NCBI RefSeq assembly: GCF_002283365.1
Contig: NZ_MQWD01000001.1
Coordinates: 5,948 to 69,947 of the forward strand
Origin: Rubrivirga marina
GTDB lineage: Bacteria > Bacteroidota > Rhodothermia > Rhodothermales > Rubricoccaceae
Length of the DNA stretch: 64,000 bases
Direction of reading: 5' to 3'
This document shows positions 1 to 64,000 of the stretch, piece after piece. Both the position numbers and the translations under genes were made by a program. The stretch's first letter is position 1; each line of letters begins with the position of its first letter. The notes under the pieces were generated by a model. That model did not search any database. It worked only from the letters and a program-made list of their open reading frames with translations, and was not told the DNA's origin.

Positions 1-2
1 CG

Positions 3-218
3 GCCCGCGTCGCGTTCGCCGTCCCGACGGGGGGCCGGGCCCGCGTGTCGGTCGTCGACGTCCGGGGCCGGGAGGTCGCCGTGTTGGTCGACGGGGTCGT
101 CGCGGCGGGCCGGCACGAGGCGGTCCTCGAGTCGGCCGGGCTCGCGGCGGGGGTGTACCTCGTCCGGGTCGAGGCCGGCGGGCGGGTCGCGACGCGCCAG
201 GCCGCCGTCGTCCGGTAA
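3..218 (+). CDS. C-terminal end of a secreted protein with type-A T9SS sorting domain (partial)
   Basis: The frame is open from the window edge to the TAA at 216-218, so only the last 71 residues are visible. They read as a type IX secretion sorting domain (TIGR04183-like): a VSVVDVRGREV strand, then a glycine turn and the pattern LAAGVYLVRVEAGG ending a few residues later in VVR. The same ending pattern closes the GH5 enzyme (27262-29268) and the beta-helix protein (32691-34781). Such domains direct cargo across the outer membrane and are then usually cleaved. What the cargo does cannot be told from this fragment. A strong intrinsic terminator follows 34 bases later. Confidence 0.8.
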   Translation, partial: ARVAFAVPTGGRARVSVVDVRGREVAVLVDGVVAAGRHEAVLESAGLAAGVYLVRVEAGGRVATRQAAVVR

Positions 219-252
219 CGGGCGCCGGGCCGGGTGCTACCCAAACAGGCCC

Positions 253-292
253 AACGGGGGCCGCCCCTCCGGGGGCGGCCCCCGTTGTTTTC
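253..292 (+). terminator. Rho-independent terminator
   Basis: A perfect 15-bp stem (253-267 with 272-286), a TCCG tetraloop and a TTTTT run at 288-292. It ends transcription of the secreted-protein gene at the left edge and isolates the tRNA-Ala gene downstream. Confidence 0.93.
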
Positions 293-338
293 GAAGCCTC
301 CCGCCGGTCGCCTTTACACATTGTCCCCGGACCCGCGG

Positions 339-368
339 TTGCGCGGGTGACGTCACGACAGGTATCCT
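339..368 (+). promoter_or_regulatory. Predicted promoter of tRNA-Ala
   Basis: TTGCGC (339-344) and TATCCT (363-368) are separated by 18 bases and lie 32 bases before the mature tRNA 5' end. TATCCT is also the -10 hexamer proposed for the arginine operon, and 18 bases is the spacing of the other clear promoters here. Confidence 0.55.
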
Positions 369-400
369 GCCCGTGGTCGGCCACCCAGTGGTCACCTGAT

Positions 401-473
401 GGGGCTATAGCTCAGTTGGTAGAGCGCTGCAATCGCACTGCAGAGGTCAGGAGTTCGAATCTCCTTAGCTCCA
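401..473 (+). tRNA. tRNA-Ala (anticodon CGC)
   Basis: A full cloverleaf folds: a 7-bp acceptor stem containing the G3:U70 wobble pair that identifies alanine tRNAs, a D arm GCTC/GAGC, an anticodon stem CTGCA/TGCAG with loop ATCGCAC (anticodon CGC, reading GCG), and a T arm AGGAG/CTCCT with loop TTCGAAT. The discriminator base is A473 and the 3' CCA is not encoded, so it must be added after transcription. GCG is a common codon in this GC-rich genome. Confidence 0.96.
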
Positions 474-604
474 CACCCCAAGGGGCTCACGCTCACGCTG
501 GTGCCCTCCGCGTTCGGGTACGAAGCGGGAGCGGAGGTCGGGGCGCTGGGGCACTCATTGAGGGGGGGGGCCGAGCCGAGGGCCGTCCGCCTCGGGCCGT
601 GCGC

Positions 605-627
605 GAAGCGCTTCCGCGGCGTAGCAT
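605..627 (+). promoter_or_regulatory. GAAGCGCTTC palindrome with -10-like element before the symporter
   Basis: A perfect 10-bp palindrome GAAGCGCTTC (605-614) is followed 7 bases later by TAGCAT (622-627), 24 bases before the symporter ATG. The same palindrome sits in the -35/-10 spacer of the TonB receptor promoter (50847-50856). By form it resembles operators of LacI-family regulators; the regulator is not in this window. Confidence 0.5.
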
Positions 628-651
628 CCGGGATCGCCCCACCCCGCCCGC

Positions 652-2298
652 ATGGACTCGCTGCTCGGCTCGCTCGACTGGACCGTCGTCGCCCTCTACT
701 TCGCCGTCGTGTTCGGCGTCGCCATCGCCGCCACGCTCCGTGAGCGACGGAGCGGGGGGGGCGAGGACTCCGCCGACTACTTCCTCGCCGGCCGGAACGT
801 CGGGTGGTTCGTGATCGGCGCGTCGCTGTTCTCGTCGAACATCGGGAGTGAGCACCTCGTCGGACTGGCGGGCTCGGGCGCGACCAGCGGCGTGGCGCCG
901 GGCCAGTTCGAAGTGCTGGCCTCAATCATCCTCCTGCTGCTCGGCTGGGTGTTCGTCCCGTTCTACCTCAAGAGCGGCGTGTTCACGATGCCCGAGTTCC
1001 TGGAGCGGCGGTACTCGGCCGGCGCGCGGTGGTACCTCGCCACGATCTCGATCCTGGCCTACGTCCTGACCAAGATCTCGGTGACCATCTTCGCCGGGGC
1101 CGTCGTGTTCTCGGCGATCGGCGTCCCCTTCTGGACCGGCGCGCTCATCGTGGTCGGCGTGACCGGCGCCTACACGGTCTTCGGCGGGCTCCGGGCCGTG
1201 CTCTACACCGACCTCCTCCAGACGTTCGTGCTCATCGGCGGGGCCGTCGCCGTCACGGTCGCCGGGCTCGGCGCCGTCGGCGGGTGGGGCGCCATGACCG
1301 AGGCCGTCGGGCCCGGCTTCCTCGATATGTGGAAGCCGATGTCCGACCCCGACTTTCCCTGGACCGGCATCCTGTTCGGCGCGCCGATCCTCGGCATCTG
1401 GTACTGGTGCACGGACCAGTTCATCGTGCAGCGGACGCTCTCGGCCAAGACCATCGACGACGCCCGCCGGGGCACGATCATGGCCGGCTTCCTGAAGCTG
1501 CTGCCCCTGTTCATCTTCGTCCTCCCGGGCATGCTGGCCGCGGCGCTCGTGGCGCAGGGGAAGCTCGAGCTCGGCGACCCGAACGAGGCGCTCCCGACGC
1601 TCGTCGCGGCGCTCCTGCCGATCGGCCTGCGGGGTCTCGTGGTGGCCGGCCTCCTCGCGGCGCTGATGTCGTCGCTGTCGAGCGTGTTCAACTCGTGCTC
1701 GACGCTCATCACGTGGGACGTCTACAAGAAGCTGAACCCGGGCGCGAGCGAGCGCCAGCTCGTGTGGGTCGGCCGGCTCTCGACGATCGCGCTCACCGTG
1801 CTCGGGCTGGCGTGGATCCCGTTCGTGGAGGCCGCCGAGGGCGGGCTGTACGTCTACATCCAGTCGGTCCAGGGCTACATCTCGCCGCCGATCGCGTCGG
1901 TCTTCCTGCTCGGCCTGTTCTGGTCGCGCCTCAACGCGCAGGGCGCCATCGCGTCGCTCCTGACGGGCCTCGTGCTCGGCGTGGCGCGGCTGTCGATGGA
2001 AGCCTCCGGCGTCGACGCCGGGCTCTTCACGGGGATGAACTTCCTCCACTTCGCCATCGCGCTGTTCCTCGTGTGCTCGGCCGTCCTCGTGGCGGTCAGC
2101 CTCATGACGGCGCCGCCGCCGGCCGACAAGATCGACGGCCTCACGTTCGGCACGGCGAGCCGCCCGCTGAGCGGCCCGGCCCAGATCGCCGTCCCGGAAA
2201 AGGTCCTGGCCTCGGACCCGGCGTGGCGCCGCGTCGACGTGATCCTCACGGCCGTCCTGCTCCTCTGCGTCGCCGCCGTCTGGATCGTGTTCTCGTAG
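652..2298 (+). CDS. Sodium:solute symporter (SSS family)
   Basis: A 548-residue inner-membrane protein of the solute:sodium symporter family (SGLT/PutP fold), which uses the sodium gradient to import a small solute. About 13-14 hydrophobic helices are visible. The early segment FLAGRNVGWFVIGASLFSSNIGSEHLVGLAG matches the family's substrate/sodium region in pattern, and GLRAVLYTDLLQTFVL and the LMSSLSSVFNSCSTL helix are typical of sugar-type members (residue runs quoted only as landmarks). Length is normal. The ATG at 652 is used because the family starts directly with the first membrane helix. An operator-like palindrome lies upstream. The substrate is not determinable; sugar or myo-inositol are likely by family. 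The next gene, an aldo/keto reductase, may be co-transcribed. Confidence 0.88.
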   Translation: MDSLLGSLDWTVVALYFAVVFGVAIAATLRERRSGGGEDSADYFLAGRNVGWFVIGASLFSSNIGSEHLVGLAGSGATSGVAPGQFEVLASIILLLLGWVFVPFYLKSGVFTMPEFLERRYSAGARWYLATISILAYVLTKISVTIFAGAVVFSAIGVPFWTGALIVVGVTGAYTVFGGLRAVLYTDLLQTFVLIGGAVAVTVAGLGAVGGWGAMTEAVGPGFLDMWKPMSDPDFPWTGILFGAPILGIWYWCTDQFIVQRTLSAKTIDDARRGTIMAGFLKLLPLFIFVLPGMLAAALVAQGKLELGDPNEALPTLVAALLPIGLRGLVVAGLLAALMSSLSSVFNSCSTLITWDVYKKLNPGASERQLVWVGRLSTIALTVLGLAWIPFVEAAEGGLYVYIQSVQGYISPPIASVFLLGLFWSRLNAQGAIASLLTGLVLGVARLSMEASGVDAGLFTGMNFLHFAIALFLVCSAVLVAVSLMTAPPPADKIDGLTFGTASRPLSGPAQIAVPEKVLASDPAWRRVDVILTAVLLLCVAAVWIVFS

Positions 2299-2319
2299 CC
2301 GCCGGGCGCTGGCCCCTCG

Positions 2320-2361
2320 GCCTCGGTCGTCTCGTGCGGGACCCCACGGGACGACCGAGGC
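2320..2361. repeat. CCTCGG/CCGAGG palindromic gene-end repeat
   Basis: Twelve-bp arms GCCTCGGTCGTC (2320-2331) and GACGACCGAGGC (2350-2361) with an 18-base loop, 21 bases after the symporter stop. It belongs to the dispersed CCGCCTCG/CGAGGCGG family found at many gene ends in this window. No T-run follows. Confidence 0.7.
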
Positions 2362-2412
2362 GGGCAACCGCACGCGCGGCGGCGGGTACGCCTCTCCCCT
2401 GCCCGCCCGACC

Positions 2413-3420
2413 GTGATCTACCGAAGCGCCCCCGACTACCGCCCCGCCCCAGACCGCTACGACGCGATGGACTACGTCCGCTGCGGGAGGTCCGGCCTGA
2501 AGCTGCCGGCCGTCTCGCTCGGGCTGTGGCACAACTTCGGCTCTGTCGACCCCTACGAGAACGCCCGGGCGATGGCGCTACGGGCGTTCGATCTCGGCAT
2601 CACGCACTTCGACCTCGCCAACAACTACGGGCCGGAGGCCGGGTCGGCCGAGGTCACGTTCGGGCAGATCCTCTCGGACGACCTCGGCCCGTACCGCGAC
2701 GAGCTGATCATCTCGACGAAGGCCGGCTACCGGATGGGGCCCGGACCCTACGGCGAGTGGGGCTCGCGGAAGTACCTCCTGGCGAGCCTCGACCAGAGCC
2801 TCGACCGGATGGGGCTCGAGTACGTCGACATCTTCTACAGCCACCGCTACGATCCCGACACGCCGCTCGAGGAGACGATGGGCGCGCTCGCCCACGCGGT
2901 CCACACGGGCAAGGCGCTCTACGCAGGCGTCTCGAACTACCCGCCAGAGCCAACCCGCGAGGCGGCCCGCCTCCTCGACGAGCTCGGCGCACCCCTCCTC
3001 ATCCACCAGCCGAAGTACTCGATGCTCGTCCGCGACCCGGAGGACGGGCTGTTCGACGTGCTGGCGGACGAGGGCGTCGGCAGCATCGTGTTCTCGCCGC
3101 TCGCGCAGGGCCTCCTCACGGACAAGTACCTCGATGGGATCCCGGAGGACTCACGCGCAGCCAAGGCGACGGGCTTCCTCCGCGAGGACCAGGTGACCGA
3201 CGACGTGATCGAGACGGTCCGGCGACTCCGCGAGATCGCTCGCGACCGCGGCCAGTCGATGGCGCAGCTGGCGCTCGCGTGGACGCGCCGTCGGCCGGAG
3301 GTCACCTCGACGCTCATCGGCGCCAGCCGGGTGGGGCAGATCGAGGAGGCCGTCGCGATGCTGAGCCAGCCGCCCCTCGACGACGACGAGGTCGGCGTCA
3401 TCGCCGACATCCTCGGCTGA
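2413..3420 (+). CDS. Aldo/keto reductase, YghZ (L-glyceraldehyde 3-phosphate reductase) type
   Basis: A 335-residue NADPH-dependent TIM-barrel reductase. It follows E. coli YghZ almost block by block: RCGRSGLKLPAVSLGLWHNFG near the start, THFDLANNYGPEAGSAE carrying the catalytic Asp and Tyr, STKAGYRMGPGPYG carrying the catalytic Lys, VDIFYSHR with the His, and LIGASRVGQIEE near the end for NADP binding. The GTG at 2413 gives the YghZ-like N-terminal extension; an internal ATG at 2467 would begin exactly at the conserved part and is the alternative. YghZ-type enzymes reduce aldehydes such as L-glyceraldehyde 3-phosphate and methylglyoxal. The gene ends six bases before a lipoprotein gene. Confidence 0.9.
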   Translation: MIYRSAPDYRPAPDRYDAMDYVRCGRSGLKLPAVSLGLWHNFGSVDPYENARAMALRAFDLGITHFDLANNYGPEAGSAEVTFGQILSDDLGPYRDELIISTKAGYRMGPGPYGEWGSRKYLLASLDQSLDRMGLEYVDIFYSHRYDPDTPLEETMGALAHAVHTGKALYAGVSNYPPEPTREAARLLDELGAPLLIHQPKYSMLVRDPEDGLFDVLADEGVGSIVFSPLAQGLLTDKYLDGIPEDSRAAKATGFLREDQVTDDVIETVRRLREIARDRGQSMAQLALAWTRRRPEVTSTLIGASRVGQIEEAVAMLSQPPLDDDEVGVIADILG

Positions 3421-3425
3421 GGGCC

Positions 3426-3950
3426 GTGCGTTGGCTCGTCCCCTTCCTCGCCCTCGCCGCCTGCGCCGACACCCCGCAGTCGGTGACCGAGGCTCCGACG
3501 CCGCCCGCCTCGGTCGACCCGTCGGGTGCCCCCGGCCGGTCGCTCGACGGCGCCGAGGCGGGGCAGCTCGTCTACGTCCCCGCCTACTCCCACGTGTTCT
3601 CAGGCGACGGGGAGCGCGACCTCCTCCTCACGGCCACCCTCAGCGTCCGCAACGCCGACCCGGAGCGGCCGATCCGGTTGGAGGGCGTCCGCTACGTCGG
3701 CTCGGAGGGCCAGACGATCCGCTCCTACGTCGACGCGCCCCAAGCGCTCGGGCCCCTCGCGACGGCGTCGTTCGTCGTGGCCGAGAGCGACCGGGCGGGC
3801 GGCGTCGGCGCCAGCTTCCTGGTCGAGTGGACCGGCGGCGCCGGCGGGGTCCCGCCCGTCGTCCAGGCCGTCATGATCAGCACGGCCGGCCAGCAGGGGA
3901 TCTCGTTCGTGACCGAGGGCCGCGTGGTCGCCGAAGCCGGTCAGCCGTAG
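3426..3950 (+). CDS. DUF3124 family lipoprotein
   Basis: A 174-residue protein from a GTG start five bases after the reductase stop. It opens with a short lipoprotein signal (WLVPFLALAAC, cysteine at residue 12), so it is likely anchored in a membrane facing the periplasm. The rest fits DUF3124: LVYVPAYSHVFSGDG, LLTATLSVRNAD, a VRYVGSEGQTIRSY block, GPLATASFVVAESD, and GASFLVEWTGG. No function is known for the family. The same frame is open far upstream through the reductase in another phase, but that part is a shadow; the signal peptide fixes the start. The last ten bases overlap tail-to-tail with the EamA gene. Confidence 0.72.
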   Translation: MRWLVPFLALAACADTPQSVTEAPTPPASVDPSGAPGRSLDGAEAGQLVYVPAYSHVFSGDGERDLLLTATLSVRNADPERPIRLEGVRYVGSEGQTIRSYVDAPQALGPLATASFVVAESDRAGGVGASFLVEWTGGAGGVPPVVQAVMISTAGQQGISFVTEGRVVAEAGQP

Positions 3951-4822
3951 ATCGCGACGAGAGCGGCGCCCAGCGTGACGAGCCCGGCCCCGCCGAGCCG
4001 CGACCGCCCTGCGCCCCGCTCGCGCAGCAGCACGATGCCCGCGACGACGCCGAGCAGGATGCTCACCGACGAGAGGGCGATGACGTAGCCGGCCGGCGCC
4101 CGCTCGAGTGCGTTCTGGAGCCCGACCTGCTGGACCGCGTAGAGCGCGCCGGCCGCGGCCGTCCACCCGAGCCAGGACGTGGGGGAGGCCACCTCGGGCG
4201 CCGTGCGGAGGGAGCGGGGCAGGAAGGGCGCCGCCGCGAGGAGCGCGACGGCCGAGCCGAGCGCGAGCGTCACGGCCCACGGCATCGCCCCCGACGCCGC
4301 GATCCCGATCTTGTGGACGACGGCCGTCACGCTCCAGGCCAGGACCGAAACGCCGGCCCACCGGCCGGCCGGGTGCGTTGCGAGCGCCCGCAGCGGCTCC
4401 CAGAGGCCCCGAGCGCCCCCCAACCCCAGCACGTACACGCCGACGGCCACGAGCCCGATGCCCGCCAGCGCGCCGGCCGTCGGCTGCTCGCCGAGCGCGA
4501 GCGCCGCTCCCAATGTCACGGTGACGGGCAGAAGCCCGAAGAGGGGCGACACGAGCGAGAGCTCGCCCTCGCGGAGCGCGAGCGTGAACGCGACGGTCCC
4601 GACCAGCTCGAACGGGATCGCGATGGCGACGGCCCACACATAGTCCGACCCGACCGGACGCGCGAGGCCCGCGCCGACGACGAGCGCCAGCAGGAGCCCG
4701 CCACCGACGGCCCGATACGCCACCGTCGCGCCGACGGCACCCGCGCACGTCAGCGACCGTTTGAGCGCGAACCCCACGCCGGCCGCGCCGACCGCGGAGA
4801 GGAGCGAGAGCCAGATCCACAT
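3941..4822 (-). CDS. EamA/DMT-family transporter
   Basis: A 293-residue inner-membrane protein with ten hydrophobic segments in two repeated halves, as expected for the drug/metabolite transporter superfamily (two EamA domains). Each half ends with the family's glycine/proline-rich helix (for example VSILLGVVAGIVLL followed by GAGLVTLGAALVAIYG). Members export amino acids, nucleobases or other small metabolites, or import cofactors; the substrate here is unknown. It is the last gene of a minus-strand run and starts 66 bases after the hydrolase stop, so it may be co-transcribed with it. Confidence 0.78.
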   Translation of the reverse strand: MWIWLSLLSAVGAAGVGFALKRSLTCAGAVGATVAYRAVGGGLLLALVVGAGLARPVGSDYVWAVAIAIPFELVGTVAFTLALREGELSLVSPLFGLLPVTVTLGAALALGEQPTAGALAGIGLVAVGVYVLGLGGARGLWEPLRALATHPAGRWAGVSVLAWSVTAVVHKIGIAASGAMPWAVTLALGSAVALLAAAPFLPRSLRTAPEVASPTSWLGWTAAAGALYAVQQVGLQNALERAPAGYVIALSSVSILLGVVAGIVLLRERGAGRSRLGGAGLVTLGAALVAIYG

Positions 4823-4888
4823 GGGCCGGAAGATGCGGCCGGAGTCGCGGCCAGGCCGCCAGCCCGCGGGGATTTCGCAGGGGACGGC

Positions 4889-5764
4889 TCAGGTGCCCCG
4901 GAGGAACTCCGCGATCCGCGCCGCCACCACCGGGTCGGCGAGGTAGCCGGCGATCCCGTGGCGGTTCTCGGTGAAGTTCTGGACGTCGCTCTTGTTCTCG
5001 ATGGCGGGCGTCACGCCGAACGTGTGCTCGTCGAGCGGCGCCAGCGCCACGAGGTCGCGGTCGTCGTAGGCGTTGAACCAGTGGCCCACGCCCGGCGGCG
5101 ACCTCAGCGGGGCGTCGATCTTCGACTTGATGGCCCGGATGCCGAGCGGCGAGCCCACCGTCACGAGCCGCGGGTAGGCCGGCGACGCGGCCCGGTTGTA
5201 CAGCACGTTGTACGTGACGACGGTCCCGAGCGAGTGGGCCAGCACGACGCACGGCCCGTCGCCGAGGGCCTCCTGGACGACGGCGTCGATCTTCCGTCGG
5301 ACGCCCCGGAACGTGAGGTACACGAACACGTCGCGCGTGAAGGCGTCGATCACCTTCGTGTTGAGGCCGGGGATCCGGTCGAGCGCCCGGAGCGCGCCCT
5401 GGACCCACTCCCAGTTGCCCGGCCCCTTCTCGGTCGCCACGTCGTCGACCTCTCGCCGGATGTCGGCGTCGTCCAGCTGCGCCCGCTCGGCGAGCTCCTG
5501 GAAGATCTGCCCCCGGAGATCGGCGTCCGCGCTGGCGTCCGGGTTGGGCCCCTTCGCGTTCACCTGCCGTCCCAACGGGGTGTTGACCTCCTCGACGAGA
5601 CCCGCGAGGAGGTCGCCGTAGTAGGGGAACGCGACCTCGAGGTCGTCGGGGACCGAGGCGTTGGCGCGGGCGAGGCCGTAGGTGAGGGCGTCGAGCCACT
5701 CCTTCTTGAGGGCGACCGGGTCCTTGCCCTCCTGGGACCGGCCGTGGACCATGACGAGCTTCAT
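4889..5764 (-). CDS. Alpha/beta hydrolase (serine esterase/lipase-like) paired with a caspase-like protease
   Basis: A 291-residue protein with no signal peptide, hence probably cytoplasmic. It begins KLVMVHGRSQ, the oxyanion-strand HG of alpha/beta hydrolases, and has the nucleophile elbow AHSLG with Ser178. Candidate acid and base are in DDRDLVALAP and the late ENRHGIAGYL. A long helical insertion lies between strand 1 and the elbow. The start is 22 bases after the stop of the caspase-like gene, so the two almost certainly form one transcript. Such hydrolases can be lipases, esterases or small-molecule effectors; the pairing with a caspase suggests, but does not show, a shared stress or defence role. 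No close named family is recognised. Confidence 0.72.
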   Translation of the reverse strand: MKLVMVHGRSQEGKDPVALKKEWLDALTYGLARANASVPDDLEVAFPYYGDLLAGLVEEVNTPLGRQVNAKGPNPDASADADLRGQIFQELAERAQLDDADIRREVDDVATEKGPGNWEWVQGALRALDRIPGLNTKVIDAFTRDVFVYLTFRGVRRKIDAVVQEALGDGPCVVLAHSLGTVVTYNVLYNRAASPAYPRLVTVGSPLGIRAIKSKIDAPLRSPPGVGHWFNAYDDRDLVALAPLDEHTFGVTPAIENKSDVQNFTENRHGIAGYLADPVVAARIAEFLRGT

Positions 5765-5786
5765 GTCGGAACGGGTCGAGTGTGAG

Positions 5787-7613
5787 TTACCAGACGGTGC
5801 CGGCGGTGAGCGCCGCGCGGGCGATCTCGACGCCCTCGGGCGCGAGAGTCGTCCAGAGGGCGGGGATGACGTGGGGCCGGAGCGCCTCGTGGACGGGACG
5901 GTGAAGCGGATCGCCCGGGCTCAGGTGCGACCACCCCTGCGCGAGCATCGGCGCGAACGGCGCGACGTGGTCGAGCGAGACGGAGGCGAGGTCGAGCCCG
6001 CCCCGGACCGCCAGCAACAGCACGTCGAACGGAACCGGCGGCTCGTCGGCCTCCATGTAGCGGAAGACGTCGAGGGCCCGGTCGAGGCGGCCGGCTTGGG
6101 CGTAGCCGTAGGCTGCGTAGAGCCCCATGGTCGGGTCGATCCCCTTGAGCTGGCGGACCCGACTGGCGAACTGGGCCGCGTCCTCGCCCTCGGCCAGGAA
6201 CCGGCCCTGCCGCGCCGCGGCGGCCGTGACGGCCTTCAAGCGTTCGAGCTCGTCGGCGCGGTGCTGGTAGTCCCCGTACCGCTCCGTCCCCTCCGACGGG
6301 ACGTAGTTGACGCTCACGACCCGGCCGCCCTCGACCAACACGGTCCCGATGAACCCGGGAAGCACGGCGAGCACCGTGCCGGTCCCGTCGTCGAACGTGA
6401 GCACGAGCGAGGCCGGCTCCTCCCCCGCTCTCATCGGCCCGAGGCGGACGTGCCACCCCTCGACGCCGGGCGTGGAGCCGTCCTGGAACGGGTCGTCGGC
6501 GTGCCACCGGGACGAGACCGACGACGCCACGCCCGCCCCGATGACGGTGAAGCCCGTCCGCGTCTCGAAGTGCGGGCGGCCGCGGGCCCGGAGGAGCGTG
6601 TCGACCTGCCCGCCGAGGCCGAGGTCCTCGCCGAACTGCTCCATCTCGGAGGCCTCGTCGGGAAGCGCCCGCGGCGCGGACGCCGGCATGGGAGGAAGCT
6701 CGAACCGAGCTCCGAACCGCTCCTCGGCACGCCGGAACGTGGGCTCGGCGCCCGTCCCGACCGGACCGTGACCGCCCGCGCGCACCCCTCCGGTCCCCCG
6801 CGTGCCGCCATGGGTGGACGCGGGAGGCCGCGCTGCCCCCAACACGGCGAAGTACTTCGGGAGCGCGGTCTCGACACGGACCTCGGGGTCCTGAACCAGC
6901 GTCACGTTGACGCTCTCGGCGAGGAGCGGGACGGCCGTCTCGAGGTGCCGCTTGAGCTGGCGTGACGTGACCACCGACAGCCGGTCCGCCCCGACCTCCT
7001 GGAGCTCGGCGAGCGGGTTCGGCTCCAGTTCCAGGACGTCGAGCAGGCTGTCCGTAAACAGCCCGCGATAGGCGTCGGCCGCCTCGGCCTCGGGCACCTC
7101 GTAGGCCGGGTCGCCGGGCCGCGTCGCGTAGAACGTGTCGACCTCCCCCTGGGCCGGCGCCCGGCCGTCGTTGGGGAAGATGGCGCTCCCGTTCACGCGC
7201 CGGAGCTCTGGGCGGTCCGCCGCCGAGCGGCACGCGTCGGAGACGAACACGACGTGGGGGATGGCCGAGTTGCGGGCGTCGACGACGGCCTGCGTGAGGT
7301 TGACGGCCTCGCTCGGGTTGTACGGCGCGCCGGAGAGGAACCAGTGCTCGGCCCCCGGGGCGGTGAGAATCCCGTGGCCCGAGAAGTAGATGAGGAGCTG
7401 GTCGTACGTCCGTGCGCCGACCCACGCGGCGACCGCGTCGAAGAGGTCCGCCACGCGAACCTTCCGGTCGTCCTCGTCCGTGAGGAGGACGGTGTCACAC
7501 CCCTGCCCCTTCGCCCAGGCCTCGAACTCCCGAGCTCCCTTGGATGCGGCCTGGAGCGGCATCATGCCGTTGGCCCGATCGACTCCGACGCAGAGAGCGG
7601 CCCGCTTGATCAT
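5787..7613 (-). CDS. Caspase family (peptidase C14) protein
   Basis: A 608-residue protein. Residues 1 to about 260 form a caspase/metacaspase-like p20 domain: RAALCVGVDRANGM opens the fold, YFSGHG carries the catalytic His80 and VSDACRS the catalytic Cys128. After a low-complexity Gly/Pro-rich linker (about 275-330) comes a C-terminal region of about 280 residues, beta-rich then helical, that I do not recognise. There is no signal peptide or membrane helix, so it acts in the cytoplasm. A hydrolase gene follows after 22 bases, and an inverted repeat lies 16 bases before the start codon. Bacterial caspase-like proteins often serve as switchable proteases in conflict or cell-death systems; that role here is inference. 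Confidence 0.82.
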   Translation of the reverse strand: MIKRAALCVGVDRANGMMPLQAASKGAREFEAWAKGQGCDTVLLTDEDDRKVRVADLFDAVAAWVGARTYDQLLIYFSGHGILTAPGAEHWFLSGAPYNPSEAVNLTQAVVDARNSAIPHVVFVSDACRSAADRPELRRVNGSAIFPNDGRAPAQGEVDTFYATRPGDPAYEVPEAEAADAYRGLFTDSLLDVLELEPNPLAELQEVGADRLSVVTSRQLKRHLETAVPLLAESVNVTLVQDPEVRVETALPKYFAVLGAARPPASTHGGTRGTGGVRAGGHGPVGTGAEPTFRRAEERFGARFELPPMPASAPRALPDEASEMEQFGEDLGLGGQVDTLLRARGRPHFETRTGFTVIGAGVASSVSSRWHADDPFQDGSTPGVEGWHVRLGPMRAGEEPASLVLTFDDGTGTVLAVLPGFIGTVLVEGGRVVSVNYVPSEGTERYGDYQHRADELERLKAVTAAAARQGRFLAEGEDAAQFASRVRQLKGIDPTMGLYAAYGYAQAGRLDRALDVFRYMEADEPPVPFDVLLLAVRGGLDLASVSLDHVAPFAPMLAQGWSHLSPGDPLHRPVHEALRPHVIPALWTTLAPEGVEIARAALTAGTVW

Positions 7614-7628
7614 GGTTCAGCGCAGAAG

Positions 7629-7654
7629 GTTGCCCCTCTCCAACGTAGGGCAAC
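7629..7654 (-). promoter_or_regulatory. Inverted repeat just upstream of the caspase-like gene
   Basis: Arms GTTGCCC (7629-7635) and GGGCAAC (7648-7654) are separated by 12 bases and end 16 bases before the caspase start codon. It could be a repressor operator or a 5' UTR hairpin. It is the only clear structure in the 116-base gap between the phosphatase and caspase genes. Confidence 0.35.
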
Positions 7655-7729
7655 GGCGCCAAACGACCACCCCCTGGATCTCCAAATCCGTTCACTCCGG
7701 GATGCGCGAAGCCGTGCGGTCCCGCCCCG

Positions 7730-9385
7730 TCACCTCTCGCGTCGAACGGCCACGACCGTGAGGTCGTCGTCCTCGGCATCCGCCCCCTCGCCCCAGGCGT
7801 CCACGGCCGCGACGACGGCATCGACGAGCACGGCGGCCGTCGACGCATCGGCCCCTTTGAGCACACGGTCGAGGCCGACGGGGCCGAGCTCTTCGGCGTC
7901 GGGGTTGCGAGCCTCGGTGGCGCCGTCGGTGTAGAAGACGAGCGCGTCGCCGGGCGAGAGGTGCGCATGGGAGACGGAGAACACGGCGCCCGGGAGGACG
8001 CCCAGGAGCGGCCCGCCCGGCGCCAGCGCCTCGACGCCTCCCCCCGCCCGGAGCAGCCGCGGCGGCGGGTGCCCTGCCACCACCGACCACACGTCGCCCG
8101 ACGGCTCGGCGACGGCCCACGCCAGCGTCACGAACTGGTGCGCCTCGGTGCTCGCGTGGACGAGCCGGTCGAGTTTGGCGGTCGCCGCCTCCAGTGCGGC
8201 CCCGAGGTCGGCGGCCCCGGCCAGTTCGGGGTCGACGAGGCGAAAGCCGGCCTGGAGCGTCGCCATCAGAAGCGACGCACCGATCCCCTTACCCACGACG
8301 TCGGCGACGGCGACGAGGGCGCGGCCGCCAAGGTCGGCGGCGTGGTACGTGTCGCCCGAGACGTCGCGGCTGGGCCTCCACCGCGCGGCGAGGTCGAGGC
8401 CGGGAAGCGCGGGCAGCGCCTCGGGCAGGAGCCGCGCCTGGACCTCCCGCGCGAGGCGGACCTCCTCCCGCATCCGCTCGCGCTCCAGCCGCTCCTCGAC
8501 CCGGTCGGCGGTCTCGAGGGCGCCGACGGCAAGGGCCGCGAGCGCGGCCGTGAAGTCGGTCGTGTCGGCGTCGGGGGTCCAGTCGTCGCTGGCGAGGGCG
8601 GGCGGGCCGAGGAGGACGGCCCCGCGCGTGACGTCGCCGGCCCGAAGCGGGACGACCCACCGCCAGCCCTTGGCCACCAAGCCCGCGTCGTCGAGGGCCG
8701 CTGGCTCCGTGATTTCGCAGAGCGCCCGCGGGACCTCGATGGACTCGGCGCCGCGGGCGAGGACCGTGTCGAGCGGGCCGTCGGCGTCGGAGTCGCACAG
8801 CGCGACGGCGACGCGGCGGACGAGGAGTTGGCCCATGAGGGCGTACGCCAGCCGGTTGACGATGGCGTCGTGGTCGAGCGCTCGCCCGAACGCCTGCGCC
8901 AGTTCGAAGAGCGTCCGCAGCGCGTGGGCCCTCGACGCGAGGGCGCGGTTGGCGACGACGAGGGCCGCGGCCGACCGGCTGGCGGCCAGCGAGGCGGCCG
9001 TGGCGCCGGCCAGTGACCGCACCAACCCGATCTCGGCCGGCGCGTACGGCTCACCGCTCAGCTTCGGCCCGAGGGCGACGAGACCGATCCGTTCGCCGCC
9101 GTGAAGGAGGGGGGCTGCCAGCGTCAGCCCCGCTGCTTCGAGTGCGGCCGGCAGGCCGGTGCCCCCCGCCTCGGCGTCAGTCTGAATGAGGTCGCCCACG
9201 GCGACGTCGAGGCGGCCTTTCACGACCTCCACCCGGAGCCCGTCGTCCGTCACCACCGCGCCGACGGCTCGGGACGTGAGCAACCGGCTCATGAGGGCGA
9301 GCAGGAGCGCGCCGAGCGGGTCGTCGAGGTCGAGCGCGGAGTCCGTCGGGTCGTCGACGGTGCCGAGCGGAGCGGGGGCGGCCAT
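7730..9385 (-). CDS. GAF domain and SpoIIE/PP2C-type serine phosphatase
   Basis: A 551-residue cytoplasmic protein from the ATG at 9385; the longer open frame reaching back to 9685 is a shadow of the metallophosphoesterase gene. The N-terminal half (roughly residues 55-310) has GAF-like features, and the C-terminal half is an RsbU/SpoIIE phosphatase: REVQARLLPEALP linker helix, RDVSGDTYH and VVGKGIGASLLMA with metal-binding residues, VVAGHPPPRLL, and VFYTDGATEARN near the end. RsbU-type phosphatases dephosphorylate an anti-sigma antagonist in partner-switching stress pathways. The usual partner genes (anti-sigma kinase, STAS antagonist) are not adjacent. It lies 20 bases after the upstream gene, in the same direction as the caspase module. 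Confidence 0.85.
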   Translation of the reverse strand: MAAPAPLGTVDDPTDSALDLDDPLGALLLALMSRLLTSRAVGAVVTDDGLRVEVVKGRLDVAVGDLIQTDAEAGGTGLPAALEAAGLTLAAPLLHGGERIGLVALGPKLSGEPYAPAEIGLVRSLAGATAASLAASRSAAALVVANRALASRAHALRTLFELAQAFGRALDHDAIVNRLAYALMGQLLVRRVAVALCDSDADGPLDTVLARGAESIEVPRALCEITEPAALDDAGLVAKGWRWVVPLRAGDVTRGAVLLGPPALASDDWTPDADTTDFTAALAALAVGALETADRVEERLERERMREEVRLAREVQARLLPEALPALPGLDLAARWRPSRDVSGDTYHAADLGGRALVAVADVVGKGIGASLLMATLQAGFRLVDPELAGAADLGAALEAATAKLDRLVHASTEAHQFVTLAWAVAEPSGDVWSVVAGHPPPRLLRAGGGVEALAPGGPLLGVLPGAVFSVSHAHLSPGDALVFYTDGATEARNPDAEELGPVGLDRVLKGADASTAAVLVDAVVAAVDAWGEGADAEDDDLTVVAVRRER

Positions 9386-9405
9386 GCCCGAAGCTAGCGC
9401 GGCCC

Positions 9406-9951
9406 TCAGGCCCGCTGCGGCCCCTCCTTCTCGAGGTGAATCACCTCGGCCTCGCTCATCTGCCCGTCCTCGACCCGCAGCCTCACGCACGTCTTGACCT
9501 GGTGGAACCCCTGGCGCCCCGCGGCGCCGGGGTTGAGATAGAGCATCCGCCCGAGGTTCGGGACGCGCTCGATGCGCAGGATGTGGCTGTGGCCACAGAC
9601 GAAGAGGTCCGGCGGGTCGGCGCGGAGGGCCGGGCCGATGCCGGGCGCCCACCGCCCTGGCCGCCCGCCGATGTGCGTCATCCACAGCCGCACGCCGCCC
9701 ACGCGGATCTTCACGTGCTCCTTGAACCGCCCGCGCACCGGCGGCCCGTCCACGTTCCCATACACCCCCACGACCGGCGCCAGCTTCTCGAGTCGATCCA
9801 CCACCTCGGCGGGCCCGACGTCTCCTGCGTGGAGGATCAGGTCGACGCCCGCGAACACGTCGTCGAGTTCGGGGTGGTAGAAGCCGTGGGTGTCCGAGAC
9901 GATGCCGAGGCGCACAGGGATGAGGGTGAGGGACGGGGAAGGTGCTTGCAC
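9406..9951 (-). CDS. YfcE/MJ0936-type metallophosphoesterase
   Basis: A 181-residue calcineurin-like phosphodiesterase of the small YfcE class. All metal-ligand motifs are visible: SDTHG, HAGDVG, YGNVDG, a single His in MTHIGG and GHSHILR. Length is close to the usual 160-190. The ATG at 9951 gives a 12-residue extension before the conserved VRLGIVSDTHG; an in-frame GTG at that Val would also serve. Family members hydrolyse phosphodiesters such as bis-pNPP in vitro; natural substrates are mostly unknown. The gene is 20 bases upstream of the SpoIIE-type phosphatase gene, suggesting co-transcription. Confidence 0.87.
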   Translation of the reverse strand: MQAPSPSLTLIPVRLGIVSDTHGFYHPELDDVFAGVDLILHAGDVGPAEVVDRLEKLAPVVGVYGNVDGPPVRGRFKEHVKIRVGGVRLWMTHIGGRPGRWAPGIGPALRADPPDLFVCGHSHILRIERVPNLGRMLYLNPGAAGRQGFHQVKTCVRLRVEDGQMSEAEVIHLEKEGPQRA

Positions 9952-10065
9952 GCCTCGCTCCTCACAACCCCAGGCCCTCGAATCCTCGCGATGCGCGATG
10001 GGCCGCTCTCTCCTCGAAACACCGGCTCCTTTGCCCGCCCCCTCACTCCCCGCCCCGGACGGCCC

Positions 10066-11034
10066 CTATCGCAACGTCAGGCGGAGGCCGACGCGGAGCT
10101 TCTCGATGCGCGGGCCGTGGCGGACGGGCTCGCCCTGGACGTCGGCCCAGGTAAACACCGGGACGCTCACGAACGGCGCCAGTTGGTAGTACGGCCGGCT
10201 GAACTCGACGCCCATCCGCATCCACCCGACGGCGCTCCGCACGCGGTCCGATGACTCCTCGGCGTCCTCGGAAAGGTCGTCGGTCGCGCCATCGGCCCCG
10301 CGAGCCTGGAGGATCGTGTAGTCCGTGGCCTCGGCCATGAGCCCGAACGCGACGCGGCTGCCGGCCGGGTCGAACAGGACGTTGTAGCCCCACGCCCCGC
10401 GGATCGACTGCCCGACGATGCGGGAGCGGACGAGGCCCGTCGTCCCGACGTTGAGGCGGCTGTCGGGCACGATGGGTTCGCCGGCCTCGTCCACGTCGAG
10501 CTCGCTGAGGACCGGGTCGCTGTACCCCGTGCGGAGGCGACGGATGCCGAGCGAGAGGTCGCTCGTGACCGACGGCGCGAGGGCCGTCTGGGAGAGGAAC
10601 GCCACGTCGGTCTGGCGGAACCCGAGGCCGCCCTCGCTCACCGGGTCGACGGCGACGCGGATGGCGTAGTCGGTCCCCTCGTTGTGCCAGTACGGCTTGA
10701 CGACGACCCAGCTCAGGCCCATCCGGCCGTTCTGGGCCGCCCCAGTCAGGTCGGCCACGAGCGCGAGGTCGACCTGGGGCAGGAGCGCGTAGTCAAGACG
10801 GGCGGAGAGCGAGAGGTCGCTGGGCGCCGGGGCGCCGGGCTCGACCCGATCGAGGAGGTCGGCGTCTCGGTAGGCCGCCTCGCCGGAGATCGCGAACCCG
10901 CCATAGAACCCGCGCCGCGCCGTCTCGCCGCCGTACGAGGGGTCGAGCGTTTGGAACGTGCCCTGGGCCACCGCCGGTGCCGCCATCCCCAACGCGATCG
11001 CAGCGAGCGCTCCTCGGATCGCGGTCGGGGTCAT
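10066..11034 (-). CDS. Predicted outer-membrane beta-barrel protein, function unknown
   Basis: A 322-residue protein. The ATG at 11034 places a clean signal peptide (AIRGALAAIALGMAAPAVAQG) at the N-terminus; upstream in-frame ATGs would bury it. The mature part is a series of alternating strands such as LSARLDYALLPQVDLALVADL and GVEFSRPYYQLAPFVSVPVF, ending in LRVGLRLTLR, which fits an outer-membrane barrel of about 10-14 strands. I do not recognise a named family. Its promoter region at 11035-11100 is relatively AT-rich (GTGATAAATACG) but I cannot assign hexamers confidently. Confidence 0.65.
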   Translation of the reverse strand: MTPTAIRGALAAIALGMAAPAVAQGTFQTLDPSYGGETARRGFYGGFAISGEAAYRDADLLDRVEPGAPAPSDLSLSARLDYALLPQVDLALVADLTGAAQNGRMGLSWVVVKPYWHNEGTDYAIRVAVDPVSEGGLGFRQTDVAFLSQTALAPSVTSDLSLGIRRLRTGYSDPVLSELDVDEAGEPIVPDSRLNVGTTGLVRSRIVGQSIRGAWGYNVLFDPAGSRVAFGLMAEATDYTILQARGADGATDDLSEDAEESSDRVRSAVGWMRMGVEFSRPYYQLAPFVSVPVFTWADVQGEPVRHGPRIEKLRVGLRLTLR

Positions 11035-11186
11035 GGCAGAGGGGGCAGGTTCAGCGTGATAAATACGCGCGCAGGGAACGCACACGCAAGCGCGCACCCG
11101 CGAATAGGGCAGGCGCCTACACCTTCAGCCGAGCGCCGAGGCGGACGGGTAACGGACCGCCCGCCTCGGGCCTCGAACGCGCGGGG

Positions 11187-11870
11187 CTAGAAGCCCGGTT
11201 CCGCGGGCCGGCCGTCGCCGTCGCCCGAGGCGGGGGGGCGGATCACGCGGCGTTGCCCGCTCCGCGGCGGCATCGGCCGCTGGCGCCCCGAGGCGGGCCC
11301 ATCCGGCGGGCCGCCCGGGCCCTCCGGGCGCCCGCCGCCGGACCGGCCGCCCGACGCCCGCTCCTGGCCCCCGCGCTGGGGGCCCGGCGTGGCGTTGCCG
11401 GACGTGCCTTGCGGAAGGTGCTCGCGCGGGATGCGAGGCGTCTCCGCGAACCGGCCGCGGTCGTCGAGCCGCACCCACGTAGCGGGGAGTTCATAGAGAT
11501 ACCTCCCGACGCCCCACTGGACGGCCGCCCGCTTCATGGCGCCAGAGAGGCCACCCTTGACCGCCTCGACCTGCGAGTTGTCGGCGCCGTCCCACTTCGT
11601 GACCCACTCGGAGATCGGCTGCCCGTCGGAGCCAGACCGCTCGACGCGGATCGAGATGCCACAGAGGACGCCGCCGTCGGGGCCCGGCTGGAACTCGTTG
11701 CGCCAGTCGGCCGGGCCGCAGACGTCGTCGAACCGCTGCTGGACGGCGCGGCTGGTGAGGTAGGCCATCGCGAGGCCTTTGGACTTGTCGCGCGTCGTCG
11801 CGCCCGGCTTCCACTCCACGTCGGAGGGCGGGAACGGGTCGGCGAGGCGGGGGAGGTCGGCGGCGTTCAT
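11187..11870 (-). CDS. Rad52/22-family single-strand annealing protein (DdrA/Rad52-like)
   Basis: A 227-residue protein. Residues 1-135 match the Rad52/Rad22 domain: LAMAYLTSRAVQQRFDDV, GPADWRNEF, GVLCGISIRVE, TKWDGADNSQVEAVKGG and SGAMKRAAVQWGVGRYLY. The rest (from about 145) is a disordered Gly/Pro/Arg-rich tail likely to bind DNA or partners. Rad52-type proteins form rings that anneal complementary single strands coated with SSB. They are common in phages, but no phage genes lie nearby. Its promoter carries the same bipartite motif as the Sak4-like ATPase (25228-26226) and the gene next to it, which suggests one recombination regulon. Confidence 0.87.
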   Translation of the reverse strand: MNAADLPRLADPFPPSDVEWKPGATTRDKSKGLAMAYLTSRAVQQRFDDVCGPADWRNEFQPGPDGGVLCGISIRVERSGSDGQPISEWVTKWDGADNSQVEAVKGGLSGAMKRAAVQWGVGRYLYELPATWVRLDDRGRFAETPRIPREHLPQGTSGNATPGPQRGGQERASGGRSGGGRPEGPGGPPDGPASGRQRPMPPRSGQRRVIRPPASGDGDGRPAEPGF

Positions 11871-11906
11871 GAGAGGACTGGAGGTTCTCCACGCAAGGTC
11901 GCGCGG

Positions 11907-11929
11907 GCGGGCGACACCTTTTTGTCACA
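11907..11929 (-). promoter_or_regulatory. Shared bipartite motif, copy 1 (Rad52-like gene)
   Basis: On the minus strand: TGTGACA, 5 bases, GTGTCGCCCGC, ending 37 bases before the start codon. Two other copies with identical spacing precede the Sak4-like and adjacent genes (26268-26291, 27163-27185). Likely an activator or repressor site, or a promoter of an alternative sigma factor. Confidence 0.55.
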
Positions 11930-11977
11930 TCGCATCGACAGACGCACTCGGGCCGCCGCCTTGGTGGCGAAGGAATA

Positions 11978-12052
11978 AAAGCGCTTCCGACTCAACGACT
12001 GATCCGAAGCGCTTCCAATTCCTTGACTATCAAGGCACATCTCCTCTACTAT
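11978..12052 (+). promoter_or_regulatory. amt promoter with two AAGCGCTTC palindromes
   Basis: TTGACT (12023-12028) and TACTAT (12047-12052) with an 18-base spacer form a good promoter 40 bases before the transporter ATG. Upstream are AAAGCGCTTC (11978-11987) and a perfect GAAGCGCTTC (12006-12015), 28 bases apart. Placement upstream of -35 would suit an activator, unlike the TonB receptor, where the same palindrome lies between the hexamers. Confidence 0.6.
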
Positions 12053-12092
12053 CGACGACTCGTGCCCCCCATTTCGTCACCCACCTAAACAA

Positions 12093-13454
12093 ATGAGGAA
12101 GGCTCTCGCCCTCGCCCTGCTCCTCGCACCGGCCCTCGTGCTGGCGCAGGACGCCACGCCGGACGCGGTTCAGACCAACCTGGACTACGTCTGGACGATC
12201 GTCGCCGCCGCGCTCGTGTTCCTCATGCAGGCCGGCTTCGCCCTGCTCGAGACCGGCCTGACGCGAGCCAAGAACGCCGCGAACATCATCATGAAGAACG
12301 TGATGGACGCCGCGGCCGGCTCCATCGTGTTCTTCCTCATCGGCTTCGGCCTGATGTTCGGCCCCTCCCTCGGCGGCTGGATCGGGACGGCCGGGTTCGG
12401 CCTGACCGGTCTCGAGGGCCAGGAGATGTCCTGGGTGTACACCTTCTTCTTCTTCCAGGCCGTCTTCGCCGCGACCGCCACGACGATCGTGTCGGGGGCC
12501 GTGGCCGAGCGGGTCAACTTCGCGGCGTACCTCATCGTGTCGCTCGTCATCAGCGGCCTGATCTACCCGGTCTTCGGGTCGTGGGCCTGGGGCGGCCTGC
12601 TCAACGGAGGTGGCTGGCTGGAGGGCCTCGGGTTCCTCGACTTCGCCGGTTCGACGGTGGTCCACTCGGTCGGCGGCTGGGCCGCGCTGGCGGGCGCGCT
12701 CGTCGTCGGCGCCCGCGCGGGCAAGTACGACGCCGACGGGAAGCCCGTCGCCATCCCAGGCCACAGCATCCCGCTGGCGGCGCTCGGCGTGTTCATCCTG
12801 TGGTTCGGCTGGTTCGGGTTCAACGCGGGCTCGACGACGGCCGGCACCACGGACATCGGGATCATCGCCGCCAACACGTTCCTGGCAGCCGGCGCCGGCG
12901 CCGTCGCGGCCATGGTCGTGACGTGGATCCGCGGCGGCATGCCGGACGTGGGGATGACGCTCAACGGCGTCCTCGCCGGCCTCGTCGGCATCACGGCCGG
13001 GTGCGACGCCGTCCTCCCGATCGGGGCCGTCGGCATCGGCCTGATCGCGGGCGTCCTCGTGGTCTACGCCTCGCTCTGGCTCGAGACGTTCGTCGACGAC
13101 CCGGTCGGCGCGGTCGCCGTCCACGGCGTCTGCGGCGCGTGGGGCACGCTCGCCGTCGCCATCTTCGCGGCCGACGGGTTCAGCGTGGCCCAGCTCGGCG
13201 TCCAGGCCATCGGCGTCGCCGCGGCGTTCCTCTGGACGTTCCCGCTCGCCTTCGTCCTGTTCAAAGTGCTGAAGTCCGCGATGGGCCTCCGCATCGACGA
13301 CGAGGTAGAGACGGGTGGCCTCGACCTCCACGAGCACGGGACGGTCGCCTACCCCGAGTTCCAGAACGCGGCCTACGCCGTCCCGGCCACTGCCGAGCCG
13401 GCTCACGAGCCCTCGACCAACGGCACCCACGCCCCCACCCCGGTCTCCGCCTGA
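12093..13454 (+). CDS. amt: Ammonium transporter (Amt/AmtB family)
   Basis: A 453-residue inner-membrane channel for ammonium. A signal-like first helix (ALALALLLAPALVLAQD) is followed by eleven membrane helices. Family signatures are present: FALLETGLTRAKNAANI, the FFFQAVFAATATTIVSGAVAER stretch with the phenylalanine gate (landmark only), DFAGSTVVHSVGGWAAL with the first pore His, FGFNAGSTT, and VHGVCGAWGTLA with the second pore His. The C-terminal cytoplasmic tail ends in a Pro/Thr-rich extension. No glnB/glnK gene follows, although many amt genes have one. A strong terminator lies 25 bases after the stop. Confidence 0.95.
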   Translation: MRKALALALLLAPALVLAQDATPDAVQTNLDYVWTIVAAALVFLMQAGFALLETGLTRAKNAANIIMKNVMDAAAGSIVFFLIGFGLMFGPSLGGWIGTAGFGLTGLEGQEMSWVYTFFFFQAVFAATATTIVSGAVAERVNFAAYLIVSLVISGLIYPVFGSWAWGGLLNGGGWLEGLGFLDFAGSTVVHSVGGWAALAGALVVGARAGKYDADGKPVAIPGHSIPLAALGVFILWFGWFGFNAGSTTAGTTDIGIIAANTFLAAGAGAVAAMVVTWIRGGMPDVGMTLNGVLAGLVGITAGCDAVLPIGAVGIGLIAGVLVVYASLWLETFVDDPVGAVAVHGVCGAWGTLAVAIFAADGFSVAQLGVQAIGVAAAFLWTFPLAFVLFKVLKSAMGLRIDDEVETGGLDLHEHGTVAYPEFQNAAYAVPATAEPAHEPSTNGTHAPTPVSA

Positions 13455-13479
13455 GACCGGTCTTCCCCCCTGGTGGGCC

Positions 13480-13518
13480 AACGGCGGGGCCCGGGCGATG
13501 TCCCGGGCCCCGCCGTTT
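13480..13518 (+). terminator. Rho-independent-type terminator after amt
   Basis: A perfect 16-bp GC-rich stem (13480-13495 with 13502-13517), a 6-base loop and a short TTT/TGT tail. The T-run is weak but the stem is very stable. Confidence 0.75.
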
Positions 13519-13655
13519 GTCGCGGCAGAGTGGCAGAGACGGCCGCCAGATCGGCACGAACGGTGTGGATCGGGTGAGCCTCGGGTAAAGGGTCGTATCC
13601 TGGGACAGCCCGGAACGGTTCTCGCCTCTGAAGCAGGCACCCCACGACCGGACCC

Positions 13656-14255
13656 ATGCGCACGCCGACTCCTCCTGCCCCCTCCCGCCGACGCCGACTG
13701 GCGGCCCGAATCGCCGGGGCCAAGCGCCGTGCGATGGTCGTGACGAGCGCCGCGCTGCTCGCCGGCGGGGGCACCGCGCTGACCGTTGCGCCCTCGATTC
13801 TGACTTCGGACGCCCCGGCTGTGCCCGCCTCGGTGGCCGAGGCGCCGGTCGACGCCACGCCACCTCCAGCCACGCTCCTCCCGCCGGTCGCCCCGGTGAG
13901 CGACGTGCGTGAGGCGCCCGAGACGGACACCGAGGCGGGCGAAGCGATCGGAGGCGGCCGGGCGAGCTACTACGGCCGCGAACTGGCCGGCAACCCGACG
14001 GCCAGCGGCGAGCCGTTCGACCCGACCGCCCTCACGGCGGCCCACCGGACGCTCCCGCTCGGCACGCGCGTCCGCGTGACGCACGCCCGGACCGGCGAGA
14101 GCGTCGTCGTCCGTGTCAACGACCGCGGTCCGTTCCACGGCGACCGCGTGATCGACGTGTCGCGCGCCGCGGCCGACTCGATCGGCCTGACGCGTTCGGG
14201 TACGGCCGAGGTCGAGTTGGAGCGGCTGCCGAAGACGGGCGGCGCCCGGGGCTAA
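13656..14255 (+). CDS. RlpA-like double-psi beta-barrel protein (first of two)
   Basis: A 199-residue exported protein. A basic N-terminus and one hydrophobic helix ([18 protein letters not shown]) anchor or export it; a Pro/Ala linker follows; residues 110-195 are an RlpA/DPBB domain with [44 protein letters not shown] and the late [13 protein letters not shown]. In RlpA the Glu and Asp of this barrel cut denuded peptidoglycan at the septum. No SPOR domain is present. A second, similar gene follows at 14438, evidently a tandem duplication. Confidence 0.85.
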
Positions 14256-14437
14256 GGCACTTCCGCCTCCCCGGAGCGACGTCCGACAGTCTGCCGCACG
14301 GTGCGCAGTCGTGTCGGGCTGCCCTGCCACTCTCTCGGGGATCGAGGCTCAGACCGCGACGGATCGGCGCACGACGGCGCGTGAACCGTACTCGGAACGG
14401 CCTCTGCGTGTATGAGGACAGATTGATCTCTGGTTCC

Positions 14438-15079
14438 ATGCACACACCCGACGACCCCCATCTTTCCTCTCGCACCTCGCACGGCAAGCGAGCCGCCGTC
14501 CGTCGACGCGTTGTCTCGCTGAAGCGACGCCTGAGGGAGAGCCGCAAACGAACCCGCGTCGCATCCGGGACGGCCGTCCTCGCGACGATCGCCGCGCTGG
14601 TTCTCGCTTTCCAGCCCGAGCCGGCGCCGCAGCCCGTCCCCCTCGGTTCGGGGCGTGCCGGCGTGTTCACCGTCTCGGATCGTGGCGAGCGGCCAGATCG
14701 AACGCCAGCCCGTCCCGCCGACCGTCCGACGGAGCCGGATGCGATGCGTGCTGACGCCTCTACGGAAGCTGACGCCTCTATGGAGGAAGGCGAGGCGAGC
14801 TACTACGGCGACGAGTTCGAGGGCCGGCCCACGGCGTCCGGCGAGCCGTTCGCCCAGGCCGCGCTCACGGCGGCCCACCGGACGCTCCCCATCGGCACGC
14901 GCGTTCGGGTGACGAACGTGTCGACCCAGGAGAGCGTCGTCGTCCGCGTTAACGACCGGGGGCCGTTCGCCAAGCGCCGCGTGATCGACCTGTCAAAGGC
15001 AGCGGCCCGCGAGATCGGGATGCTCGAGTCCGGGACGGCCCGCGTCCAGCTCGAGCTAGTGCGCGGGACTCACGTCTAG
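14438..15079 (+). CDS. RlpA-like double-psi beta-barrel protein (second of two)
   Basis: A 213-residue paralogue of the preceding gene. The ATG at 14438 (MHTPDDP) parallels MRTPTPP of the first copy; an earlier in-frame ATG at 14381 adds 19 unrelated residues and is less likely. A long basic N-terminal stretch (KRAAVRRRVVSLKRRLRESR) precedes one membrane helix (AVLATIAALVLAF). The barrel domain (about 130-210) is nearly identical to the first copy: [58 protein letters not shown]. Linker and N-terminus have diverged. The last 24 bases overlap tail-to-tail with argH. Confidence 0.85.
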   Translation: MHTPDDPHLSSRTSHGKRAAVRRRVVSLKRRLRESRKRTRVASGTAVLATIAALVLAFQPEPAPQPVPLGSGRAGVFTVSDRGERPDRTPARPADRPTEPDAMRADASTEADASMEEGEASYYGDEFEGRPTASGEPFAQAALTAAHRTLPIGTRVRVTNVSTQESVVVRVNDRGPFAKRRVIDLSKAAAREIGMLESGTARVQLELVRGTHV

Positions 15080-16426
15080 ATCGGATCCTGTTCCGGCCGC
15101 CTCCGCCAGCCGCTGACGGAGCGCACCGACGTCCACGTTGCCGGGCGTGCCGGACGACGTGTAGGCCGCGAGCGCGTCCGCCTCGGTGGGCACGTCGAGG
15201 CGGTCGAGGTGGGTGCCGACCTCGCGGTAGGCGTCGCGGAACGGCGTCCCGGCCTCGACCCGCTTGAGCGCTTCGGCCGTCGCGAACAGGTCCGGCGACA
15301 GCGCCGCCCGCATCCGGTCGGCCTGCCACTCCACGCCCGGCAGCACGGCGGCGACGGCCGCCACGAGGTCCCGCGTCGCGCCGACGGCCCGCATCAGCGC
15401 CTCCTTCGTGAGTTGGAGGTCGCGGTGGTAGCCGCCCGGCAGGTTGGCCGGGAGCGTCAGGAGAAGGTGGAGCTCGGCCGTGAGCCGGTGCGCCGTCGCG
15501 CGGGCCAGCTCCAGCACGTCCGGATTCCGCTTCTGCGGCATGATCGACGAGCCCGTCGTGTGCTCCACCGGCAGTTTGACGAACCCGAATTCGGATGTCG
15601 CAAACAGGGCCAGGTCGCTCGCGAGCCGGTTCAGCGTGAGACCGAGTTGGACGAGGGCGTGGACGACGGCGCCCTCGGCCTTGCCACGCGACAGCTGGAC
15701 GGCCGCGATCGCCTGCGTGCGCGCGAACCCGAGCCGCTCGGCGACGGCGTCGCGCGGGAGGTCGAGGACCGGCACGCCGTAGCCCGCCGCGCTCCCCCAC
15801 GGCGACGTGTTGGCCCCGTCCGCCGCGGCGCGGAGGCCTTCGGTGTCGTCCGTCAACAGATCCGCGTAACCGGCGGCCCAGACGGCGACGGTCGTGGGCA
15901 TGGCGCGCTGGCCGTGCGTGTAGCCGGGCATCAAGAGGGTCTGACCCGCCTCGGCGTGGTCGAGGAGCGCCCCGCCCACGTCGCGGGCGCCGGCGCCGAT
16001 GCCCGCGAGCGCGTCGCGGAGCCAGAGGCGGAGGGCTGTGAGCACCTGGTCGTTTCGCGACCGGCCGGCGTGGATCTTCTTGCCCGCGTCGCCGAGCCGC
16101 GCCGTCAGCTCCCGCTCGATGACGGTGTGCATGTCCTCGTCCTCGGGCCGCACGACGACGTCGCCCGCCTCCCACGCTGCCCGGATTGCGTCGAGCGCGT
16201 CCGAGACCTCCGCCACCTCGGCCTCGGTCAACACGCCGACCTGCCCGAGCGCCCACGCGTGCGCCCGCGTGCCCTCGAGGTCGTACGGCAAAAGGATCGT
16301 GTCCCACCGCCAGTCCTCGCCGACGGTGAACCGCGTTACCCAGTCCTCGGCGGCCGTGCCTTTGTGCCAGATCGCCTGGCTCGAGGCTTGGGGGTCAGGG
16401 TTCGGGGCGTCGACTGGATCGGGCAT
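15056..16426 (-). CDS. argH: Argininosuccinate lyase
   Basis: A 456-residue cytoplasmic enzyme that cleaves argininosuccinate to arginine and fumarate, the last arginine step. The fumarase/aspartase superfamily signature GSSIMPQKRNPD (with the catalytic Ser loop) is intact, as are HAGRSRNDQV, MPGYTHGQRAMPTT and the early W-x-F-T region. Length is normal. It is the last gene of the minus-strand arginine cluster, 38 bases after argE. The start at 16426 (MPDPVDAPN) gives a short extension; the conserved part begins near residue 17. Confidence 0.96.
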   Translation of the reverse strand: MPDPVDAPNPDPQASSQAIWHKGTAAEDWVTRFTVGEDWRWDTILLPYDLEGTRAHAWALGQVGVLTEAEVAEVSDALDAIRAAWEAGDVVVRPEDEDMHTVIERELTARLGDAGKKIHAGRSRNDQVLTALRLWLRDALAGIGAGARDVGGALLDHAEAGQTLLMPGYTHGQRAMPTTVAVWAAGYADLLTDDTEGLRAAADGANTSPWGSAAGYGVPVLDLPRDAVAERLGFARTQAIAAVQLSRGKAEGAVVHALVQLGLTLNRLASDLALFATSEFGFVKLPVEHTTGSSIMPQKRNPDVLELARATAHRLTAELHLLLTLPANLPGGYHRDLQLTKEALMRAVGATRDLVAAVAAVLPGVEWQADRMRAALSPDLFATAEALKRVEAGTPFRDAYREVGTHLDRLDVPTEADALAAYTSSGTPGNVDVGALRQRLAEAAGTGSDLDVSPAH

Positions 16427-16464
16427 GGGACAGCGGGCAGGCTAGACAAGAGAAGACTCCGAAC

Positions 16465-17565
16465 TCACGACTCCGCGCTCGTGAAGTACCGCCGCGTGAT
16501 GTCGGCGTAGACCTCGACGGCCCGCTCGAGCTGGTCGATCTCGACGTGCTCGTCGGGCGTGTGCGAGAGCTCGCTGCGGCCGGGGCCGATCTTGACGGCC
16601 GGAACGTCCGACAGGTGGATCCAGTCGGAGGCGGTGGGGCTGCCGAAGGGCTCGGCGTCGAGGCCGAGGCCGGCGAGCGCGGCGACCGTGGCGCGGGCGA
16701 TGGGCGCGTCGGCGGGCGTCGAGCACGGGATGAGGCGGTCGGAGTAGACCTCGACGCGGCTCTCCAGCGCCCCGCGGATGAAGGAGGTCAGCTCGGCGTG
16801 CGTGGCGGCCGGCGTCGAGCGGACGTCGAGCGTGAACCGGCACCGATCCGGGACGACGTTCTTGGCCGTCCCACCCTCGATCAGGGTCGCCGTGAACGTC
16901 GGCTTGCCGAGGAGCGGGTCCGCCGTGTCATAGTCGAGCGCGTCGACCGCGAGGAGGTCGCGGGCGGCGACCGTCAGCGCGTTTTTTCCGAGGTGGGCGC
17001 GGGCGGCGTGCGCCGTCTCGCCGTGGGCCGTCGCGTTGAGGATGAGCAGGCCCTTCTGCGCGAGGCACGGCCGGAGCTCCGTCGGCTCGCCCACGAGCGC
17101 CGCGGTGGGCTCCGGGAGCGCGTCGCCGAACACGCGGGCCCGCATCTTCTCCATCCCGTTGTTCTCGGCGCCCGTCTCCTCGCACTCCGTCAGCGCGACG
17201 ACGAGCCGCCCGCCCGACGGCGGCCGCCAGCCCGACTCGGCCAGTTCGACGAGCGCGGTCAGCATCGCCGCACCGCTGGCCTTCGCGTCGACCGCCCCAC
17301 GGCCGTAGACGGCGCCGTCGACTCTCGTGGGCGAGAACGGCGGGTACGGGTGGCCCTCGCTCGGCGGCACCACGTCGAGATGGGAGCACAGAAGCAGCAC
17401 CTCGTCGCCGTCGCCGAGGCTGGCCCACACGTTCTCGTCGAGCCGCCCCACGTCGAGACCGTCGACCTGGCGAAGCGTCATCTCGACGTAGTCGGCCGCC
17501 GCCTTCTCCTTGAACGAGAGCGACGGGATGCGGACGAGGTCGGCGTGGAGGTCGAGGACGTTCAA
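16465..17565 (-). CDS. argE: N-acylornithine deacylase (M20 family, ArgE/DapE-like)
   Basis: A 366-residue zinc-dependent M20 peptidase-type deacylase. No ATG suits the N-terminus; a TTG at 17565 begins exactly at the conserved NVLDLHADLVRIPSLSFKE, so it is chosen. Metal ligands are visible in LLCSHLDVVP, YGRGAVDAKASG, TECEETGAEN (catalytic Glu pair) and near the end in SELSHTPDEHV. In this cluster it should remove the acetyl or succinyl group from N-acylcitrulline or N-acylornithine to complete the pathway, since the carbamoyltransferase here is the N-acyl type. DapE-like succinyl-diaminopimelate activity is the alternative but the context argues for arginine. Confidence 0.88.
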   Translation of the reverse strand: MNVLDLHADLVRIPSLSFKEKAAADYVEMTLRQVDGLDVGRLDENVWASLGDGDEVLLLCSHLDVVPPSEGHPYPPFSPTRVDGAVYGRGAVDAKASGAAMLTALVELAESGWRPPSGGRLVVALTECEETGAENNGMEKMRARVFGDALPEPTAALVGEPTELRPCLAQKGLLILNATAHGETAHAARAHLGKNALTVAARDLLAVDALDYDTADPLLGKPTFTATLIEGGTAKNVVPDRCRFTLDVRSTPAATHAELTSFIRGALESRVEVYSDRLIPCSTPADAPIARATVAALAGLGLDAEPFGSPTASDWIHLSDVPAVKIGPGRSELSHTPDEHVEIDQLERAVEVYADITRRYFTSAES

Positions 17566-17645
17566 CGGATCGGGTGAGTGAGGGCCGGACGAGGGGTGAT
17601 GGGTCGGGATCGAGTCGGTCCGACTCGGTGTCGAGGCGGGCGGGG

Positions 17646-18452
17646 TCAGGGGACGACGGTGGTGCCGCCGCCGCCGGCGATGTCGGCCGGGGCGCAGACG
17701 CGGACGGCGGGCACGCCCCGCCGGAGCGCGGCGCGCGCGACCTCCAGCTTGGGCCGCATCCCGCCTGCGATCCAGCCCTCCGCCACGCCGGCCTCCACCT
17801 CCGCGGCCGTGAGCCGGTCGAGGCGGCTGTCGGGGTCGTCGGCGTCGCGGCGGACCCCGCCGGCCTCGGTCACGAGGTCGAGGCGGGTGGCCCCGAGCGC
17901 CGCCGCCAGCTCGAAGGCGACCGTGTCGGCGTTGACGTTGTACAGCGCGCCCGCGTCGTCGGCGCAGATCGTAGCGACGACGGGCGTGAATCCGGCGCCG
18001 AGGAGCGTCTCGACGAGCGCCGGGGCGACGCCGTCGACGTCGCCGACGTGCCCGAAGTCGACGGTCTCGCCATCCACGTCGCGCGGCGGCCGGCGGTGGA
18101 CCCGGACGAGCCCGCCGTCGGCCCCGCTCACGCCAACGGCGCGGACGCCGGCCGCGCGCGCCGACGCCACGAGGCGGGCGTTGAGCTCGCCGCGGAGCGT
18201 CCACAGCATCACGTCGAGGTCGAGGTCGCTCGTCACGCGGCGCCCGGCAACGATCCGCGGCTCGTGGCCGAGGCGCCGTGCGAGCGCCGTCGCCTGCGGC
18301 CCGCCGCCGTGGACGAGCACGGCCGGCCCGCCCAGCGCCTGGACACCGGTCCAGACCTCGGCGACGGCCTCGGCATCGGCCAGGATCGCCCCGCCCAGCT
18401 TGACGACGACGGAACGGGAAACTCGGGGCTGAGGACTCTTCACGTCGGCCAT
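17646..18452 (-). CDS. argB: N-acylglutamate kinase
   Basis: A 268-residue amino-acid-kinase-fold enzyme that phosphorylates the side-chain carboxylate of N-acetyl- (or N-succinyl-) glutamate. Signatures: VVVKLGGAILAD, VLVHGGGPQATA, GVSGADGGLVR, TPVVATICADDAGALYNVNADT for acyl-glutamate/nucleotide binding, and WIAGGMRPKLEVA near the end. There is no N-terminal helix of the hexameric, arginine-inhibited type, so feedback inhibition by arginine is less likely, as in other Bacteroidota-like enzymes. It is three bases downstream of argF' and 80 bases upstream of argE. Confidence 0.93.
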   Translation of the reverse strand: MADVKSPQPRVSRSVVVKLGGAILADAEAVAEVWTGVQALGGPAVLVHGGGPQATALARRLGHEPRIVAGRRVTSDLDLDVMLWTLRGELNARLVASARAAGVRAVGVSGADGGLVRVHRRPPRDVDGETVDFGHVGDVDGVAPALVETLLGAGFTPVVATICADDAGALYNVNADTVAFELAAALGATRLDLVTEAGGVRRDADDPDSRLDRLTAAEVEAGVAEGWIAGGMRPKLEVARAALRRGVPAVRVCAPADIAGGGGTTVVP

Positions 18453-18455
18453 TCC

Positions 18456-19478
18456 CTAGTCCCCGGTCCCGAGTCCCTCCAGTCCCCACACCCACTCCAG
18501 AACCGCCTTCTGCGCGTGGAGCCGGTACTCGGCCTGGAGCAGGTGGATCGCCCGCTCGTGGTCCAGCACGTCGCCGTCGACCACGACGCCGCGACGGACG
18601 GGGAGGCAGTGCATGAACGCGGCCCGGTCGGTCCGCGTCATGTCGCCGTTCGAGAGCCGCCAGTCGGCGTGGGACGCGCGCTGCCGCGCTTCCAGCTCCG
18701 GCGCGTCGTAGACCGTGCCGCCCGACCACGCCTTGGCGTAGACCACGCTCGCGCCGGAGAGCGCGTCGGGGCGGTGCGACGACTCCGTCACGGAGCCGCC
18801 GTGCTTGCTGGCCTCCTTCTGCGCGAGGGCGAGCACGTCGGCGTCGAGGCCGAACCCGTCGGGCCGCGCGACGATCACCTCCATCCCGAGCCGGGCCGCC
18901 ATCATCACGGCCGAGTTCGGGACGGCGCGGGGCAGCGGCTTCGGGTGCGGGGCCCAGTGGAGCACGAACTTCTTCCCGCGCGGGTCGCCGACGTGATCGC
19001 AGATCGTCGCCGCGTCGCCGAGTTCCTGGCACGGGTGCCACCGCGCCGACTCGAGGTTGACGACCGGCACCGCCGAGGCGGCCACGGCGGCGCGGAAGGC
19101 GCGGTCCTCGTGGTCGGCCTCGTAGTCGCTCAGCGTCGCGAACGTCCGCACGCCGAGGGCGTCGACGTAGCGGCTCAGGACGCCGAAGGCCTCCTTGACG
19201 TGCTCGGCCGCGTCGCCGTCCATCGTCACGCCGTCGCGCGTCTCCAGGCCCCACGTGCCGGAGCCGGGCGTGAGCGTGACCGGGTGGGCGCCGAGGTGGG
19301 CCGCCGCGAGGTCCATCGACGCCCGCGTCCGAAGCGACGGGTTGAAGAAGACGAGCCCGAGCGCCTTGCCCGCCGCCGACTGTGTCCAGGCGCGGTGCTG
19401 GCGGTGCCAGAGCGCGCGGTCGAGGCACGCCTGCCAGGTCGCGGCGGGAAGGTCGGTCCAGGAGGTGAGGTGGTTCAT
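18456..19478 (-). CDS. argF': N-acylornithine carbamoyltransferase (succinyl type predicted)
   Basis: A 340-residue carbamoyltransferase. Carbamoyl-phosphate motifs FFNPSLRTR and HCLPVRR are present, and the blocks WGLETRDGVTMDGDAAEH and APHPKPLPRAVPNS are those of N-acetyl/N-succinyl-ornithine carbamoyltransferases, not ordinary ornithine carbamoyltransferase. From published mutagenesis known to me, the residue matching Glu92 of the Xanthomonas acetyl enzyme and Pro90 of the Bacteroides fragilis succinyl enzyme sets acyl specificity; here it is Ala91 (GDAAEH), a residue reported to favour succinylornithine. The start is either ATG 19478 (MNHLTSW) or 19505; the former aligns better. It follows argD by 67 bases and precedes argB by three. 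Confidence 0.92.
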   Translation of the reverse strand: MNHLTSWTDLPAATWQACLDRALWHRQHRAWTQSAAGKALGLVFFNPSLRTRASMDLAAAHLGAHPVTLTPGSGTWGLETRDGVTMDGDAAEHVKEAFGVLSRYVDALGVRTFATLSDYEADHEDRAFRAAVAASAVPVVNLESARWHPCQELGDAATICDHVGDPRGKKFVLHWAPHPKPLPRAVPNSAVMMAARLGMEVIVARPDGFGLDADVLALAQKEASKHGGSVTESSHRPDALSGASVVYAKAWSGGTVYDAPELEARQRASHADWRLSNGDMTRTDRAAFMHCLPVRRGVVVDGDVLDHERAIHLLQAEYRLHAQKAVLEWVWGLEGLGTGD

Positions 19479-19545
19479 CGGGGGAGCGGCAGAGGGGGTC
19501 GTCACAGTACGCCCAGGCGGCGCATGCCGCGGGCGACGCAGGGAT

Positions 19546-20712
19546 TTATGCGTTCAAGACGTCCGCGAACCGGCCGAGGAAGTCGTCGACGTCGGCGTCG
19601 GGCGTCGTGAGCGGCGGCATGAGGCGGAGCGTGTCGGCCCGGCCGGAGGTCCCGACGATCACGCCGGCCTCGCGGAGCGCGCCGGCGACGGGCTTCGCCG
19701 GGCGGTCGAGCGACACGCCGATGAGGCAGCCGCGGCCCCGCACCTCCGTGACTCCGTCCACCTCGGCGAGCCCGTCGCCGAGGCGGGCGAAGAGCGCGAC
19801 GGCCCGCGCCATGAGGTCGTCGTCGACGAGCTGCGCGAGCGTCGCCTTGACGGCCGCCATCGCCAGCATCCCGCCGCCGAACGTCGTGCCCTGGTCGCCC
19901 GCCTTGACCGTCGCCGCGATCGCGTCGTTCACGAGCACGGCGCCGACGGGGACGCCCGCGCCGAGGCTCTTCGCTAGGCTCACGAGGTCCGGCGTCACGC
20001 CGACGTGCTCGCCGTAGAGGAACGTGCCGGTCCGACCGACGCCCGTCTGGACCTCGTCGAAGATCAGCACGGTGCCCGTCCGGTCGCAGATCTCGCGGAT
20101 CGCGCGGTAGAACTCGGGCCGGGCCTCGGTGATGCCGGCCATCGACTGCATCGGCTCGAGGATCAGCGCGGCGACGTCCTCGCCGGCCAGCGCATCCTCG
20201 ACGGCGCCCTCCCAGCCGAACGGCACCCACGTCGTCTCGGGCAGCACGTCGCGGTACGGCGCGTGGTACGTGTCGCCGTAGGTCGCGGCCAACGAGCCCA
20301 GCGTCCGCCCGTGGAAGCCCTCGGAGAACGCGACGACGCGGTTCCGCCCTGTGACCGACCGAGCCAGCTTGAGCGCCGTCTCGTTGGCCTCCGTCCCCGA
20401 GTTGCACCAGAACGCGCGGCCCAGGCCGTCCGGCGCGAGGTCCACGAGCGCCTGCGCGGCCTCAGCGCGGACGGGGCTGTAGACGGCGTTGGAGTAGAAC
20501 AGCATCTCGCCGGCCTGCTCCCGGATCGCCTCGACGACGCGCGGCGGACAGTGGCCCAGCAAGGCGACGCAGTGGCCGCCGTAGAAGTCGAGGTACTCGC
20601 GCCCCTCGTGGTCCCACACGTGCGTCCCCTCCCCGCGGACGAGCGCGACGGGCGGCTTGGCGTACGTCGGGAGCGTGACGGCGTCTTCGAGCGCCAGCGG
20701 ATCGAGGACCAT
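19546..20712 (-). CDS. argD: N-acylornithine aminotransferase
   Basis: A 388-residue class-III PLP aminotransferase that converts N-acylglutamate semialdehyde to N-acylornithine. Family features: DFYGGHCVALLGHCPP, FWCNSGTEANETALKLAR, AFSEGFHGRTLGSLAAT, LIFDEVQTGVGRTG and the PLP lysine in LAKSLGAGVPVGAV, then TTFGGGMLAMAA. The ATG at 20712 (MVLDPLALED) is chosen; the open frame extends 42 codons upstream through repeat-containing intergenic DNA. The 163-base gap to argC contains a dispersed repeat. Confidence 0.94.
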   Translation of the reverse strand: MVLDPLALEDAVTLPTYAKPPVALVRGEGTHVWDHEGREYLDFYGGHCVALLGHCPPRVVEAIREQAGEMLFYSNAVYSPVRAEAAQALVDLAPDGLGRAFWCNSGTEANETALKLARSVTGRNRVVAFSEGFHGRTLGSLAATYGDTYHAPYRDVLPETTWVPFGWEGAVEDALAGEDVAALILEPMQSMAGITEARPEFYRAIREICDRTGTVLIFDEVQTGVGRTGTFLYGEHVGVTPDLVSLAKSLGAGVPVGAVLVNDAIAATVKAGDQGTTFGGGMLAMAAVKATLAQLVDDDLMARAVALFARLGDGLAEVDGVTEVRGRGCLIGVSLDRPAKPVAGALREAGVIVGTSGRADTLRLMPPLTTPDADVDDFLGRFADVLNA

Positions 20713-20857
20713 CGGTTGAGGGGGGATTGGGTGGAGGGAGCTTGGAACGGACAGGTCAACCGCTGGCGCCAACTCTCTCCCCTGTCCTCCCGAACGCAGT
20801 GACGGATCTCGCATCCGCTCGCGTCGCGCCCGTTTCAAGCGAAGCGGTCGAGTCCGG

Positions 20858-20886
20858 CGAGATCCTTCGCTCCGCTCAGGATGACA
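20858..20886. repeat. CATCCTGAGCG-type repeat overlapping the argC stop
   Basis: CGAGATCCTTCGCTCCGCTC followed by AGGATGACA, a member of the dispersed family also found at 45416-45544 and 47603-47720. The argC stop codon (20876-20878) lies inside it, so the repeat supplies the last codons' context of argC. Confidence 0.75.
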
Positions 20887-21961
20887 CGGTGGCTGGGGTG
20901 GCGGTCGGCAGGGACGGCGCCTCCGTCGGGGCGGGGACGCCGGGCAGCAGCCCCAGCGCCTCGGGCCAGCCGAGGGCGAGGTTCAGGTTCTGGACGGCCT
21001 GCGAGGCCGCGCCCTTGAGCAGGTTGTCGAGCGCGAACCCGACGACGAGGTGCCCGTCCTTCTCGACCCAGCCGAGGTCGCAGAACGGCGTCCCGGTCGT
21101 GGGCAGCAGCTCCGGCAGTTCGCCCGGCGACAGGCGGACGCACGGACGCCCGCCGTAGGCCGTCTCGAACGCGGCCGTGACCTCGTCGAACGACGCGAGC
21201 GTCGCGACGTGGGCCGTCCCCCAGATCCCGCGCGTCCACGGGCCGCTCACCGGCACGAACTGGACGGTCGCCCCGCCGCCCAGCGTCTCGCGGACCTCCG
21301 CGAGGTGCCGGTGCGCCAGCACCTTGTACGCCCGGACGTTGCCATCACGGCGAGGGAAATGGGTCGTCGGCGAGGGGCGGGCGCCGGAGCCGGAGGCGCC
21401 CGTGAGCGCCGTCACGTGGGCCTCGAACGGCCCCTGCATCCGCGCGAACGGCCAGAGCGCGAGGCTGAGGCCGGTCGCGAAGCAGCCCGGGTTGGCAATC
21501 AGCGCCGCGCCCCGGAGCCGCCGGTGGTTCACCTCGGCGAGCCCGTAGACCGCCGCGCGCATCGCCTCGGGGTCCGGGTGTTCCAGCCCATAGACGGCCT
21601 CGTAGGTTTCGACCGAGCCGAGCCGGTGGTCGGCCGAGAGGTCGACGATCAGCCCGTCGAAGCCTGACCGGCGGAGCGCTTGGACGGCCGCGGCGCCCTG
21701 GCCGTGCTCGGCGCAGACGAACGCGACGTCGAACGCGGGCCCGCCCGCCTCGGCGTCGAGGTCGGCGGGGTCGGTGTAGGCGAGGTCGGTCTGGCCGCGG
21801 AGCTGCGGGTGCGTCGTGTGGACCGGCTGGCCGGCCTGGCTGCGGCTGGTGACGGCGACCGGCTCGACGAGCGGGTGGTTCAGAAGAAGCGCCAGCAGTT
21901 CGCCGCCGGCGTAGCCGGCGCCGTGGAGGACCGCGGCGCGGATCGGGGTCGGGGTGCTCAT
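20876..21961 (-). CDS. argC: N-acyl-gamma-glutamyl-phosphate reductase
   Basis: A 361-residue NADP-dependent reductase. The N-terminus has the dinucleotide motif LHGAGYAGGELLALLLNHP; the catalytic cysteine is in IANPGCFATGLSLAL; downstream GASGSGARPS, HRHLAEV and PVSGPWTRGIW match the type-1 ArgC fold. The C-terminal tail past residue 335 is a Pro/Ala/Thr-rich extension that runs into a dispersed repeat. Its ATG overlaps the stop of the upstream P-loop gene by four bases (ATGA), so the two are translationally coupled. Confidence 0.94.
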   Translation of the reverse strand: MSTPTPIRAAVLHGAGYAGGELLALLLNHPLVEPVAVTSRSQAGQPVHTTHPQLRGQTDLAYTDPADLDAEAGGPAFDVAFVCAEHGQGAAAVQALRRSGFDGLIVDLSADHRLGSVETYEAVYGLEHPDPEAMRAAVYGLAEVNHRRLRGAALIANPGCFATGLSLALWPFARMQGPFEAHVTALTGASGSGARPSPTTHFPRRDGNVRAYKVLAHRHLAEVRETLGGGATVQFVPVSGPWTRGIWGTAHVATLASFDEVTAAFETAYGGRPCVRLSPGELPELLPTTGTPFCDLGWVEKDGHLVVGFALDNLLKGAASQAVQNLNLALGWPEALGLLPGVPAPTEAPSLPTATPATVSS

Positions 21962-23097
21962 GACGAGGTCGGGATCACGCGGCGCGGGCCGTTGAACGAG
22001 AGCTTCGGCCCGCCGCCCGCCGCCCACGCCTTCCGCTCGGCGACGTCCTCGGCCACGAGGTCCGCGAGGGCGCCGGCCTCGGACCGCGCGTTGACGGCCG
22101 GGATGCCGAGCGACGTCTGGATGTAGCGCTTGCCCACGTCCGTGTCGGTCGCCGGCCCCACGACGACGCCGATCTCGGCGCGGTACCGCGTCCGGAATAG
22201 CTGATCGCAGGCCCACGCGCCCGCGAGGTCGGCCGCGGCGAGGACGTGCGTGGCCGTGAGCCGCTGGAGCTCCATGTCCTCGAGGATCTGGTCGACGCCG
22301 TACGGCCCGATCACGCCGTCGCCGAGCTCGAGGACGAGCGCGTCGGGCGGCGTGCCGTCGTCCGCCGTCGCGATCCGGTTGAGGTGGGCGATGATGCCCT
22401 TGGCGATCGGCACCATGTCGCGGCCGGTCGTGGCGACGGCGCCGGCCTGGAGGAAGCTGGCCGAGGCCACGGCCCCCTGCGCCACCATCGCGCGGACGTC
22501 GCGCTGGAGCGCCGCGCCCGTCAGCTTGGCCGCCGCCACGCGGAGCCCGCGCCCGGTCAGCTCGCCGACGAGCGCGGCGGCGGCGAACGTCTTGCCCGTG
22601 TTCATGGCCGTCCCCGACACCATCACGAGGGGGGCCGACTCGGTGAGGACCTCGACGGGGTCGACGGCCGTGTCCTGGATCCGCGCGTGCCGCGGCGGCT
22701 CGCCGGTGAGGACGGCGCCCAGCACCTCCACCCGCAGCGCCGGCCCGAGGTCGGGGTGCTCGGCCGCCACGCGCCCCAGAATGCCGCCCATGTTCTGGAC
22801 GTGGAGCACGTCGCCCGGCGCGATGTGGCGCGGGATCCGCCCCGAGTACCCTTTCAATGCCTGCCGCTCGCCGAGCGCGCCGACGAGCGTCTGCCCTTTC
22901 GCGATGGTCCGGAAGACCCCGTCGGCGCCTTCGAGCTGGTTGTAGACGTCCTTGTCGTCGAGCGCGCGGACGGCGAGGCAGTACCCCTCCTCCGCCACGA
23001 CGTAGGGCGAGACGCGGACCTCGTGGTCCAGCCGGCACGGCCCCGTGCTGCTGGCGACGTGGTCGACGGTGAGCGTCGTGATGGATCCGGTGGGCAT
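21958..23097 (-). CDS. Unassigned P-loop protein in the arginine operon (DUF1611/BioD-like); candidate N-acylglutamate synthase
   Basis: A 379-residue cytoplasmic protein. Residues 1-150 are a beta-rich domain I do not recognise. From about 155 it is a P-loop NTPase fold of the dethiobiotin-synthetase/DUF1611 kind: VMVSGTAMNTGKTFAAAAL (Walker A, GTAMNTGKT), AAAKLTGAALQRDV, DALVLELGDGVIGPYG as the Walker B-like strand, and GVVVGPATDTDVGK. It lies between argG (28 bases upstream) and argC (4-base overlap), the position in which a synthase would complete the pathway; no argA or argJ is present. DUF1611 proteins of the DgcN type have been described as N-acetyltransferases acting on glutamate, which makes an acyltransferase role possible. 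Function is inference only. Confidence 0.7.
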   Translation of the reverse strand: MPTGSITTLTVDHVASSTGPCRLDHEVRVSPYVVAEEGYCLAVRALDDKDVYNQLEGADGVFRTIAKGQTLVGALGERQALKGYSGRIPRHIAPGDVLHVQNMGGILGRVAAEHPDLGPALRVEVLGAVLTGEPPRHARIQDTAVDPVEVLTESAPLVMVSGTAMNTGKTFAAAALVGELTGRGLRVAAAKLTGAALQRDVRAMVAQGAVASASFLQAGAVATTGRDMVPIAKGIIAHLNRIATADDGTPPDALVLELGDGVIGPYGVDQILEDMELQRLTATHVLAAADLAGAWACDQLFRTRYRAEIGVVVGPATDTDVGKRYIQTSLGIPAVNARSEAGALADLVAEDVAERKAWAAGGGPKLSFNGPRRVIPTSS

Positions 23098-23125
23098 GGC
23101 CTCGGGCGTAGGAGAGCGTGGGAGA

Positions 23126-24343
23126 TCAGGTGCCAGCGCGGGCGGCCAGCCGGGCCTGGAGCCCGTAGATCTGGGCGAAGCCCTCGGCGTCGCGGCCGGA
23201 CCACAGCGCGTTGTCCTCGCCGTAGCGGGCCACGCCCGCGTCGAACAGCGAGTGGAGCGACGTGGCTCCCTGGACGTGGATTGCACCCTTGAACCACTCG
23301 ACGTGGACGTCGCCCGTCACGCGCCGCTGCGTGCTGTCGAGGAACGCCTCGAGGTCGCGGCAGATCGGGTCGAAGAAGAGGCCCTCGTGGACGAGCCGGC
23401 CGTAGAGATCGCCGAGACCGGCCTTCTGGACCAGCTGGAGCTGCGTGAGGACGAGCTTCTCCAACTCGCGGTGCGCCGCGATGAGCGTGAGCGCGCCCGG
23501 CGCCTCGAACGCGATCCGCCCCTTGATCCCGAGGATCGTGTCGCCGACGTGGATGCCCCGCCCGACGCCGTGCTCCGCGCCCTCGCGGTTGAGCGTCTCG
23601 ACGAGCGCCACCGGGTCGAGCGATTCGCCGTCGATCGCCACCGGCACGCCCTGCTCGAAACGGATCGTGAGCTGGCGGCCGTCGTCGGGCGCGTCCTTGG
23701 GCGAGATCGTGTCAGGCCACGCCGCCTCGGGGAGGACGCCGTCGGTGTCGTGCGTCTCCTTCCCGCCGATCGTCGTGCCCCACAGGCCGCGGTTGACCGA
23801 GTACTCGGTCGTCTTGGCCTCGACGGGGAAGCCGCGCTCGCGGAGGTAGTCGGTCGAGGCCTCGCGAGAGAGCGAGAGGCTCCGGATCGGCGTCAGGATC
23901 TCCAATGCACCCTCGTCCCCTCGATCCGCCAGCAGGCGGAGGGCCGTGTCGAAGCGGATCTGGTCGTTGCCGGCGCCGGTCGAGCCGTGGGCCACGGCCG
24001 TCGCGCCGAGCGCGCGGGCCGCGTCGGCCAGGGCCTCGGCCTGCACGACGCGCTCCGGGCCCACGCACAGCGGGTACACGCCGCCGCGCAGCACGTTGCC
24101 CTTGACGAGGTACTGGAGCACGCGGTCCCACAGGTCGGCGCGGGCGTCGACGAGGCGGTGGCCGGCGGCGCCGAGGTCGGCGGAGCGGGCGGCGATCTGC
24201 CCTTTCTCCTCGGCGGTGAACCCGCCGGTGTCGACGGTGACGGTCATGACCTCGCGTCCGGTCTCCTCCTTGAGGTAGGGGACGCAGAACGACGTGTCGA
24301 GGCCGCCGGAAAAGGCGAGGGCGATGGGCGAGGTCTCGGGCAT
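23126..24343 (-). CDS. argG: Argininosuccinate synthase
   Basis: A 405-residue enzyme that joins citrulline and aspartate using ATP. The PP-loop ATP-pyrophosphatase motif LAFSGGLDTSF opens the protein; AHGSTGAGNDQIRFD and EYSVNRGLWGTTIGG are the standard substrate-binding blocks. It is the first structural gene of the arginine operon. Its ATG lies only 9 bases after the U-tract of an intrinsic terminator, which in turn follows an arginine-rich leader peptide, so expression is probably set by attenuation rather than by an ArgR repressor. Confidence 0.96.
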   Translation of the reverse strand: MPETSPIALAFSGGLDTSFCVPYLKEETGREVMTVTVDTGGFTAEEKGQIAARSADLGAAGHRLVDARADLWDRVLQYLVKGNVLRGGVYPLCVGPERVVQAEALADAARALGATAVAHGSTGAGNDQIRFDTALRLLADRGDEGALEILTPIRSLSLSREASTDYLRERGFPVEAKTTEYSVNRGLWGTTIGGKETHDTDGVLPEAAWPDTISPKDAPDDGRQLTIRFEQGVPVAIDGESLDPVALVETLNREGAEHGVGRGIHVGDTILGIKGRIAFEAPGALTLIAAHRELEKLVLTQLQLVQKAGLGDLYGRLVHEGLFFDPICRDLEAFLDSTQRRVTGDVHVEWFKGAIHVQGATSLHSLFDAGVARYGEDNALWSGRDAEGFAQIYGLQARLAARAGT

Positions 24344-24352
24344 GGCGGGTAC

Positions 24353-24384
24353 AAAAAACGCCGGCTCCTGGGGAGAGCCGGCGT
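24353..24384 (-). terminator. Attenuator terminator of the arginine operon
   Basis: On the minus strand a perfect 10-bp stem ACGCCGGCTC/GAGCCGGCGT with a 7-base loop, followed by TTTTTT, ends 9 bases before the argG start codon. No other gene upstream on this strand needs it. The sequence CCCGAC that abuts its 5' arm can instead pair with GTCGGG inside the leader-peptide reading frame. Confidence 0.88.
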
Positions 24385-24427
24385 CGGGGGATCGGATCCG
24401 CTGGGGTGATCGTGCGGTGCCGTCCGT

Positions 24428-24499
24428 CTAGGCGTCGTCTCCCGACCCGGGCTGAGCCGGTCGGCGTCGGGGACGTCGGGGGAAGGGACGGGCGGTCAT
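24428..24499 (-). CDS. argL: Arginine-rich leader peptide of the arginine operon
   Basis: A 23-codon frame with ATG at 24499 and TAG at 24428, starting MTARPFPRRPRRRPAQ: six of residues 4-13 are arginine, including the run CGA CGC CGA. It begins 23 bases after the -10 hexamer and precedes an intrinsic terminator. CCGACC (Arg13-Pro14 region) can pair with GGTCGG (codons 18-19), and GTCGGG can pair with CCCGAC next to the terminator, giving the mutually exclusive foldings of classical attenuation: ribosome stalling at Arg codons would free the antiterminator. Transcription and translation are not proved; the symbol is proposed here. Confidence 0.75.
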   Translation of the reverse strand: MTARPFPRRPRRRPAQPGSGDDA

Positions 24500-24521
24500 C
24501 GCGGGGCGGATCGGAACCGAC

Positions 24522-24551
24522 AGGATAGGCGCGACGCGTCGGATTCGTCAA
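24522..24551 (-). promoter_or_regulatory. Arginine operon promoter
   Basis: TTGACG (24546-24551) and TATCCT (24522-24527) on the minus strand, spacer 18. A degenerate GGAAGCGCTACC element lies about 15 bases further upstream. Predicted transcripts begin just before the leader peptide. Confidence 0.7.
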
Positions 24552-24677
24552 CGCAGGCGCGGTCCGGTAGCGCTTCCGTCCGTCAGAAACGCACGGTTGA
24601 CCTCGCGGAGTCCCCGAATGCCCTTGCCCTGTCCGCCTCCGGCCCCCCTTCTTTGGGTCCGCCTCCGTCCCCAGACG

Positions 24678-25154
24678 ATGCCTCTCCCCCTCCGCCTCGG
24701 CCTGCTCGTGGCCACCCTCGCCGTCGCCGGCTGCGACTCCGTCGGCGACGACGCCCTCATCACCCGCTACTCCGGCCCCGAGATCACCGAGGCGGACGCG
24801 ACCGTCCCCAACCCGCCGTTCGGCCCCGCGGGCTGGCAGGCCAGCGGCGCGACCGGCACGGCCCCGCACGTCTCGCTCTCGCGAACGACCCTCTGCGGCG
24901 ACGAGTGCAGCCGGACGCTCACGCTCCGCTTCGCCGGCTCCCCGCGCGACGAACTCCCCTCGTCGGTCGAGGGACGTGTCGTCGTCCAGCAGTACAATCC
25001 CGAGGGGCGCACGGAGACCGACCTGTCCGTTCGCCGCGTCGAGGTTCAGGACTGGGGACCAGAGGTCTACAGCGGCGTCGCCGTCGTCGACGCCGGGATT
25101 GGCGTGGACCGCGTCGTATTCTGGGTCGGCGAGCCGTTCCCCGTCACCGAGTAG
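24678..25154 (+). CDS. Small lipoprotein of unknown function
   Basis: A 158-residue predicted lipoprotein. The ATG at 24678 gives a textbook signal LRLGLLVATLAVAGCDS with the lipidated cysteine at residue 20; an in-frame ATG at 24597 would hide it. The mature part has two cysteines in TTLCGDECSRTLTL that may pair, and short beta-strand-like segments ending in VVFWVGEPFPVTE. No family is recognised. It is transcribed divergently from the arginine operon. Confidence 0.6.
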   Translation: MPLPLRLGLLVATLAVAGCDSVGDDALITRYSGPEITEADATVPNPPFGPAGWQASGATGTAPHVSLSRTTLCGDECSRTLTLRFAGSPRDELPSSVEGRVVVQQYNPEGRTETDLSVRRVEVQDWGPEVYSGVAVVDAGIGVDRVVFWVGEPFPVTE

Positions 25155-25192
25155 CCCCGCCGGCGGCACGGAGCGCCAGCGGGGCGAGGGGT

Positions 25193-25214
25193 CCCGCCTC
25201 AGTGCCGAGGCGGG
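25193..25214. repeat. CCGCCTC/GAGGCGG gene-end palindrome
   Basis: CCCGCCTC and GAGGCGGG arms around AGTGCC, between the convergent lipoprotein and Sak4-like genes. Member of the dispersed palindrome family. Confidence 0.7.
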
Positions 25215-25227
25215 AGGAGTCGGCGGG

Positions 25228-26226
25228 CTACGCAGCCTTCTTCCGCTTGCTCACCTTGACCTCCGGCTCGGCCGTCGCCGCGCTGTCGCCGGACGTCGCG
25301 TAGCGGTCGCGCATCCGGTCGAGGAGGTCTTCGCGGTCCGCCGCGGTCAGCTCGTCGAGGTCCTGGACGCCGCAGTAATGACGCGCGGCGAGGAGCACCT
25401 GCGGGCGGCCGAGGCCGAAGCCCTCGGCCTCGGCGAGGAGGTCGGCGAGGGTGGGGCCGGCGGGGTGCGCGAGGGCCGGCTCGGGCAACACCCCCGGGGC
25501 AGGCGTCTCGACGGGCGCCGGGCCGACGCCGAGCTCCGCGAGCACGTCGGCGAAGTCCGGGTTCTCGAACACGGTCCCGACCGGGAGGTCCGGCGCGTTC
25601 GACTTCACGACGGTCGCGACGCGCTTCGTCTCGAACCCGTCCTGCCGCAACGACAGCTCCAGCATCACGTCGACGAAGTACTCCAGCCCGGACGACGTCA
25701 TGGGCAGCACGCGGCCCATCTCGTTCTCCTCGCGGTCCTGCTTGCCGCGCGCCGCGATCTGGTCCGTGATGACGACGCACGCGCCGGAGTCGACGCAGAG
25801 GCGACGGAGGACCTCCTGGAACACGACCTGGTCGGCCTGGAGCTCCTCGGCGGACGGCTGGGCCGTCGGGTCGCCGGTCCGCTCGCGGACGGCCTGAACG
25901 GTCGCGCGGTGCTTCCGGCCGAAGTACATGGCCCACGAGTCGAGGGCGAAGCAGCCGTAGCCCTGCTCGGCGCGGCCCTCACCGAGGGCCCAGTCGACGA
26001 ACGGGAGGAGCTCGTCGGGGTGCTCGACCTCAATGGCGTCGTAGTGCGAGCCGTCGGCACCGGGGAGGAGCCGGGCCTTCCGCTCGGTGTCGAAAAAGCA
26101 GAGGCGGCCGAGGCCGGCGTCCGCCAGGGAGGCGGCGAACCAGCTCTTGCCGGTGCCCGCAGGCCCGCGGACGGCGACGACGAGGCGCCGCTGCTGCGGC
26201 CGGCGGCTGAGGGGGTGGACAGTCAT
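25228..26226 (-). CDS. RecA-like AAA ATPase (AAA_24, Sak4-like)
   Basis: A 332-residue P-loop ATPase. VVAVRGPAGTGKSWFAASL is the Walker A, CFFDTERKARLLPG follows the family's early acidic strand, and GCFALDSWAMYFGRKH and ACVVITDQIAARG give the Walker B-like and sensor strands. This is the AAA_24/Sak4 RecA-type family, usually met in phages as a helper of single-strand annealing. A lysine-rich C-terminus (VKVSKRKKAA) follows. The ATG at 26226 fits the fold; an upstream ATG at 26283 adds residues that overlap the regulatory motif. With the Rad52-like gene it shares a promoter motif, so a common recombination pathway is likely. Confidence 0.78.
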   Translation of the reverse strand: MTVHPLSRRPQQRRLVVAVRGPAGTGKSWFAASLADAGLGRLCFFDTERKARLLPGADGSHYDAIEVEHPDELLPFVDWALGEGRAEQGYGCFALDSWAMYFGRKHRATVQAVRERTGDPTAQPSAEELQADQVVFQEVLRRLCVDSGACVVITDQIAARGKQDREENEMGRVLPMTSSGLEYFVDVMLELSLRQDGFETKRVATVVKSNAPDLPVGTVFENPDFADVLAELGVGPAPVETPAPGVLPEPALAHPAGPTLADLLAEAEGFGLGRPQVLLAARHYCGVQDLDELTAADREDLLDRMRDRYATSGDSAATAEPEVKVSKRKKAA

Positions 26227-26267
26227 GGTTTCGTGGGGGATCGCCAGTGTGCTCCAGCGTAGGGCGG

Positions 26268-26291
26268 GCGGGGTGTCATCCATGCGTCACA
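26268..26291 (-). promoter_or_regulatory. Shared bipartite motif, copy 2 (Sak4-like gene)
   Basis: Minus strand: TGTGACG, 5 bases, ATGACACCCCGC, ending 42 bases before the ATG. Same spacing as copies 1 and 3. A CACACGTGTG palindrome overlaps its upstream edge. Confidence 0.55.
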
Positions 26292-26343
26292 CGTGTGCGA
26301 CAGAAGGTGGAGCGTGGGCAGATCTCCACCCACGCTCCACGCG

Positions 26344-27099
26344 CTACGACGCCTTCCGAAGCGGTGGCCGGTCGACCTCGACCTTCCGGAGCGGCCGGTC
26401 GGCGTAGGGGCCCCAGACAGACTCGAAGCGGCGGTCGAGCCGGCGGACGAGGACGTGGGGCGCCTGCCCGTTGGCGACGTGCCAGAGGTGCCGCTCGGGC
26501 GAGCCGCCGTCGGCGTCGAGCGCGTACGGGACGAGGACGCTCGGCTGCTCGGGTCGGACCGTGACCTGCTTCGCCTCCGCGCTCGCGAGCGTCCGGAGGT
26601 TGACCTGGCCCCGCTCCGAGAAGAGATCGGCGTCCCACTGGCTAGCGAGGTAGAGCACGTCGTCCATGTGGCCGAGGAGGTCCGACCCTCGGAGGCGGTA
26701 GATCGTGTCGACGGCGCCGTGGGCCAGGAGCGTGGCGTCGCGGCGGAGGCGCCGGTCGTGTTCGCGGAGCGCGCGGCTGCCCGTGGCGCCTCCCGACTCG
26801 AACGCGACACGCCGGACCTCGGGCGCGCCGTCGCCGGTGTCGACGGGCACCTCGACCACGAGGTCGAGCGTGAAGAACGCCGGGCCGGTCCCGGACTCGG
26901 GCCAGTCGGCGGAGGCGGGCACCTCGACCTCGACCTCGGAGCGGAGGTGGGCGTCCTCGCGGATGTGCTTGACAAGGTGCCAAGCCAGCTCGTCCTGGAC
27001 GGCGCCGGGGTACGGCGGCTCGTAGTGCGGGCCGGCGGCGAGGGAGGTGGCCCAGTCGGTGGGGTCGCCGAGGCGGGCGGGGGTGGGTACGCGGGTCAT
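26344..27099 (-). CDS. Hypothetical protein next to the Sak4-like ATPase
   Basis: A 251-residue soluble protein without signal or membrane segments. It has a mixed alpha/beta pattern with strands such as PAFFTLDLVVEVPVD and VRRVAFESGG, then a helical middle rich in Arg and Leu. I do not recognise a family; the acidic strands recall nuclease-like folds but the required lysine is not seen, so I make no such claim. Its promoter carries the motif shared with the Rad52-like and Sak4-like genes, and the latter starts 117 bases downstream, so a role with DNA recombination is a reasonable guess. Confidence 0.6.
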   Translation of the reverse strand: MTRVPTPARLGDPTDWATSLAAGPHYEPPYPGAVQDELAWHLVKHIREDAHLRSEVEVEVPASADWPESGTGPAFFTLDLVVEVPVDTGDGAPEVRRVAFESGGATGSRALREHDRRLRRDATLLAHGAVDTIYRLRGSDLLGHMDDVLYLASQWDADLFSERGQVNLRTLASAEAKQVTVRPEQPSVLVPYALDADGGSPERHLWHVANGQAPHVLVRRLDRRFESVWGPYADRPLRKVEVDRPPLRKAS

Positions 27100-27162
27100 G
27101 TCGACAGCGGTAGGGAAGGGCTGCGCGGGCTCTCGCGAACGCGCACGCGTATGGTATAGGGT

Positions 27163-27185
27163 GCGGGTGCCACCGGAATGTCACA
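27163..27185 (-). promoter_or_regulatory. Shared bipartite motif, copy 3 (hypothetical gene)
   Basis: Minus strand: TGTGACA, 5 bases, GTGGCACCCGC, then CCTATACCAT, in which TATACC could be the -10 hexamer. The gene starts 63 bases after the motif. Confidence 0.55.
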
Positions 27186-27261
27186 GCCTGCCGGCCGGTG
27201 ACAGCCCTCCCCCGCCCGCTTCCTCGACGGACCCCGAACGCCCTCCGCCCCCGGTTCCGGC

Positions 27262-29268
27262 TCAGCGCACCACGACGAGCGGCCGCCGCGCGAGCGTCGC
27301 CCCGCCGTCCACCACGCGGAGGACGTACGCCCCGGCCGCCAGCCCGCCCACCTCGACGGTCTGCTCAGCCGAGACGAGCGCCGCCGTCAGGACGAGCTTG
27401 CCGAGGGCGTCGTAGACCTCGACGCGCCGGTCGAGCGAGGGTGCCACACCGGACAGGGTGAACCGCCCGCGCGCCGGGTTGGGGAAGACGCGGATCGCCG
27501 CGACCTCCGGTCCGTCCTCGGCGGCCGTCCCCAGCGCCTCGACCACGATCCGGTCGAGGTTGAACGGCGCCTCGGTGCCGGCGTCGACCCGGAACCGGAA
27601 CGGCTGGACGCCGGCGGCCAGCCGCATCGTCTGGCTCACGGCCGCGAGCGTCTGCCAGTCGCCCGTCTGCGGGACGGCGAACGTGGGGCTGAACGAAGGG
27701 CCGGACGCGAACGAGAACAGCCCCCCACCGTCCTGCGACGCCACGTACGCCGTGACCTCGTAGCGGGCCGTCTCGGCCACGTCGACGGTGTACTCGACCC
27801 ATTCGCCATCGGCGACGTAGGCGAGCTGGAAGCCCCCGTCGTCGCGCGCCTCGAGGTCGACGCCCTCGTCCGGGCGATAGGCCCCAGGGATGTTCGCCGA
27901 CTCGGTGTCGTGGTACGTCAGGCCCTCGCCGCCGACGTCGTAGTCCTCGGCCTCGATGGTGCCGGGAAGCGCGACCGGCGCGCCCCCGTACGGCGCCCGC
28001 TCGTACGGCACGACCGTCACGCGCTGCGGGTACGAGACCTTGTCCGGCCCGCCGTCCGTCCGCGAGACGACGCGGTAGGTGTAGTCGCCCGGCCCGCCGC
28101 GGAGCGTGTCGACGTAGGCCGTGAGCGCGCCGTCGATCTCGGCGACGGTCCGGTACGGCTCGGTCCCGAAGCGACGCTCGACGACGAGGCCGGCGCTCTG
28201 GGCCGGCGCGTCCCACGAGAGCACCACGAGGGTGTCGCTCGTGAGCGACGCCGCGAACCGGTTGGGGCCGTCGGGGAACGTGGAGATCAGGATGTCCTTG
28301 ACGTCGTTCCAGTCGCGGTCCTGGCGCTCGTAGACGCGGAAGTCGCCGCCGTCGTCCCAGACCTGGAACGGGATGCCGTGCTCGAGGGCGCCGGCCACAA
28401 ACGCGCCGTAGTGGCGCATCCTCGAGTTGTAGTCGCCGCTCCGGATCGCGCCGAACTCGCTCAGGATGGCCGGCACGCCTGTCGAGGCGGACCAGTCCGC
28501 GACCTGCTGGAAGGCCTGGGCGAGCTGGTTCCGGTCCGACGTCGAGCCCCACGTCCCCTGCCCTTCGAGCCCGAACAGGTAGGGGTCGTACGAGTGGTAG
28601 TAGCCGATGACGTACGGGTCGTCGGGGATCCGGGCGGCGAGGAGCTGCTGACGCGACGACCAGCTCGCGCCGGAGTAGAGCACGATCCGCGTCGGGTTCG
28701 TCCGGCGGATGATGGGGAGCACGCGGGCGTTCATGTCGTCCGTGTCCGCGAGCGTCATCGGGAGGAACGGCTCGTTGAGGATCTCGAACAGGAGCCGGTC
28801 GGACTTGTCCTGAAACCGCGTGGCGACCTGGCTCCAGAGGCTGTCGAGGCGGGCCTGGAGGACCGGGTTGTCGTAGTCCTCCTTGATCCAGTCGTCGTGG
28901 TGCGCGTTGAGGATGACGAAGAGGTCCCGTTCCAGCCCCCAGTCGACGACCTGCTCGACGCGGTCCATCCACGCCTCGTCGACCGCGAACGGGGCCGACG
29001 TGCCGAGGTGCTGGTCCCAGCGGACCGGGATGCGGACGGTCGAGAAGCCCGCCTCGGCGTAGTCGTCGAAGTAGTGCTCCTGGGCCGGGCCGTTGTTCCA
29101 GGCGCCCTCCTGCGGCGGCTCGAGCGTGTTGCCGAGGTTGATGCCGCGGCCCATCTGCGCGGCGGCCTCAGCGGGCGTGAGTTGGGCGTGGGCGGGCGTC
29201 GCGAGCGCGACGAGCGTCGCCAGCGGGAGCAGACGGGCCCAGTGCAGGCGGGCGGAGAGACGCGTCAT
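27262..29268 (-). CDS. Secreted GH5 cellulase/endoglucanase with CBM6-like module and T9SS sorting domain
   Basis: A 668-residue modular enzyme. Residues 1-29 are a signal peptide ending AHAQ. Residues 35-335 form a GH5 barrel: GRGINLGNTLE, the acid/base Glu166 in FEILNEP and the nucleophile Glu271 in ILSEFGA. A fibronectin-like segment follows (about 345-430), then a CBM6-like module starting PGTIEAEDYDVGGEG (about 440-590), and a type-A sorting domain VFPNPARGRFTLSGV to the end. It should hydrolyse beta-1,4-glucans or mannans outside the cell. A cre-like GAAAACGCTTTC site lies 45 bases upstream, consistent with sugar control. Confidence 0.92.
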   Translation of the reverse strand: MTRLSARLHWARLLPLATLVALATPAHAQLTPAEAAAQMGRGINLGNTLEPPQEGAWNNGPAQEHYFDDYAEAGFSTVRIPVRWDQHLGTSAPFAVDEAWMDRVEQVVDWGLERDLFVILNAHHDDWIKEDYDNPVLQARLDSLWSQVATRFQDKSDRLLFEILNEPFLPMTLADTDDMNARVLPIIRRTNPTRIVLYSGASWSSRQQLLAARIPDDPYVIGYYHSYDPYLFGLEGQGTWGSTSDRNQLAQAFQQVADWSASTGVPAILSEFGAIRSGDYNSRMRHYGAFVAGALEHGIPFQVWDDGGDFRVYERQDRDWNDVKDILISTFPDGPNRFAASLTSDTLVVLSWDAPAQSAGLVVERRFGTEPYRTVAEIDGALTAYVDTLRGGPGDYTYRVVSRTDGGPDKVSYPQRVTVVPYERAPYGGAPVALPGTIEAEDYDVGGEGLTYHDTESANIPGAYRPDEGVDLEARDDGGFQLAYVADGEWVEYTVDVAETARYEVTAYVASQDGGGLFSFASGPSFSPTFAVPQTGDWQTLAAVSQTMRLAAGVQPFRFRVDAGTEAPFNLDRIVVEALGTAAEDGPEVAAIRVFPNPARGRFTLSGVAPSLDRRVEVYDALGKLVLTAALVSAEQTVEVGGLAAGAYVLRVVDGGATLARRPLVVVR

Positions 29269-29312
29269 GGCGACGACCTTGGGGGGCGGAAGGAAACACG
29301 CGGCGGCCGTGC

Positions 29313-29324
29313 GAAAACGCTTTC
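29313..29324. promoter_or_regulatory. cre-like element between the GH5 and barrel-fusion genes
   Basis: GAAAACGCTTTC, an imperfect palindrome of the AAnCGnTT type bound by LacI/CcpA-family proteins, in the divergent intergenic region. It may belong with the GAAGCGCTTC sites elsewhere in the window. Confidence 0.4.
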
Positions 29325-29436
29325 AGCCGCCTCGGCCGAAGATAGCGGCGAGCCCTGCCGGGCCAATCTGAGGCCCCGCCTGAGACTCGGCCCCGCCCCC
29401 GGGCGGCCTACCTTCCCTCCCCCCGGACGCCCCCCG

Positions 29437-32400
29437 ATGCCCCGTCTCCGCCTCGTCCTCCTCGCCGCGCTCGCGGCGCTCGTCGCCAGCGGCCCGGCCG
29501 CGCAGGTCGGCTTCAGCTACTTCAACGGGCGGAACCACCCCGAGCTCGACTGGCAGGTGGCCACGACCGAGCACTTCGAGATCATCTACCCCGCCCGCCT
29601 CGCCGGCATCGAGGCCGAGGCCGCGGCGGTCGCCGAGGCGACCTACGACGCGCTCACCGTCAACTTCGCGACCGACTCGGCGGCCATCGCCTTCGACGAC
29701 CCGATCCGGATCTACCTCTCCGACGAGGACGAGATCGCCAACGGGATCGCCTACAACGTCGGCGGGAGCGGGTTCACGACCATCTGGGTCCACGTCAACG
29801 ACACGGCCGAGATCTGGACCGGCGACGTCAAGTGGCTGCGGAAGGTGATCGCCCACGAGGTGGCCCACCTCATCCACTACCGCGCGGTCCGCTCGAACCT
29901 CGGCCTCCTGGACATCTTCTTCGCCGACCCCTTCCCGGGCTTCTGGACCGAGGGCCTCGCCCAGTACGCGACCGAGCGGTGGGACGCCCAGCGCGGCGAC
30001 CGCTGGCTGCGGACGGCGACGTTCGAGGACCGCCTGAGCTACACCGACGGCTCGTCGCCCCAGAACGGCCGGCTCCGCTACGCCGTCGGCAACAGCCAGG
30101 TGCGGTACCTCGCCCAGAGCCGCGGCGACTCGACGCTCGCGCAGATCCTCGCCCACCGGATCCCGGTGCTCCTCGGCCTCGGCCGCGTCCACGACTTCCG
30201 GACGGCGTTCGAGGCCGTGACCAAACAGAGCTACACCGAGTTCAACGAGGAGTGGCGGAAGCACGTCAACGTGTACTACAACACGCAGGCGGGGCAGATG
30301 GAGCGGCTCGACTCGCTCGACGCCAAGCCGTTCGGGCTGCCTGGCCAAGTCGTCTACGACGTCTCGTTCAGCCCGGACACGATGTGGGTCGCGGGCGTCG
30401 TCCTGCCGAGCCTCGCGCGGCCCGTCCGCCGCCTCATCGTCGTCGACAACCCCGGGGCCGACTCGACGCGGGCCCGCGAGCTGCGGATTCTGGCGGAGGG
30501 CTCGATCACCGGCCCCGTCGACTGGAGCCCGGACGGGCAGCGGATCGCCTTCGCGCGGACGCGCCGCGGCGCCTACGGCTCGCTCCTCAACGACCTCTAC
30601 GTCGTGAACGCCGAGGGCGGCGGGCTCCGCCGGCTCACGACCGACCGCCGCGCCGTCTCCCCCACGTTCGCGCCCGACGGCCGGAGCCTCGCCTTCGTCG
30701 GCAGCGACGGGACGACGGCGAACCTGTTCGCGCTCGACCTCGACACGAACGAGGAGCGCCCGTTGACAGCCTTCACCGGCGACGTCCAGATCACGACGGC
30801 GCGGTGGAGCCCGGACGGGGCCCGCATCGCGTTCGCCCTGTTCGACGAGGACGGCACCCGCGACCTCGCCGTGCTCGACGTGGCCACGGGCGAGGTCGCC
30901 CGCCTCGGCACCGCGCCCGAGGCGGACCGGGCCGAGCGCGACGACCGGATCCCGATCTGGAGCCCGACCGGCGACTCGCTGGCCTTCACGTCGCTCCGCG
31001 ACCGGGCGCCGAATGCGTTCACGGCGCCGGTCGAGCGCGCGAGCACCCGACCGGACACGCCTCCGGCTCCGGAGCCGAGTTCGCCGTTGGAGCCGACCGA
31101 CCTCGGGCGTGGCATGGACATCGGACGCGGTGCGGTCCTCGGGCCCATCACCTCGCCGCCGGTCGAGGAGCGCGTCACCTTCCTCTACGACGGCGCGACG
31201 GTCCACGACTGGCTCCCGCCAGACAGCCTCCACCCGGCCGGGCGGCTGGTGCTCGTGGCGAGCGAGACGAAGCGCCGCGACCGCGTGTTCGTCGTCGACG
31301 CCCGCCGCCGGCCGACGGTCGTCTCGGACTCGGTCGAGGTCCCGCCGGCCTACGCCGCGTGGACGACGCACCGGCCGCCGCGGACCGTCCCCGACGCGAT
31401 CGCCCCCGACCCGTCGCTCATCCGTGAGCGCCGCGAGTACAACTCGTGGACGAACATCACGCACGCCATCACGCTCGGCCTTCCCTACGGCGACCCCGGC
31501 GAGGACGGCGAGCTGTTCACGTCGGACGACGACTGGGGCGCGTTCGCCAACTCGCTGTTTCTGGAGCCGCTCGGGAAGCACCAGCTGGCGCTGCTGGCGG
31601 GCGTCTCCGTCACCCGGCCCGTCGACAAGTCGTTCCTGCTGCTGTCGTACGTCAACCAGCAGTTCACGCCGACGCTGACGCTCGACCTCTACCGCTTCCC
31701 GTCGCCGTCGAGCTTCTACGGGTCGAGCGTGCTCGTCGAGGACCTCACCGGCGGCGACGTCTCGGCGACGTGGACGCTCGACCTCCTCGACCGGCCCTAC
31801 ACCACGACGCTCGCCGGCACGCGGCTCCGCTACGCCTACGCCAGCCCGCTCGCGCTCGACCGGTTCGACGACCTCGACGACACCGGCCTCGGCGTGCCCG
31901 AGGCGGGCACCCGGTTCGACGCCCAGGTCGGCGCGGCCTACAAGTTCCAGCGGCCGTACCGGTGGAACGTGATCACGCCGCTCGACGGGACCGGGCTGCG
32001 GGCGCGCGTCACGGCGGGGATCCCGGCGCTCGGCGGCGACACGTTCGTCCGCCCCGACGTGCTCGGCTACTGGGTCTCGCCGTCGCTCGGGTTCGGGCGG
32101 CTGTTCGTGCAGGGCCGGGCGACGGCCATCTTCGGCGAGACGCTCGCGCAGGACTACGTCGGGCTGGCGCGCTACGACGACGTCGACCTCCAGGCCCCGT
32201 TCGTCGGCGCCGTCACGCTCGACGACGCCGAGCGCGTCCGCGGGTACCGGCGCTACGCCGTCGGCACGCGGGCGCTGTTCGGGTCCGCCGAGTACCGGCT
32301 CCCGATCGTGGCGGACCTCAACACGACGCTCCTCGGGCTCGTCAAGCTGGGCCCCGTCTCGCCGTCCCTCTTCGTCGACGGCGGCCTCGTGTGGACGGGC

Positions 32401-32598
32401 GCCGACGTCGACAACGCTGCGCGGCGCGTGGGCGTGGGGGCCGAGCTGGCGAACGTCCTGTCGCTCGGCGGCTTCGAGCTGCGCCACGCCGTCGGGCTGG
32501 CGGCGCCGGCCTCGACGCTGGACGAGCTCTGGAACGGCACGCGCGGGGTCGATGACCTCGACCTGTACTACCGGATCCAGGCGGCCGTGCCCTTTTAG
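29437..32598 (+). CDS. Fusion of zinc-metalloprotease domain, TolB-like propeller and outer-membrane barrel
   Basis: A 1053-residue exported protein; the open frame extends 500 codons upstream antisense to the GH5 gene, but the ATG at 29437 gives a clear signal peptide (LVLLAALAALVASGPAAQ). Residues 25-300 are a peptidase-MA-like domain with HEVAH (HExxH) at about 148 and a downstream FWTEGLAQY Glu. Residues 310-560 contain WD40/TolB-type repeats (DWSPDGQRIAFAR, TFAPDGRSLAFVG, RWSPDGARIAFAL, IWSPTGDSLAFTS). Residues 680-1053 are strand-rich and end in LDLYYRIQAAVPF, an Omp85/BamA-like barrel ending. It is likely outer-membrane with a periplasmic protease. Substrates are unknown. Confidence 0.8.
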   Translation: MPRLRLVLLAALAALVASGPAAQVGFSYFNGRNHPELDWQVATTEHFEIIYPARLAGIEAEAAAVAEATYDALTVNFATDSAAIAFDDPIRIYLSDEDEIANGIAYNVGGSGFTTIWVHVNDTAEIWTGDVKWLRKVIAHEVAHLIHYRAVRSNLGLLDIFFADPFPGFWTEGLAQYATERWDAQRGDRWLRTATFEDRLSYTDGSSPQNGRLRYAVGNSQVRYLAQSRGDSTLAQILAHRIPVLLGLGRVHDFRTAFEAVTKQSYTEFNEEWRKHVNVYYNTQAGQMERLDSLDAKPFGLPGQVVYDVSFSPDTMWVAGVVLPSLARPVRRLIVVDNPGADSTRARELRILAEGSITGPVDWSPDGQRIAFARTRRGAYGSLLNDLYVVNAEGGGLRRLTTDRRAVSPTFAPDGRSLAFVGSDGTTANLFALDLDTNEERPLTAFTGDVQITTARWSPDGARIAFALFDEDGTRDLAVLDVATGEVARLGTAPEADRAERDDRIPIWSPTGDSLAFTSLRDRAPNAFTAPVERASTRPDTPPAPEPSSPLEPTDLGRGMDIGRGAVLGPITSPPVEERVTFLYDGATVHDWLPPDSLHPAGRLVLVASETKRRDRVFVVDARRRPTVVSDSVEVPPAYAAWTTHRPPRTVPDAIAPDPSLIRERREYNSWTNITHAITLGLPYGDPGEDGELFTSDDDWGAFANSLFLEPLGKHQLALLAGVSVTRPVDKSFLLLSYVNQQFTPTLTLDLYRFPSPSSFYGSSVLVEDLTGGDVSATWTLDLLDRPYTTTLAGTRLRYAYASPLALDRFDDLDDTGLGVPEAGTRFDAQVGAAYKFQRPYRWNVITPLDGTGLRARVTAGIPALGGDTFVRPDVLGYWVSPSLGFGRLFVQGRATAIFGETLAQDYVGLARYDDVDLQAPFVGAVTLDDAERVRGYRRYAVGTRALFGSAEYRLPIVADLNTTLLGLVKLGPVSPSLFVDGGLVWTGADVDNAARRVGVGAELANVLSLGGFELRHAVGLAAPASTLDELWNGTRGVDDLDLYYRIQAAVPF

Positions 32599-32600
32599 CC

Positions 32601-32630
32601 CTCCCCACCTCGGCGCCGAGGCGGGGGGAG
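32601..32630. repeat. CCTCGGCGCCGAGG palindrome
   Basis: CTCCCC and GGGGAG flank the core CCTCGGCGCCGAGG directly after the stop of the barrel-fusion gene. Member of the gene-end palindrome family; no T-run. Confidence 0.75.
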
Positions 32631-32690
32631 TGGGATGAGCCCGGTGAGCGACGAATTACGCTTGGGCAGGGGACGCTCTTCCCTGCCCCG

Positions 32691-34781
32691 ATGCGCCTTC
32701 TCCTCCTCGCCGCCCTCGCGGTCGCCCTCCCGGCCGCCGCCCAGACGACCGTCACGGTCACCACAGACGCCGACGCGGGGGCCGGCTCGCTCCGAGCGGC
32801 CATCGGCGCCGTCAACGCGGCCGGCGGTGGGCGGATCGCGTTCGCCATCCCCGGCGACGGCGTCCACGTGATCGAGCTCGTGAGCAACCTCCCCGACGCG
32901 ACCGTCCCGGTCGAGATCGACGGGCTCACGCAGCCCAGCGCCTCATGCGGCTCCGGTCCCCTGACGGTCCTCGTCGAGATCGACGGGTCGCAGATCGATC
33001 TCAACGCGCAGGGGGAAGGCGCCGCGGGCCTCGTCCTGCGCGGCGGCGCGAGCGTCGTCCGCGGCGTCGCCGTCCCGGCGATGGCCGGGTCCCAGAGTCA
33101 GGGTAACGGGACGTCCGTGGAGATCTTTGGCGACGACAACCGGGTCGAGTGCTCTGTGATCGGCCTCCGGGCGGACGGGACGGAGAGCGAGGGCACGGTC
33201 AACTTCTCCCTCATCGTCCGCGACTCCGGCAACGTGGTCGGCGGCGTCGGGCGCGGAAACGTCATCGGAAGCTCGTCGGCGGCCGTGAGCGGCGACGGCA
33301 ACCGGATCGAGGGGAACGAGATCCGGGCCTCACTCCAGGTATCGGAGACCGGCCACACCGTCGGCGGCACGGGCGACGGAGAGGGGAACCGCATTCTCGG
33401 CGGCCTTCTGCTGAACGGCTCGGGCCACATCGTCCAGGGCAACGAGGTCGGTGGGACCCTCTCCGGAGGATCGGAGAGCGCAGGCATGGTCGTAGGGGGG
33501 ACGGCGCCGGGCGCCCGCAACGTGGTGGGCGGGATCAGCCTGGACGGCGAGGGGTGGGTCGTTCAGGGGAATTACGTCGGAACGGACCCGGCGGGAACGG
33601 CCGTCGCCGAGGTCTCCCGGGGCGCCACCATCCGCGGAAGGGGCCACCTCATCGGCGGGACGGCCCCGGACGAGGGGAATCTGATCGTCGGCGGCGTCGT
33701 GATCCGCGGCGACGAGAACGTCGTCGTGGGCAACGAGATCGGGACGGACCGGACCGGCACCGTCGCGCTCGACGAGGGCGGCGTCGAGGTGGCGTTCGGA
33801 GCGACGGGCAACGTCATCGGCGGGACCGAACCGGGCGCAGGCAACGTGATCACGGCGGCTCCCTTCAGCTTCTACGGGGCGATCCGGATCTACGGCGGCT
33901 CATCGGCGAACCGGGTCCTTGGCAACTGGATCGGGACCGACCGGAGCGGGACCGTCGACTTCGGCAACCGGGGGATCGGCGTGCAAGTCGACGACGGATC
34001 CGACAACCAGATCGGCTCACCGGAGGCGCCGAACGTGATCGCGTTCGCGGACGACGCCGGCGTCCACGTCACGGGCGAGGCCACAGGCAACGCCGTCTCG
34101 GGCAACCTGATCTACGGCATCGGCGGCCTGTTCGTCGACCTCGATGGGTTCGACCCCGACGGCCCGACGCCCTCCGACGCGGGCGACGCTGACGAGGGTC
34201 CGAACCGGCTCCAGAACGCCCCGGCCGTCACGGACGCGAGCGCGACCGACGCCGCCGTTGCCGTCACCTACGCCGTCGACACGGCGGCCGCCAATGCGGC
34301 ATACCCGCTCCGCGTCGAGGCCGTCGCTGTGTCTCCGTTCGGCGCCGTCTACCTCGGACACGACGAGATCCTGGAATCGGAGGCCGGGGACGCGCGCGAC
34401 GCCACGTTCGCGCTCGGCGCCCCACTCGACGCGGGCACGTCGCTCGTGCTCATCGCGACCGACGCCGACGGCAACACGGGCGAGTCGTCGGCGCCCGTCG
34501 CCCTCACGGCCCCGACGGCCGCGGACGACGCCCCCGAGGCCGTCCCGTTCGCCGTCGCCGCGTGGCCGAACCCGGCGGCCGACCGGCTGGCGGTCACCGT
34601 CGTCGGGGCCGAGGGCACGACCACACGGATCCACCTTCTCGACGCGCTGGGGCGGCGGGTCGCCAAAGCGGAGGGCGCGCGAGCCGAGCTCGACGTGTCG
34701 GGGCTGGCACCGGGCGCCTACGTCGTCCGCGCGGAGGCCGGGGGACGCGTGACCACCCAGATGGTCACCGTTGCCCGCTGA
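32691..34781 (+). CDS. Secreted parallel beta-helix protein with T9SS sorting domain
   Basis: A 696-residue protein with signal peptide (LLLLAALAVALPAAAQ). Residues 20-490 are a repetitive, glycine/asparagine-rich region with recurring units such as GNVVGGVGRGNVIG, NRIEGNEI, VVQGNYVGTD and NVIGGTEPGAGNVIT, a right-handed parallel beta-helix resembling right_handed_beta_helix/pectate-lyase-like folds. After a spacer comes a type-A sorting domain: WPNPAADRLAVTVVG and LAPGAYVVRAEAGG at the end. It lacks visible polysaccharide-lyase catalytic residues, so it may be an adhesin or surface-layer protein. Its ATG follows the barrel-fusion gene by 92 bases. Confidence 0.82.
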   Translation: MRLLLLAALAVALPAAAQTTVTVTTDADAGAGSLRAAIGAVNAAGGGRIAFAIPGDGVHVIELVSNLPDATVPVEIDGLTQPSASCGSGPLTVLVEIDGSQIDLNAQGEGAAGLVLRGGASVVRGVAVPAMAGSQSQGNGTSVEIFGDDNRVECSVIGLRADGTESEGTVNFSLIVRDSGNVVGGVGRGNVIGSSSAAVSGDGNRIEGNEIRASLQVSETGHTVGGTGDGEGNRILGGLLLNGSGHIVQGNEVGGTLSGGSESAGMVVGGTAPGARNVVGGISLDGEGWVVQGNYVGTDPAGTAVAEVSRGATIRGRGHLIGGTAPDEGNLIVGGVVIRGDENVVVGNEIGTDRTGTVALDEGGVEVAFGATGNVIGGTEPGAGNVITAAPFSFYGAIRIYGGSSANRVLGNWIGTDRSGTVDFGNRGIGVQVDDGSDNQIGSPEAPNVIAFADDAGVHVTGEATGNAVSGNLIYGIGGLFVDLDGFDPDGPTPSDAGDADEGPNRLQNAPAVTDASATDAAVAVTYAVDTAAANAAYPLRVEAVAVSPFGAVYLGHDEILESEAGDARDATFALGAPLDAGTSLVLIATDADGNTGESSAPVALTAPTAADDAPEAVPFAVAAWPNPAADRLAVTVVGAEGTTTRIHLLDALGRRVAKAEGARAELDVSGLAPGAYVVRAEAGGRVTTQMVTVAR

Positions 34782-34787
34782 CCGCCT

Positions 34788-34807
34788 CCGCCTCGACGCC
34801 GAGGCGG
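34788..34807. repeat. CCGCCTCG-ACGC-CGAGGCGG palindrome
   Basis: Eight-bp perfect arms with an ACGC loop, 7 bases after the beta-helix gene. Identical core to 37208-37235 and 38022-38049. Confidence 0.8.
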
Positions 34808-34821
34808 GGCGACCTGACGGC

Positions 34822-34858
34822 AAAAAAACGCCCCGCCTCCGGTCGGAAGGCGGGGCGT
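34822..34858 (-). terminator. Rho-independent terminator of the ferritin-like gene
   Basis: Minus strand: a 10-bp stem ACGCCCCGCC/GGCGGGGCGT with an 11-base loop, followed by a run of 7 T, 20 bases after the stop. Confidence 0.9.
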
Positions 34859-34878
34859 ACACGCGGAGGCGGTCGGTG

Positions 34879-35370
34879 CTAGGCCGCCTTCGCGTTGACG
34901 CGGTCCTCGGCGAGGAGCGTGAGCCGGTCGTCGGCCTCCTCCTCATCGGCGAGCGACTCGGCGAGGAGGTCGGCGGCGTCGGGGTGGCCGAGCTGCTCGG
35001 CCCACGTCGAGAGCGTGCCGTAGCGCGTGATCTCGTAGTGGTCGATGGCTTGGGCCGACGAGATGATCGCGGCGTCGCGCGTCTCGGCGTCCTCGACGTC
35101 CGAGAGGAGGTGCTTGGCCTCCTTCACGAGGCCGTCCATGGCCTCGCAGGTCACGCCCTCGGCCTTCTCGCCGAGCATCTCGAACACGCGCTCCAGCCGC
35201 TCCACGTGCTCATCGGACTGGTCGGCGTGCTCCTGGACGAGCGACTTGAGCTTCGCGTCGGTGGCGCGCTCGACGAACGTCGGGAGAAGCTTCCGGACCT
35301 GCTGCTCGGCGTAGTAGATGTCGCGGAGCGTGTGGAGGAAGAGGTCGTCGAGGGAGGTGATGGCGGACAT
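34879..35370 (-). CDS. DUF892 (YciE/YciF) ferritin-like protein
   Basis: A 163-residue all-helical protein of the YciE/YciF family: SLDDLFLHTLRDIYYAEQQV at the start, EHADQSDEHVERLERVF, CEAMDGLVKEAKHLL and AIDHYEITRYGTL carry the conserved acidic and histidine ligands of a di-iron site. Family members form dimers and are induced by osmotic and other stresses; their reaction is unknown. The ATG at 35370 fits the family start. It is a single-gene unit ending in a strong terminator. Confidence 0.9.
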   Translation of the reverse strand: MSAITSLDDLFLHTLRDIYYAEQQVRKLLPTFVERATDAKLKSLVQEHADQSDEHVERLERVFEMLGEKAEGVTCEAMDGLVKEAKHLLSDVEDAETRDAAIISSAQAIDHYEITRYGTLSTWAEQLGHPDAADLLAESLADEEEADDRLTLLAEDRVNAKAA

Positions 35371-35522
35371 AGAAGGAAAAGGATGTAGGAGAGGGCAGGA
35401 GGCGTACCGGGGCCTGCCATGGCCGTTCCTCCGATCGCGTGACCTCTGCATGAGTCCCGGGGCCGGCGCGAACCCGCCGCGACCCACCCGCGTGCCCGAC
35501 GCCCCCCTCCCCTCCCCCTCGC

Positions 35523-36341
35523 ATGACCCACTACGACCTCCACGACGTGTCGATGCCCGCGCTCGGCCTCGGCACCTGGCAGATGCGCGGCGCCGAGGCC
35601 CGCCGCGCTGTCGAGCACGCCCTCGCGATCGGCTACCGCCACGTCGACACGGCGGCGATGTACGGGAACGAGGCCGAGGTCGGCGCGGCCCTGGCCGCCT
35701 CGGGCGTCCCACGGGCCGACGTCTTCCTCACCACGAAGGTGTGGCGCGACCGCGTGGCGCCGTCAAAGCTGGGGGCGTCCGCCGACGAGAGCCTCCGCGC
35801 GCTCGGGACCGACTACGTCGACCTCCTCCTGCTCCACTGGCCGAACCCGGAGATCGAGTTGGAGGCCCAGCTCGAGGCGCTCGCGGCCGTGCGCGAGGCG
35901 GGCAAGGCGCGGCTCATCGGCGTCTCGAACTACCCCGCCGAGATGCTGCGCGACGCGCTCGAGCTCGTCCCGGACCTCGCCGTCGACCAGGTCGAGTACC
36001 ACGCGGCGCTCGGTCAGGAGCCGCTGCTCGATCTAATCCGCGAGCGCGGCCTCGTGCTCACGGCCTACAGTCCGCTCGCGCAGGGCGAGCTCCTGCGGAA
36101 CGAGACGGTCCGCGAGATCGCCGAGGCGCGCGGGGTGGGGCCGGCGCAGGTGGCGTTGGCGTGGCTCCTCGGGCAGGACCGCGTGACCGCCATCCCTAAG
36201 GCGTCGTCGGACGCGCACCGCCAGGCGAACCTCGACGCGGCCGAGCTGTCACTCACCGACGACGAGCGCGCCCGCCTCGACGCCCTGCCCAAAGACCGCC
36301 GGACCATCGACCCGGCCTGGGGGCCCGACTGGAACCGGTAG
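35523..36341 (+). CDS. Aldo/keto reductase (2,5-diketo-D-gluconate reductase type)
   Basis: A 272-residue NADPH-dependent reductase of the AKR5/DkgA-DkgB group: LGLGTWQM near the start, GYRHVDTAAMYGNE with catalytic Asp and Tyr, TTKVWRD with the Lys, LLLLHWPNP with the His, and IPKASSDAHRQANL for NADP binding. Such enzymes reduce diketogluconate, methylglyoxal and other aldehydes. It is unrelated in sequence detail to the YghZ-type enzyme at 2413. A small methyltransferase gene follows 52 bases later in the same direction. Confidence 0.92.
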   Translation: MTHYDLHDVSMPALGLGTWQMRGAEARRAVEHALAIGYRHVDTAAMYGNEAEVGAALAASGVPRADVFLTTKVWRDRVAPSKLGASADESLRALGTDYVDLLLLHWPNPEIELEAQLEALAAVREAGKARLIGVSNYPAEMLRDALELVPDLAVDQVEYHAALGQEPLLDLIRERGLVLTAYSPLAQGELLRNETVREIAEARGVGPAQVALAWLLGQDRVTAIPKASSDAHRQANLDAAELSLTDDERARLDALPKDRRTIDPAWGPDWNR

Positions 36342-36393
36342 CTGGATTCGGAGGGCCGCGGGCCGGAGCTTGCCACCCCCTCACCGCCCGCCC

Positions 36394-37200
36394 ATGTCGT
36401 CCCCCCTCTCCCGTCCCGACGTCTGGAACGCCGTCGCCGACGGCTACGCCGAGGACCTCGTCCCGCTCTTCTCGCGCTACGCCGCCGACGCCCTCCGGCT
36501 GGCGGGAGTCTCGGCGGGCGACCGCGTGCTCGACGTCGCCGCCGGCCCCGGGACGCTGTCGTTCCTCGCCGTCGAGTGGGGCGCCGAGGTCGTCGCCCTC
36601 GACTTTTCCGACGCGATGGTCGCCGCGCTCCGGCGCCGCTCCGAGGCGGAGAGCGTCGCCGTCGAGGTCGTCCCCGGCGACGGGCAGGCGCTCCCGTTCG
36701 ACGACGGCGCCTTCGACCGGGCGTTCTCGATGTTCGGGCTCATCTTTTTTCCCGACCCCGCCGCCGGCCTCCGGGAGGCCCACCGCGTCCTGCGGCCGAT
36801 GGGCCGACTGGCGGTGTCGAGTTGGGCCCCGATGGACGGCGTCCCGCTCCTCCAGACGTGCTTCGGCGCGGTCGCCGCACACCTGCCGGATTTCCCATTC
36901 GGCGAGGGGCGGGCGCCGTTCGGACAGCCCGAGGAGTTGCAGGACGCCTTCGAGGCCGCCGGTTTCCGCGACGTCGAGGTCCACACCGTGACGCACCGGA
37001 CGGAGGCGACGTCGGCCGCGTCGTTCTGGGCGACGAACGAACGGAGCTCCGCCCCTCTCGCGCTGATCCGCCAGCACCTCGCGCCCGACGCCTGGGCCGA
37101 CCTCCGCGAGGACGTGGTCGGAACCATTGAGCGCGACCTCGGCGACGGCCCCTACGCGATGGAATGGCCGGCCCGGATCGCCGTCGGCACGCGGCCCTGA
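36394..37200 (+). CDS. SAM-dependent class I methyltransferase
   Basis: A 268-residue soluble methyltransferase. Motif I is RVLDVAAGPGTLSFLA, followed by VVALDFSDAMV, GDGQALPFDDGAFDRAFSMFGLIFFPD and EAHRVLRPMGRLAV, the Methyltransf_11/UbiE-like order. The substrate cannot be told. The ATG at 36394 (MSSPLSRPDVW) is preferred over an upstream TTG. A perfect palindrome lies 7 bases after the stop. Confidence 0.85.
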   Translation: MSSPLSRPDVWNAVADGYAEDLVPLFSRYAADALRLAGVSAGDRVLDVAAGPGTLSFLAVEWGAEVVALDFSDAMVAALRRRSEAESVAVEVVPGDGQALPFDDGAFDRAFSMFGLIFFPDPAAGLREAHRVLRPMGRLAVSSWAPMDGVPLLQTCFGAVAAHLPDFPFGEGRAPFGQPEELQDAFEAAGFRDVEVHTVTHRTEATSAASFWATNERSSAPLALIRQHLAPDAWADLREDVVGTIERDLGDGPYAMEWPARIAVGTRP

Positions 37201-37207
37201 ACCGAAA

Positions 37208-37235
37208 CCGCCCGCCTCGACGCCGAGGCGGGCGG
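37208..37235. repeat. Perfect 12-bp-arm CCGCCTCG-family palindrome
   Basis: CCGCCCGCCTCG and CGAGGCGGGCGG with an ACGC loop, between convergent methyltransferase and DUF2911 genes. Confidence 0.85.
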
Positions 37236-37261
37236 ACCCGAAAGCGAGACGGAGAGCGCGC

Positions 37262-37876
37262 TTACGCGCCGGCCGCCGTGATCTGCACCGGCACGCCGAC
37301 CGTCCCCCAGTGGAGGACCATCGTCGCCGCGTCCTCCGAGACGTCCTCGAACCGGATCTCGAACTGCTCCTGCATGGGGGCGTCGGTCACCGGCTCGGCC
37401 ATGACGCGGACGCGGTCCTCGGCCTCGTCGTAGCGGAAGGCGCCCCACTGCTCGGCCACGTCGTTGAGGATGACGGTCCACTCGCCGTCGCCGGGGATCG
37501 CGAACAGGGCGTAGGTCCCAGCCGGGACGTCCTCGCCGCCGAACGTCACGGCATCGGAGAAAGTGACGGTGGCCGCCTCGTTGGCGCCGGTGCGCCAGAC
37601 CTCGCCGGCGGGGGCCAGCTCGGCGCCGTCGGTGAAGTAGGCCCGGCCGCGGAGGCTCGGGCGGCCGTACTGGACGAGCACGTCGGTCGTGCCGACGGTC
37701 GTGCCGACGTACGCGTTGGGGCTCGGGCGGGCCTCATCAGAGGCGCGCGGCGGGGCGTCCATGAACACGCCGTCGCCGGGCATGTCCGCGCCCATCTCGT
37801 CCGTCATGTCGTCCTGCGCACAGGCGGCGGGGACGAGGAGCACCGCGACGAGCGCGGCGAGAAAGGAGAATCGCAT
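37262..37876 (-). CDS. DUF2911 family lipoprotein
   Basis: A 204-residue lipoprotein: signal FSFLAALVAVLLVPAACAQ with the lipid cysteine at residue 20, an acidic linker, then a DUF2911 domain with VLVQYGRPSLRGR, EVWRTGANEAATVTFS, VPAGTYALFAIPG and AEQWGAFRYDEAEDRV. The family is frequent in Bacteroidota/Rhodothermota and of unknown function. It stands alone, with palindromic repeats on both sides. Confidence 0.88.
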   Translation of the reverse strand: MRFSFLAALVAVLLVPAACAQDDMTDEMGADMPGDGVFMDAPPRASDEARPSPNAYVGTTVGTTDVLVQYGRPSLRGRAYFTDGAELAPAGEVWRTGANEAATVTFSDAVTFGGEDVPAGTYALFAIPGDGEWTVILNDVAEQWGAFRYDEAEDRVRVMAEPVTDAPMQEQFEIRFEDVSEDAATMVLHWGTVGVPVQITAAGA

Positions 37877-38021
37877 GGGGTGGAGGGTGTCGGATTGGGG
37901 AGCCGGCGAAGCTACGCGGCTCGCCCGTCTCCCGATCCCTCACGGCCGTGCCCTCCAGAGGCGCCGGTCCCGGTCGCGGGGCGAGTCGGCGAGTCGCCCT
38001 CTCCGAACGCGCGGAACGACC

Positions 38022-38049
38022 CCGCCCGCCTCGACGCCGAGGCGGACGG
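38022..38049. repeat. CCGCCTCG-family palindrome after hom
   Basis: CCGCCCGCCTCG and CGAGGCGGACGG (one mismatch) with an ACGC loop, 8 bases after the hom stop. Confidence 0.8.
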
Positions 38050-38057
38050 AGCCGACG

Positions 38058-39143
38058 CTACCGGACGGCCCGCGCGACCGCCAGCACGTCGGCGAGGACG
38101 CCGGCGGCGGTGACCTCGGCGCCCGCCCCCGGGCCCTGGACGACGAGCGGCGAGACGGCGTACCGGTCCGTCGCGATCTCGACGAGGTTGTCGGCCTCGG
38201 AGAGGCGGCCGAGCGGCGACTCCGCCGGCACCGCCCGCGCGCCGACGCTCAAGCGGGCGCCGTCGCCCTCCGCCCGGAGCTCGGCGACGTAGCGGAGCCG
38301 CTGGCCGGCCCGCTCCGCCTCGGCGGCCCGCTCGGCCCAGGCGGCATCGGCCGCGGCGAGGGCCTCGGCCACGAGCGTGACCGGCACGTGCTTCGCCTCG
38401 TCCGGCACGAGGCTCTCGACCTCGACGTCGCTCCGCTCCACCCGGAGCCCCGCCGACCGCGCGAGGATGAGCAGCTTCCGCGCGACGTCCTCGCCCGAGA
38501 GGTCGTCGCGGACGTCGGGCTCGGAGTAGCCCTGCTCGTGGGCCCATCGCGCGGCCGTCGAGAACGGCGCGCCCTTCTCGATCTGCCCGAACAGGTACGT
38601 CATCGTCCCGGAGAGGACACCCCGCACGGACCGGACGTGATCGCCCGTCGCGACGAGGTCTTCGATGGTGCGGACGACCGGGAGCCCGGCCCCGGCCGTC
38701 GTCTCGTAGCGGTAGTGAACGGCGCCGGACGCGCTGAGCTGACGGAGCCGGTCGTACGAACCCTGCGACCGCGTGTTGGCCAGCTTCGACGGCGTGACCA
38801 CGCTGACGCCCGACGCCAACAGCCCTTCGACGAGGTCGGCGATCTCGGGCGCGCCGGTCGCGTCGACGAACACGGTCGGCGTGCCGGCGGCGTGCGCCGC
38901 CAGCCGGTTGACGAGCGCGGGCCAGTCGGGCGGGACCGGCTGGAGCCCGGGGGCGGCCGCGTCGAGCCCGTCGAAGTCGACCACGGACCGCCGACGCGAG
39001 CACGCGCCGACGAGCCGGAGCGCGCCGCCGCCGAGGCCGGCGATCTGACGCAGAAGTGCCCCGCCGACGGTGCCGACGCCGGCGACGAAGACGCTCAGCG
39101 GTTTGGCAGGCTCGGGGGACGGACAGAGGGCGAGCGAAGACAT
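38058..39143 (-). CDS. hom: Homoserine dehydrogenase
   Basis: A 361-residue NAD(P)-dependent enzyme reducing aspartate semialdehyde to homoserine, the branch point to methionine and threonine. Features: FVAGVGTVGGALLRQ (Rossmann), TPSKLANT, YETTAGAGLPVVRTI, GVLSGTMTYLFGQI and DVRDDLSGEDVARKLLILAR with the catalytic Lys/Asp. There is no fused aspartokinase and no C-terminal ACT domain, so it is probably not directly threonine-inhibited through ACT. It is the last gene of the met operon, 33 bases after metX. Confidence 0.93.
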   Translation of the reverse strand: MSSLALCPSPEPAKPLSVFVAGVGTVGGALLRQIAGLGGGALRLVGACSRRRSVVDFDGLDAAAPGLQPVPPDWPALVNRLAAHAAGTPTVFVDATGAPEIADLVEGLLASGVSVVTPSKLANTRSQGSYDRLRQLSASGAVHYRYETTAGAGLPVVRTIEDLVATGDHVRSVRGVLSGTMTYLFGQIEKGAPFSTAARWAHEQGYSEPDVRDDLSGEDVARKLLILARSAGLRVERSDVEVESLVPDEAKHVPVTLVAEALAAADAAWAERAAEAERAGQRLRYVAELRAEGDGARLSVGARAVPAESPLGRLSEADNLVEIATDRYAVSPLVVQGPGAGAEVTAAGVLADVLAVARAVR

Positions 39144-39176
39144 GAATCGGGGAGGAGAGAACGCACGCCGACGACG

Positions 39177-40319
39177 TCAGGCCGCGAGGAACCCGGTGTC
39201 GGCGAGGAAAGGGCGGACGAGCGCGTCGAGCGCGTCGAAGTCGACGAGAAAGGCGTCGTGGCCGAAGGGCGAGTCGAGCTCGGCGTAGCGGCCGGCGGGT
39301 ACCAGGTCGGCGAGCGCGCGCGTCTCGGCGGGTGGGTAGAGAACGTCGGATGAGATGCCGACGCAGAGCGCGTCGGCGCGGAGCCGGCCGAGCGCCGTCG
39401 CGGCGTCGACGCGCTGCCCCCCGCGCCCGACGTCGTGCGTGTCCATCGCCTCCGTCAGGCGGACGTAGGCGCCGGCGTCGAACCGGCCGGCCAGCTTGGC
39501 GCCCTGGTAGCGGAGGTAGCTCTCGACGGCGAAGCGCGGGTCTGTGGGCTCGAAACGCGGTTCGTGCGGCGTCCGGCCGAACCGCTCGGCGTAGAGCTCG
39601 GCGCTCCGGTACGTCGTCATGGCCATGGCGCGGGCCGCGGCCAGGCCCGCCTCGGGCGGACTGTCGGCAGGGAAGTCGCCGCCCTGCCAGCGCGGGTCGG
39701 CGCGGATCGCCATCCGCTGGGCCTCCGAGATCCCGATCTGCCACGCCCCGTGCTGCGCGCCCATCCCCACGAGGACGAGCCGCCGGACGCGGTCCGGCCC
39801 CGCCTCGCGGTCGACGAGCGCCAGCTCCAGCGCCTGCATCCCGCCCATCGACGCGCCGACGGCGAGGGCCACCTCGCGCACGCCAAGGTGGTTGAGGAGC
39901 CGCGCGTGGAGCCGGGCCTGGTCGCGGATCGTGACAGACGGGAAACGGCTTCCGAAGCGGCGCCCGTCGGCGTCGAGCGTGCCGGGCCCCGTCGTCCCGT
40001 AGCACGAGCCGAGGGCGTTGGCGCACACGACGAACTGGCGCTCGGGGTCGACGAGGCGGCCCGAGCCGACGAGGCCGGGCCACCACGCCGCGGCGTCGGA
40101 GTCGCCCGTAAGCGCGTGGCACACGACGGCCGCGTTGGACGCGGCGGCGTCGAGCGCGCCCCACGTCCGGAACGCGACGGTCACGTCGGGCAGGCGCACG
40201 CCCGCCTCGGTCGTGAACGGACCGAGGCGGACGGACCGGAGCTCGCCGGCGGCCGGCGGGGCGCTCACCCGACCAGCAGAGGGCATTCGAGGGCGCGTCA
40301 GAGGAGTGGAGACAGACAT
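39177..40319 (-). CDS. metX: Homoserine O-acyltransferase (MetX)
   Basis: A 380-residue alpha/beta-hydrolase-fold enzyme activating homoserine by O-acylation for direct sulfhydrylation. VVCHALTGDSDAA gives the oxyanion region, GASMGGMQALELAL the catalytic Ser, and FLADTG near the end follows the catalytic DSPFGHDAFL with His. MetX proteins may use acetyl-CoA or succinyl-CoA; which cannot be decided here. The ATG lies only 9 bases after the 3' end of tRNA-Cys on the same strand, so the tRNA must be cut from the shared transcript, or metX has its own promoter inside the tRNA region. Confidence 0.93.
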   Translation of the reverse strand: MSVSTPLTRPRMPSAGRVSAPPAAGELRSVRLGPFTTEAGVRLPDVTVAFRTWGALDAAASNAAVVCHALTGDSDAAAWWPGLVGSGRLVDPERQFVVCANALGSCYGTTGPGTLDADGRRFGSRFPSVTIRDQARLHARLLNHLGVREVALAVGASMGGMQALELALVDREAGPDRVRRLVLVGMGAQHGAWQIGISEAQRMAIRADPRWQGGDFPADSPPEAGLAAARAMAMTTYRSAELYAERFGRTPHEPRFEPTDPRFAVESYLRYQGAKLAGRFDAGAYVRLTEAMDTHDVGRGGQRVDAATALGRLRADALCVGISSDVLYPPAETRALADLVPAGRYAELDSPFGHDAFLVDFDALDALVRPFLADTGFLAA

Positions 40320-40328
40320 GGGAAGGAG

Positions 40329-40401
40329 AGTCCGGGGCGGGAATCGAACCCGCGGGTAGCGGTTTTGCAGACCGCCGCGTTTGCCACTTCGCCACCCGGA
40401 C
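40329..40401 (-). tRNA. tRNA-Cys (anticodon GCA) inside the met operon
   Basis: A complete cloverleaf on the minus strand: acceptor GTCCGGG/CCCGGAC, D arm GCG/CGC, anticodon stem GCGGT/ACCGC with loop CTGCAAA (anticodon GCA), variable TACCC, T arm GCGGG/CCCGC with TTCGATT, discriminator U, no encoded CCA. U73 is the cysteine identity base. It lies between metY and metX in the same direction. Confidence 0.96.
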
Positions 40402-40425
40402 CGGGGGCCGAACCGACCGTCGCTC

Positions 40426-40463
40426 GCTCTGGGGCGCCGCCTCACCCGACGGCGCCCCAGAGC
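40426..40463 (-). other. Perfect 14-bp hairpin between metY and tRNA-Cys
   Basis: GCTCTGGGGCGCCG pairs with CGGCGCCCCAGAGC around a 10-base loop. There is no T-run on the minus strand, so it is more likely a processing or stabilising hairpin (or a leaky terminator) than a full stop. Confidence 0.65.
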
Positions 40464-40483
40464 CGACCGGTGCCGGCCGGGGC

Positions 40484-41908
<1,425 letters not shown>

Positions 41909-41986
41909 CTACCGGCGCCCGTGGCGCGACCGCTCCTGGCCTGTGTGGGCCATACAGCACATAATCATCATCCCCATGCAGCGCAT
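41909..41986 (-). CDS. metL-leader: Methionine/cysteine-rich leader peptide of the met operon
   Basis: A 25-codon frame, ATG 41986 to TAG 41909, beginning MRCMGMMIMCCMAHT: six Met and three Cys among the first twelve residues. The RNA can form three exclusive helices: TGGCC/GGCCA around CACACA at codons 12-16 (1:2), GGCCAGGAG with CTCCTGGCC (2:3 antiterminator), or the U-tract terminator (3:4). A ribosome stalled on the Met/Cys codons would block 1:2, allow 2:3 and so read through into metY. This is the classical attenuator layout. I could not identify the promoter. The name is descriptive only. Confidence 0.8.
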   Translation of the reverse strand: MRCMGMMIMCCMAHTGQERSRHGRR

Positions 41987-42175
41987 GGCGGCCGGAGCGG
42001 TGATGATGTGCGAGGAGCGGGTCACGAGAATGTGGGTGTCGACGGGGGGACCGTCTGCGAGACAAGGTGTGGGTCGTTGCGCCGCGAGCGCAAGTCCCTG
42101 GAAAACAAAAAGCGCTTCCGGAGTCCTCACGCCCTCATTTTCCCGGTTTCGGCCCTCCCCTCCCCACCGACTCCG

Positions 42176-42215
42176 CCCGCCTCGGGGAGTCCGAGGGCCG
42201 AGTCGCCGAGGCGGG
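42176..42215. repeat. Left flanking palindrome of the nuclease cassette
   Basis: CCCGCCTCGGGGAGTCCG, four variable bases, CCGAGTCGCCGAGGCGGG. Apart from the four central bases and the last base it is identical to 42886-42924, in the same orientation, on the other side of the nuclease gene. Confidence 0.85.
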
Positions 42216-42228
42216 CGATGGAGCAGCT

Positions 42229-42768
42229 CTAGACGGCGTTGCCCCTAAGACCGGTCTCCCCCCTTCCCGTACGAATGGCGAAAAGGTCAGGCTTCTTCCA
42301 ACCATGGTAAGCAGTTGGCGATCGAGCGGCTACCAGAACAGCTTCCCGCAGATGCTCTTCAGGGACCACATACGGTTGCCATCTCTCAGACTTCTCTCCG
42401 CTCGCGCCGAACAGGAAAAAGTCTAGGTCCCTACGCCCTCCAAGTCGTACCGCTGGGATCACGAGGTAGTGGTACTTGGCATTGTCATAACCAGCCATGA
42501 CATAGACATCCGCATCCTTCCCGGCCTTACCCTGGAGGTACCTGAAGCATAGGCGCCGCCTGGTTCCATAAGGCGTTTCAGCATCGAAAGCTACCGCATG
42601 TTTGATCTCGATCCGGATGTCACCCAGAAGTCCATCCACCTTGTGGTGGCCGGAGGTCTGTTGCGCGCCCAGGAGGTGACAGACGTATGCCTCCGTGAAC
42701 TGGCTCGACTTCATTACGTCGAATCCCGCGTGCTCCAAGACCAAGCTGCGGAGAGCTTTCAACTCCAT
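42229..42768 (-). CDS. Probable PD-(D/E)XK nuclease (restriction-endonuclease-like), likely acquired
   Basis: A 179-residue soluble protein. KVDGLLGDIRIEIKHA shows the PD-(D/E)XK core: an Asp at 45 or 50 and the E54-I55-K56 strand. QFTEAYVCHLLGAQQTSG precedes it and a tail with many aromatic and basic residues (FLFGASGEKSERWQPYVV, YHGWKKPDLF) follows. Base composition is clearly lower in GC than the neighbours (near 55% against about 70%), and codon choice includes AT-ending codons that are rare elsewhere here. No methyltransferase or other defence gene is adjacent. It is bounded by two near-identical 39-40 bp palindromes. A type II restriction enzyme remnant or solitary nuclease is the best guess. 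Confidence 0.68.
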   Translation of the reverse strand: MELKALRSLVLEHAGFDVMKSSQFTEAYVCHLLGAQQTSGHHKVDGLLGDIRIEIKHAVAFDAETPYGTRRRLCFRYLQGKAGKDADVYVMAGYDNAKYHYLVIPAVRLGGRRDLDFFLFGASGEKSERWQPYVVPEEHLREAVLVAARSPTAYHGWKKPDLFAIRTGRGETGLRGNAV

Positions 42769-42885
42769 GGGGCGAAGACGCTATAGAACAAGAATTGGCC
42801 TTGCGGCGCGAGGGTTAAGGGAGATGGTAGTGCCAAGCCACATCGCCTGCCACTCATGAGTCACTCCCGCACTACGAGCCTTTCC

Positions 42886-42924
42886 CCCGCCTCGGGGAGT
42901 CCGCCGACCGAGTCGCCGAGGCGG
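42886..42924. repeat. Right flanking palindrome of the nuclease cassette
   Basis: CCCGCCTCGGGGAGTCCG, CCGA, CCGAGTCGCCGAGGCGGA. Direct copy of 42176-42215; the 670 bases between hold only the nuclease gene and its upstream region. Confidence 0.85.
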
Positions 42925-42930
42925 AGGCGG

Positions 42931-44268
42931 CTAGACGAACGCCGACAGCCCGGTGACGGCGCGACCCGTGATGAGCACGTTCATCTCGCGGCTCCCCTCG
43001 TACGAGTACACGGCCTCGGCGTCCGCGAAGAGGCGGGCGACGTGGTGCTCCAGCAGGATCCCGTTGCCGCCGAGGAGCCCGCGCCCGATGCTCGCCGACT
43101 CCCGCATCTTGTCGACGCAGAACACCTTCGCGAGCGAGGCCCGCGCGTGGAGTTGCTTGGGGTCGTCGTAGGTGGCGGCGAGGGCGAGGATGAAGGCCTG
43201 CAGCGCGACGGCGTTGCCGAGCATCCGGACGAGCCCTTCCTGCACCAGCTGGAAGCTGGCGATCGGCTTGCCGAACTGGACGCGCTCGGTGCAGTAGCGG
43301 TGCGTCTGCTCGTAGAGGCCCATCGCCATCCCGCAGGCCTCCCACGCCACGCCCGCCCGGGCCGTGCCGAGCTGGGCCGAGACGTCGCGGAACGAGTCCA
43401 CGCCCGGGAGCCGGTTGGCCTCGGGCACCTCGACGTTCTCCAGCCGGATGTCGACGTTCTGGACGGCCCGCTTGGCGATCTTGCCCTGGAGCTTCTCGAC
43501 GTGGAAGCCGGGCGTGCCCTTCTCGACGAGGAAGCCCTTGACCTCGCCTTCGTGCGTCGACTTCGCCCAGATCACCGTGACGTCGGCGAAGGTGGCGTTG
43601 CCGGACCACTTTTTGGCGCCGTTGAGCGTCCACGTGTCGCCGTCGCGCGTGGCCGTGGTCTCCAGCCCGAGCGACGCGTCGGAGCCGTGGGCGGGCTCGG
43701 TGAGGGCCCACGAGCCGAACGCCTCCATCCGCTCCAGCGGACCGATCCACCGCTCCTTCTGCTCGTCGCTCCCGAACATCCAGATCGACACCATGCAGAG
43801 GCCCCAGCTCACGCCGAGGAACGTGCCGAGCGACGGGTCCACACGCGGGATCTCTAGGCCGACGAGGCCGGCGGCGACGGGGTCGGTGCAGTAGCGCTGC
43901 GCCGGGTTCTCGCCGAGCGCCTCACGGAGCGTCGCCGCGAGGGGGTCGACGAGATCGAACGGCATCTCGGCCCGCTCCCAGTAGTCGTTGGCGACCGGCT
44001 CGACCTGCTCGACCATGAACCGCCGGACGGTCTTCCGGATGTGCTGCTGGTCGTCGGTCAGGCTCCGCTCGAAGACCTCGTAGAAATCCTCCGGCGGCGG
44101 CTTCGGCCCGCGCGTCTTCTTGCTCGCCCCGTTCCCGCCGGCGGTCGCGCTGAGGAGCTTCGCGAGCTTCTCCTCGGGCATCGCGTCCAAAAACCGGAGA
44201 ACGGTCTCGACGTCGAGCTTCTTGGAGAGGCGCTCGACGAGGGCGTCGTCGATGAGGGTCGTGCTCAT
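42931..44268 (-). CDS. Acyl-CoA dehydrogenase, glutaryl-CoA-dehydrogenase-like
   Basis: A 445-residue flavoprotein. An N-terminal helical extension of about 65 residues with a basic linker (ASKKTRGPKPPP) precedes the acyl-CoA dehydrogenase domains. FAD and substrate blocks: WALTEPAHGSDAS, TWTLNGAKKWSGNA, YCTERVQFGKPIASFQLVQ, LLGGNGILLEHHVARL and YEGSREMNVLITGRAVTG, where YEG carries the usual catalytic Glu. The pattern is closest to glutaryl-CoA dehydrogenases. It is the last gene of the minus-strand operon, four bases after the phosphotransferase. Confidence 0.88.
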   Translation of the reverse strand: MSTTLIDDALVERLSKKLDVETVLRFLDAMPEEKLAKLLSATAGGNGASKKTRGPKPPPEDFYEVFERSLTDDQQHIRKTVRRFMVEQVEPVANDYWERAEMPFDLVDPLAATLREALGENPAQRYCTDPVAAGLVGLEIPRVDPSLGTFLGVSWGLCMVSIWMFGSDEQKERWIGPLERMEAFGSWALTEPAHGSDASLGLETTATRDGDTWTLNGAKKWSGNATFADVTVIWAKSTHEGEVKGFLVEKGTPGFHVEKLQGKIAKRAVQNVDIRLENVEVPEANRLPGVDSFRDVSAQLGTARAGVAWEACGMAMGLYEQTHRYCTERVQFGKPIASFQLVQEGLVRMLGNAVALQAFILALAATYDDPKQLHARASLAKVFCVDKMRESASIGRGLLGGNGILLEHHVARLFADAEAVYSYEGSREMNVLITGRAVTGLSAFV

Positions 44269-44272
44269 GGGA

Positions 44273-45370
44273 TCAGTCGTACAGATTCGAGAGCCGGCCG
44301 CGGTCGACGGCGCGCACGGCGGCGTCGCCGCAGGCGCGGACGGTGTGGATCAGGTGCTCGAAGCGGGGGTCTTTCGCGTGGCCGGCCGTCCAGCGTGCGT
44401 AGATCTGCTGCGCGATGACGGCCAGCTTGACGAGCCCGTAGACGTAGTAGACCACGGCGTCGCCGACGTCGCGGCCGGTCGCTTCGGCGTAGCGGGCCAC
44501 GAGGTCGTCGCGCGTCGGGTTGCCGGGCCACCACGTCGGCGAGAGCGCGAGGGCCTTGAGCGCCGGGCTGTCGCCCTGCTCGACCCAGTAGCCGAGCGTC
44601 GAGCCGAGGTCCATCAGCGGGTCGCCGACGGTCGCCAGTTCCCAGTCGAGGATCGCACGGACCAGCCCGCCCCCCTCCGCCTCGGTGACTCCGTCGGCCG
44701 GCTCCTCGAGGCGGGCGGGGTCGAGGACGAGGTTGTCGTACTTGTAGTCGTTGTGGATGAGGGCAGCGCCGGACTCGCCCGGCTGGTTCGCGTCGAGCCA
44801 GACGAAGGCCGCGTCGAGGTCGGGGATCGCGTCCGTCTTCGCCGTCTCGTAGCGCCGCCGCCAGCCCTCGACCTGCCGGCGGACGTAGCCCTCGGGCTTC
44901 CCGAAGTGCGCCAGCCCGACCTCTTCGAGGTCGACCGCGTGGAGGCCGGCGAACGTCCGGACGAACGCGTCAGCGACGCGGGTCATGGCACCGGCGTCAA
45001 TCGGGTCGTCCGTCGTGCGGAGGATGACGCCCTCCACGCGCTCCATCACGTAGAACGGCGCGCCGAGGACGTCGCCGGTCTCCTCGTAGCCGAGGGGCTC
45101 GGGGACCGGTACGTGGCCGTGAAGCGCCCCCAGGATCGTGGCCTCGCGGCCCATGTCGTGCCCGTCGGTCACGTTCGCGCCCGGCGGCGGCCGCCGCAGC
45201 ACGATCTCGCGGTCGCCGACCGTGACGAGGTAGGTCAGGTTCGAGAACCCGCTCGGGAACTGGCGGACGTCGAGGTCGCCGTCGGCGCCGAGCGTGTCGC
45301 GGAGCCACGCCGCCAGCGCGTCCCGATCGAGCGGGACGCGGACGTCGGTCGGCTGGTCGAGGGCGGGCAT
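44273..45370 (-). CDS. APH-type phosphotransferase (ACAD10/11 N-terminal-domain-like)
   Basis: A 365-residue kinase-fold protein: FPSGFSNLTYLVTVGDREIVLRR (nucleotide-binding lobe), YVMERVEGVIL, IHNDYKYDNLVLD with catalytic Asp, and AILDWELATVGDP with the metal-binding Asp. This is the subgroup that forms the N-terminal half of ACAD10/ACAD11 and that phosphorylates 4-hydroxyacyl-CoAs. Between the two catalytic motifs is an in-frame segment EEPADGVTEAEGGG encoded by a copy of the CCGCCTCG palindrome (44677-44714), absent from typical relatives. The ATG at 45370 fits. A paired repeat separates it from the upstream SDR gene. Confidence 0.85.
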   Translation of the reverse strand: MPALDQPTDVRVPLDRDALAAWLRDTLGADGDLDVRQFPSGFSNLTYLVTVGDREIVLRRPPPGANVTDGHDMGREATILGALHGHVPVPEPLGYEETGDVLGAPFYVMERVEGVILRTTDDPIDAGAMTRVADAFVRTFAGLHAVDLEEVGLAHFGKPEGYVRRQVEGWRRRYETAKTDAIPDLDAAFVWLDANQPGESGAALIHNDYKYDNLVLDPARLEEPADGVTEAEGGGLVRAILDWELATVGDPLMDLGSTLGYWVEQGDSPALKALALSPTWWPGNPTRDDLVARYAEATGRDVGDAVVYYVYGLVKLAVIAQQIYARWTAGHAKDPRFEHLIHTVRACGDAAVRAVDRGRLSNLYD

Positions 45371-45415
45371 CAGGCGATCAGGCGAGGAGGACCCAGCACG
45401 ACTCCCCAGCCCGTG

Positions 45416-45544
45416 TCGTCCTGAGCGAGCGGAGCGAGTCGAAGGATCTCCGGCGAGCAGCACGCCCACGAGGACTCCCGGGCGCCGTGCCCTACGGAGA
45501 TCCTCCGACTCCGGCCGCTGCGCGGCCTCCGCTCAGGATGACAG
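45416..45544. repeat. Paired inverted CCTGAGCG/GGATCTCC repeats (BIME-like)
   Basis: TCGTCCTGAGCG...CGAAGGATCTCC (45416-45451) faces the inverted copy GGAGATCCTCCGAC...CTCAGGATGACAG (45496-45544) across 44 bases, able to form a long hairpin within the operon between the phosphotransferase and SDR genes. Confidence 0.8.
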
Positions 45545-45563
45545 AGGAAGAGGATCAGCGCCA

Positions 45564-46328
45564 TCAGGCCGCGGTGATGCCGCCGTCGAGTGGGAGCGCG
45601 AGGCCGGTGAGAAACCGCGCGTCGGGGCCGCAGAGGTAGAGGATGGCCGCGGCGATCTCCGCGACCGTCCCCAGCCGACCGACCGGGATCCGCCGTTCGA
45701 GCGTGTCGCCCAGCTTCGGGTCGTAGGTCTTGATGTCGTCGACCATCGGCGTGTCGGTGAACACGGGGCAGACGGCGTTGACCGTCACGCCCGTCCGCGC
45801 CACCTCCAGCGCCGCGGCCCGCGTGACGCCGACGGCCGCGTGCTTCGAGGCGCAGTACGCCACCGACCCCGCGAACCCGGCGATGCCCGCCACGCTCGCC
45901 ACGTTGACGACGCTCCCCCGCCCCGCCGGCACCATGTGTCGCAGCGCGTGTTTCGTCCCGTAGAACACGCCGCCGGCGTTGACGGCCAGCGTCTTCTCCC
46001 AGTCGTGGTCCGGGTAGTCGGCCGTCGGCGCGCGGAGGCCGCCGACGCCGGCGTTGTTGATCATGGCGTCGATCCGCCCCCAATGCTCGACCGCGCCGTC
46101 GACGAGCGCCGCGACCTCGCCGGCGTCCGACACGTCGCAACGCTCGAACACCGCGGCTCCGCCCGCCTCGGCCACGAGGCGGACCGTCTCGGCCCCGCCG
46201 CCCTCGTTCACGTCGGCGACGACGACGCGGGCGCCCTCGCGGGCGAACTGCAGCGCCGTCTCGCGGCCGATGCCGCTGGCGGCGCCGGTGACGACGGCGA
46301 CGGTGTCTTCGAACCGAGGGTCGGGCAT
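45564..46328 (-). CDS. SDR family oxidoreductase
   Basis: A 254-residue classical short-chain dehydrogenase/reductase: VVTGAASGIGRETA cofactor loop, DVNEG after beta-2 favouring NAD, NNAGVGG, catalytic Ser in NVASVAGI, YCASK with Tyr and Lys, and CPVFTDTPM. In this operon it probably oxidises a 3-hydroxyacyl-CoA or a secondary alcohol made from the substrate. Four bases separate it from the upstream acyl-CoA dehydrogenase gene. Confidence 0.92.
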   Translation of the reverse strand: MPDPRFEDTVAVVTGAASGIGRETALQFAREGARVVVADVNEGGGAETVRLVAEAGGAAVFERCDVSDAGEVAALVDGAVEHWGRIDAMINNAGVGGLRAPTADYPDHDWEKTLAVNAGGVFYGTKHALRHMVPAGRGSVVNVASVAGIAGFAGSVAYCASKHAAVGVTRAAALEVARTGVTVNAVCPVFTDTPMVDDIKTYDPKLGDTLERRIPVGRLGTVAEIAAAILYLCGPDARFLTGLALPLDGGITAA

Positions 46329-46332
46329 GGGA

Positions 46333-47565
46333 TCAGCGCTTGATGGAGTAGCCGCGCGCCTTCAACTCCTCGCGCGCGACCACCGATTTGTGGACTTCGT
46401 CGGGCCCGTCGTAGATGCGGGCGGCGCGCTCGTGGCGGGCCCAGAAGGCGATGGGCGTGTCGTCGAGCATCCCCAGCCCGCCGTGGGTCTGGAGCGCCCG
46501 GTCGAGCACGCGCTGGAGCACGCCGGCCACGAAAAACTTGATGGCCGAGACCTGGACCCGCGCGGCCTTCTGGCCCTCCACGATGGAGTCCGCCTCGGCG
46601 ATGCGACGGGCCGTGTCGAGCACGTAGAGCCGGGCCGCGTCGATCTCGGCGCGGCTCTCGGCGATCCACGTCTGGACCATCTCGCGCGTCGCCAGCGACC
46701 GGCCGGGCGCCAGCTCGCGCGAGCCGGCGTAGTCGCACATGAGGTCGAACGCGCGCTCGCAGATGCCGAGCCACCGCATGCAGTGGTGGATCCGACCCGG
46801 CCCCAGCCGCTCCTGCGCGAGCAGAAAGCCGCCGCCCCGCGGCCCGAGCAGGTTCTCCGCCGGCACGCGGACGCCGGTCAGGCGGATCTCCGAATGGGAA
46901 AACCACCCGGCGCCCTCGGCGCCCATCACCGGCAGCTTGCGGACGTGCTGGACGCCGTCGGCGTCGGTCGGCACGATCACCATGGACGCCCGCGCGTAGC
47001 GGTTCTCGGCGTCGGGGTCGGTCACGGCCATGACAATGCAGAAGGCCGCGCCGTCGAAGGCCGTCGTGAACCACTTGTGGCCGTCGAGCACCCAGTCGTC
47101 GCCCTCCCTTCGCGCCGTCGTGGACATCACGGTCGGGTTCGAGCCGGCGTGCTCGGGCTCCGTCATCCCGAAGCACGAGCGGACGTCGCCGCGGAGGAGC
47201 GGCTCCAAGAACAGCCCGCGCTGGCGGCCGTCGGCGTGCGTGAGCAGGAGCTCCATGTTGCCGGCGTCGGGCGCTTGGCAGTTGAAGGCGTAGTGGCCGA
47301 GCGGGCTCCGCCCCAGCGCCTCGCTCACGCGGCCGAACCCGTCGAGCCCTAGCCCGAGGCCGCCGTGGTCGGACGACAGGTGCGGGTTCCACAGGCCGAG
47401 GTCGCGGACCTGGGCCCGCTTCTCCTCCATCGCCGGAATCAGCGCGTCGAAGTCGCCGGCGAGCAGGAGCCCTTCGAGCGGCACCAGCTCCGCATCGACG
47501 AAGCTGTGGACCCGGTCGAGGATGGCGTCGAGGCGGGCGGAGTCGGAGGAGGGCGTGTTGTTCAT
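46333..47565 (-). CDS. Acyl-CoA dehydrogenase, ACAD11-like
   Basis: A 410-residue flavoprotein. Blocks YAFNCQAPDAGNMELLL, SCFGMTEPEHAGSNP, DDWVLDGHKWFTTA, ERLGPGRIHHCMRWLG, and ARIYDGPDEVHKSVVA match the C-terminal half of human ACAD10/ACAD11 closely. ACAD11-type enzymes, with a kinase partner, convert 4-hydroxyacyl-CoAs through a 4-phospho intermediate; here the kinase is the separate gene at 44273-45370. The levulinate pathway of Pseudomonas uses similar separate kinase and dehydrogenase subunits. Substrate remains a prediction. Confidence 0.9.
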   Translation of the reverse strand: MNNTPSSDSARLDAILDRVHSFVDAELVPLEGLLLAGDFDALIPAMEEKRAQVRDLGLWNPHLSSDHGGLGLGLDGFGRVSEALGRSPLGHYAFNCQAPDAGNMELLLTHADGRQRGLFLEPLLRGDVRSCFGMTEPEHAGSNPTVMSTTARREGDDWVLDGHKWFTTAFDGAAFCIVMAVTDPDAENRYARASMVIVPTDADGVQHVRKLPVMGAEGAGWFSHSEIRLTGVRVPAENLLGPRGGGFLLAQERLGPGRIHHCMRWLGICERAFDLMCDYAGSRELAPGRSLATREMVQTWIAESRAEIDAARLYVLDTARRIAEADSIVEGQKAARVQVSAIKFFVAGVLQRVLDRALQTHGGLGMLDDTPIAFWARHERAARIYDGPDEVHKSVVAREELKARGYSIKR

Positions 47566-47602
47566 GGAATCAGGCGGTCGGTCGTCGGCCTCTCCCCCCT
47601 CT

Positions 47603-47720
47603 TGTCATCCTGAGCGAAGCGAAGGATCTCGTCAGCGTCACGCGGCTCGCCCACGACGAGCGTGGCGGCGAGGACCCGAGATCCTTCGACTCCGGGCTGC
47701 GCGCTCCGCTCAGGATGACA
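47603..47720. repeat. Paired inverted CATCCTGAGCG/CGAGATCCTTCG repeats
   Basis: TGTCATCCTGAGCGAAGCGA followed by AGGATCTCG (47603-47631) and the inverted CGAGATCCTTCGACTCC...CTCAGGATGACA (47677-47720), 45 bases apart, between the ACAD11-like and the first SDR gene. Confidence 0.82.
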
Positions 47721-47806
47721 CCCTCGGGGCGTTTCTGCTCCATCTCCTTGGGCGAGCGGGCGCATTCCGCCGGCGCGGCGGAGACGGCGCGGGGTGGCGG
47801 CGGGCA

Positions 47807-48577
47807 TCACGCGACGAGGTAGCCGCCGTCGGCCGTGAACACGGCGCCGGTGCAGTAGGCCGAGGCGTCGGAGGCGAGGAAGACGGTGAGCCCGGCGAGG
47901 TCCTCGGGCTGACCGATCCGCCCCGCCGGGAGGTGGCGCGTGAACCGGTCGCGGGTCTTCTCATCCGCCCAGAGGGCCTCGCTGAACTTCGTCTGGATAA
48001 GCCCCGGGCAGATCGCGTTGGCGCGGACGCCATGCCGGCCCCACTCCTTCCCCATCACCTCGGTGAGCGAGAGGAGCGCGGCCTTCGAGACGCTGTAGAT
48101 CCCGAGCCCGGTCTCGGGCTTCACGCCCCCGATCGACGACACGTTGACGATCGTCCCGCCGTCTTTCTTCAAGTATGGCAACGCCGCCTGTGAGAGCAGG
48201 AACGGCCCCTTCACGTTGACGTCCATGATCTTGTCGTAGGCCGCCTCGTCGGTGTCCTCGACCGGCCCGTAGACCGGGTTCGCCGCCGCGTTGTTGACCA
48301 AGACGTGGAGCCCCCCGGCCTCCTCGGCGATGGCGCCGACCGCGTCCGCCAGCTCGTCGAGGCGGCCGACGTGGAGCGCGCGTCCCGTCGCCTGCCCCCC
48401 CGCCTCACGAATCGACGCGGCGACGGCCTCGACCGACTCCTGCCGACGGCTGGTCACGATGACGTGGGCGCCGGCCTCGGCGAGCGCGCGGGCCATCGCC
48501 TCGCCGATGCCCTTGGAGGCGCCGGTCACGAGAGCGACGCGACCGTCGAGCCGGAAGGAGTCGGGGAGGTCGGCCAT
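47807..48577 (-). CDS. SDR family oxidoreductase, first gene of the catabolic operon
   Basis: A 256-residue classical SDR: LVTGASKGIGEAMA, TSRRQES after beta-2 favouring NADP, NNAAANPV, NVSSIGGV with catalytic Ser, YSVSKAA with Tyr/Lys and CPGLIQTKFSE. It resembles SDRs near acyl-CoA dehydrogenases in fatty-acid-like catabolism (DHRS4-like). Its promoter region contains two TGAACG palindromes, probably TetR operators shared with the divergent MFS gene. Confidence 0.92.
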   Translation of the reverse strand: MADLPDSFRLDGRVALVTGASKGIGEAMARALAEAGAHVIVTSRRQESVEAVAASIREAGGQATGRALHVGRLDELADAVGAIAEEAGGLHVLVNNAAANPVYGPVEDTDEAAYDKIMDVNVKGPFLLSQAALPYLKKDGGTIVNVSSIGGVKPETGLGIYSVSKAALLSLTEVMGKEWGRHGVRANAICPGLIQTKFSEALWADEKTRDRFTRHLPAGRIGQPEDLAGLTVFLASDASAYCTGAVFTADGGYLVA

Positions 48578-48653
48578 CGGAGATCGGAAGGAGGGGCGCC
48601 TCTCACCGGGACGGGCCGTCGGAGATCCGCACGGACGGGGGGGCAGTGCCGAA

Positions 48654-48668
48654 CTGAACGCCGTTCAG
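48654..48668. promoter_or_regulatory. TetR-type operator, proximal to the SDR operon
   Basis: Perfect palindrome CTGAACGCCGTTCAG, 77 bases before the SDR start. Matches the site before the MFS gene and the half-sites before the TonB receptor. Confidence 0.72.
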
Positions 48669-48755
48669 GATAGCACTGGCTCCCCCACCCCGCAACCGCC
48701 CGACGCCGGGCGTGACCGGAGCGCCGAGTTGGACGGCGAGGTCGAGACGCGTAGA

Positions 48756-48769
48756 CTGAACGCCGTTCA
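48756..48769. promoter_or_regulatory. TetR-type operator, proximal to the MFS gene
   Basis: CTGAACGCCGTTCA, 17 bases before the MFS start codon, 88 bases from the first site. Confidence 0.72.
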
Positions 48770-48785
48770 CCCGGCACTCCCGCCC

Positions 48786-50120
48786 ATGCCCGAGGCCTCC
48801 CCGACGACGAACCCGCGGCGCGTCCTGCTCCTCCTGTTCCTGGCCAACCTGCTCAACTTTTTCGACCGGACGATCCCGGCCATCCTCAACGAGCCGATCC
48901 GCCTGGAGTGGGGCCTGAGCGACCTCCAGCTCGGCCTCATCGGGGCCGCGTTCACGCTCGTCTACGCCATCGCCGGGCTCCCGCTCGGGCGGCTGGCCGA
49001 CCGCGGCTCGCGCACGAAGATCATGGGCTGGGGGCTCATCGTGTGGAGCGGGTTCACGGCGGCGAACGCGGCGGCCTGGAACTTCGGCTCGTTCCTCGTG
49101 GCCCGGATGGGCGTCGGCGTGGGCGAGGCGAGCTACGCGCCGGCCTCGAACGCACTCATCGGCGACCTCTTCCCCGCCGAGAAGCGGTCGCGCGCGCTCG
49201 GGCTGTTCATGCTGGGGCTGCCGCTGGGGCTCCTCCTGGCCTTCTTCTCCGTCGGCCCCATCGTCGCGGCGTTCGGCGACTGGCGGGCGGCGTTCGTGGT
49301 CGCCGCCGTGCCCGGGTTCGTCCTGGCCGCGTTCCTGTTCCTTATCCGCGAGCCCGAGCGCGGCGCCAGCGAGAAGGTCCGGAGCGCGGGCGCCGAGGTG
49401 GACCGGCCCGTCCGCCGCGTGCTCACGACGCGGACTATTCTGTGGATCATCCTGTCGGGCATCACGATCAACTTCGCGGCCTACGCCGGCAATGGGTTCC
49501 TTGTCCCGATGATCCAGCGCTACTTCGGGCTGGAGCTCACGGCCGCGGCCATCACGACCGGGCTCATCGTCGGCGTCACCGGCCTGATCGGGCTGACGGT
49601 CGGCGGGTCGGTGGCCGACCGGATCTACGCGCGGAAGCCGAGCGGGCGGCTGGTCTACGGCGCCGCGAGCCTCGTCGTCGCGGCTCTCGCCACGGCGGCG
49701 GCGCTCGCGACCGGCGACGGGTCGGTGGCGCTCTTCGCCGCCCTGTTCGGGCTCGGGTGGCTGGCGCAGTACGCTTACTACACGAGCGTCTACCCCGCCA
49801 TCCAGGACGTCGTCGCGCCGCGGCTCCGGGCGACCGCCGTGGCCCTCTACTTCGCCGGGATGTACCTGCTGGGCGGCGCGTTCGGGCCCGTCGTCGTCGG
49901 CGGGCTGTCCGACGCGCTCGCCCAGCGCGCGATGACGGCGGGCGGCGCGACGGCCCTCGACGGCGGATTCCGCGCGGTCGGCCTCCACGACGCCATGTAT
50001 CTCATCCCCGTCGCGCTCGCGCTCACGGCCGCGTTCGTCTTCTTCGCCTCGCGGAGCTTCGACGCCGACGCCGCCCGGATGGAGCGCCAGCTGGCCGGCG
50101 ACGTCTCCACCGAGTCGTGA
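48786..50120 (+). CDS. MFS transporter (spinster-like)
   Basis: A 444-residue inner-membrane protein with twelve helices. LLFLANLLNFFDRTIPAIL opens the family pattern, GLPLGRLADRGSRTKI is the loop 2-3 signature (GxLaDrxgrk type), and RMGVGVGEASYAPASNALI matches Spns/MFS_1 sugar-lipid or carboxylate exporters/importers. The ATG at 48786 is chosen; longer frames are antisense to the SDR gene. Divergent from the catabolic operon and sharing its operators, it likely moves the substrate or a product across the inner membrane. Confidence 0.88.
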   Translation: MPEASPTTNPRRVLLLLFLANLLNFFDRTIPAILNEPIRLEWGLSDLQLGLIGAAFTLVYAIAGLPLGRLADRGSRTKIMGWGLIVWSGFTAANAAAWNFGSFLVARMGVGVGEASYAPASNALIGDLFPAEKRSRALGLFMLGLPLGLLLAFFSVGPIVAAFGDWRAAFVVAAVPGFVLAAFLFLIREPERGASEKVRSAGAEVDRPVRRVLTTRTILWIILSGITINFAAYAGNGFLVPMIQRYFGLELTAAAITTGLIVGVTGLIGLTVGGSVADRIYARKPSGRLVYGAASLVVAALATAAALATGDGSVALFAALFGLGWLAQYAYYTSVYPAIQDVVAPRLRATAVALYFAGMYLLGGAFGPVVVGGLSDALAQRAMTAGGATALDGGFRAVGLHDAMYLIPVALALTAAFVFFASRSFDADAARMERQLAGDVSTES

Positions 50121-50125
50121 CCCGT

Positions 50126-50161
50126 CCCGCCTCGGTCGTCGCGAGGACTCACCGAGGCGGG
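50126..50161. repeat. CCGCCTCGG/CCGAGGCGG gene-end palindrome
   Basis: CCCGCCTCGG and CCGAGGCGGG arms with a 16-base loop, directly between the convergent MFS and TetR genes. Confidence 0.8.
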
Positions 50162-50162
50162 C

Positions 50163-50750
50163 CTACTCCGGCAGGCGGAAGCTGTCGATAAGGTGGCGGA
50201 TCGTCAGGTCGATGAGCCAGTCGGGGTCCGCCTTCGGGTCGACCTGGCGGGCGAGGACGAGCGAGAGCATCCCGTGGAGTGCGGCCCACACGAAGAGGGC
50301 GCCTTCCTTCGGGTTCGGCACGCGGAGGAGGCCCTGGGCGTCGGCCTCGGCGAGGGCGGTGGCCGTGTCGTCGAGCGGCTTGCGGGCGCGGCGATAGGCC
50401 TCGGGGACGGAGGCCGGGTCGAGGTTCAGCTCGAGGTACATCACCTTGTACTGCTCCGGGTACGTCATGGCGAACCGGACGTACGAGCGGCAAAACGCCT
50501 CGAGCCGCTCGACGGGGTCCGTGATGTCGTGCGCCGGCCCGTACGCGCCGACGAGGTGGACCACCGCCTCGTCGACCAGCGCCGAGTACAGCGCGTCCTT
50601 GTTGGCGAAGTAGAGGTAGAGCGTCCCGACGCTGCACCCGACGGAGCGGGCGATCTGGCGCATCGAGAGGTTCGCGTAGCCGTGCTCCGAGACGCCGGCC
50701 TGGGCGGCGTCGAGGATCGAGCGGCGGAGGTCGACGGAGGCGACGGCCAT
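50163..50750 (-). CDS. TetR-family transcriptional regulator
   Basis: A 195-residue regulator. Residues 8-55 are a TetR helix-turn-helix: SILDAAQAGVSEHGYANLSM, RQIARSVGCSVGTLYLYFAN, KDALYSALV. The C-terminal part is a helical ligand domain of the TetR_C_13/33-like kind (WAALHGMLSLVLAR). It is divergent from the TonB receptor gene; the palindrome between them and two near the MFS/SDR promoters share TGAACG half-sites, so it is the natural candidate to repress itself, the receptor, the MFS gene and the catabolic operon, with release by an acyl-CoA or substrate. Confidence 0.93.
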   Translation of the reverse strand: MAVASVDLRRSILDAAQAGVSEHGYANLSMRQIARSVGCSVGTLYLYFANKDALYSALVDEAVVHLVGAYGPAHDITDPVERLEAFCRSYVRFAMTYPEQYKVMYLELNLDPASVPEAYRRARKPLDDTATALAEADAQGLLRVPNPKEGALFVWAALHGMLSLVLARQVDPKADPDWLIDLTIRHLIDSFRLPE

Positions 50751-50838
50751 GGGCGGACGAGCCGGGTCTGGAGACTGGAGACGATCACGAGAGATACAAC
50801 GCCGAGGGTCGCCGCGCGAGACGATCCTCCACGGAGTC

Positions 50839-50896
50839 TTGACATCGAAGCGCTTCCAGACGTATTTGGTGAACGGTGTTCATGAACACCGTTCAC
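50839..50896 (+). promoter_or_regulatory. TonB-receptor promoter with two operator types
   Basis: TTGACA (50839-50844) and TATTTG (50863-50868) with an 18-base spacer. The spacer holds a perfect GAAGCGCTTC (50847-50856). Immediately after -10 is a perfect 28-bp palindrome (50869-50896) made of GTGAACGGTGTTCA and its inverse, covering the expected start site. Both would block transcription when bound, suggesting double control: a LacI-like signal and the adjacent TetR. Confidence 0.75.
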
Positions 50897-50922
50897 GGTC
50901 CCCGCCGCCTGCCTTCCCCCCG

Positions 50923-53730
50923 ATGCCCATCCGCTTCCCCCTCGCCCGCCTCCTCGGCGCCGCCGCGCTCGTCGCGCTCCTCGCCAGCCCGGCCGCGCTC
51001 GCCCAGACGGTCTCCGGCGTCGTCACCGGCGAGGGCGGCGCGCCGCTCCCCGGCGTCAACGTCGTCCTCGACGGCACGTACGTCGGCCAGGCGACCGACG
51101 CCGACGGCCGGTTCGGCCTCGACGTCTCGTTCGACCGGGGCGCGCGGACGCTCGTGTTCTCGTTCACCGGCTACCAGACGCGGCGCGTCGAGGTGCCTGG
51201 GCCTACCAGTAGCCTCGCCGTCTCGCTTGAGCCCGACGTCCTCTCCGGCGGGGACGTCGTCGTGTCGGCCTCGCGGGTCGAGGAGAGCATCCTCGAGGCG
51301 CCGGTCACGGTCGAACGGGTGAGCATGGCCCAGCTCCAGCAGCGGCCGTCCACTGAGGTCATCGCGAGTCTCGACCGGCTCAAGGGCGTCGACGTGAGCC
51401 GGTCGTCGATGCTCATTTCGAGCCTCTCGACGCGCGGGTTCAACTCGGCCAAGTCCGAGCGGCTCATCCAACTCGTCGACGGGTTCGACTTCGTCGACCC
51501 GACGCTCTCGCTCTACGTCGGCAACCTCGGCGGCCTCCCCGAGATCGACCTGGCCGGCGTCGAGATCGTGTACGGCGCCAACTCGGCGCTCTACGGCGCC
51601 AACGCGTTCAACGGCGTCGTCCTGTTCCAGTCGCGCGACCCGTTCCAGGACCAGGGCCTCTCCGTGACGGCGCGCGGCGGTGAGCGCGGGATGATGGAGG
51701 CGCAGGGCCGCTGGGCGCAGCGCGTCGGCGACCGGTTCGCGTACAAGGTCGTCGGGTCGTACTTCGAGGCCGACGACTTCATCTCGGCCAACTACTCGAC
51801 GCTTACGACGATCCCGGGCAACTTCGACGGCGGCGCGCTCCGGAGCGCGACCGACCCCCGCGGTGCCGACCTCGTCAACCGCTACGGCGAGGTGGCCGTC
51901 GTCACGCCCAACACGTGCCTCGTGCCGGCCGCCGGCGGCTGCGGGCTGACGATCGGCGCGCTCGGGCTCGAGGGCAACGTCTACACCCCGGGGTTCTCGG
52001 AGGGCGACCTCGTCCTCGGCGACTACCGCGCCATGGCGGCCCGGGTCGCCGGCGAGCTGAGCGTGCTCCTCGCCGACGACGTCAAGGCCTCGATCGTCGG
52101 GGCCTACGCCGACGGCAACGGGATCTACCAGAGCTCGAACCGCTACGCCTTCGACGGCGTCGGCTCGCGGCGGGTGGGGGCCACCCTCGAGGGGACCGAC
52201 TGGGCCATCCGTGCCTTCGCCAACGACTCCGAGCCGGGCAACACCTACGACCTCGGCTTCCTCGGCTCGTTCATGAACCGGGCCCCTTACCAGGACCCCG
52301 ACACGGGCGAGATGATCATGGTCCCGAACGGGGCCGGCGGCACGCGCCCGCTGATCTACGCCGAGCGCTACGGCCAGGTCTACGCCGCGACGTTCGCCGG
52401 GGCCCGCCAGCAGGGCGCCTCCGTCGCAGACGCCTACGCCGCCGCGGCCGCCGCCACGTCCGGGATCTACCCCACCCTCGGCGACCCGCGCTTCGACGCG
52501 GCCCGCGACCTCACGCTGGCCAACGAGACGCCCGGGTCGAGCCCGACGTTCAAGTCCGACGGCCAGATCTACAACCTCGACGGGCAGTACCGCTTCGACC
52601 TCGGCGGGATCGGCGCGTCGGTCGGCGCCAACGTCCGGCAGTACGCGCTCAACTCGCAGGGGACGCTCTACTCCGACGGGCCGAACTCGCCGCTCGTCTG
52701 CTCCGGCGGGACGTGCACGCGCGAGACGCGCGACGACATCTCGAACTACGACTTCGGCGGCTACCTCCAGCTCCGGGCGAGCCTCCTCGACGACGCGCTC
52801 GACCTCTCGGCCGTCGGCCGCGTCGACGCGTTCGAGAACTTCGACGCCCGGTTCTCGCCGCGCGCCTCGGCCGTCTACTCGTTCGGCCCGGCCGACCGGC
52901 ACAACCTCCGGGCGAGCGTGTCGCGCGCGTTCCGCCAGCCGGCCCAGCTCGACCAGTTCATCTCGCTCGACGTCGGCTCGCTCCTCCTGCTCGGCAACAT
53001 CGGCGACGGCTACGAGGGGCTCGCGTTCACGCCGACGGCCGCGACCGGCCCCGTCGGCGGCCCGATCACGATCGACCCGCTGACGGTCGAGCAGATGGAC
53101 TCGTTCGAGGTCGGCTACAAGGGCCTCCTCGGCGACCTCTTCGCCGACCTCAGCTACTACCGGAGCCTCTACACCGACTTTATCGGGACGCGCCGGTTCT
53201 TCGGCCGCGAGACGGGCGACACGCCGAACCCGGCCGAGCTCGCGGCCCCGCCGGCGCCCTCCGACCCGGCGTACGCCAACCGGACGCGGCTCCTCCAGGT
53301 CTGGACCAACGCCGACCAGGAGGTCACCACGCAGGGCTTTCTCGCCAGCCTCGAGTACCGCGTCGATCGCGCGTTCATCCCGACCGTCAACTACACCTGG
53401 AGCGACATCGAGGAGGTCGACGACCTCATCCTCGGGTTCAACACGCCGGAGCACAAGGTGAACGTGGGCGCGAGCGGGCAGATCGGGCCGGCGCTCGGCT
53501 ACGGCGTCAACTACCGCTGGGTCGACACCTACGACTACGCCATGCCCTTCGCGGAGGGGACGATCGAGAGCCACGGCGTCCTCGACGTCCAGGCCAGCTA
53601 CGACGTCCCGACGTTCGGCGTGACGCTGCTGGCCGGCGGCACGAACCTGACTGACGCCGACAACCTCTCGGCCTACGGGGCGGCCCCGATGGGGCGCATC
53701 CTCTACGCCGGCCTCCGCTACAACCCCTAG
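50923..53730 (+). CDS. TonB-dependent receptor
   Basis: A 935-residue outer-membrane receptor. Signal peptide to about residue 27 (LVALLASPAALAQ); residues 28-110 form a carboxypeptidase-regulatory-like domain (VSGVVTGEGGAPLPGVNVVL, GQATDADGRFGL); the plug begins near DVVVSASRVEES and includes the STRGFNSAKSERLIQLVDG and EIVYGANSALYGANAFNGVV motifs; a large barrel follows to the end, GRILYAGLRYNP. The ATG at 50923 gives the signal peptide. It should import a large or scarce substrate using TonB energy; regulation links it to the acyl-CoA catabolic operon. No SusD partner is next to it. Confidence 0.94.
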   Translation: MPIRFPLARLLGAAALVALLASPAALAQTVSGVVTGEGGAPLPGVNVVLDGTYVGQATDADGRFGLDVSFDRGARTLVFSFTGYQTRRVEVPGPTSSLAVSLEPDVLSGGDVVVSASRVEESILEAPVTVERVSMAQLQQRPSTEVIASLDRLKGVDVSRSSMLISSLSTRGFNSAKSERLIQLVDGFDFVDPTLSLYVGNLGGLPEIDLAGVEIVYGANSALYGANAFNGVVLFQSRDPFQDQGLSVTARGGERGMMEAQGRWAQRVGDRFAYKVVGSYFEADDFISANYSTLTTIPGNFDGGALRSATDPRGADLVNRYGEVAVVTPNTCLVPAAGGCGLTIGALGLEGNVYTPGFSEGDLVLGDYRAMAARVAGELSVLLADDVKASIVGAYADGNGIYQSSNRYAFDGVGSRRVGATLEGTDWAIRAFANDSEPGNTYDLGFLGSFMNRAPYQDPDTGEMIMVPNGAGGTRPLIYAERYGQVYAATFAGARQQGASVADAYAAAAAATSGIYPTLGDPRFDAARDLTLANETPGSSPTFKSDGQIYNLDGQYRFDLGGIGASVGANVRQYALNSQGTLYSDGPNSPLVCSGGTCTRETRDDISNYDFGGYLQLRASLLDDALDLSAVGRVDAFENFDARFSPRASAVYSFGPADRHNLRASVSRAFRQPAQLDQFISLDVGSLLLLGNIGDGYEGLAFTPTAATGPVGGPITIDPLTVEQMDSFEVGYKGLLGDLFADLSYYRSLYTDFIGTRRFFGRETGDTPNPAELAAPPAPSDPAYANRTRLLQVWTNADQEVTTQGFLASLEYRVDRAFIPTVNYTWSDIEEVDDLILGFNTPEHKVNVGASGQIGPALGYGVNYRWVDTYDYAMPFAEGTIESHGVLDVQASYDVPTFGVTLLAGGTNLTDADNLSAYGAAPMGRILYAGLRYNP

Positions 53731-53733
53731 CCG

Positions 53734-53773
53734 CCGGCTCCCCCCGCCTCGGCGCCGAGGCGGGGGGAGCCGG
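53734..53773. repeat. Perfect 40-bp CCGCCTCG-family palindrome
   Basis: A gap-free 20-bp inverted repeat, CCGGCTCCCCCCGCCTCGGC then its complement, three bases after the receptor stop. The longest arm of the family. Confidence 0.88.
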
Positions 53774-53938
53774 TCGGGCACGGCACCCCGCGGCGGTGGA
53801 GCGGGGCAGGACGAGGCCCCCCTCGCTCCGTCCAGCGCGGCCTCGTCAAGCGGGGTGGAGGGAAGCGGACCCCACGGGGCCCGCAGACGTACTCAGGGGG
53901 AGGGCTCTCGCTCCCGTTGCACTTCTCCCTACCCCATC

Positions 53939-54361
53939 ATGGCCCCCCCACGCAAATCGACCGCCTCCACTGACGCCCCGAAGGACGAGGCCACCGAGGC
54001 CACGCCGGCCGAGACCAAGACGTCGAAGCGAGCCTCGACGAAGGCCGCCGGCTCGACCAAAAAGTCGACGGCCAAGAAGGCTCCCGCGAAATCGACGGCC
54101 AAGAAGGCCGCGGGCTCGACGGAGTCGGAGGCCACGACGTCGACGGCGAAGAAGACGACGGCCAAGAAGTCGGCCCCCAATAAAACGACCGCGAAGAAGA
54201 CGACCTCCAAAAAGTCGACGGCGAAGGCCGACTCGGAGCTTTCAGCTGACGAGCGTATCTCCAAGCGGGCCTACGAGCTGTTCGAGGCCCGGGGTGGCAA
54301 GCACGGCTACCACCACGAGGACTGGCTCCAGGCCGAGAAGGAGATCAAGGGCACGTCCTAA
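53939..54361 (+). CDS. Histone-H1-like basic protein with C-terminal DUF2934 domain
   Basis: A 140-residue protein. Residues 1-100 are low-complexity, rich in Lys, Ala, Ser and Thr with repeated KSTAKK/KKTTAKK units, like the tails of histone H1 and bacterial H1-like proteins that bind DNA. Residues 103-135 match DUF2934 (ISKRAYELFEARGGKHGYHHEDWLQAEKEI, landmark), a short helical domain of unknown role. The ATG at 53939 is the only good start. It probably binds nucleic acid; a convergent terminator separates it from glgM. Confidence 0.83.
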   Translation: MAPPRKSTASTDAPKDEATEATPAETKTSKRASTKAAGSTKKSTAKKAPAKSTAKKAAGSTESEATTSTAKKTTAKKSAPNKTTAKKTTSKKSTAKADSELSADERISKRAYELFEARGGKHGYHHEDWLQAEKEIKGTS

Positions 54362-54387
54362 CCCGGACGGCCAAAGGCCGAATATGA

Positions 54388-54419
54388 CCGGGGCGCCATC
54401 CGCAGAGGTGGCGCCCCGG
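54388..54419. terminator. Bidirectional hairpin between the H1-like gene and glgM
   Basis: An 11-bp stem CCGGGGCGCCA/TGGCGCCCCGG with a 10-base loop, followed on the plus strand by GTCCCGTTT. No long T-run on either side. Confidence 0.6.
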
Positions 54420-54447
54420 GTCCCGTTTGCAGACGTCCCGCCAGCGG

Positions 54448-55680
54448 TCAGCCGGCGGGCGGACCGTCGAGCACCCGCTGGTAGAACGCGAGCGTCTGCC
54501 GCGCGACGGCCGCCCACGAGAAGTGGTCGACCACGCGCTGGCGCCCGGCCCGGCCCATGGCCCGCTGGCGGTCCGGGTCGGCGAGGATCGCAGCCGTCGC
54601 CTCTGCGAGGTCCCGCGCGAAGCGGTCCGGGCTCTGGGGCTCGACGCCGCCCTCGACCGTCTCGATGGGGACGAGCGTGCCCGTCTCGCCCTCGACCACG
54701 ATGCCGGGGATGCCGCCGACGGCGCTCGCCACGACGGGCGTCTCACACGCCATCGCCTCCAGGTTGATGATCCCGAACGGCTCGTAGACCGACGGGCACA
54801 CGAACACGGCCGCGTGGCTGTAGAGCGCGATGGCGGTCTCGCGCGGGAGCATCTCCTCGATCCACACGATCGGGCCCGACGCCTCGGCGCGGGCGGCGGC
54901 GACCGCCTCGCGCATCTCAGCCGCGATCTCGGGCGTGTCGGGCGCGCCGGCCGCCAGCACCACTTGCGTGTCGGGCGGGAGGTGCGGGAGCGCGCGGACG
55001 AGGTGGACGATCCCCTTCTGGCGCGTGATCCGCCCGACGAACAGGACGAACGGCCGGTCGGGGTCCACGCCGTGCTGGCGGAGGAGGTCGGGCTGATCGA
55101 CGGGCCGGTACTCGTCCGGGTCGATCCCGTTGGGGATGACCTCGACGCGGCCCGGGTCGACGCCGTAGAGCTCCACGACGTCGTCCCTCATGGCGTCGGA
55201 GACGGCGACGACGCCGTCGGCCGAGCGGTAGGCGGTCCGCTCGATCCACGTCGTCGCGTCGTAGGCCGTCCCGAGCTGCTCGCGCTTCCAGGGGCGGTGC
55301 GGCTCGAGCGAGTGCGTCGTGAGGACGAGCCGGGCGCCGGCCAGCTTCGCCGCGAGGCACCCCGCGAGGTGGCTGTACCACGTGTGCCCGTGGACGATCT
55401 CGGCGCCCTCGGGCACGCGCCCGGCCATGACGAGGTCGCGCCCGAGCGTGTCGAGCAGCTTCGCGTGGCGCGGGTCCTGCGCCGGGATCTGGGCCGGCGG
55501 CTCGACCCCGTGGACCGTGAGGTTGCCCGCCCCGACGCGCTGGTCGCCGAAGGCGATCACGTCGACCCGGTGCGCGCCGCCGTCGAGGCGGACGAGCTCG
55601 CGCGTGAGGTACTCGATGTGGACGCCCGCGCCGCCGTAGATGTGGGGCGGGTACTCGTTCGTGAGCTGGACGATGTGCAT
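54448..55680 (-). CDS. glgM: GT4 glycosyltransferase, GlgM/GlgA-type (maltose-1-phosphate or glycogen synthase)
   Basis: A 410-residue cytoplasmic glycosyltransferase of family GT4. NEYPPHIYGGAGVHIEYLTREL opens as in actinobacterial GlgM (formerly called GlgA), with VHGHTWYSHLAG, VIPNGIDPDEYRP, FVGRITRQKGIVHLV and the EPFGIINLEAMACETPVVAS nucleotide-sugar motif. Real glycogen synthases of family GT5 are longer (about 480) and start KxGGL. Given glgE and treS-maltokinase next door, synthesis of alpha-maltose 1-phosphate from ADP-glucose and glucose 1-phosphate is the likely role. It is three bases after glgB. Confidence 0.85.
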   Translation of the reverse strand: MHIVQLTNEYPPHIYGGAGVHIEYLTRELVRLDGGAHRVDVIAFGDQRVGAGNLTVHGVEPPAQIPAQDPRHAKLLDTLGRDLVMAGRVPEGAEIVHGHTWYSHLAGCLAAKLAGARLVLTTHSLEPHRPWKREQLGTAYDATTWIERTAYRSADGVVAVSDAMRDDVVELYGVDPGRVEVIPNGIDPDEYRPVDQPDLLRQHGVDPDRPFVLFVGRITRQKGIVHLVRALPHLPPDTQVVLAAGAPDTPEIAAEMREAVAAARAEASGPIVWIEEMLPRETAIALYSHAAVFVCPSVYEPFGIINLEAMACETPVVASAVGGIPGIVVEGETGTLVPIETVEGGVEPQSPDRFARDLAEATAAILADPDRQRAMGRAGRQRVVDHFSWAAVARQTLAFYQRVLDGPPAG

Positions 55681-55683
55681 GGG

Positions 55684-57654
55684 CTAGGCCTTCCGGCTGG
55701 CGGACGCCTTCGCGCCCTTCGGGGTCTTGCGGGTCGCCTTCTGGGCGGAGGTCGCGCGCGTCGTCGCTCCCGTCGCCTTCGGCTCGTTTTGGAGTTCGAG
55801 CACGAGGGCCGCCAACGGGGGCAGCGTGAGGACGAGCGACGCCGGGCGCCCGTGGTACGGCACCGGCGTCGTCTCGACCTCGCCGTGGTTGCCGACGCCG
55901 CTCCCGCCGTACGTCTCGGCGTCCGAATTCAGCCGCTCCGTCCAGACGCCGTCGCGGGGCACGCCCACGCGGTAGTTGTCGCGGACGACCGGCGTGGCGT
56001 TGAGGACGAACAGGAGCGTCTTCCCATCCTCCCCCTTGCGGAGGTAGCTCACGACGCTGTTGTCGCGGTCGCCGAAGTCGATCCACTCGAACCCCTTCGG
56101 CTCGTCGTCGTGGAGCGCCGGGTGCTCGCGGTAGAGCGAGAACACATCCTGCGTCCACCGCTGGACGCCGGCGTGGAGGCCGCCCTCGGCCGAGTGCCAG
56201 TCGAGCGGGTGGTCGTGCGTCCACTCACCGCGCTGGCCGAACTCCTGGCCCATGAAGAGGAGCTTCTTGCCCGGGTGCCCGACCATGTGGCCGTAGAGCA
56301 GCCGGAGGTTGGCCGCCTTCTGCCAGTCGTCGCCGGGCATCTTGCCCCACAGCGAGCCCTTCCCGTGGACCACCTCGTCGTGCGAGAGCGGGAGGCAGAA
56401 GTGCTCCGAGAACGCGTAGTGGAGCGGGAAGGTGAGGTCGTTGTGGTAGTACTTCCGGTGGACGGGGTCCTCGCTGAAGAACGTGAGCGTGTCGTGCATC
56501 CAGCCCATGTTCCACTTGTAGAGGAACCCGAGGCCGCCGGTGTAGACAGGCTGCGAGACGCCCGGCCACGCCGTCGACTCCTCGGCGATCATCATCACCT
56601 CGGGGTGGTGGGCGTAGGCCTCCGTGTTGAGCCGTTGGAGGAACCGGATCGCGTGGAGGTTCTCGCGCCCGCCGTGCTCGTTCGGCGTGTACTCGTCGCG
56701 GCTGTAGTCGAGGTAGAGCATCGAGGCCACGGCGTCGACGCGGATCCCGTCGACGTGGTACCGGTCGAGCCAGAACCGGGCCGACGAGAGCAGGAAGTTT
56801 TGGACGCCCGGCTTGCCGTAGTCGAACACGTAGGTCCCCCAGTCGGGGTGCGTCCGCATCCGCTCGTCGTGGGGCTCATAAAGGGGCGTCCCGTCGAAGT
56901 GGCTGAGCCCCTGGGGGTCCGTCGCGAAGTGGGCCGGCGCCCAGTCGAGGATCACGCCGATGCCCCGCTGGTGGAGCGTGTCGACCAAGAACATGAAGTC
57001 CTCCGGCGAGCCGTAGCGGAACGTCGGGGCGAAGTAGCCGAGCGTCTGGTAGCCCCACGAGCCGTAGTAGGCGTGCTCCATCACCGGGAGCAGCTCGACG
57101 TGCGTGAACCCGAGCGCCTCGACGTGGTCCGCCAGCGGCTCGGCGATCTCGCGGTACGACAAACTCTCGCCGTGCCCCTTGTGCCGCCACGACCCGAGGT
57201 GGACCTCGTAGATCGAGACGGGCTGCTGAAACGAGCCGGGGCCCTCGCGCGAGCCCATCCAGTCGCTGTCGCCCCAGTCGTAGCTCAGATCCGTGACGAC
57301 GCTCGCCAGGCCCTCCGCCGTGCTCCCGCCCTCCGCCGGGGGCTCGATCTGGAAGGCGTAGGGGTCCGTCTTGTCGAAGGCCCCGCCGCCGTGCTGGATG
57401 CGGTACTTGTAGCGCGCGCCCGGCGCGGCGTCGGCCACGAGCCCGCTCCACAGCCCCTCGCCGGCGCGCTCGAGCGCGTTCGCGTCCGGGCTCCAGCCGT
57501 TGAAGTCGCCCACGACGGCGACGGCGTCGGCGTGGGGGGCCCAGACGGTGAACCGGGTGCCGTCCCCCTCGGCGTGGGCGCCGAGGTGGGTGTAGCTGTC
57601 GGTGAACTGGCCGTCGCGCCAGCGGTGGAGGGCGGTCGTGTCGAGCGTGGGCAT
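55684..57654 (-). CDS. glgB: 1,4-alpha-glucan branching enzyme with basic C-terminal tail
   Basis: A 656-residue GH13 enzyme. CBM48 is near residues 20-115 ([18 protein letters not shown]); the catalytic barrel has nucleophile Asp307 in [11 protein letters not shown], acid Glu358 in MMIAEES and [15 protein letters not shown]. It makes alpha-1,6 branches. Unlike usual GlgB the last 30 residues are a Lys/Ala/Thr/Ser-rich tail ([20 protein letters not shown]), similar in composition to the H1-like protein encoded 1.3 kb away; its role is unknown. It lies between treS and glgM in a tight operon. Confidence 0.94.
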
Positions 57655-57694
57655 ACAGAGAGGGGCGGAGAATCAGAGAGGAGGAGGCGCGGCG

Positions 57695-60600
57695 CTAGGC
57701 GGGCGCGGGCTCGCCCGCCTCGGCCGGCTCGCGGAGGAGGTCGGCGAGGCCGCGGAGCGGGATCCAGGCCCAGTCGGGCCGGCTGCCGAGCTCGTAGCGG
57801 ACCTCGTAGAGGGCCTTGTCGAGGAGGTACGCCCAGAGGAACGGGCGGCGGACGCCGCGCGGGAGGAGGAAGTCGGCGTCCTCGGCCGTGCGGAGGTAGG
57901 CGTCGAGGAACGACGCCTCGCAGGCACGGAGGAGCGCCGCCGCCCACCGCGCGAGGTCGCCGCTCTCGTCGTCGAAGTCGGCGAGGGGCGCGTAGACGGC
58001 GTAGGCGAACGAGCGGAGCATGCCGGCCACGTCGCGGAGCGCGTAGTCGCGCTGGCGCCGCTCCTCGGCCGGGCGGGCCGGCTCGCCCTCGAAGTCGAGG
58101 AGGTAGAGCTCGCCGCCGGCCACGAGCGTCTGCCCGAGGTGGTAGTCGCCGTGGACGCGGATCGTCTGGCGGACGGCCTCCGTGCCGGCGAGCGCGTCGA
58201 GGCGGGCGAAGGCGGCGTCCCAGTCGGCGTCTGCCAGCGAGCTCTCGACGCCGTCGGCGGCCTGGAGCATGGCGCGCGTCTCGTCGGCCTCGCGCCGGAC
58301 GCGGGCGACGAGCGTGTCCGTGTCGTCGGGCGCGCCGGGCTCGGGCCGGAGGTCGGGGGCCTCGGCCTCGGCGAGCGCGAGGTGCATCTCGGCCGTCCGC
58401 ACGCCGAGCGTGCGCGTGAGCTCGAGGAGCGCCGGGGCGAGGTCCTCGAACCACCCCGGCACCTCCCCGGCCCCGGCCCGCGCGACGTTGTCGGGCGGCG
58501 CGAGGTCCTCGACGCGGTCGTAGAACTGGTCGACGCGCTCGACGGCGTACGCCCACCCGTCGCGCTCGACGTCGGCGAGCGCCTCCTGGACGATGCCGGT
58601 CGCGAAGACGTCGTCGCCGTGCCGGAAGGCGGCCGTACCGAGGAGACGAGGCGCGAACCGGAAGCCGGCCTCGGTGAGCTGGCCGAGCAGCTCGACCTCC
58701 GGGTTCGGGCCGACGTCGAGGCGGCGGTACAGCTTGAGGAAGAGCGTCTCGCCGTCCTCCGTCGTCACGATCGCGGACGAGTTGCTCTGCTCGCCCGTGA
58801 TCGGCATGGCCTCCACGGCCCTCGTGCCCCGGAGCGCCTCCGCCACGTCGCCGGTGTAGAGCCCGTGGAGCGAGCGCGCCGACTTGCCCGAGCGCCACCA
58901 GTCGAACAGGGCCACCCACGCGTCGGGCAGCGTCGTCGCGTCGATCAGGAGCGTCCGGCCCTTCGGCCCGTCGATCCAGGCGACGGCCGCGTGGGGCCGG
59001 TCGTCGAGGACCTCGTCGGCCTCCTCGCGCGAGACCGTCGTGAGCGGGAAGAGGTAGCGGTCGGTCCGGTCGCCGGTTTCGACGTGGAGGAGCGAGAGGT
59101 AGACCGGCCGCGGCTTCGTCTGGATGCGGACGGCGTCGACGACGTGGACGCGCCCGGCGCCGTCGGCCTTCCCCGCGAACCACCGCTGGCCCTTGAGGAA
59201 GTCGGGGAGGATGGCCTCCAGCTTCTCCATCCCGCCGCCCGAGGCGAGCGTCTTGACGAGGAGGTTCTGGAGCCCCTCGGGCACGCGGAGCTTGGGGATC
59301 TCGCCGCGCTCGGCCTCGACCGGGTGCGGCGGCGGCGGCGACGCGCCGTAGGCGGCCGACGGCGGCGGCGCGGTCGCCTCCGCCTCGGGGACGAGGGCGA
59401 ACCAGAAGAACTGGTACGGCGCCAGCGGCAGGTGGTACGGGCTCTCGCCGATGACCGGGAACGGCGCCCGGCTGAAGAGCTCGACCGGCGACAGCCCCTC
59501 CAACCCGAGGTCCGGCGGCAGGAACGCCGACTGCGCGAACCGCGACAGGTTGGCGACCACGAGCACCTTCTGGTCCCCGTGCTCCCTCACGAACGCGAGC
59601 ACGGCCTCGTTGGCGATGGGCAGCACGCGCATCGTGCCGCGGCCGAACGCCTGGGCGTAGTGCCGGCGGCTGGCCAGCATCCGCCGCGTGAAGTGGAGGA
59701 GCGAGTGGGGGTCGGCCTCGGCGTCCTCGACGTTGACGAACTCGTTCGAGTACGCGCCGCGCGAGATGGCCGGCATGAACAGCCGGTGGTGCGGCGCCCG
59801 CGAGAACCCGCCGTTCTTGTCCGGGCTCCACTGCATCGGGGTGCGGACCCCGTTGCGGTCGCCGAGGAACGGGTCGTCGCCCATCCCGATCTCGTCGCCG
59901 TAGTAGAGGACGGGGCTGCCGGGGAGCGACAGCAACAGCGCGTTGAGCAGCTCGATCTGGCGGCGGTCGCCGCCGAGCAGCGGCGCCAGCCGGCGCCGGA
60001 TCCCGACGTTGATCCGGAACCGGGGGTCCGCGGCGTACTCGTTGACCATGTAGTCGCGCTCCTCGTCGGTCACCATCTCGAGCGTGAGCTCGTCGTGGTT
60101 GCGGAGGAACGTCGCCCACTGCGCGCCCTCGGGGATGTCCTCGGTGAGCTTGAGCATCTCCACGAGCGGCCGCCGGTTCTCGCGCCGCAGCGACATGTAC
60201 ATCCGCGGCATGATGGGGAAGTTGAACGACATCTGGACGCCCTTCCCGTCGGCGAAGTAGGGCAGCGTGTCCTCGGGCCACTGGTTGGCCTCGGCGAGGA
60301 GCACCTTGCCCGGCCCGTACCGCTCCTCGATGGCCTCCCGCAGCTCGACGATGTAGTCGATGGTCTCGGGGAGGTTCTCGCAGCTCGTCCCCTCGCGCTC
60401 GATGAGGTACGGGACGGCGTCGAGGCGGAGCCCGTCGATGCCCATGTCGAGCCAGTAGAACATGACCTCCTTCATGGTCTCGCGGACCTCCGGGTTGTCG
60501 TAGTTCAGGTCCGGCTGGTGCGAGAAGAACCGGTGCCAGTAGTACTTCTGCGCCTTCTGGTCCCAACTCCAGTTCGACACCTCGGTGTCGGTGAAGATGA

Positions 60601-61033
60601 TCCGGACGCCCTGGTACTTGTCGGCCGTCTCGCTCCAGACGTACCAGTCGTGCTTGTCCGAGCTGGGGTCGCGGGCCTCCTGAAACCACGGGTGCTGGTC
60701 CGAGGTGTGGTTCAGCACGAGCTCGGTGATCACCCGCATCCCGCGCTCGTGGGCCTCGTCGAGGAACGCCTTGAAGTCGTCGAGGGCGCCGTGGACCGGG
60801 AGCACCTTGTAGTAGTCGGCCGTGTCGTAGCCGTCGTCCTTGAGCGGGCTCTCCAGAAACGGGAGGAGCCACAGCGTGTTGACGCCGAGCCGCTCGAGGT
60901 ACGGGAGCTTCTGGCGGAGGCCGGCGAAGTCGCCGTAGCCGTCGTCGTTGGCGTCGAAGAAGGAGCGGACGTGGAGTTCGTAGATGACGGCGTCCTTGTA
61001 CCAGAGCGGGTCCGTCAGGAAGTCGGTGGGCAC
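57695..61033 (-). CDS. treS: Trehalose synthase-maltokinase fusion (TreS-Pep2)
   Basis: A 1112-residue bifunctional enzyme. Residues 1-550 are a GH13_16 trehalose synthase (trehalose/maltose isomerase): YELHVRSFFDANDDGYGDF, nucleophile Asp205 in GLRLDAVPYL, Glu248 in LLAEANQWPED and FLRNHDELTLEM. After a Pro/Ala linker, residues about 620-1112 are a maltokinase (Pep2/Mak): GQRWFAGK, LFLKLYRRLD, HGDYHLGQ catalytic loop and LLDFEGEPARP. The pair turns trehalose into maltose 1-phosphate, the substrate of GlgE. Fused forms occur in several phyla. It is 40 bases upstream of glgB. Confidence 0.95.
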   Translation of the reverse strand: MPTDFLTDPLWYKDAVIYELHVRSFFDANDDGYGDFAGLRQKLPYLERLGVNTLWLLPFLESPLKDDGYDTADYYKVLPVHGALDDFKAFLDEAHERGMRVITELVLNHTSDQHPWFQEARDPSSDKHDWYVWSETADKYQGVRIIFTDTEVSNWSWDQKAQKYYWHRFFSHQPDLNYDNPEVRETMKEVMFYWLDMGIDGLRLDAVPYLIEREGTSCENLPETIDYIVELREAIEERYGPGKVLLAEANQWPEDTLPYFADGKGVQMSFNFPIMPRMYMSLRRENRRPLVEMLKLTEDIPEGAQWATFLRNHDELTLEMVTDEERDYMVNEYAADPRFRINVGIRRRLAPLLGGDRRQIELLNALLLSLPGSPVLYYGDEIGMGDDPFLGDRNGVRTPMQWSPDKNGGFSRAPHHRLFMPAISRGAYSNEFVNVEDAEADPHSLLHFTRRMLASRRHYAQAFGRGTMRVLPIANEAVLAFVREHGDQKVLVVANLSRFAQSAFLPPDLGLEGLSPVELFSRAPFPVIGESPYHLPLAPYQFFWFALVPEAEATAPPPSAAYGASPPPPHPVEAERGEIPKLRVPEGLQNLLVKTLASGGGMEKLEAILPDFLKGQRWFAGKADGAGRVHVVDAVRIQTKPRPVYLSLLHVETGDRTDRYLFPLTTVSREEADEVLDDRPHAAVAWIDGPKGRTLLIDATTLPDAWVALFDWWRSGKSARSLHGLYTGDVAEALRGTRAVEAMPITGEQSNSSAIVTTEDGETLFLKLYRRLDVGPNPEVELLGQLTEAGFRFAPRLLGTAAFRHGDDVFATGIVQEALADVERDGWAYAVERVDQFYDRVEDLAPPDNVARAGAGEVPGWFEDLAPALLELTRTLGVRTAEMHLALAEAEAPDLRPEPGAPDDTDTLVARVRREADETRAMLQAADGVESSLADADWDAAFARLDALAGTEAVRQTIRVHGDYHLGQTLVAGGELYLLDFEGEPARPAEERRQRDYALRDVAGMLRSFAYAVYAPLADFDDESGDLARWAAALLRACEASFLDAYLRTAEDADFLLPRGVRRPFLWAYLLDKALYEVRYELGSRPDWAWIPLRGLADLLREPAEAGEPAPA

Positions 61034-61090
61034 GGTGGAGGGGTTGGTCGGTCGGATTCGTAGAAACAGTCGTCGGGGAGCCCGGCCACT

Positions 61091-61142
61091 CCGCCCGCCT
61101 CGGCGGCTCCCTTGAGCGAAGCCGGAGGGCCGAGACGGGCGG
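61091..61142. repeat. CCGCCTCGG/CCGAGACGG gene-end palindrome
   Basis: CCGCCCGCCTCGG and CCGAGACGGGCGG arms (one mismatch) with a 26-base loop, between glgE and treS. Confidence 0.72.
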
Positions 61143-61163
61143 GGCCGCGGGGCCGTCGCGCGG

Positions 61164-63278
61164 CTAGGCGAAAGAGGGGAAGTCGCGCTCGGTGTGCGCC
61201 CGGCGCTCGACGCGGAAGACGTGGGCCGGCAGCGTGTGGGGGTCGAGCTCGACGTAGGCCCCGCCGCCCTGCCAGTAGTACCGCTCGCCGCCGAGCAGGT
61301 CGTGGACCTCGAACGGCCGTTCGTACGACATCCCCCAGGCGTCGAGCGGGAGCGAGACCCAGCCCGCCTGGCGGTGGTACGGGTCGAGGTTGACGACGCA
61401 CAGGACGAGGTTGCGCGGCTCCCCCGACGCCGCGCCCGAGGCGGACCCGTTCGCGCCGGCCGGCGACTCAGCCGCCCCCGCGCGCGCCGGCTCCTCCTTC
61501 CAGTAGGCCAGGAGCATCGGGTTGTCGGTGTCGCAGAACCGGAGCGTCCGCATGTGGTGGAGCGCCGGGTTCTCGCGGCGGATCCGGTTGACCCGCTTGA
61601 TGAGCGGCTGGAGGCTCGTCGGGTCGTCCCAGTCCCACGACCGGACCTCGTACTTCTCGTTGTCCTCGTACTCCTCGCGGGCGGGGTGTTGGCGGGCGTC
61701 GACGTGCTCGAAGGGCGGCCCGTAGAGCCCGTACGCCGACGACATCGTGGCGGCGAGGACGAACCGGACGGTGTGGGCCGGGCGCCCGCCGTGGGCCAGG
61801 TACTCGGTGAGGATGTCCGGCGTGTTCGGCCAGAAGTTGGGCCGGTAAAACTCGGCGATCTCCGTCTGGAACAGCTCCTCGCCGTACTCCCGGAGCTCGT
61901 CCTTCGTGTTGCGCCAGGTAAAGTAGGTGTACGAGTTGTTGTAGCCGAGCTTGGCGAGCGTGTACATCGTCTTCGGCTTGGCGAAGGCCTCGGCGAGGAA
62001 GACGAGATCGGGATGGGCCTCCCTCAGCTCGCCGAGGCACCACTCCCAGAAGGCGAACGGCTTCGTGTGCGGGTTGTCGACGCGGAAGACGCGGACGCCC
62101 TTGTCGATCCAGAACTCGAACACCGACTTCAGCTCGTCCCACAGCGCGCGCCACTCGTCCGTCTCGAAGTCGAACGGGTAGACGTCTTGGTACTTTTTGG
62201 GCGGGTTCTCGGCGTAGCGGATCGTGCCGTCGGGGCGGTGGCGGAACCACTCGGGGTGCTCCGTCACGTACGGGTGGTCGGGCGACGTCTGGAACGCGAT
62301 GTCGAGGGCCACCTTGAGGCCGAGTCGGTCCGCCTCGGCGACGAACCGCTCGAACGCCTCCATCCCGCCGAGCTCGGGCGCCACGGCCTTGTGCCCGCCG
62401 TCGGGGCTGCCGATGGCCCACGGGCTGCCGGGCTCGCCCGGCGTCGCCGTCGGCGCGTTGTCCTTCCCCTTGCGGAACGTGGTCCCGATGGGGTGGACCG
62501 GCGGGAGGTACACGACGTCGAACCCGAGGTCCTTGACGCGCGCCAGCCGCTCGGTCGCGTCGTCGAGCGTGCCGTGGACCGGCTCGCCGTCCTCGTCGGG
62601 GTCGGCAGCCGAGCGGGGGAAGAACTCGTACCACGCCGCGAACCGGGCGTGCTCGGGGTCGACACGGACGCCGAGCCAGTCGCTCTCGACGGCGCCCGTC
62701 GCCGGGTCGTTGTCGCGCGCGAGCTGGACGACGGTGTCCTCCAGCGCCGCGCCGGCGTCGCCGGTCCGGAACCGGTCGATGTAGCGGAGGAGCCGCTGGC
62801 GGTCGGCGTCGGCGGCGTTCCCGGCCGCCCGGTCGAGCAGGCTCGCGCCGTCGAGGAGCTCCGAGTCGAGTTCGGCCTTCTCGGCCCCGCCCTCGACGCG
62901 GCGACGGAACTGGTCCTGCCACGTCCCGAACGCGTCGAGCCACGCGCGGACCTTGTAGCGGTACCGCCCGAGGCGGGCGACCTGGAAGCTTCCGACGTAC
63001 TCGTCGTTGTAGCGGAGCCGGAGCGGGGCCGTGTGGACGTCGTCGTCGTCCTCGTGCCGCCACTGGAGCTCGGCCGCGATCTTCTCGTGGCCGTCGACGA
63101 TGAGGCCGGCGACGACCTCGACGGTCTCGCCGACGGACCGCTGGATGGGCCAGCGCCCGCCGTCGATCCGGGGCGAGACGGAGGCGAGGACGACGCGGGA
63201 CCACTCGTCCGGGGCGGGTGACGGAGCGTGCCAGGGGAGCGCGTCGCGCTCGGTGGCGGCGGCGTGGGGGGCGGTCAT
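61164..63278 (-). CDS. glgE: Alpha-1,4-glucan:maltose-1-phosphate maltosyltransferase
   Basis: A 704-residue GH13_3 enzyme that extends alpha-1,4-glucans with maltosyl units from maltose 1-phosphate. N-terminal domains N and S (to about 205) include the long helical insert; catalytic motifs are [14 protein letters not shown] (nucleophile Asp401) and [12 protein letters not shown] (acid/base Glu430); [12 protein letters not shown] and [15 protein letters not shown] are typical. A Ser/Gly/Ala-rich insertion lies in domain C near residues 610-630. The ATG at 63278 is used; an in-frame ATG at 63323 adds 15 residues. It heads the minus-strand pathway operon. Confidence 0.96.
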
Positions 63279-63449
63279 AGACGGGAGACGGGAGACGGGC
63301 CCGTATTGAATCGGGTGAGGCACTCAAAGGGTCCGGCGCGAGGGGGAAGCCGTGGAGAAAGCCGTCATCGGGGCGAACCCGGACTGCGCGCCAGGGTGAG
63401 AGGCACCGGATCCGACGAGTCTAGCTTCTCGCCCCTCCCCGACCGCCCC

Positions 63450-64000
63450 ATGCCGATCGCCGCTTCCGCCCCGCTCGAATCCGCCGCCGGCCGTCACCTC
63501 CGGACGGTCCCCGGCCGCCCCTTCCCCCTCGGCGCGACCTGGGACGGGATGGGGATCAACTTCGCCCTGTTCAGCGCGCACGCCGAGGCCGTCGAGCTCG
63601 TCCTCTTCGACGACCCCGACGACGCGGCGCCCGCGGCGACCCTCCCGCTCCGCGAGCGGACGGGGCCCGTCTGGCACGGCTACGTCCCCGGCCTCCGGCC
63701 CGGTCAGCTCTACGGCTACCGCGTCCACGGGCCGTACGAGCCCGAGAACGGCCTCCGCTTCAACCCGAACAAAGTCCTCCTCGACCCCTACGCCCGCGCT
63801 ATCGGCCGCCCGCTCCGGTGGGACGACTCGCTGTTCGGCTACGAGCTCGGCCACGACGACGGCGACCTCTCGTTCTCCGAGTCCGACAGCGCGCCCTACG
63901 CCCCGCTCGGGGCCGTCATCGAGGACAGCTTCGAGTGGAGCGGCGACCGGCCGCCCAAGGTGCCGTGGGAGGACACGATCATCTACGAGACCCACGTCAA
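63450..64000 (+). CDS. glgX: Glycogen debranching enzyme GlgX/isoamylase-type (partial, runs off the window)
   Basis: The first 183 residues of a GH13 debranching enzyme. [34 protein letters not shown] is the CBM48-type N-terminal domain of GlgX/TreX (landmark); [39 protein letters not shown] follows, and the barrel begins IIYETHVK at the edge. GlgX cleaves alpha-1,6 branches. It is divergent from glgE; the 171-base intergenic region probably holds both promoters, but I cannot point to clear hexamers. Confidence 0.9.

Follow-up and report, generated by a model that had tools for sequence, protein, structure and literature searches.

A probable arginine-specific ribosome-mediated transcription attenuator before the arginine operon of Rubrivirga marina and its relatives

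Background

Ribosome-mediated transcription attenuators are classically known from the trp, his, leu, thr and phe operons, and in textbook accounts leader-peptide attenuation belongs to His, Trp, Leu, Ilv, Thr and Phe, with arginine being assigned to ArgR. Repression by ArgR/AhrC likewise controls arginine biosynthesis, but it works by means of a DNA-binding repressor. The classical attenuators share an architecture in which a leader ORF bearing codons of the regulated amino acid is followed by an antiterminator and a U-tract terminator placed before the first gene. Attenuators of trp, leu, ilv and cys genes are described in Actinobacteria (PMC1262725). According to a 2010 survey, Proteobacteria and Actinobacteria were the only groups with demonstrated leader-peptide systems, bar the survey's own Firmicutes case (PMC2965389). 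Short leader peptides also occur in arginine and ornithine metabolism: PMC8429421 presents SpeFL as an ornithine sensor alongside a fungal arginine attenuator peptide. The Pseudomonas carAB leader is likewise a leader peptide at an arginine/pyrimidine gene and differs in that it acts in pyrimidine attenuation, together with transcriptional control by arginine (PMC4997734). Our literature search found no published case of a bacterial arginine operon attenuated through Arg codons; the wide survey of Lopatovskaya et al. (2010), cited in PMC4833913, could contain one.

Here we examine a 64,000-nucleotide stretch of the Rubrivirga marina genome (henceforth the window), in which an arginine operon is preceded by a locus with the same architecture as the classical attenuators. 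It differs from these in its apparent specificity for arginine, in the placement of the leader AUG 6-11 nt from the -10 box in many relatives, and in its occurrence in a lineage mostly without ArgR.

The leader locus and the operon

All elements of the locus lie on the minus strand. A promoter with a -35 box TTGACG (24546..24551) and a -10 box TATCCT (24522..24527; the identical hexamer recurs in the related loci L002-L004), separated by an 18-bp spacer, precedes a leader ORF of 23 codons, MTARPFPRRPRRRPAQPGSGDDA (24428..24499, from the ATG at 24499 to the TAG at 24428). Arginine is encoded at codons 4, 8, 9, 11, 12 and 13, and the cluster at codons 8-13 (CGA CGT CCC CGA CGC CGA; 24461..24478), in which CGA CGC CGA forms codons 11-13, is the proposed stall site. 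Region 1, CCGACC (24459..24464), can pair with GGTCGG (24447-24442), a 1:2 pairing with modest support. The latter lies in region 2, GGTCGGGAGA (24438..24447), the predicted 5' part of the antiterminator, which begins about 13-16 nt past the last Arg codon. Region 3, CCCGACGCCGGCTCTCCC (24371..24388), spans the terminator's 5' arm and loop, and its CCCGAC and TCTCCC segments can pair with region 2. The predicted intrinsic terminator hairpin (24357..24385; 12 pairs, 5-nt loop, -22.3 kcal/mol) runs into a U6 tract (24353..24358), which is followed by nine bases and then the argG ATG at 24343. An earlier note, which gave no strand, had described this promoter, a 23-codon leader with six Arg codons in ten including CGA CGC CGA, the pairings CCGACC/GGTCGG and GTCGGG/CCCGAC, and a U-tract terminator ending 9 bases before argG; each of these is found in the sequence. 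An Rfam scan of the window at gathering thresholds returned two tRNAs only, with no T-box match and no leader family, and such scans of 20 relatives likewise matched no leader family. A search against a plasmid collection gave no near match.

The leader is followed by an eight-gene arginine operon, likewise on the minus strand, with argG (argininosuccinate synthase, 23126..24343) as its first gene, which matches TIGR00032 over the cut-off as well as PF00764 and PF20979. Next comes a gene of uncertain start codon (21958..23038), with no Pfam or NCBIfam match and, by eye, a P-loop-like GTAMNTGKT motif. It is followed by argC (N-acetyl-gamma-glutamyl-phosphate reductase, 20876..22000, TIGR01850 over cut-off; the start is uncertain and probably nearer 21960) and an argD-like acetylornithine aminotransferase (19546..20838; PF00202 and, under their cut-offs, the top NCBIfam hits PRK03244 and TIGR00707). 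The remaining genes are argF' (N-acetylornithine carbamoyltransferase, 18456..19505, NF003384 over cut-off), argB (acetylglutamate kinase, 17646..18452, TIGR00761 over cut-off), an argE/dapE-like M20 deacylase (16465..17577, NCBIfam matches below cut-offs) and argH (argininosuccinate lyase, 15056..16426, TIGR00838 over cut-off).

Conservation of the Arg-rich leader in the class

We identified argG in 51/60 relatives and in 164/195 genomes of the class, and surveyed the regions upstream of 114 class argG loci carrying 20 family labels. Curation, performed after viewing the best Arg-rich ORF of each locus and with some starts set by hand, yielded 74 Arg-rich leaders in 18 families, every one with a U-tract hairpin downstream; two further curated leaders from f15 (L074 and L077) are doubtful and stand outside this count. 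A separate folding scan recovered a U-tract hairpin in 76/76 curated loci, and it starts 18-48 nt past the leader stop in 75 of them, the exception being L074 with 127 nt. A blind detector, which required an ORF with four or more Arg codons among ten, a hairpin with U-tract 10-60 nt past its stop and no more than 130 nt between hairpin and argG, was positive in 66/114 class regions as against 3/276 dinucleotide-shuffled upstream regions. All six loci of the window's family were called, whereas the detector misses f14 because its Arg run is looser. Its three calls among 80 loci of a wider argG set (L179, L195 and L218) match members of the class (G149, G197 and G108).

The earlier note had proposed a comparison of related argG upstream regions, and in these both the hairpin and the Arg-rich ORF are kept while the rest of the peptide varies. 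All 6 members of the window's family that were examined possess Arg-rich homologues, and the AT-richer members of the class (f19-f21) retain their Arg runs. By eye, peptides of different families are dissimilar outside the Arg cluster, with Arg alone conserved, a divergence that fits codon sensing.

The 40 loci outside the set of 74 are concentrated in two families, f15 (13 loci) and f18 (22 loci), the others being L036 and L058 (f5), L051 and L052 (f2) and L108 (f17, with a distant argG). In f15, 12/13 loci lack a blind call, and a search further upstream for a displaced leader revealed none that was convincing. The two g26 genomes, L051, L052 and L108 are without the leader as well. Since neither a leader nor an ArgR match was found in most f15 genomes, in the g26 pair or in the genomes of L051 and L108, the leader is dispensable.

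Alternative pairing and stall spacing

Duplexes between the leader and the terminator 5' arm plus loop were compared with those of dinucleotide-shuffled leaders in 53 representatives, hand-picked from the 76 so as to thin near-identical sequences and including none from f15. The mean z was -1.95, with 31/53 below -1.65, and family means were negative in 18/18 families (Wilcoxon p = 7.6e-6). When the duplex was restricted to the part downstream of the Arg cluster, 17/18 family means were still below the shuffles, and the cognate leader has a median rank of 0.15 among the leaders of other families. Eleven perfect pairs are seen by eye in L009 and again in L022. Both strands of the pairing vary within the window's family, which has GGGAGA/UCUCCC in L001, GGACGGGA/UCCUGUCC in L005 and GAACGGG/CCCGUUC in L006. 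Thus, a mutually exclusive antiterminator pairing is conserved across families with changing sequence. In the window taken alone the antiterminator pairing is not above shuffles (z = +0.3 and +0.6), and the best-conserved antiterminator of its family is GGGAGA/UCUCCC and its equivalents, not only the GUCGGG/CCCGAC pairing. The protector pairing 1:2 is weaker, with a mean z of -0.96, 15/53 below -1.65 and negative means in 16/18 families (p = 0.0007).

The footprint of a ribosome whose A site is on the last Arg codon extends about 10-20 nt downstream. The median distance from that codon to the start of region 2 is 15 nt (quartiles 13-18; n=53), and in 40/53 representatives it lies within 10-20 nt, as against a mean of 20% and a maximum of 34% in 60 shuffled sets; by family median, 12/18 families fall within this interval. 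This spacing about matches the expected end of a ribosome stalled on the Arg codons. CGA accounts for 209/560 leader Arg codons (37%) versus 119/1512 (8%) in argG stretches of the same loci; it is absent from the leaders of f17, f20 and f21 and is hence not required. The leader frame holds 560 Arg codons versus 227 and 243 in the other frames, a comparison biased because leaders were chosen partly for their Arg content. The codon and frame figures, like those for promoters below, include the doubtful leaders L074 and L077.

Promoters, a palindrome and the absence of ArgR

A promoter candidate (score at least 8) was detected in 62/76 loci, and in 42/62 a gap of 6-11 nt separates the end of its -10 box from the leader AUG. 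As transcription usually starts 6-8 nt past the -10 box, the 5' end of the RNA would fall on the AUG or within a few bases of it, which suggests a leaderless leader mRNA in many relatives. The window's family differs, with the -10 box 22-26 nt before the leader start.

The palindrome GGAAGCGCTACC (24566..24577) lies 14 bp upstream of the -35 box in the window, with no mismatch. Allowing two mismatches to GGAAGCGCTTCC, it is present in 6/6 f1, 6/6 f14 and 6/11 f13 loci, sitting inside the leader end in f14, and with one mismatch allowed the window holds 9 matches versus 0.8 expected. At the same two-mismatch limit it is absent from 12/19 family labels, in all of which except f15 the Arg leader is kept. 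The palindrome, which we take to resemble operators of LacI/CcpA-type regulators, is a possible operator and might provide a second regulatory input.

No match to ArgR (PF01316) was found in the genome of R. marina itself, given as 97% complete, and only 2/195 class genomes have one, G019 and G043. The credible match is that of G043, where argR is the gene immediately ahead of an argG that has no Arg leader. G019 (L032-L034) has five equal-scoring PF01316-like matches, which are probably helix-turn-helix domains of a mobile element.

Proposed mechanism and alternative explanations

Together with the ORF and hairpin, the family-wide alternative pairing, the spacing and the absence of ArgR, all of them read directly from the genomes, argue for the locus being an arginine-specific attenuator of transcription that works through the ribosome, a reading to which we assign a probability of roughly 0.87. 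In this respect the central proposal of the earlier note is upheld by the relatives, the pairing, the spacing and the lack of ArgR, with the amendments that the antiterminator is not only GTCGGG/CCCGAC and that some lineages are without the leader. We infer that the leader is translated, that ribosomes stall on it in response to Arg-tRNA charging and that read-through follows in vivo. RNA polymerase would start just upstream of the leader ORF with a ribosome behind it. With Arg-tRNA charged, translation would proceed past the Arg codons and region 2 would be occupied or paired with region 1; the U-tract hairpin (3:4) would form and transcription would end before argG. When arginine is scarce, the ribosome would stall on the Arg cluster, leaving region 2, which starts just beyond its footprint, free to pair with the terminator 5' arm and loop (2:3), so that the polymerase would read into the arg operon.

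An Arg-rich leader in front of an arginine operon could instead act by nascent-peptide arrest, in which the peptide, while in the exit tunnel, would sense free arginine or ornithine and stall the ribosome, as do SpeFL, TnaC and the fungal arginine attenuator peptide; two of these, SpeFL and the fungal peptide, provide precedents (PMC8429421). These two are likewise short leader peptides of arginine or ornithine metabolism, but they sense their ligand through the nascent chain (PMC8429421), whereas conservation between families of the present leaders is confined to the Arg codons. Little is shared by the peptides outside the Arg run, and in most class leaders the Arg cluster lies many codons before the stop; further, a stall before region 2 at high ligand would be expected to turn the operon on, the wrong direction for a biosynthetic pathway. 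Hence, we regard arrest as very unlikely.

It is even less probable that the hairpin serves another input, with the Arg run being incidental. Such an input might be a repressor at GGAAGCGCTWCC, for which the regular presence of the palindrome in f1 and f14, its occurrence in about half of f13 and its excess over chance in the window could speak, or a translation-rate signal from slow CGA codons, in line with the enrichment of CGA in leaders; the palindrome is, however, missing from most family labels that keep the Arg leader, and f17, f20 and f21 hold Arg runs without any CGA. Least probable of all, to the point of being nearly negligible, is that GC-rich CGACG repeats serving an RNA structure or a binding protein yield Arg codons by accident. 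The f1 repeats do resemble the terminator arm, Arg-rich frames are frequent in GC-rich DNA and a few shuffled regions (the 3/276 above) have all the features scored by the detector; against this, Arg runs persist in the AT-richer f19-f21, in-frame Arg codons exceed those of the other frames (with the selection bias given above), and the start codon is placed 6-11 nt after the -10 box in 42/62 loci.

A hairpin before carA

Of 20 loci sought, carA could be placed in 13. In 12 of these (L120, L121, L127, L129-L132 and L134-L138) a U-tract hairpin like GACCTTCCC...GGGAAGGTTTTTTT is seen by eye shortly before the gene, and none is seen in L133. Most of these hairpins have no adjacent Arg-rich ORF; in L129 and L130, which belong to one genus, an ORF in which five of ten codons are Arg ends just before the hairpin. 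The carA hairpin is perhaps a second attenuator, responding to pyrimidines or arginine.

Arg-rich ORFs in f18 and the wider Bacteroidota

In f18, argG is the second gene after one coding for a GNAT protein, and Arg-rich ORFs such as MQKSLAHRIERPTTRRIPRRR are found upstream of the latter. In the f18 leaders L260, L261, L263-L265 and L268-L270 the Arg run is at or near the stop codon, and, by eye, hairpins of varying sequence with no clear U-tract follow. Similar ORFs, again ahead of hairpins in which no U-tract is obvious, are present in other Bacteroidota, among them Urechidicola croceus (L232) and Spongiivirga citrea (L256). Directly upstream of argG the blind detector was positive in 0/40 phylum loci, a misleading negative since argG is second there, after GNAT, and one that was reversed by looking upstream of GNAT. 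For the count upstream of GNAT, 33 phylum loci out of 40 were used and seven were dropped as no GNAT motif was found in them; in 17 of the 33, four or more Arg codons fall within ten in an ORF upstream of the gene, versus 3.1 expected from shuffles, and none of the 33 genomes is among those with an ArgR match. Rfam matches to Flavo-1 (L249, 162-244) and whalefall-1 (L260, 691-746) lie away from the arginine leader.

By eye, a C-terminal stretch which we take to be ArgR-like is seen just upstream of GNAT in L223, L225, L229 and L233-L235, among others. Flavobacterium loci have no Arg-rich ORF by the same test and no ArgR was seen in them either, so that any exchange of leader and ArgR is incomplete. 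These observations raise the possibility, to which we give even odds, that in much of Bacteroidota arginine synthesis is under an ancient Arg-codon leader instead of ArgR, the two replacing one another. The Rhodothermia-like form would be an often leaderless ORF with a U-tract attenuator, whereas f18 and Bacteroidia would have an Arg run near the stop upstream of GNAT-argG and a hairpin in which no U-tract is obvious; their read-out would hence be a different one, as yet undescribed. This phylum-wide reading is a strong lead.

Conclusions

The locus probably represents an arginine attenuator whose conservation extends across a class, for which confidence in this reading is high, and probably across a phylum, and it offers an explanation of how genomes free of ArgR could control the arginine pathway. 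Its versions in different lineages, which differ in codon choice, ribosome spacing, leaderless initiation and terminator type but would share one function, constitute a natural series.
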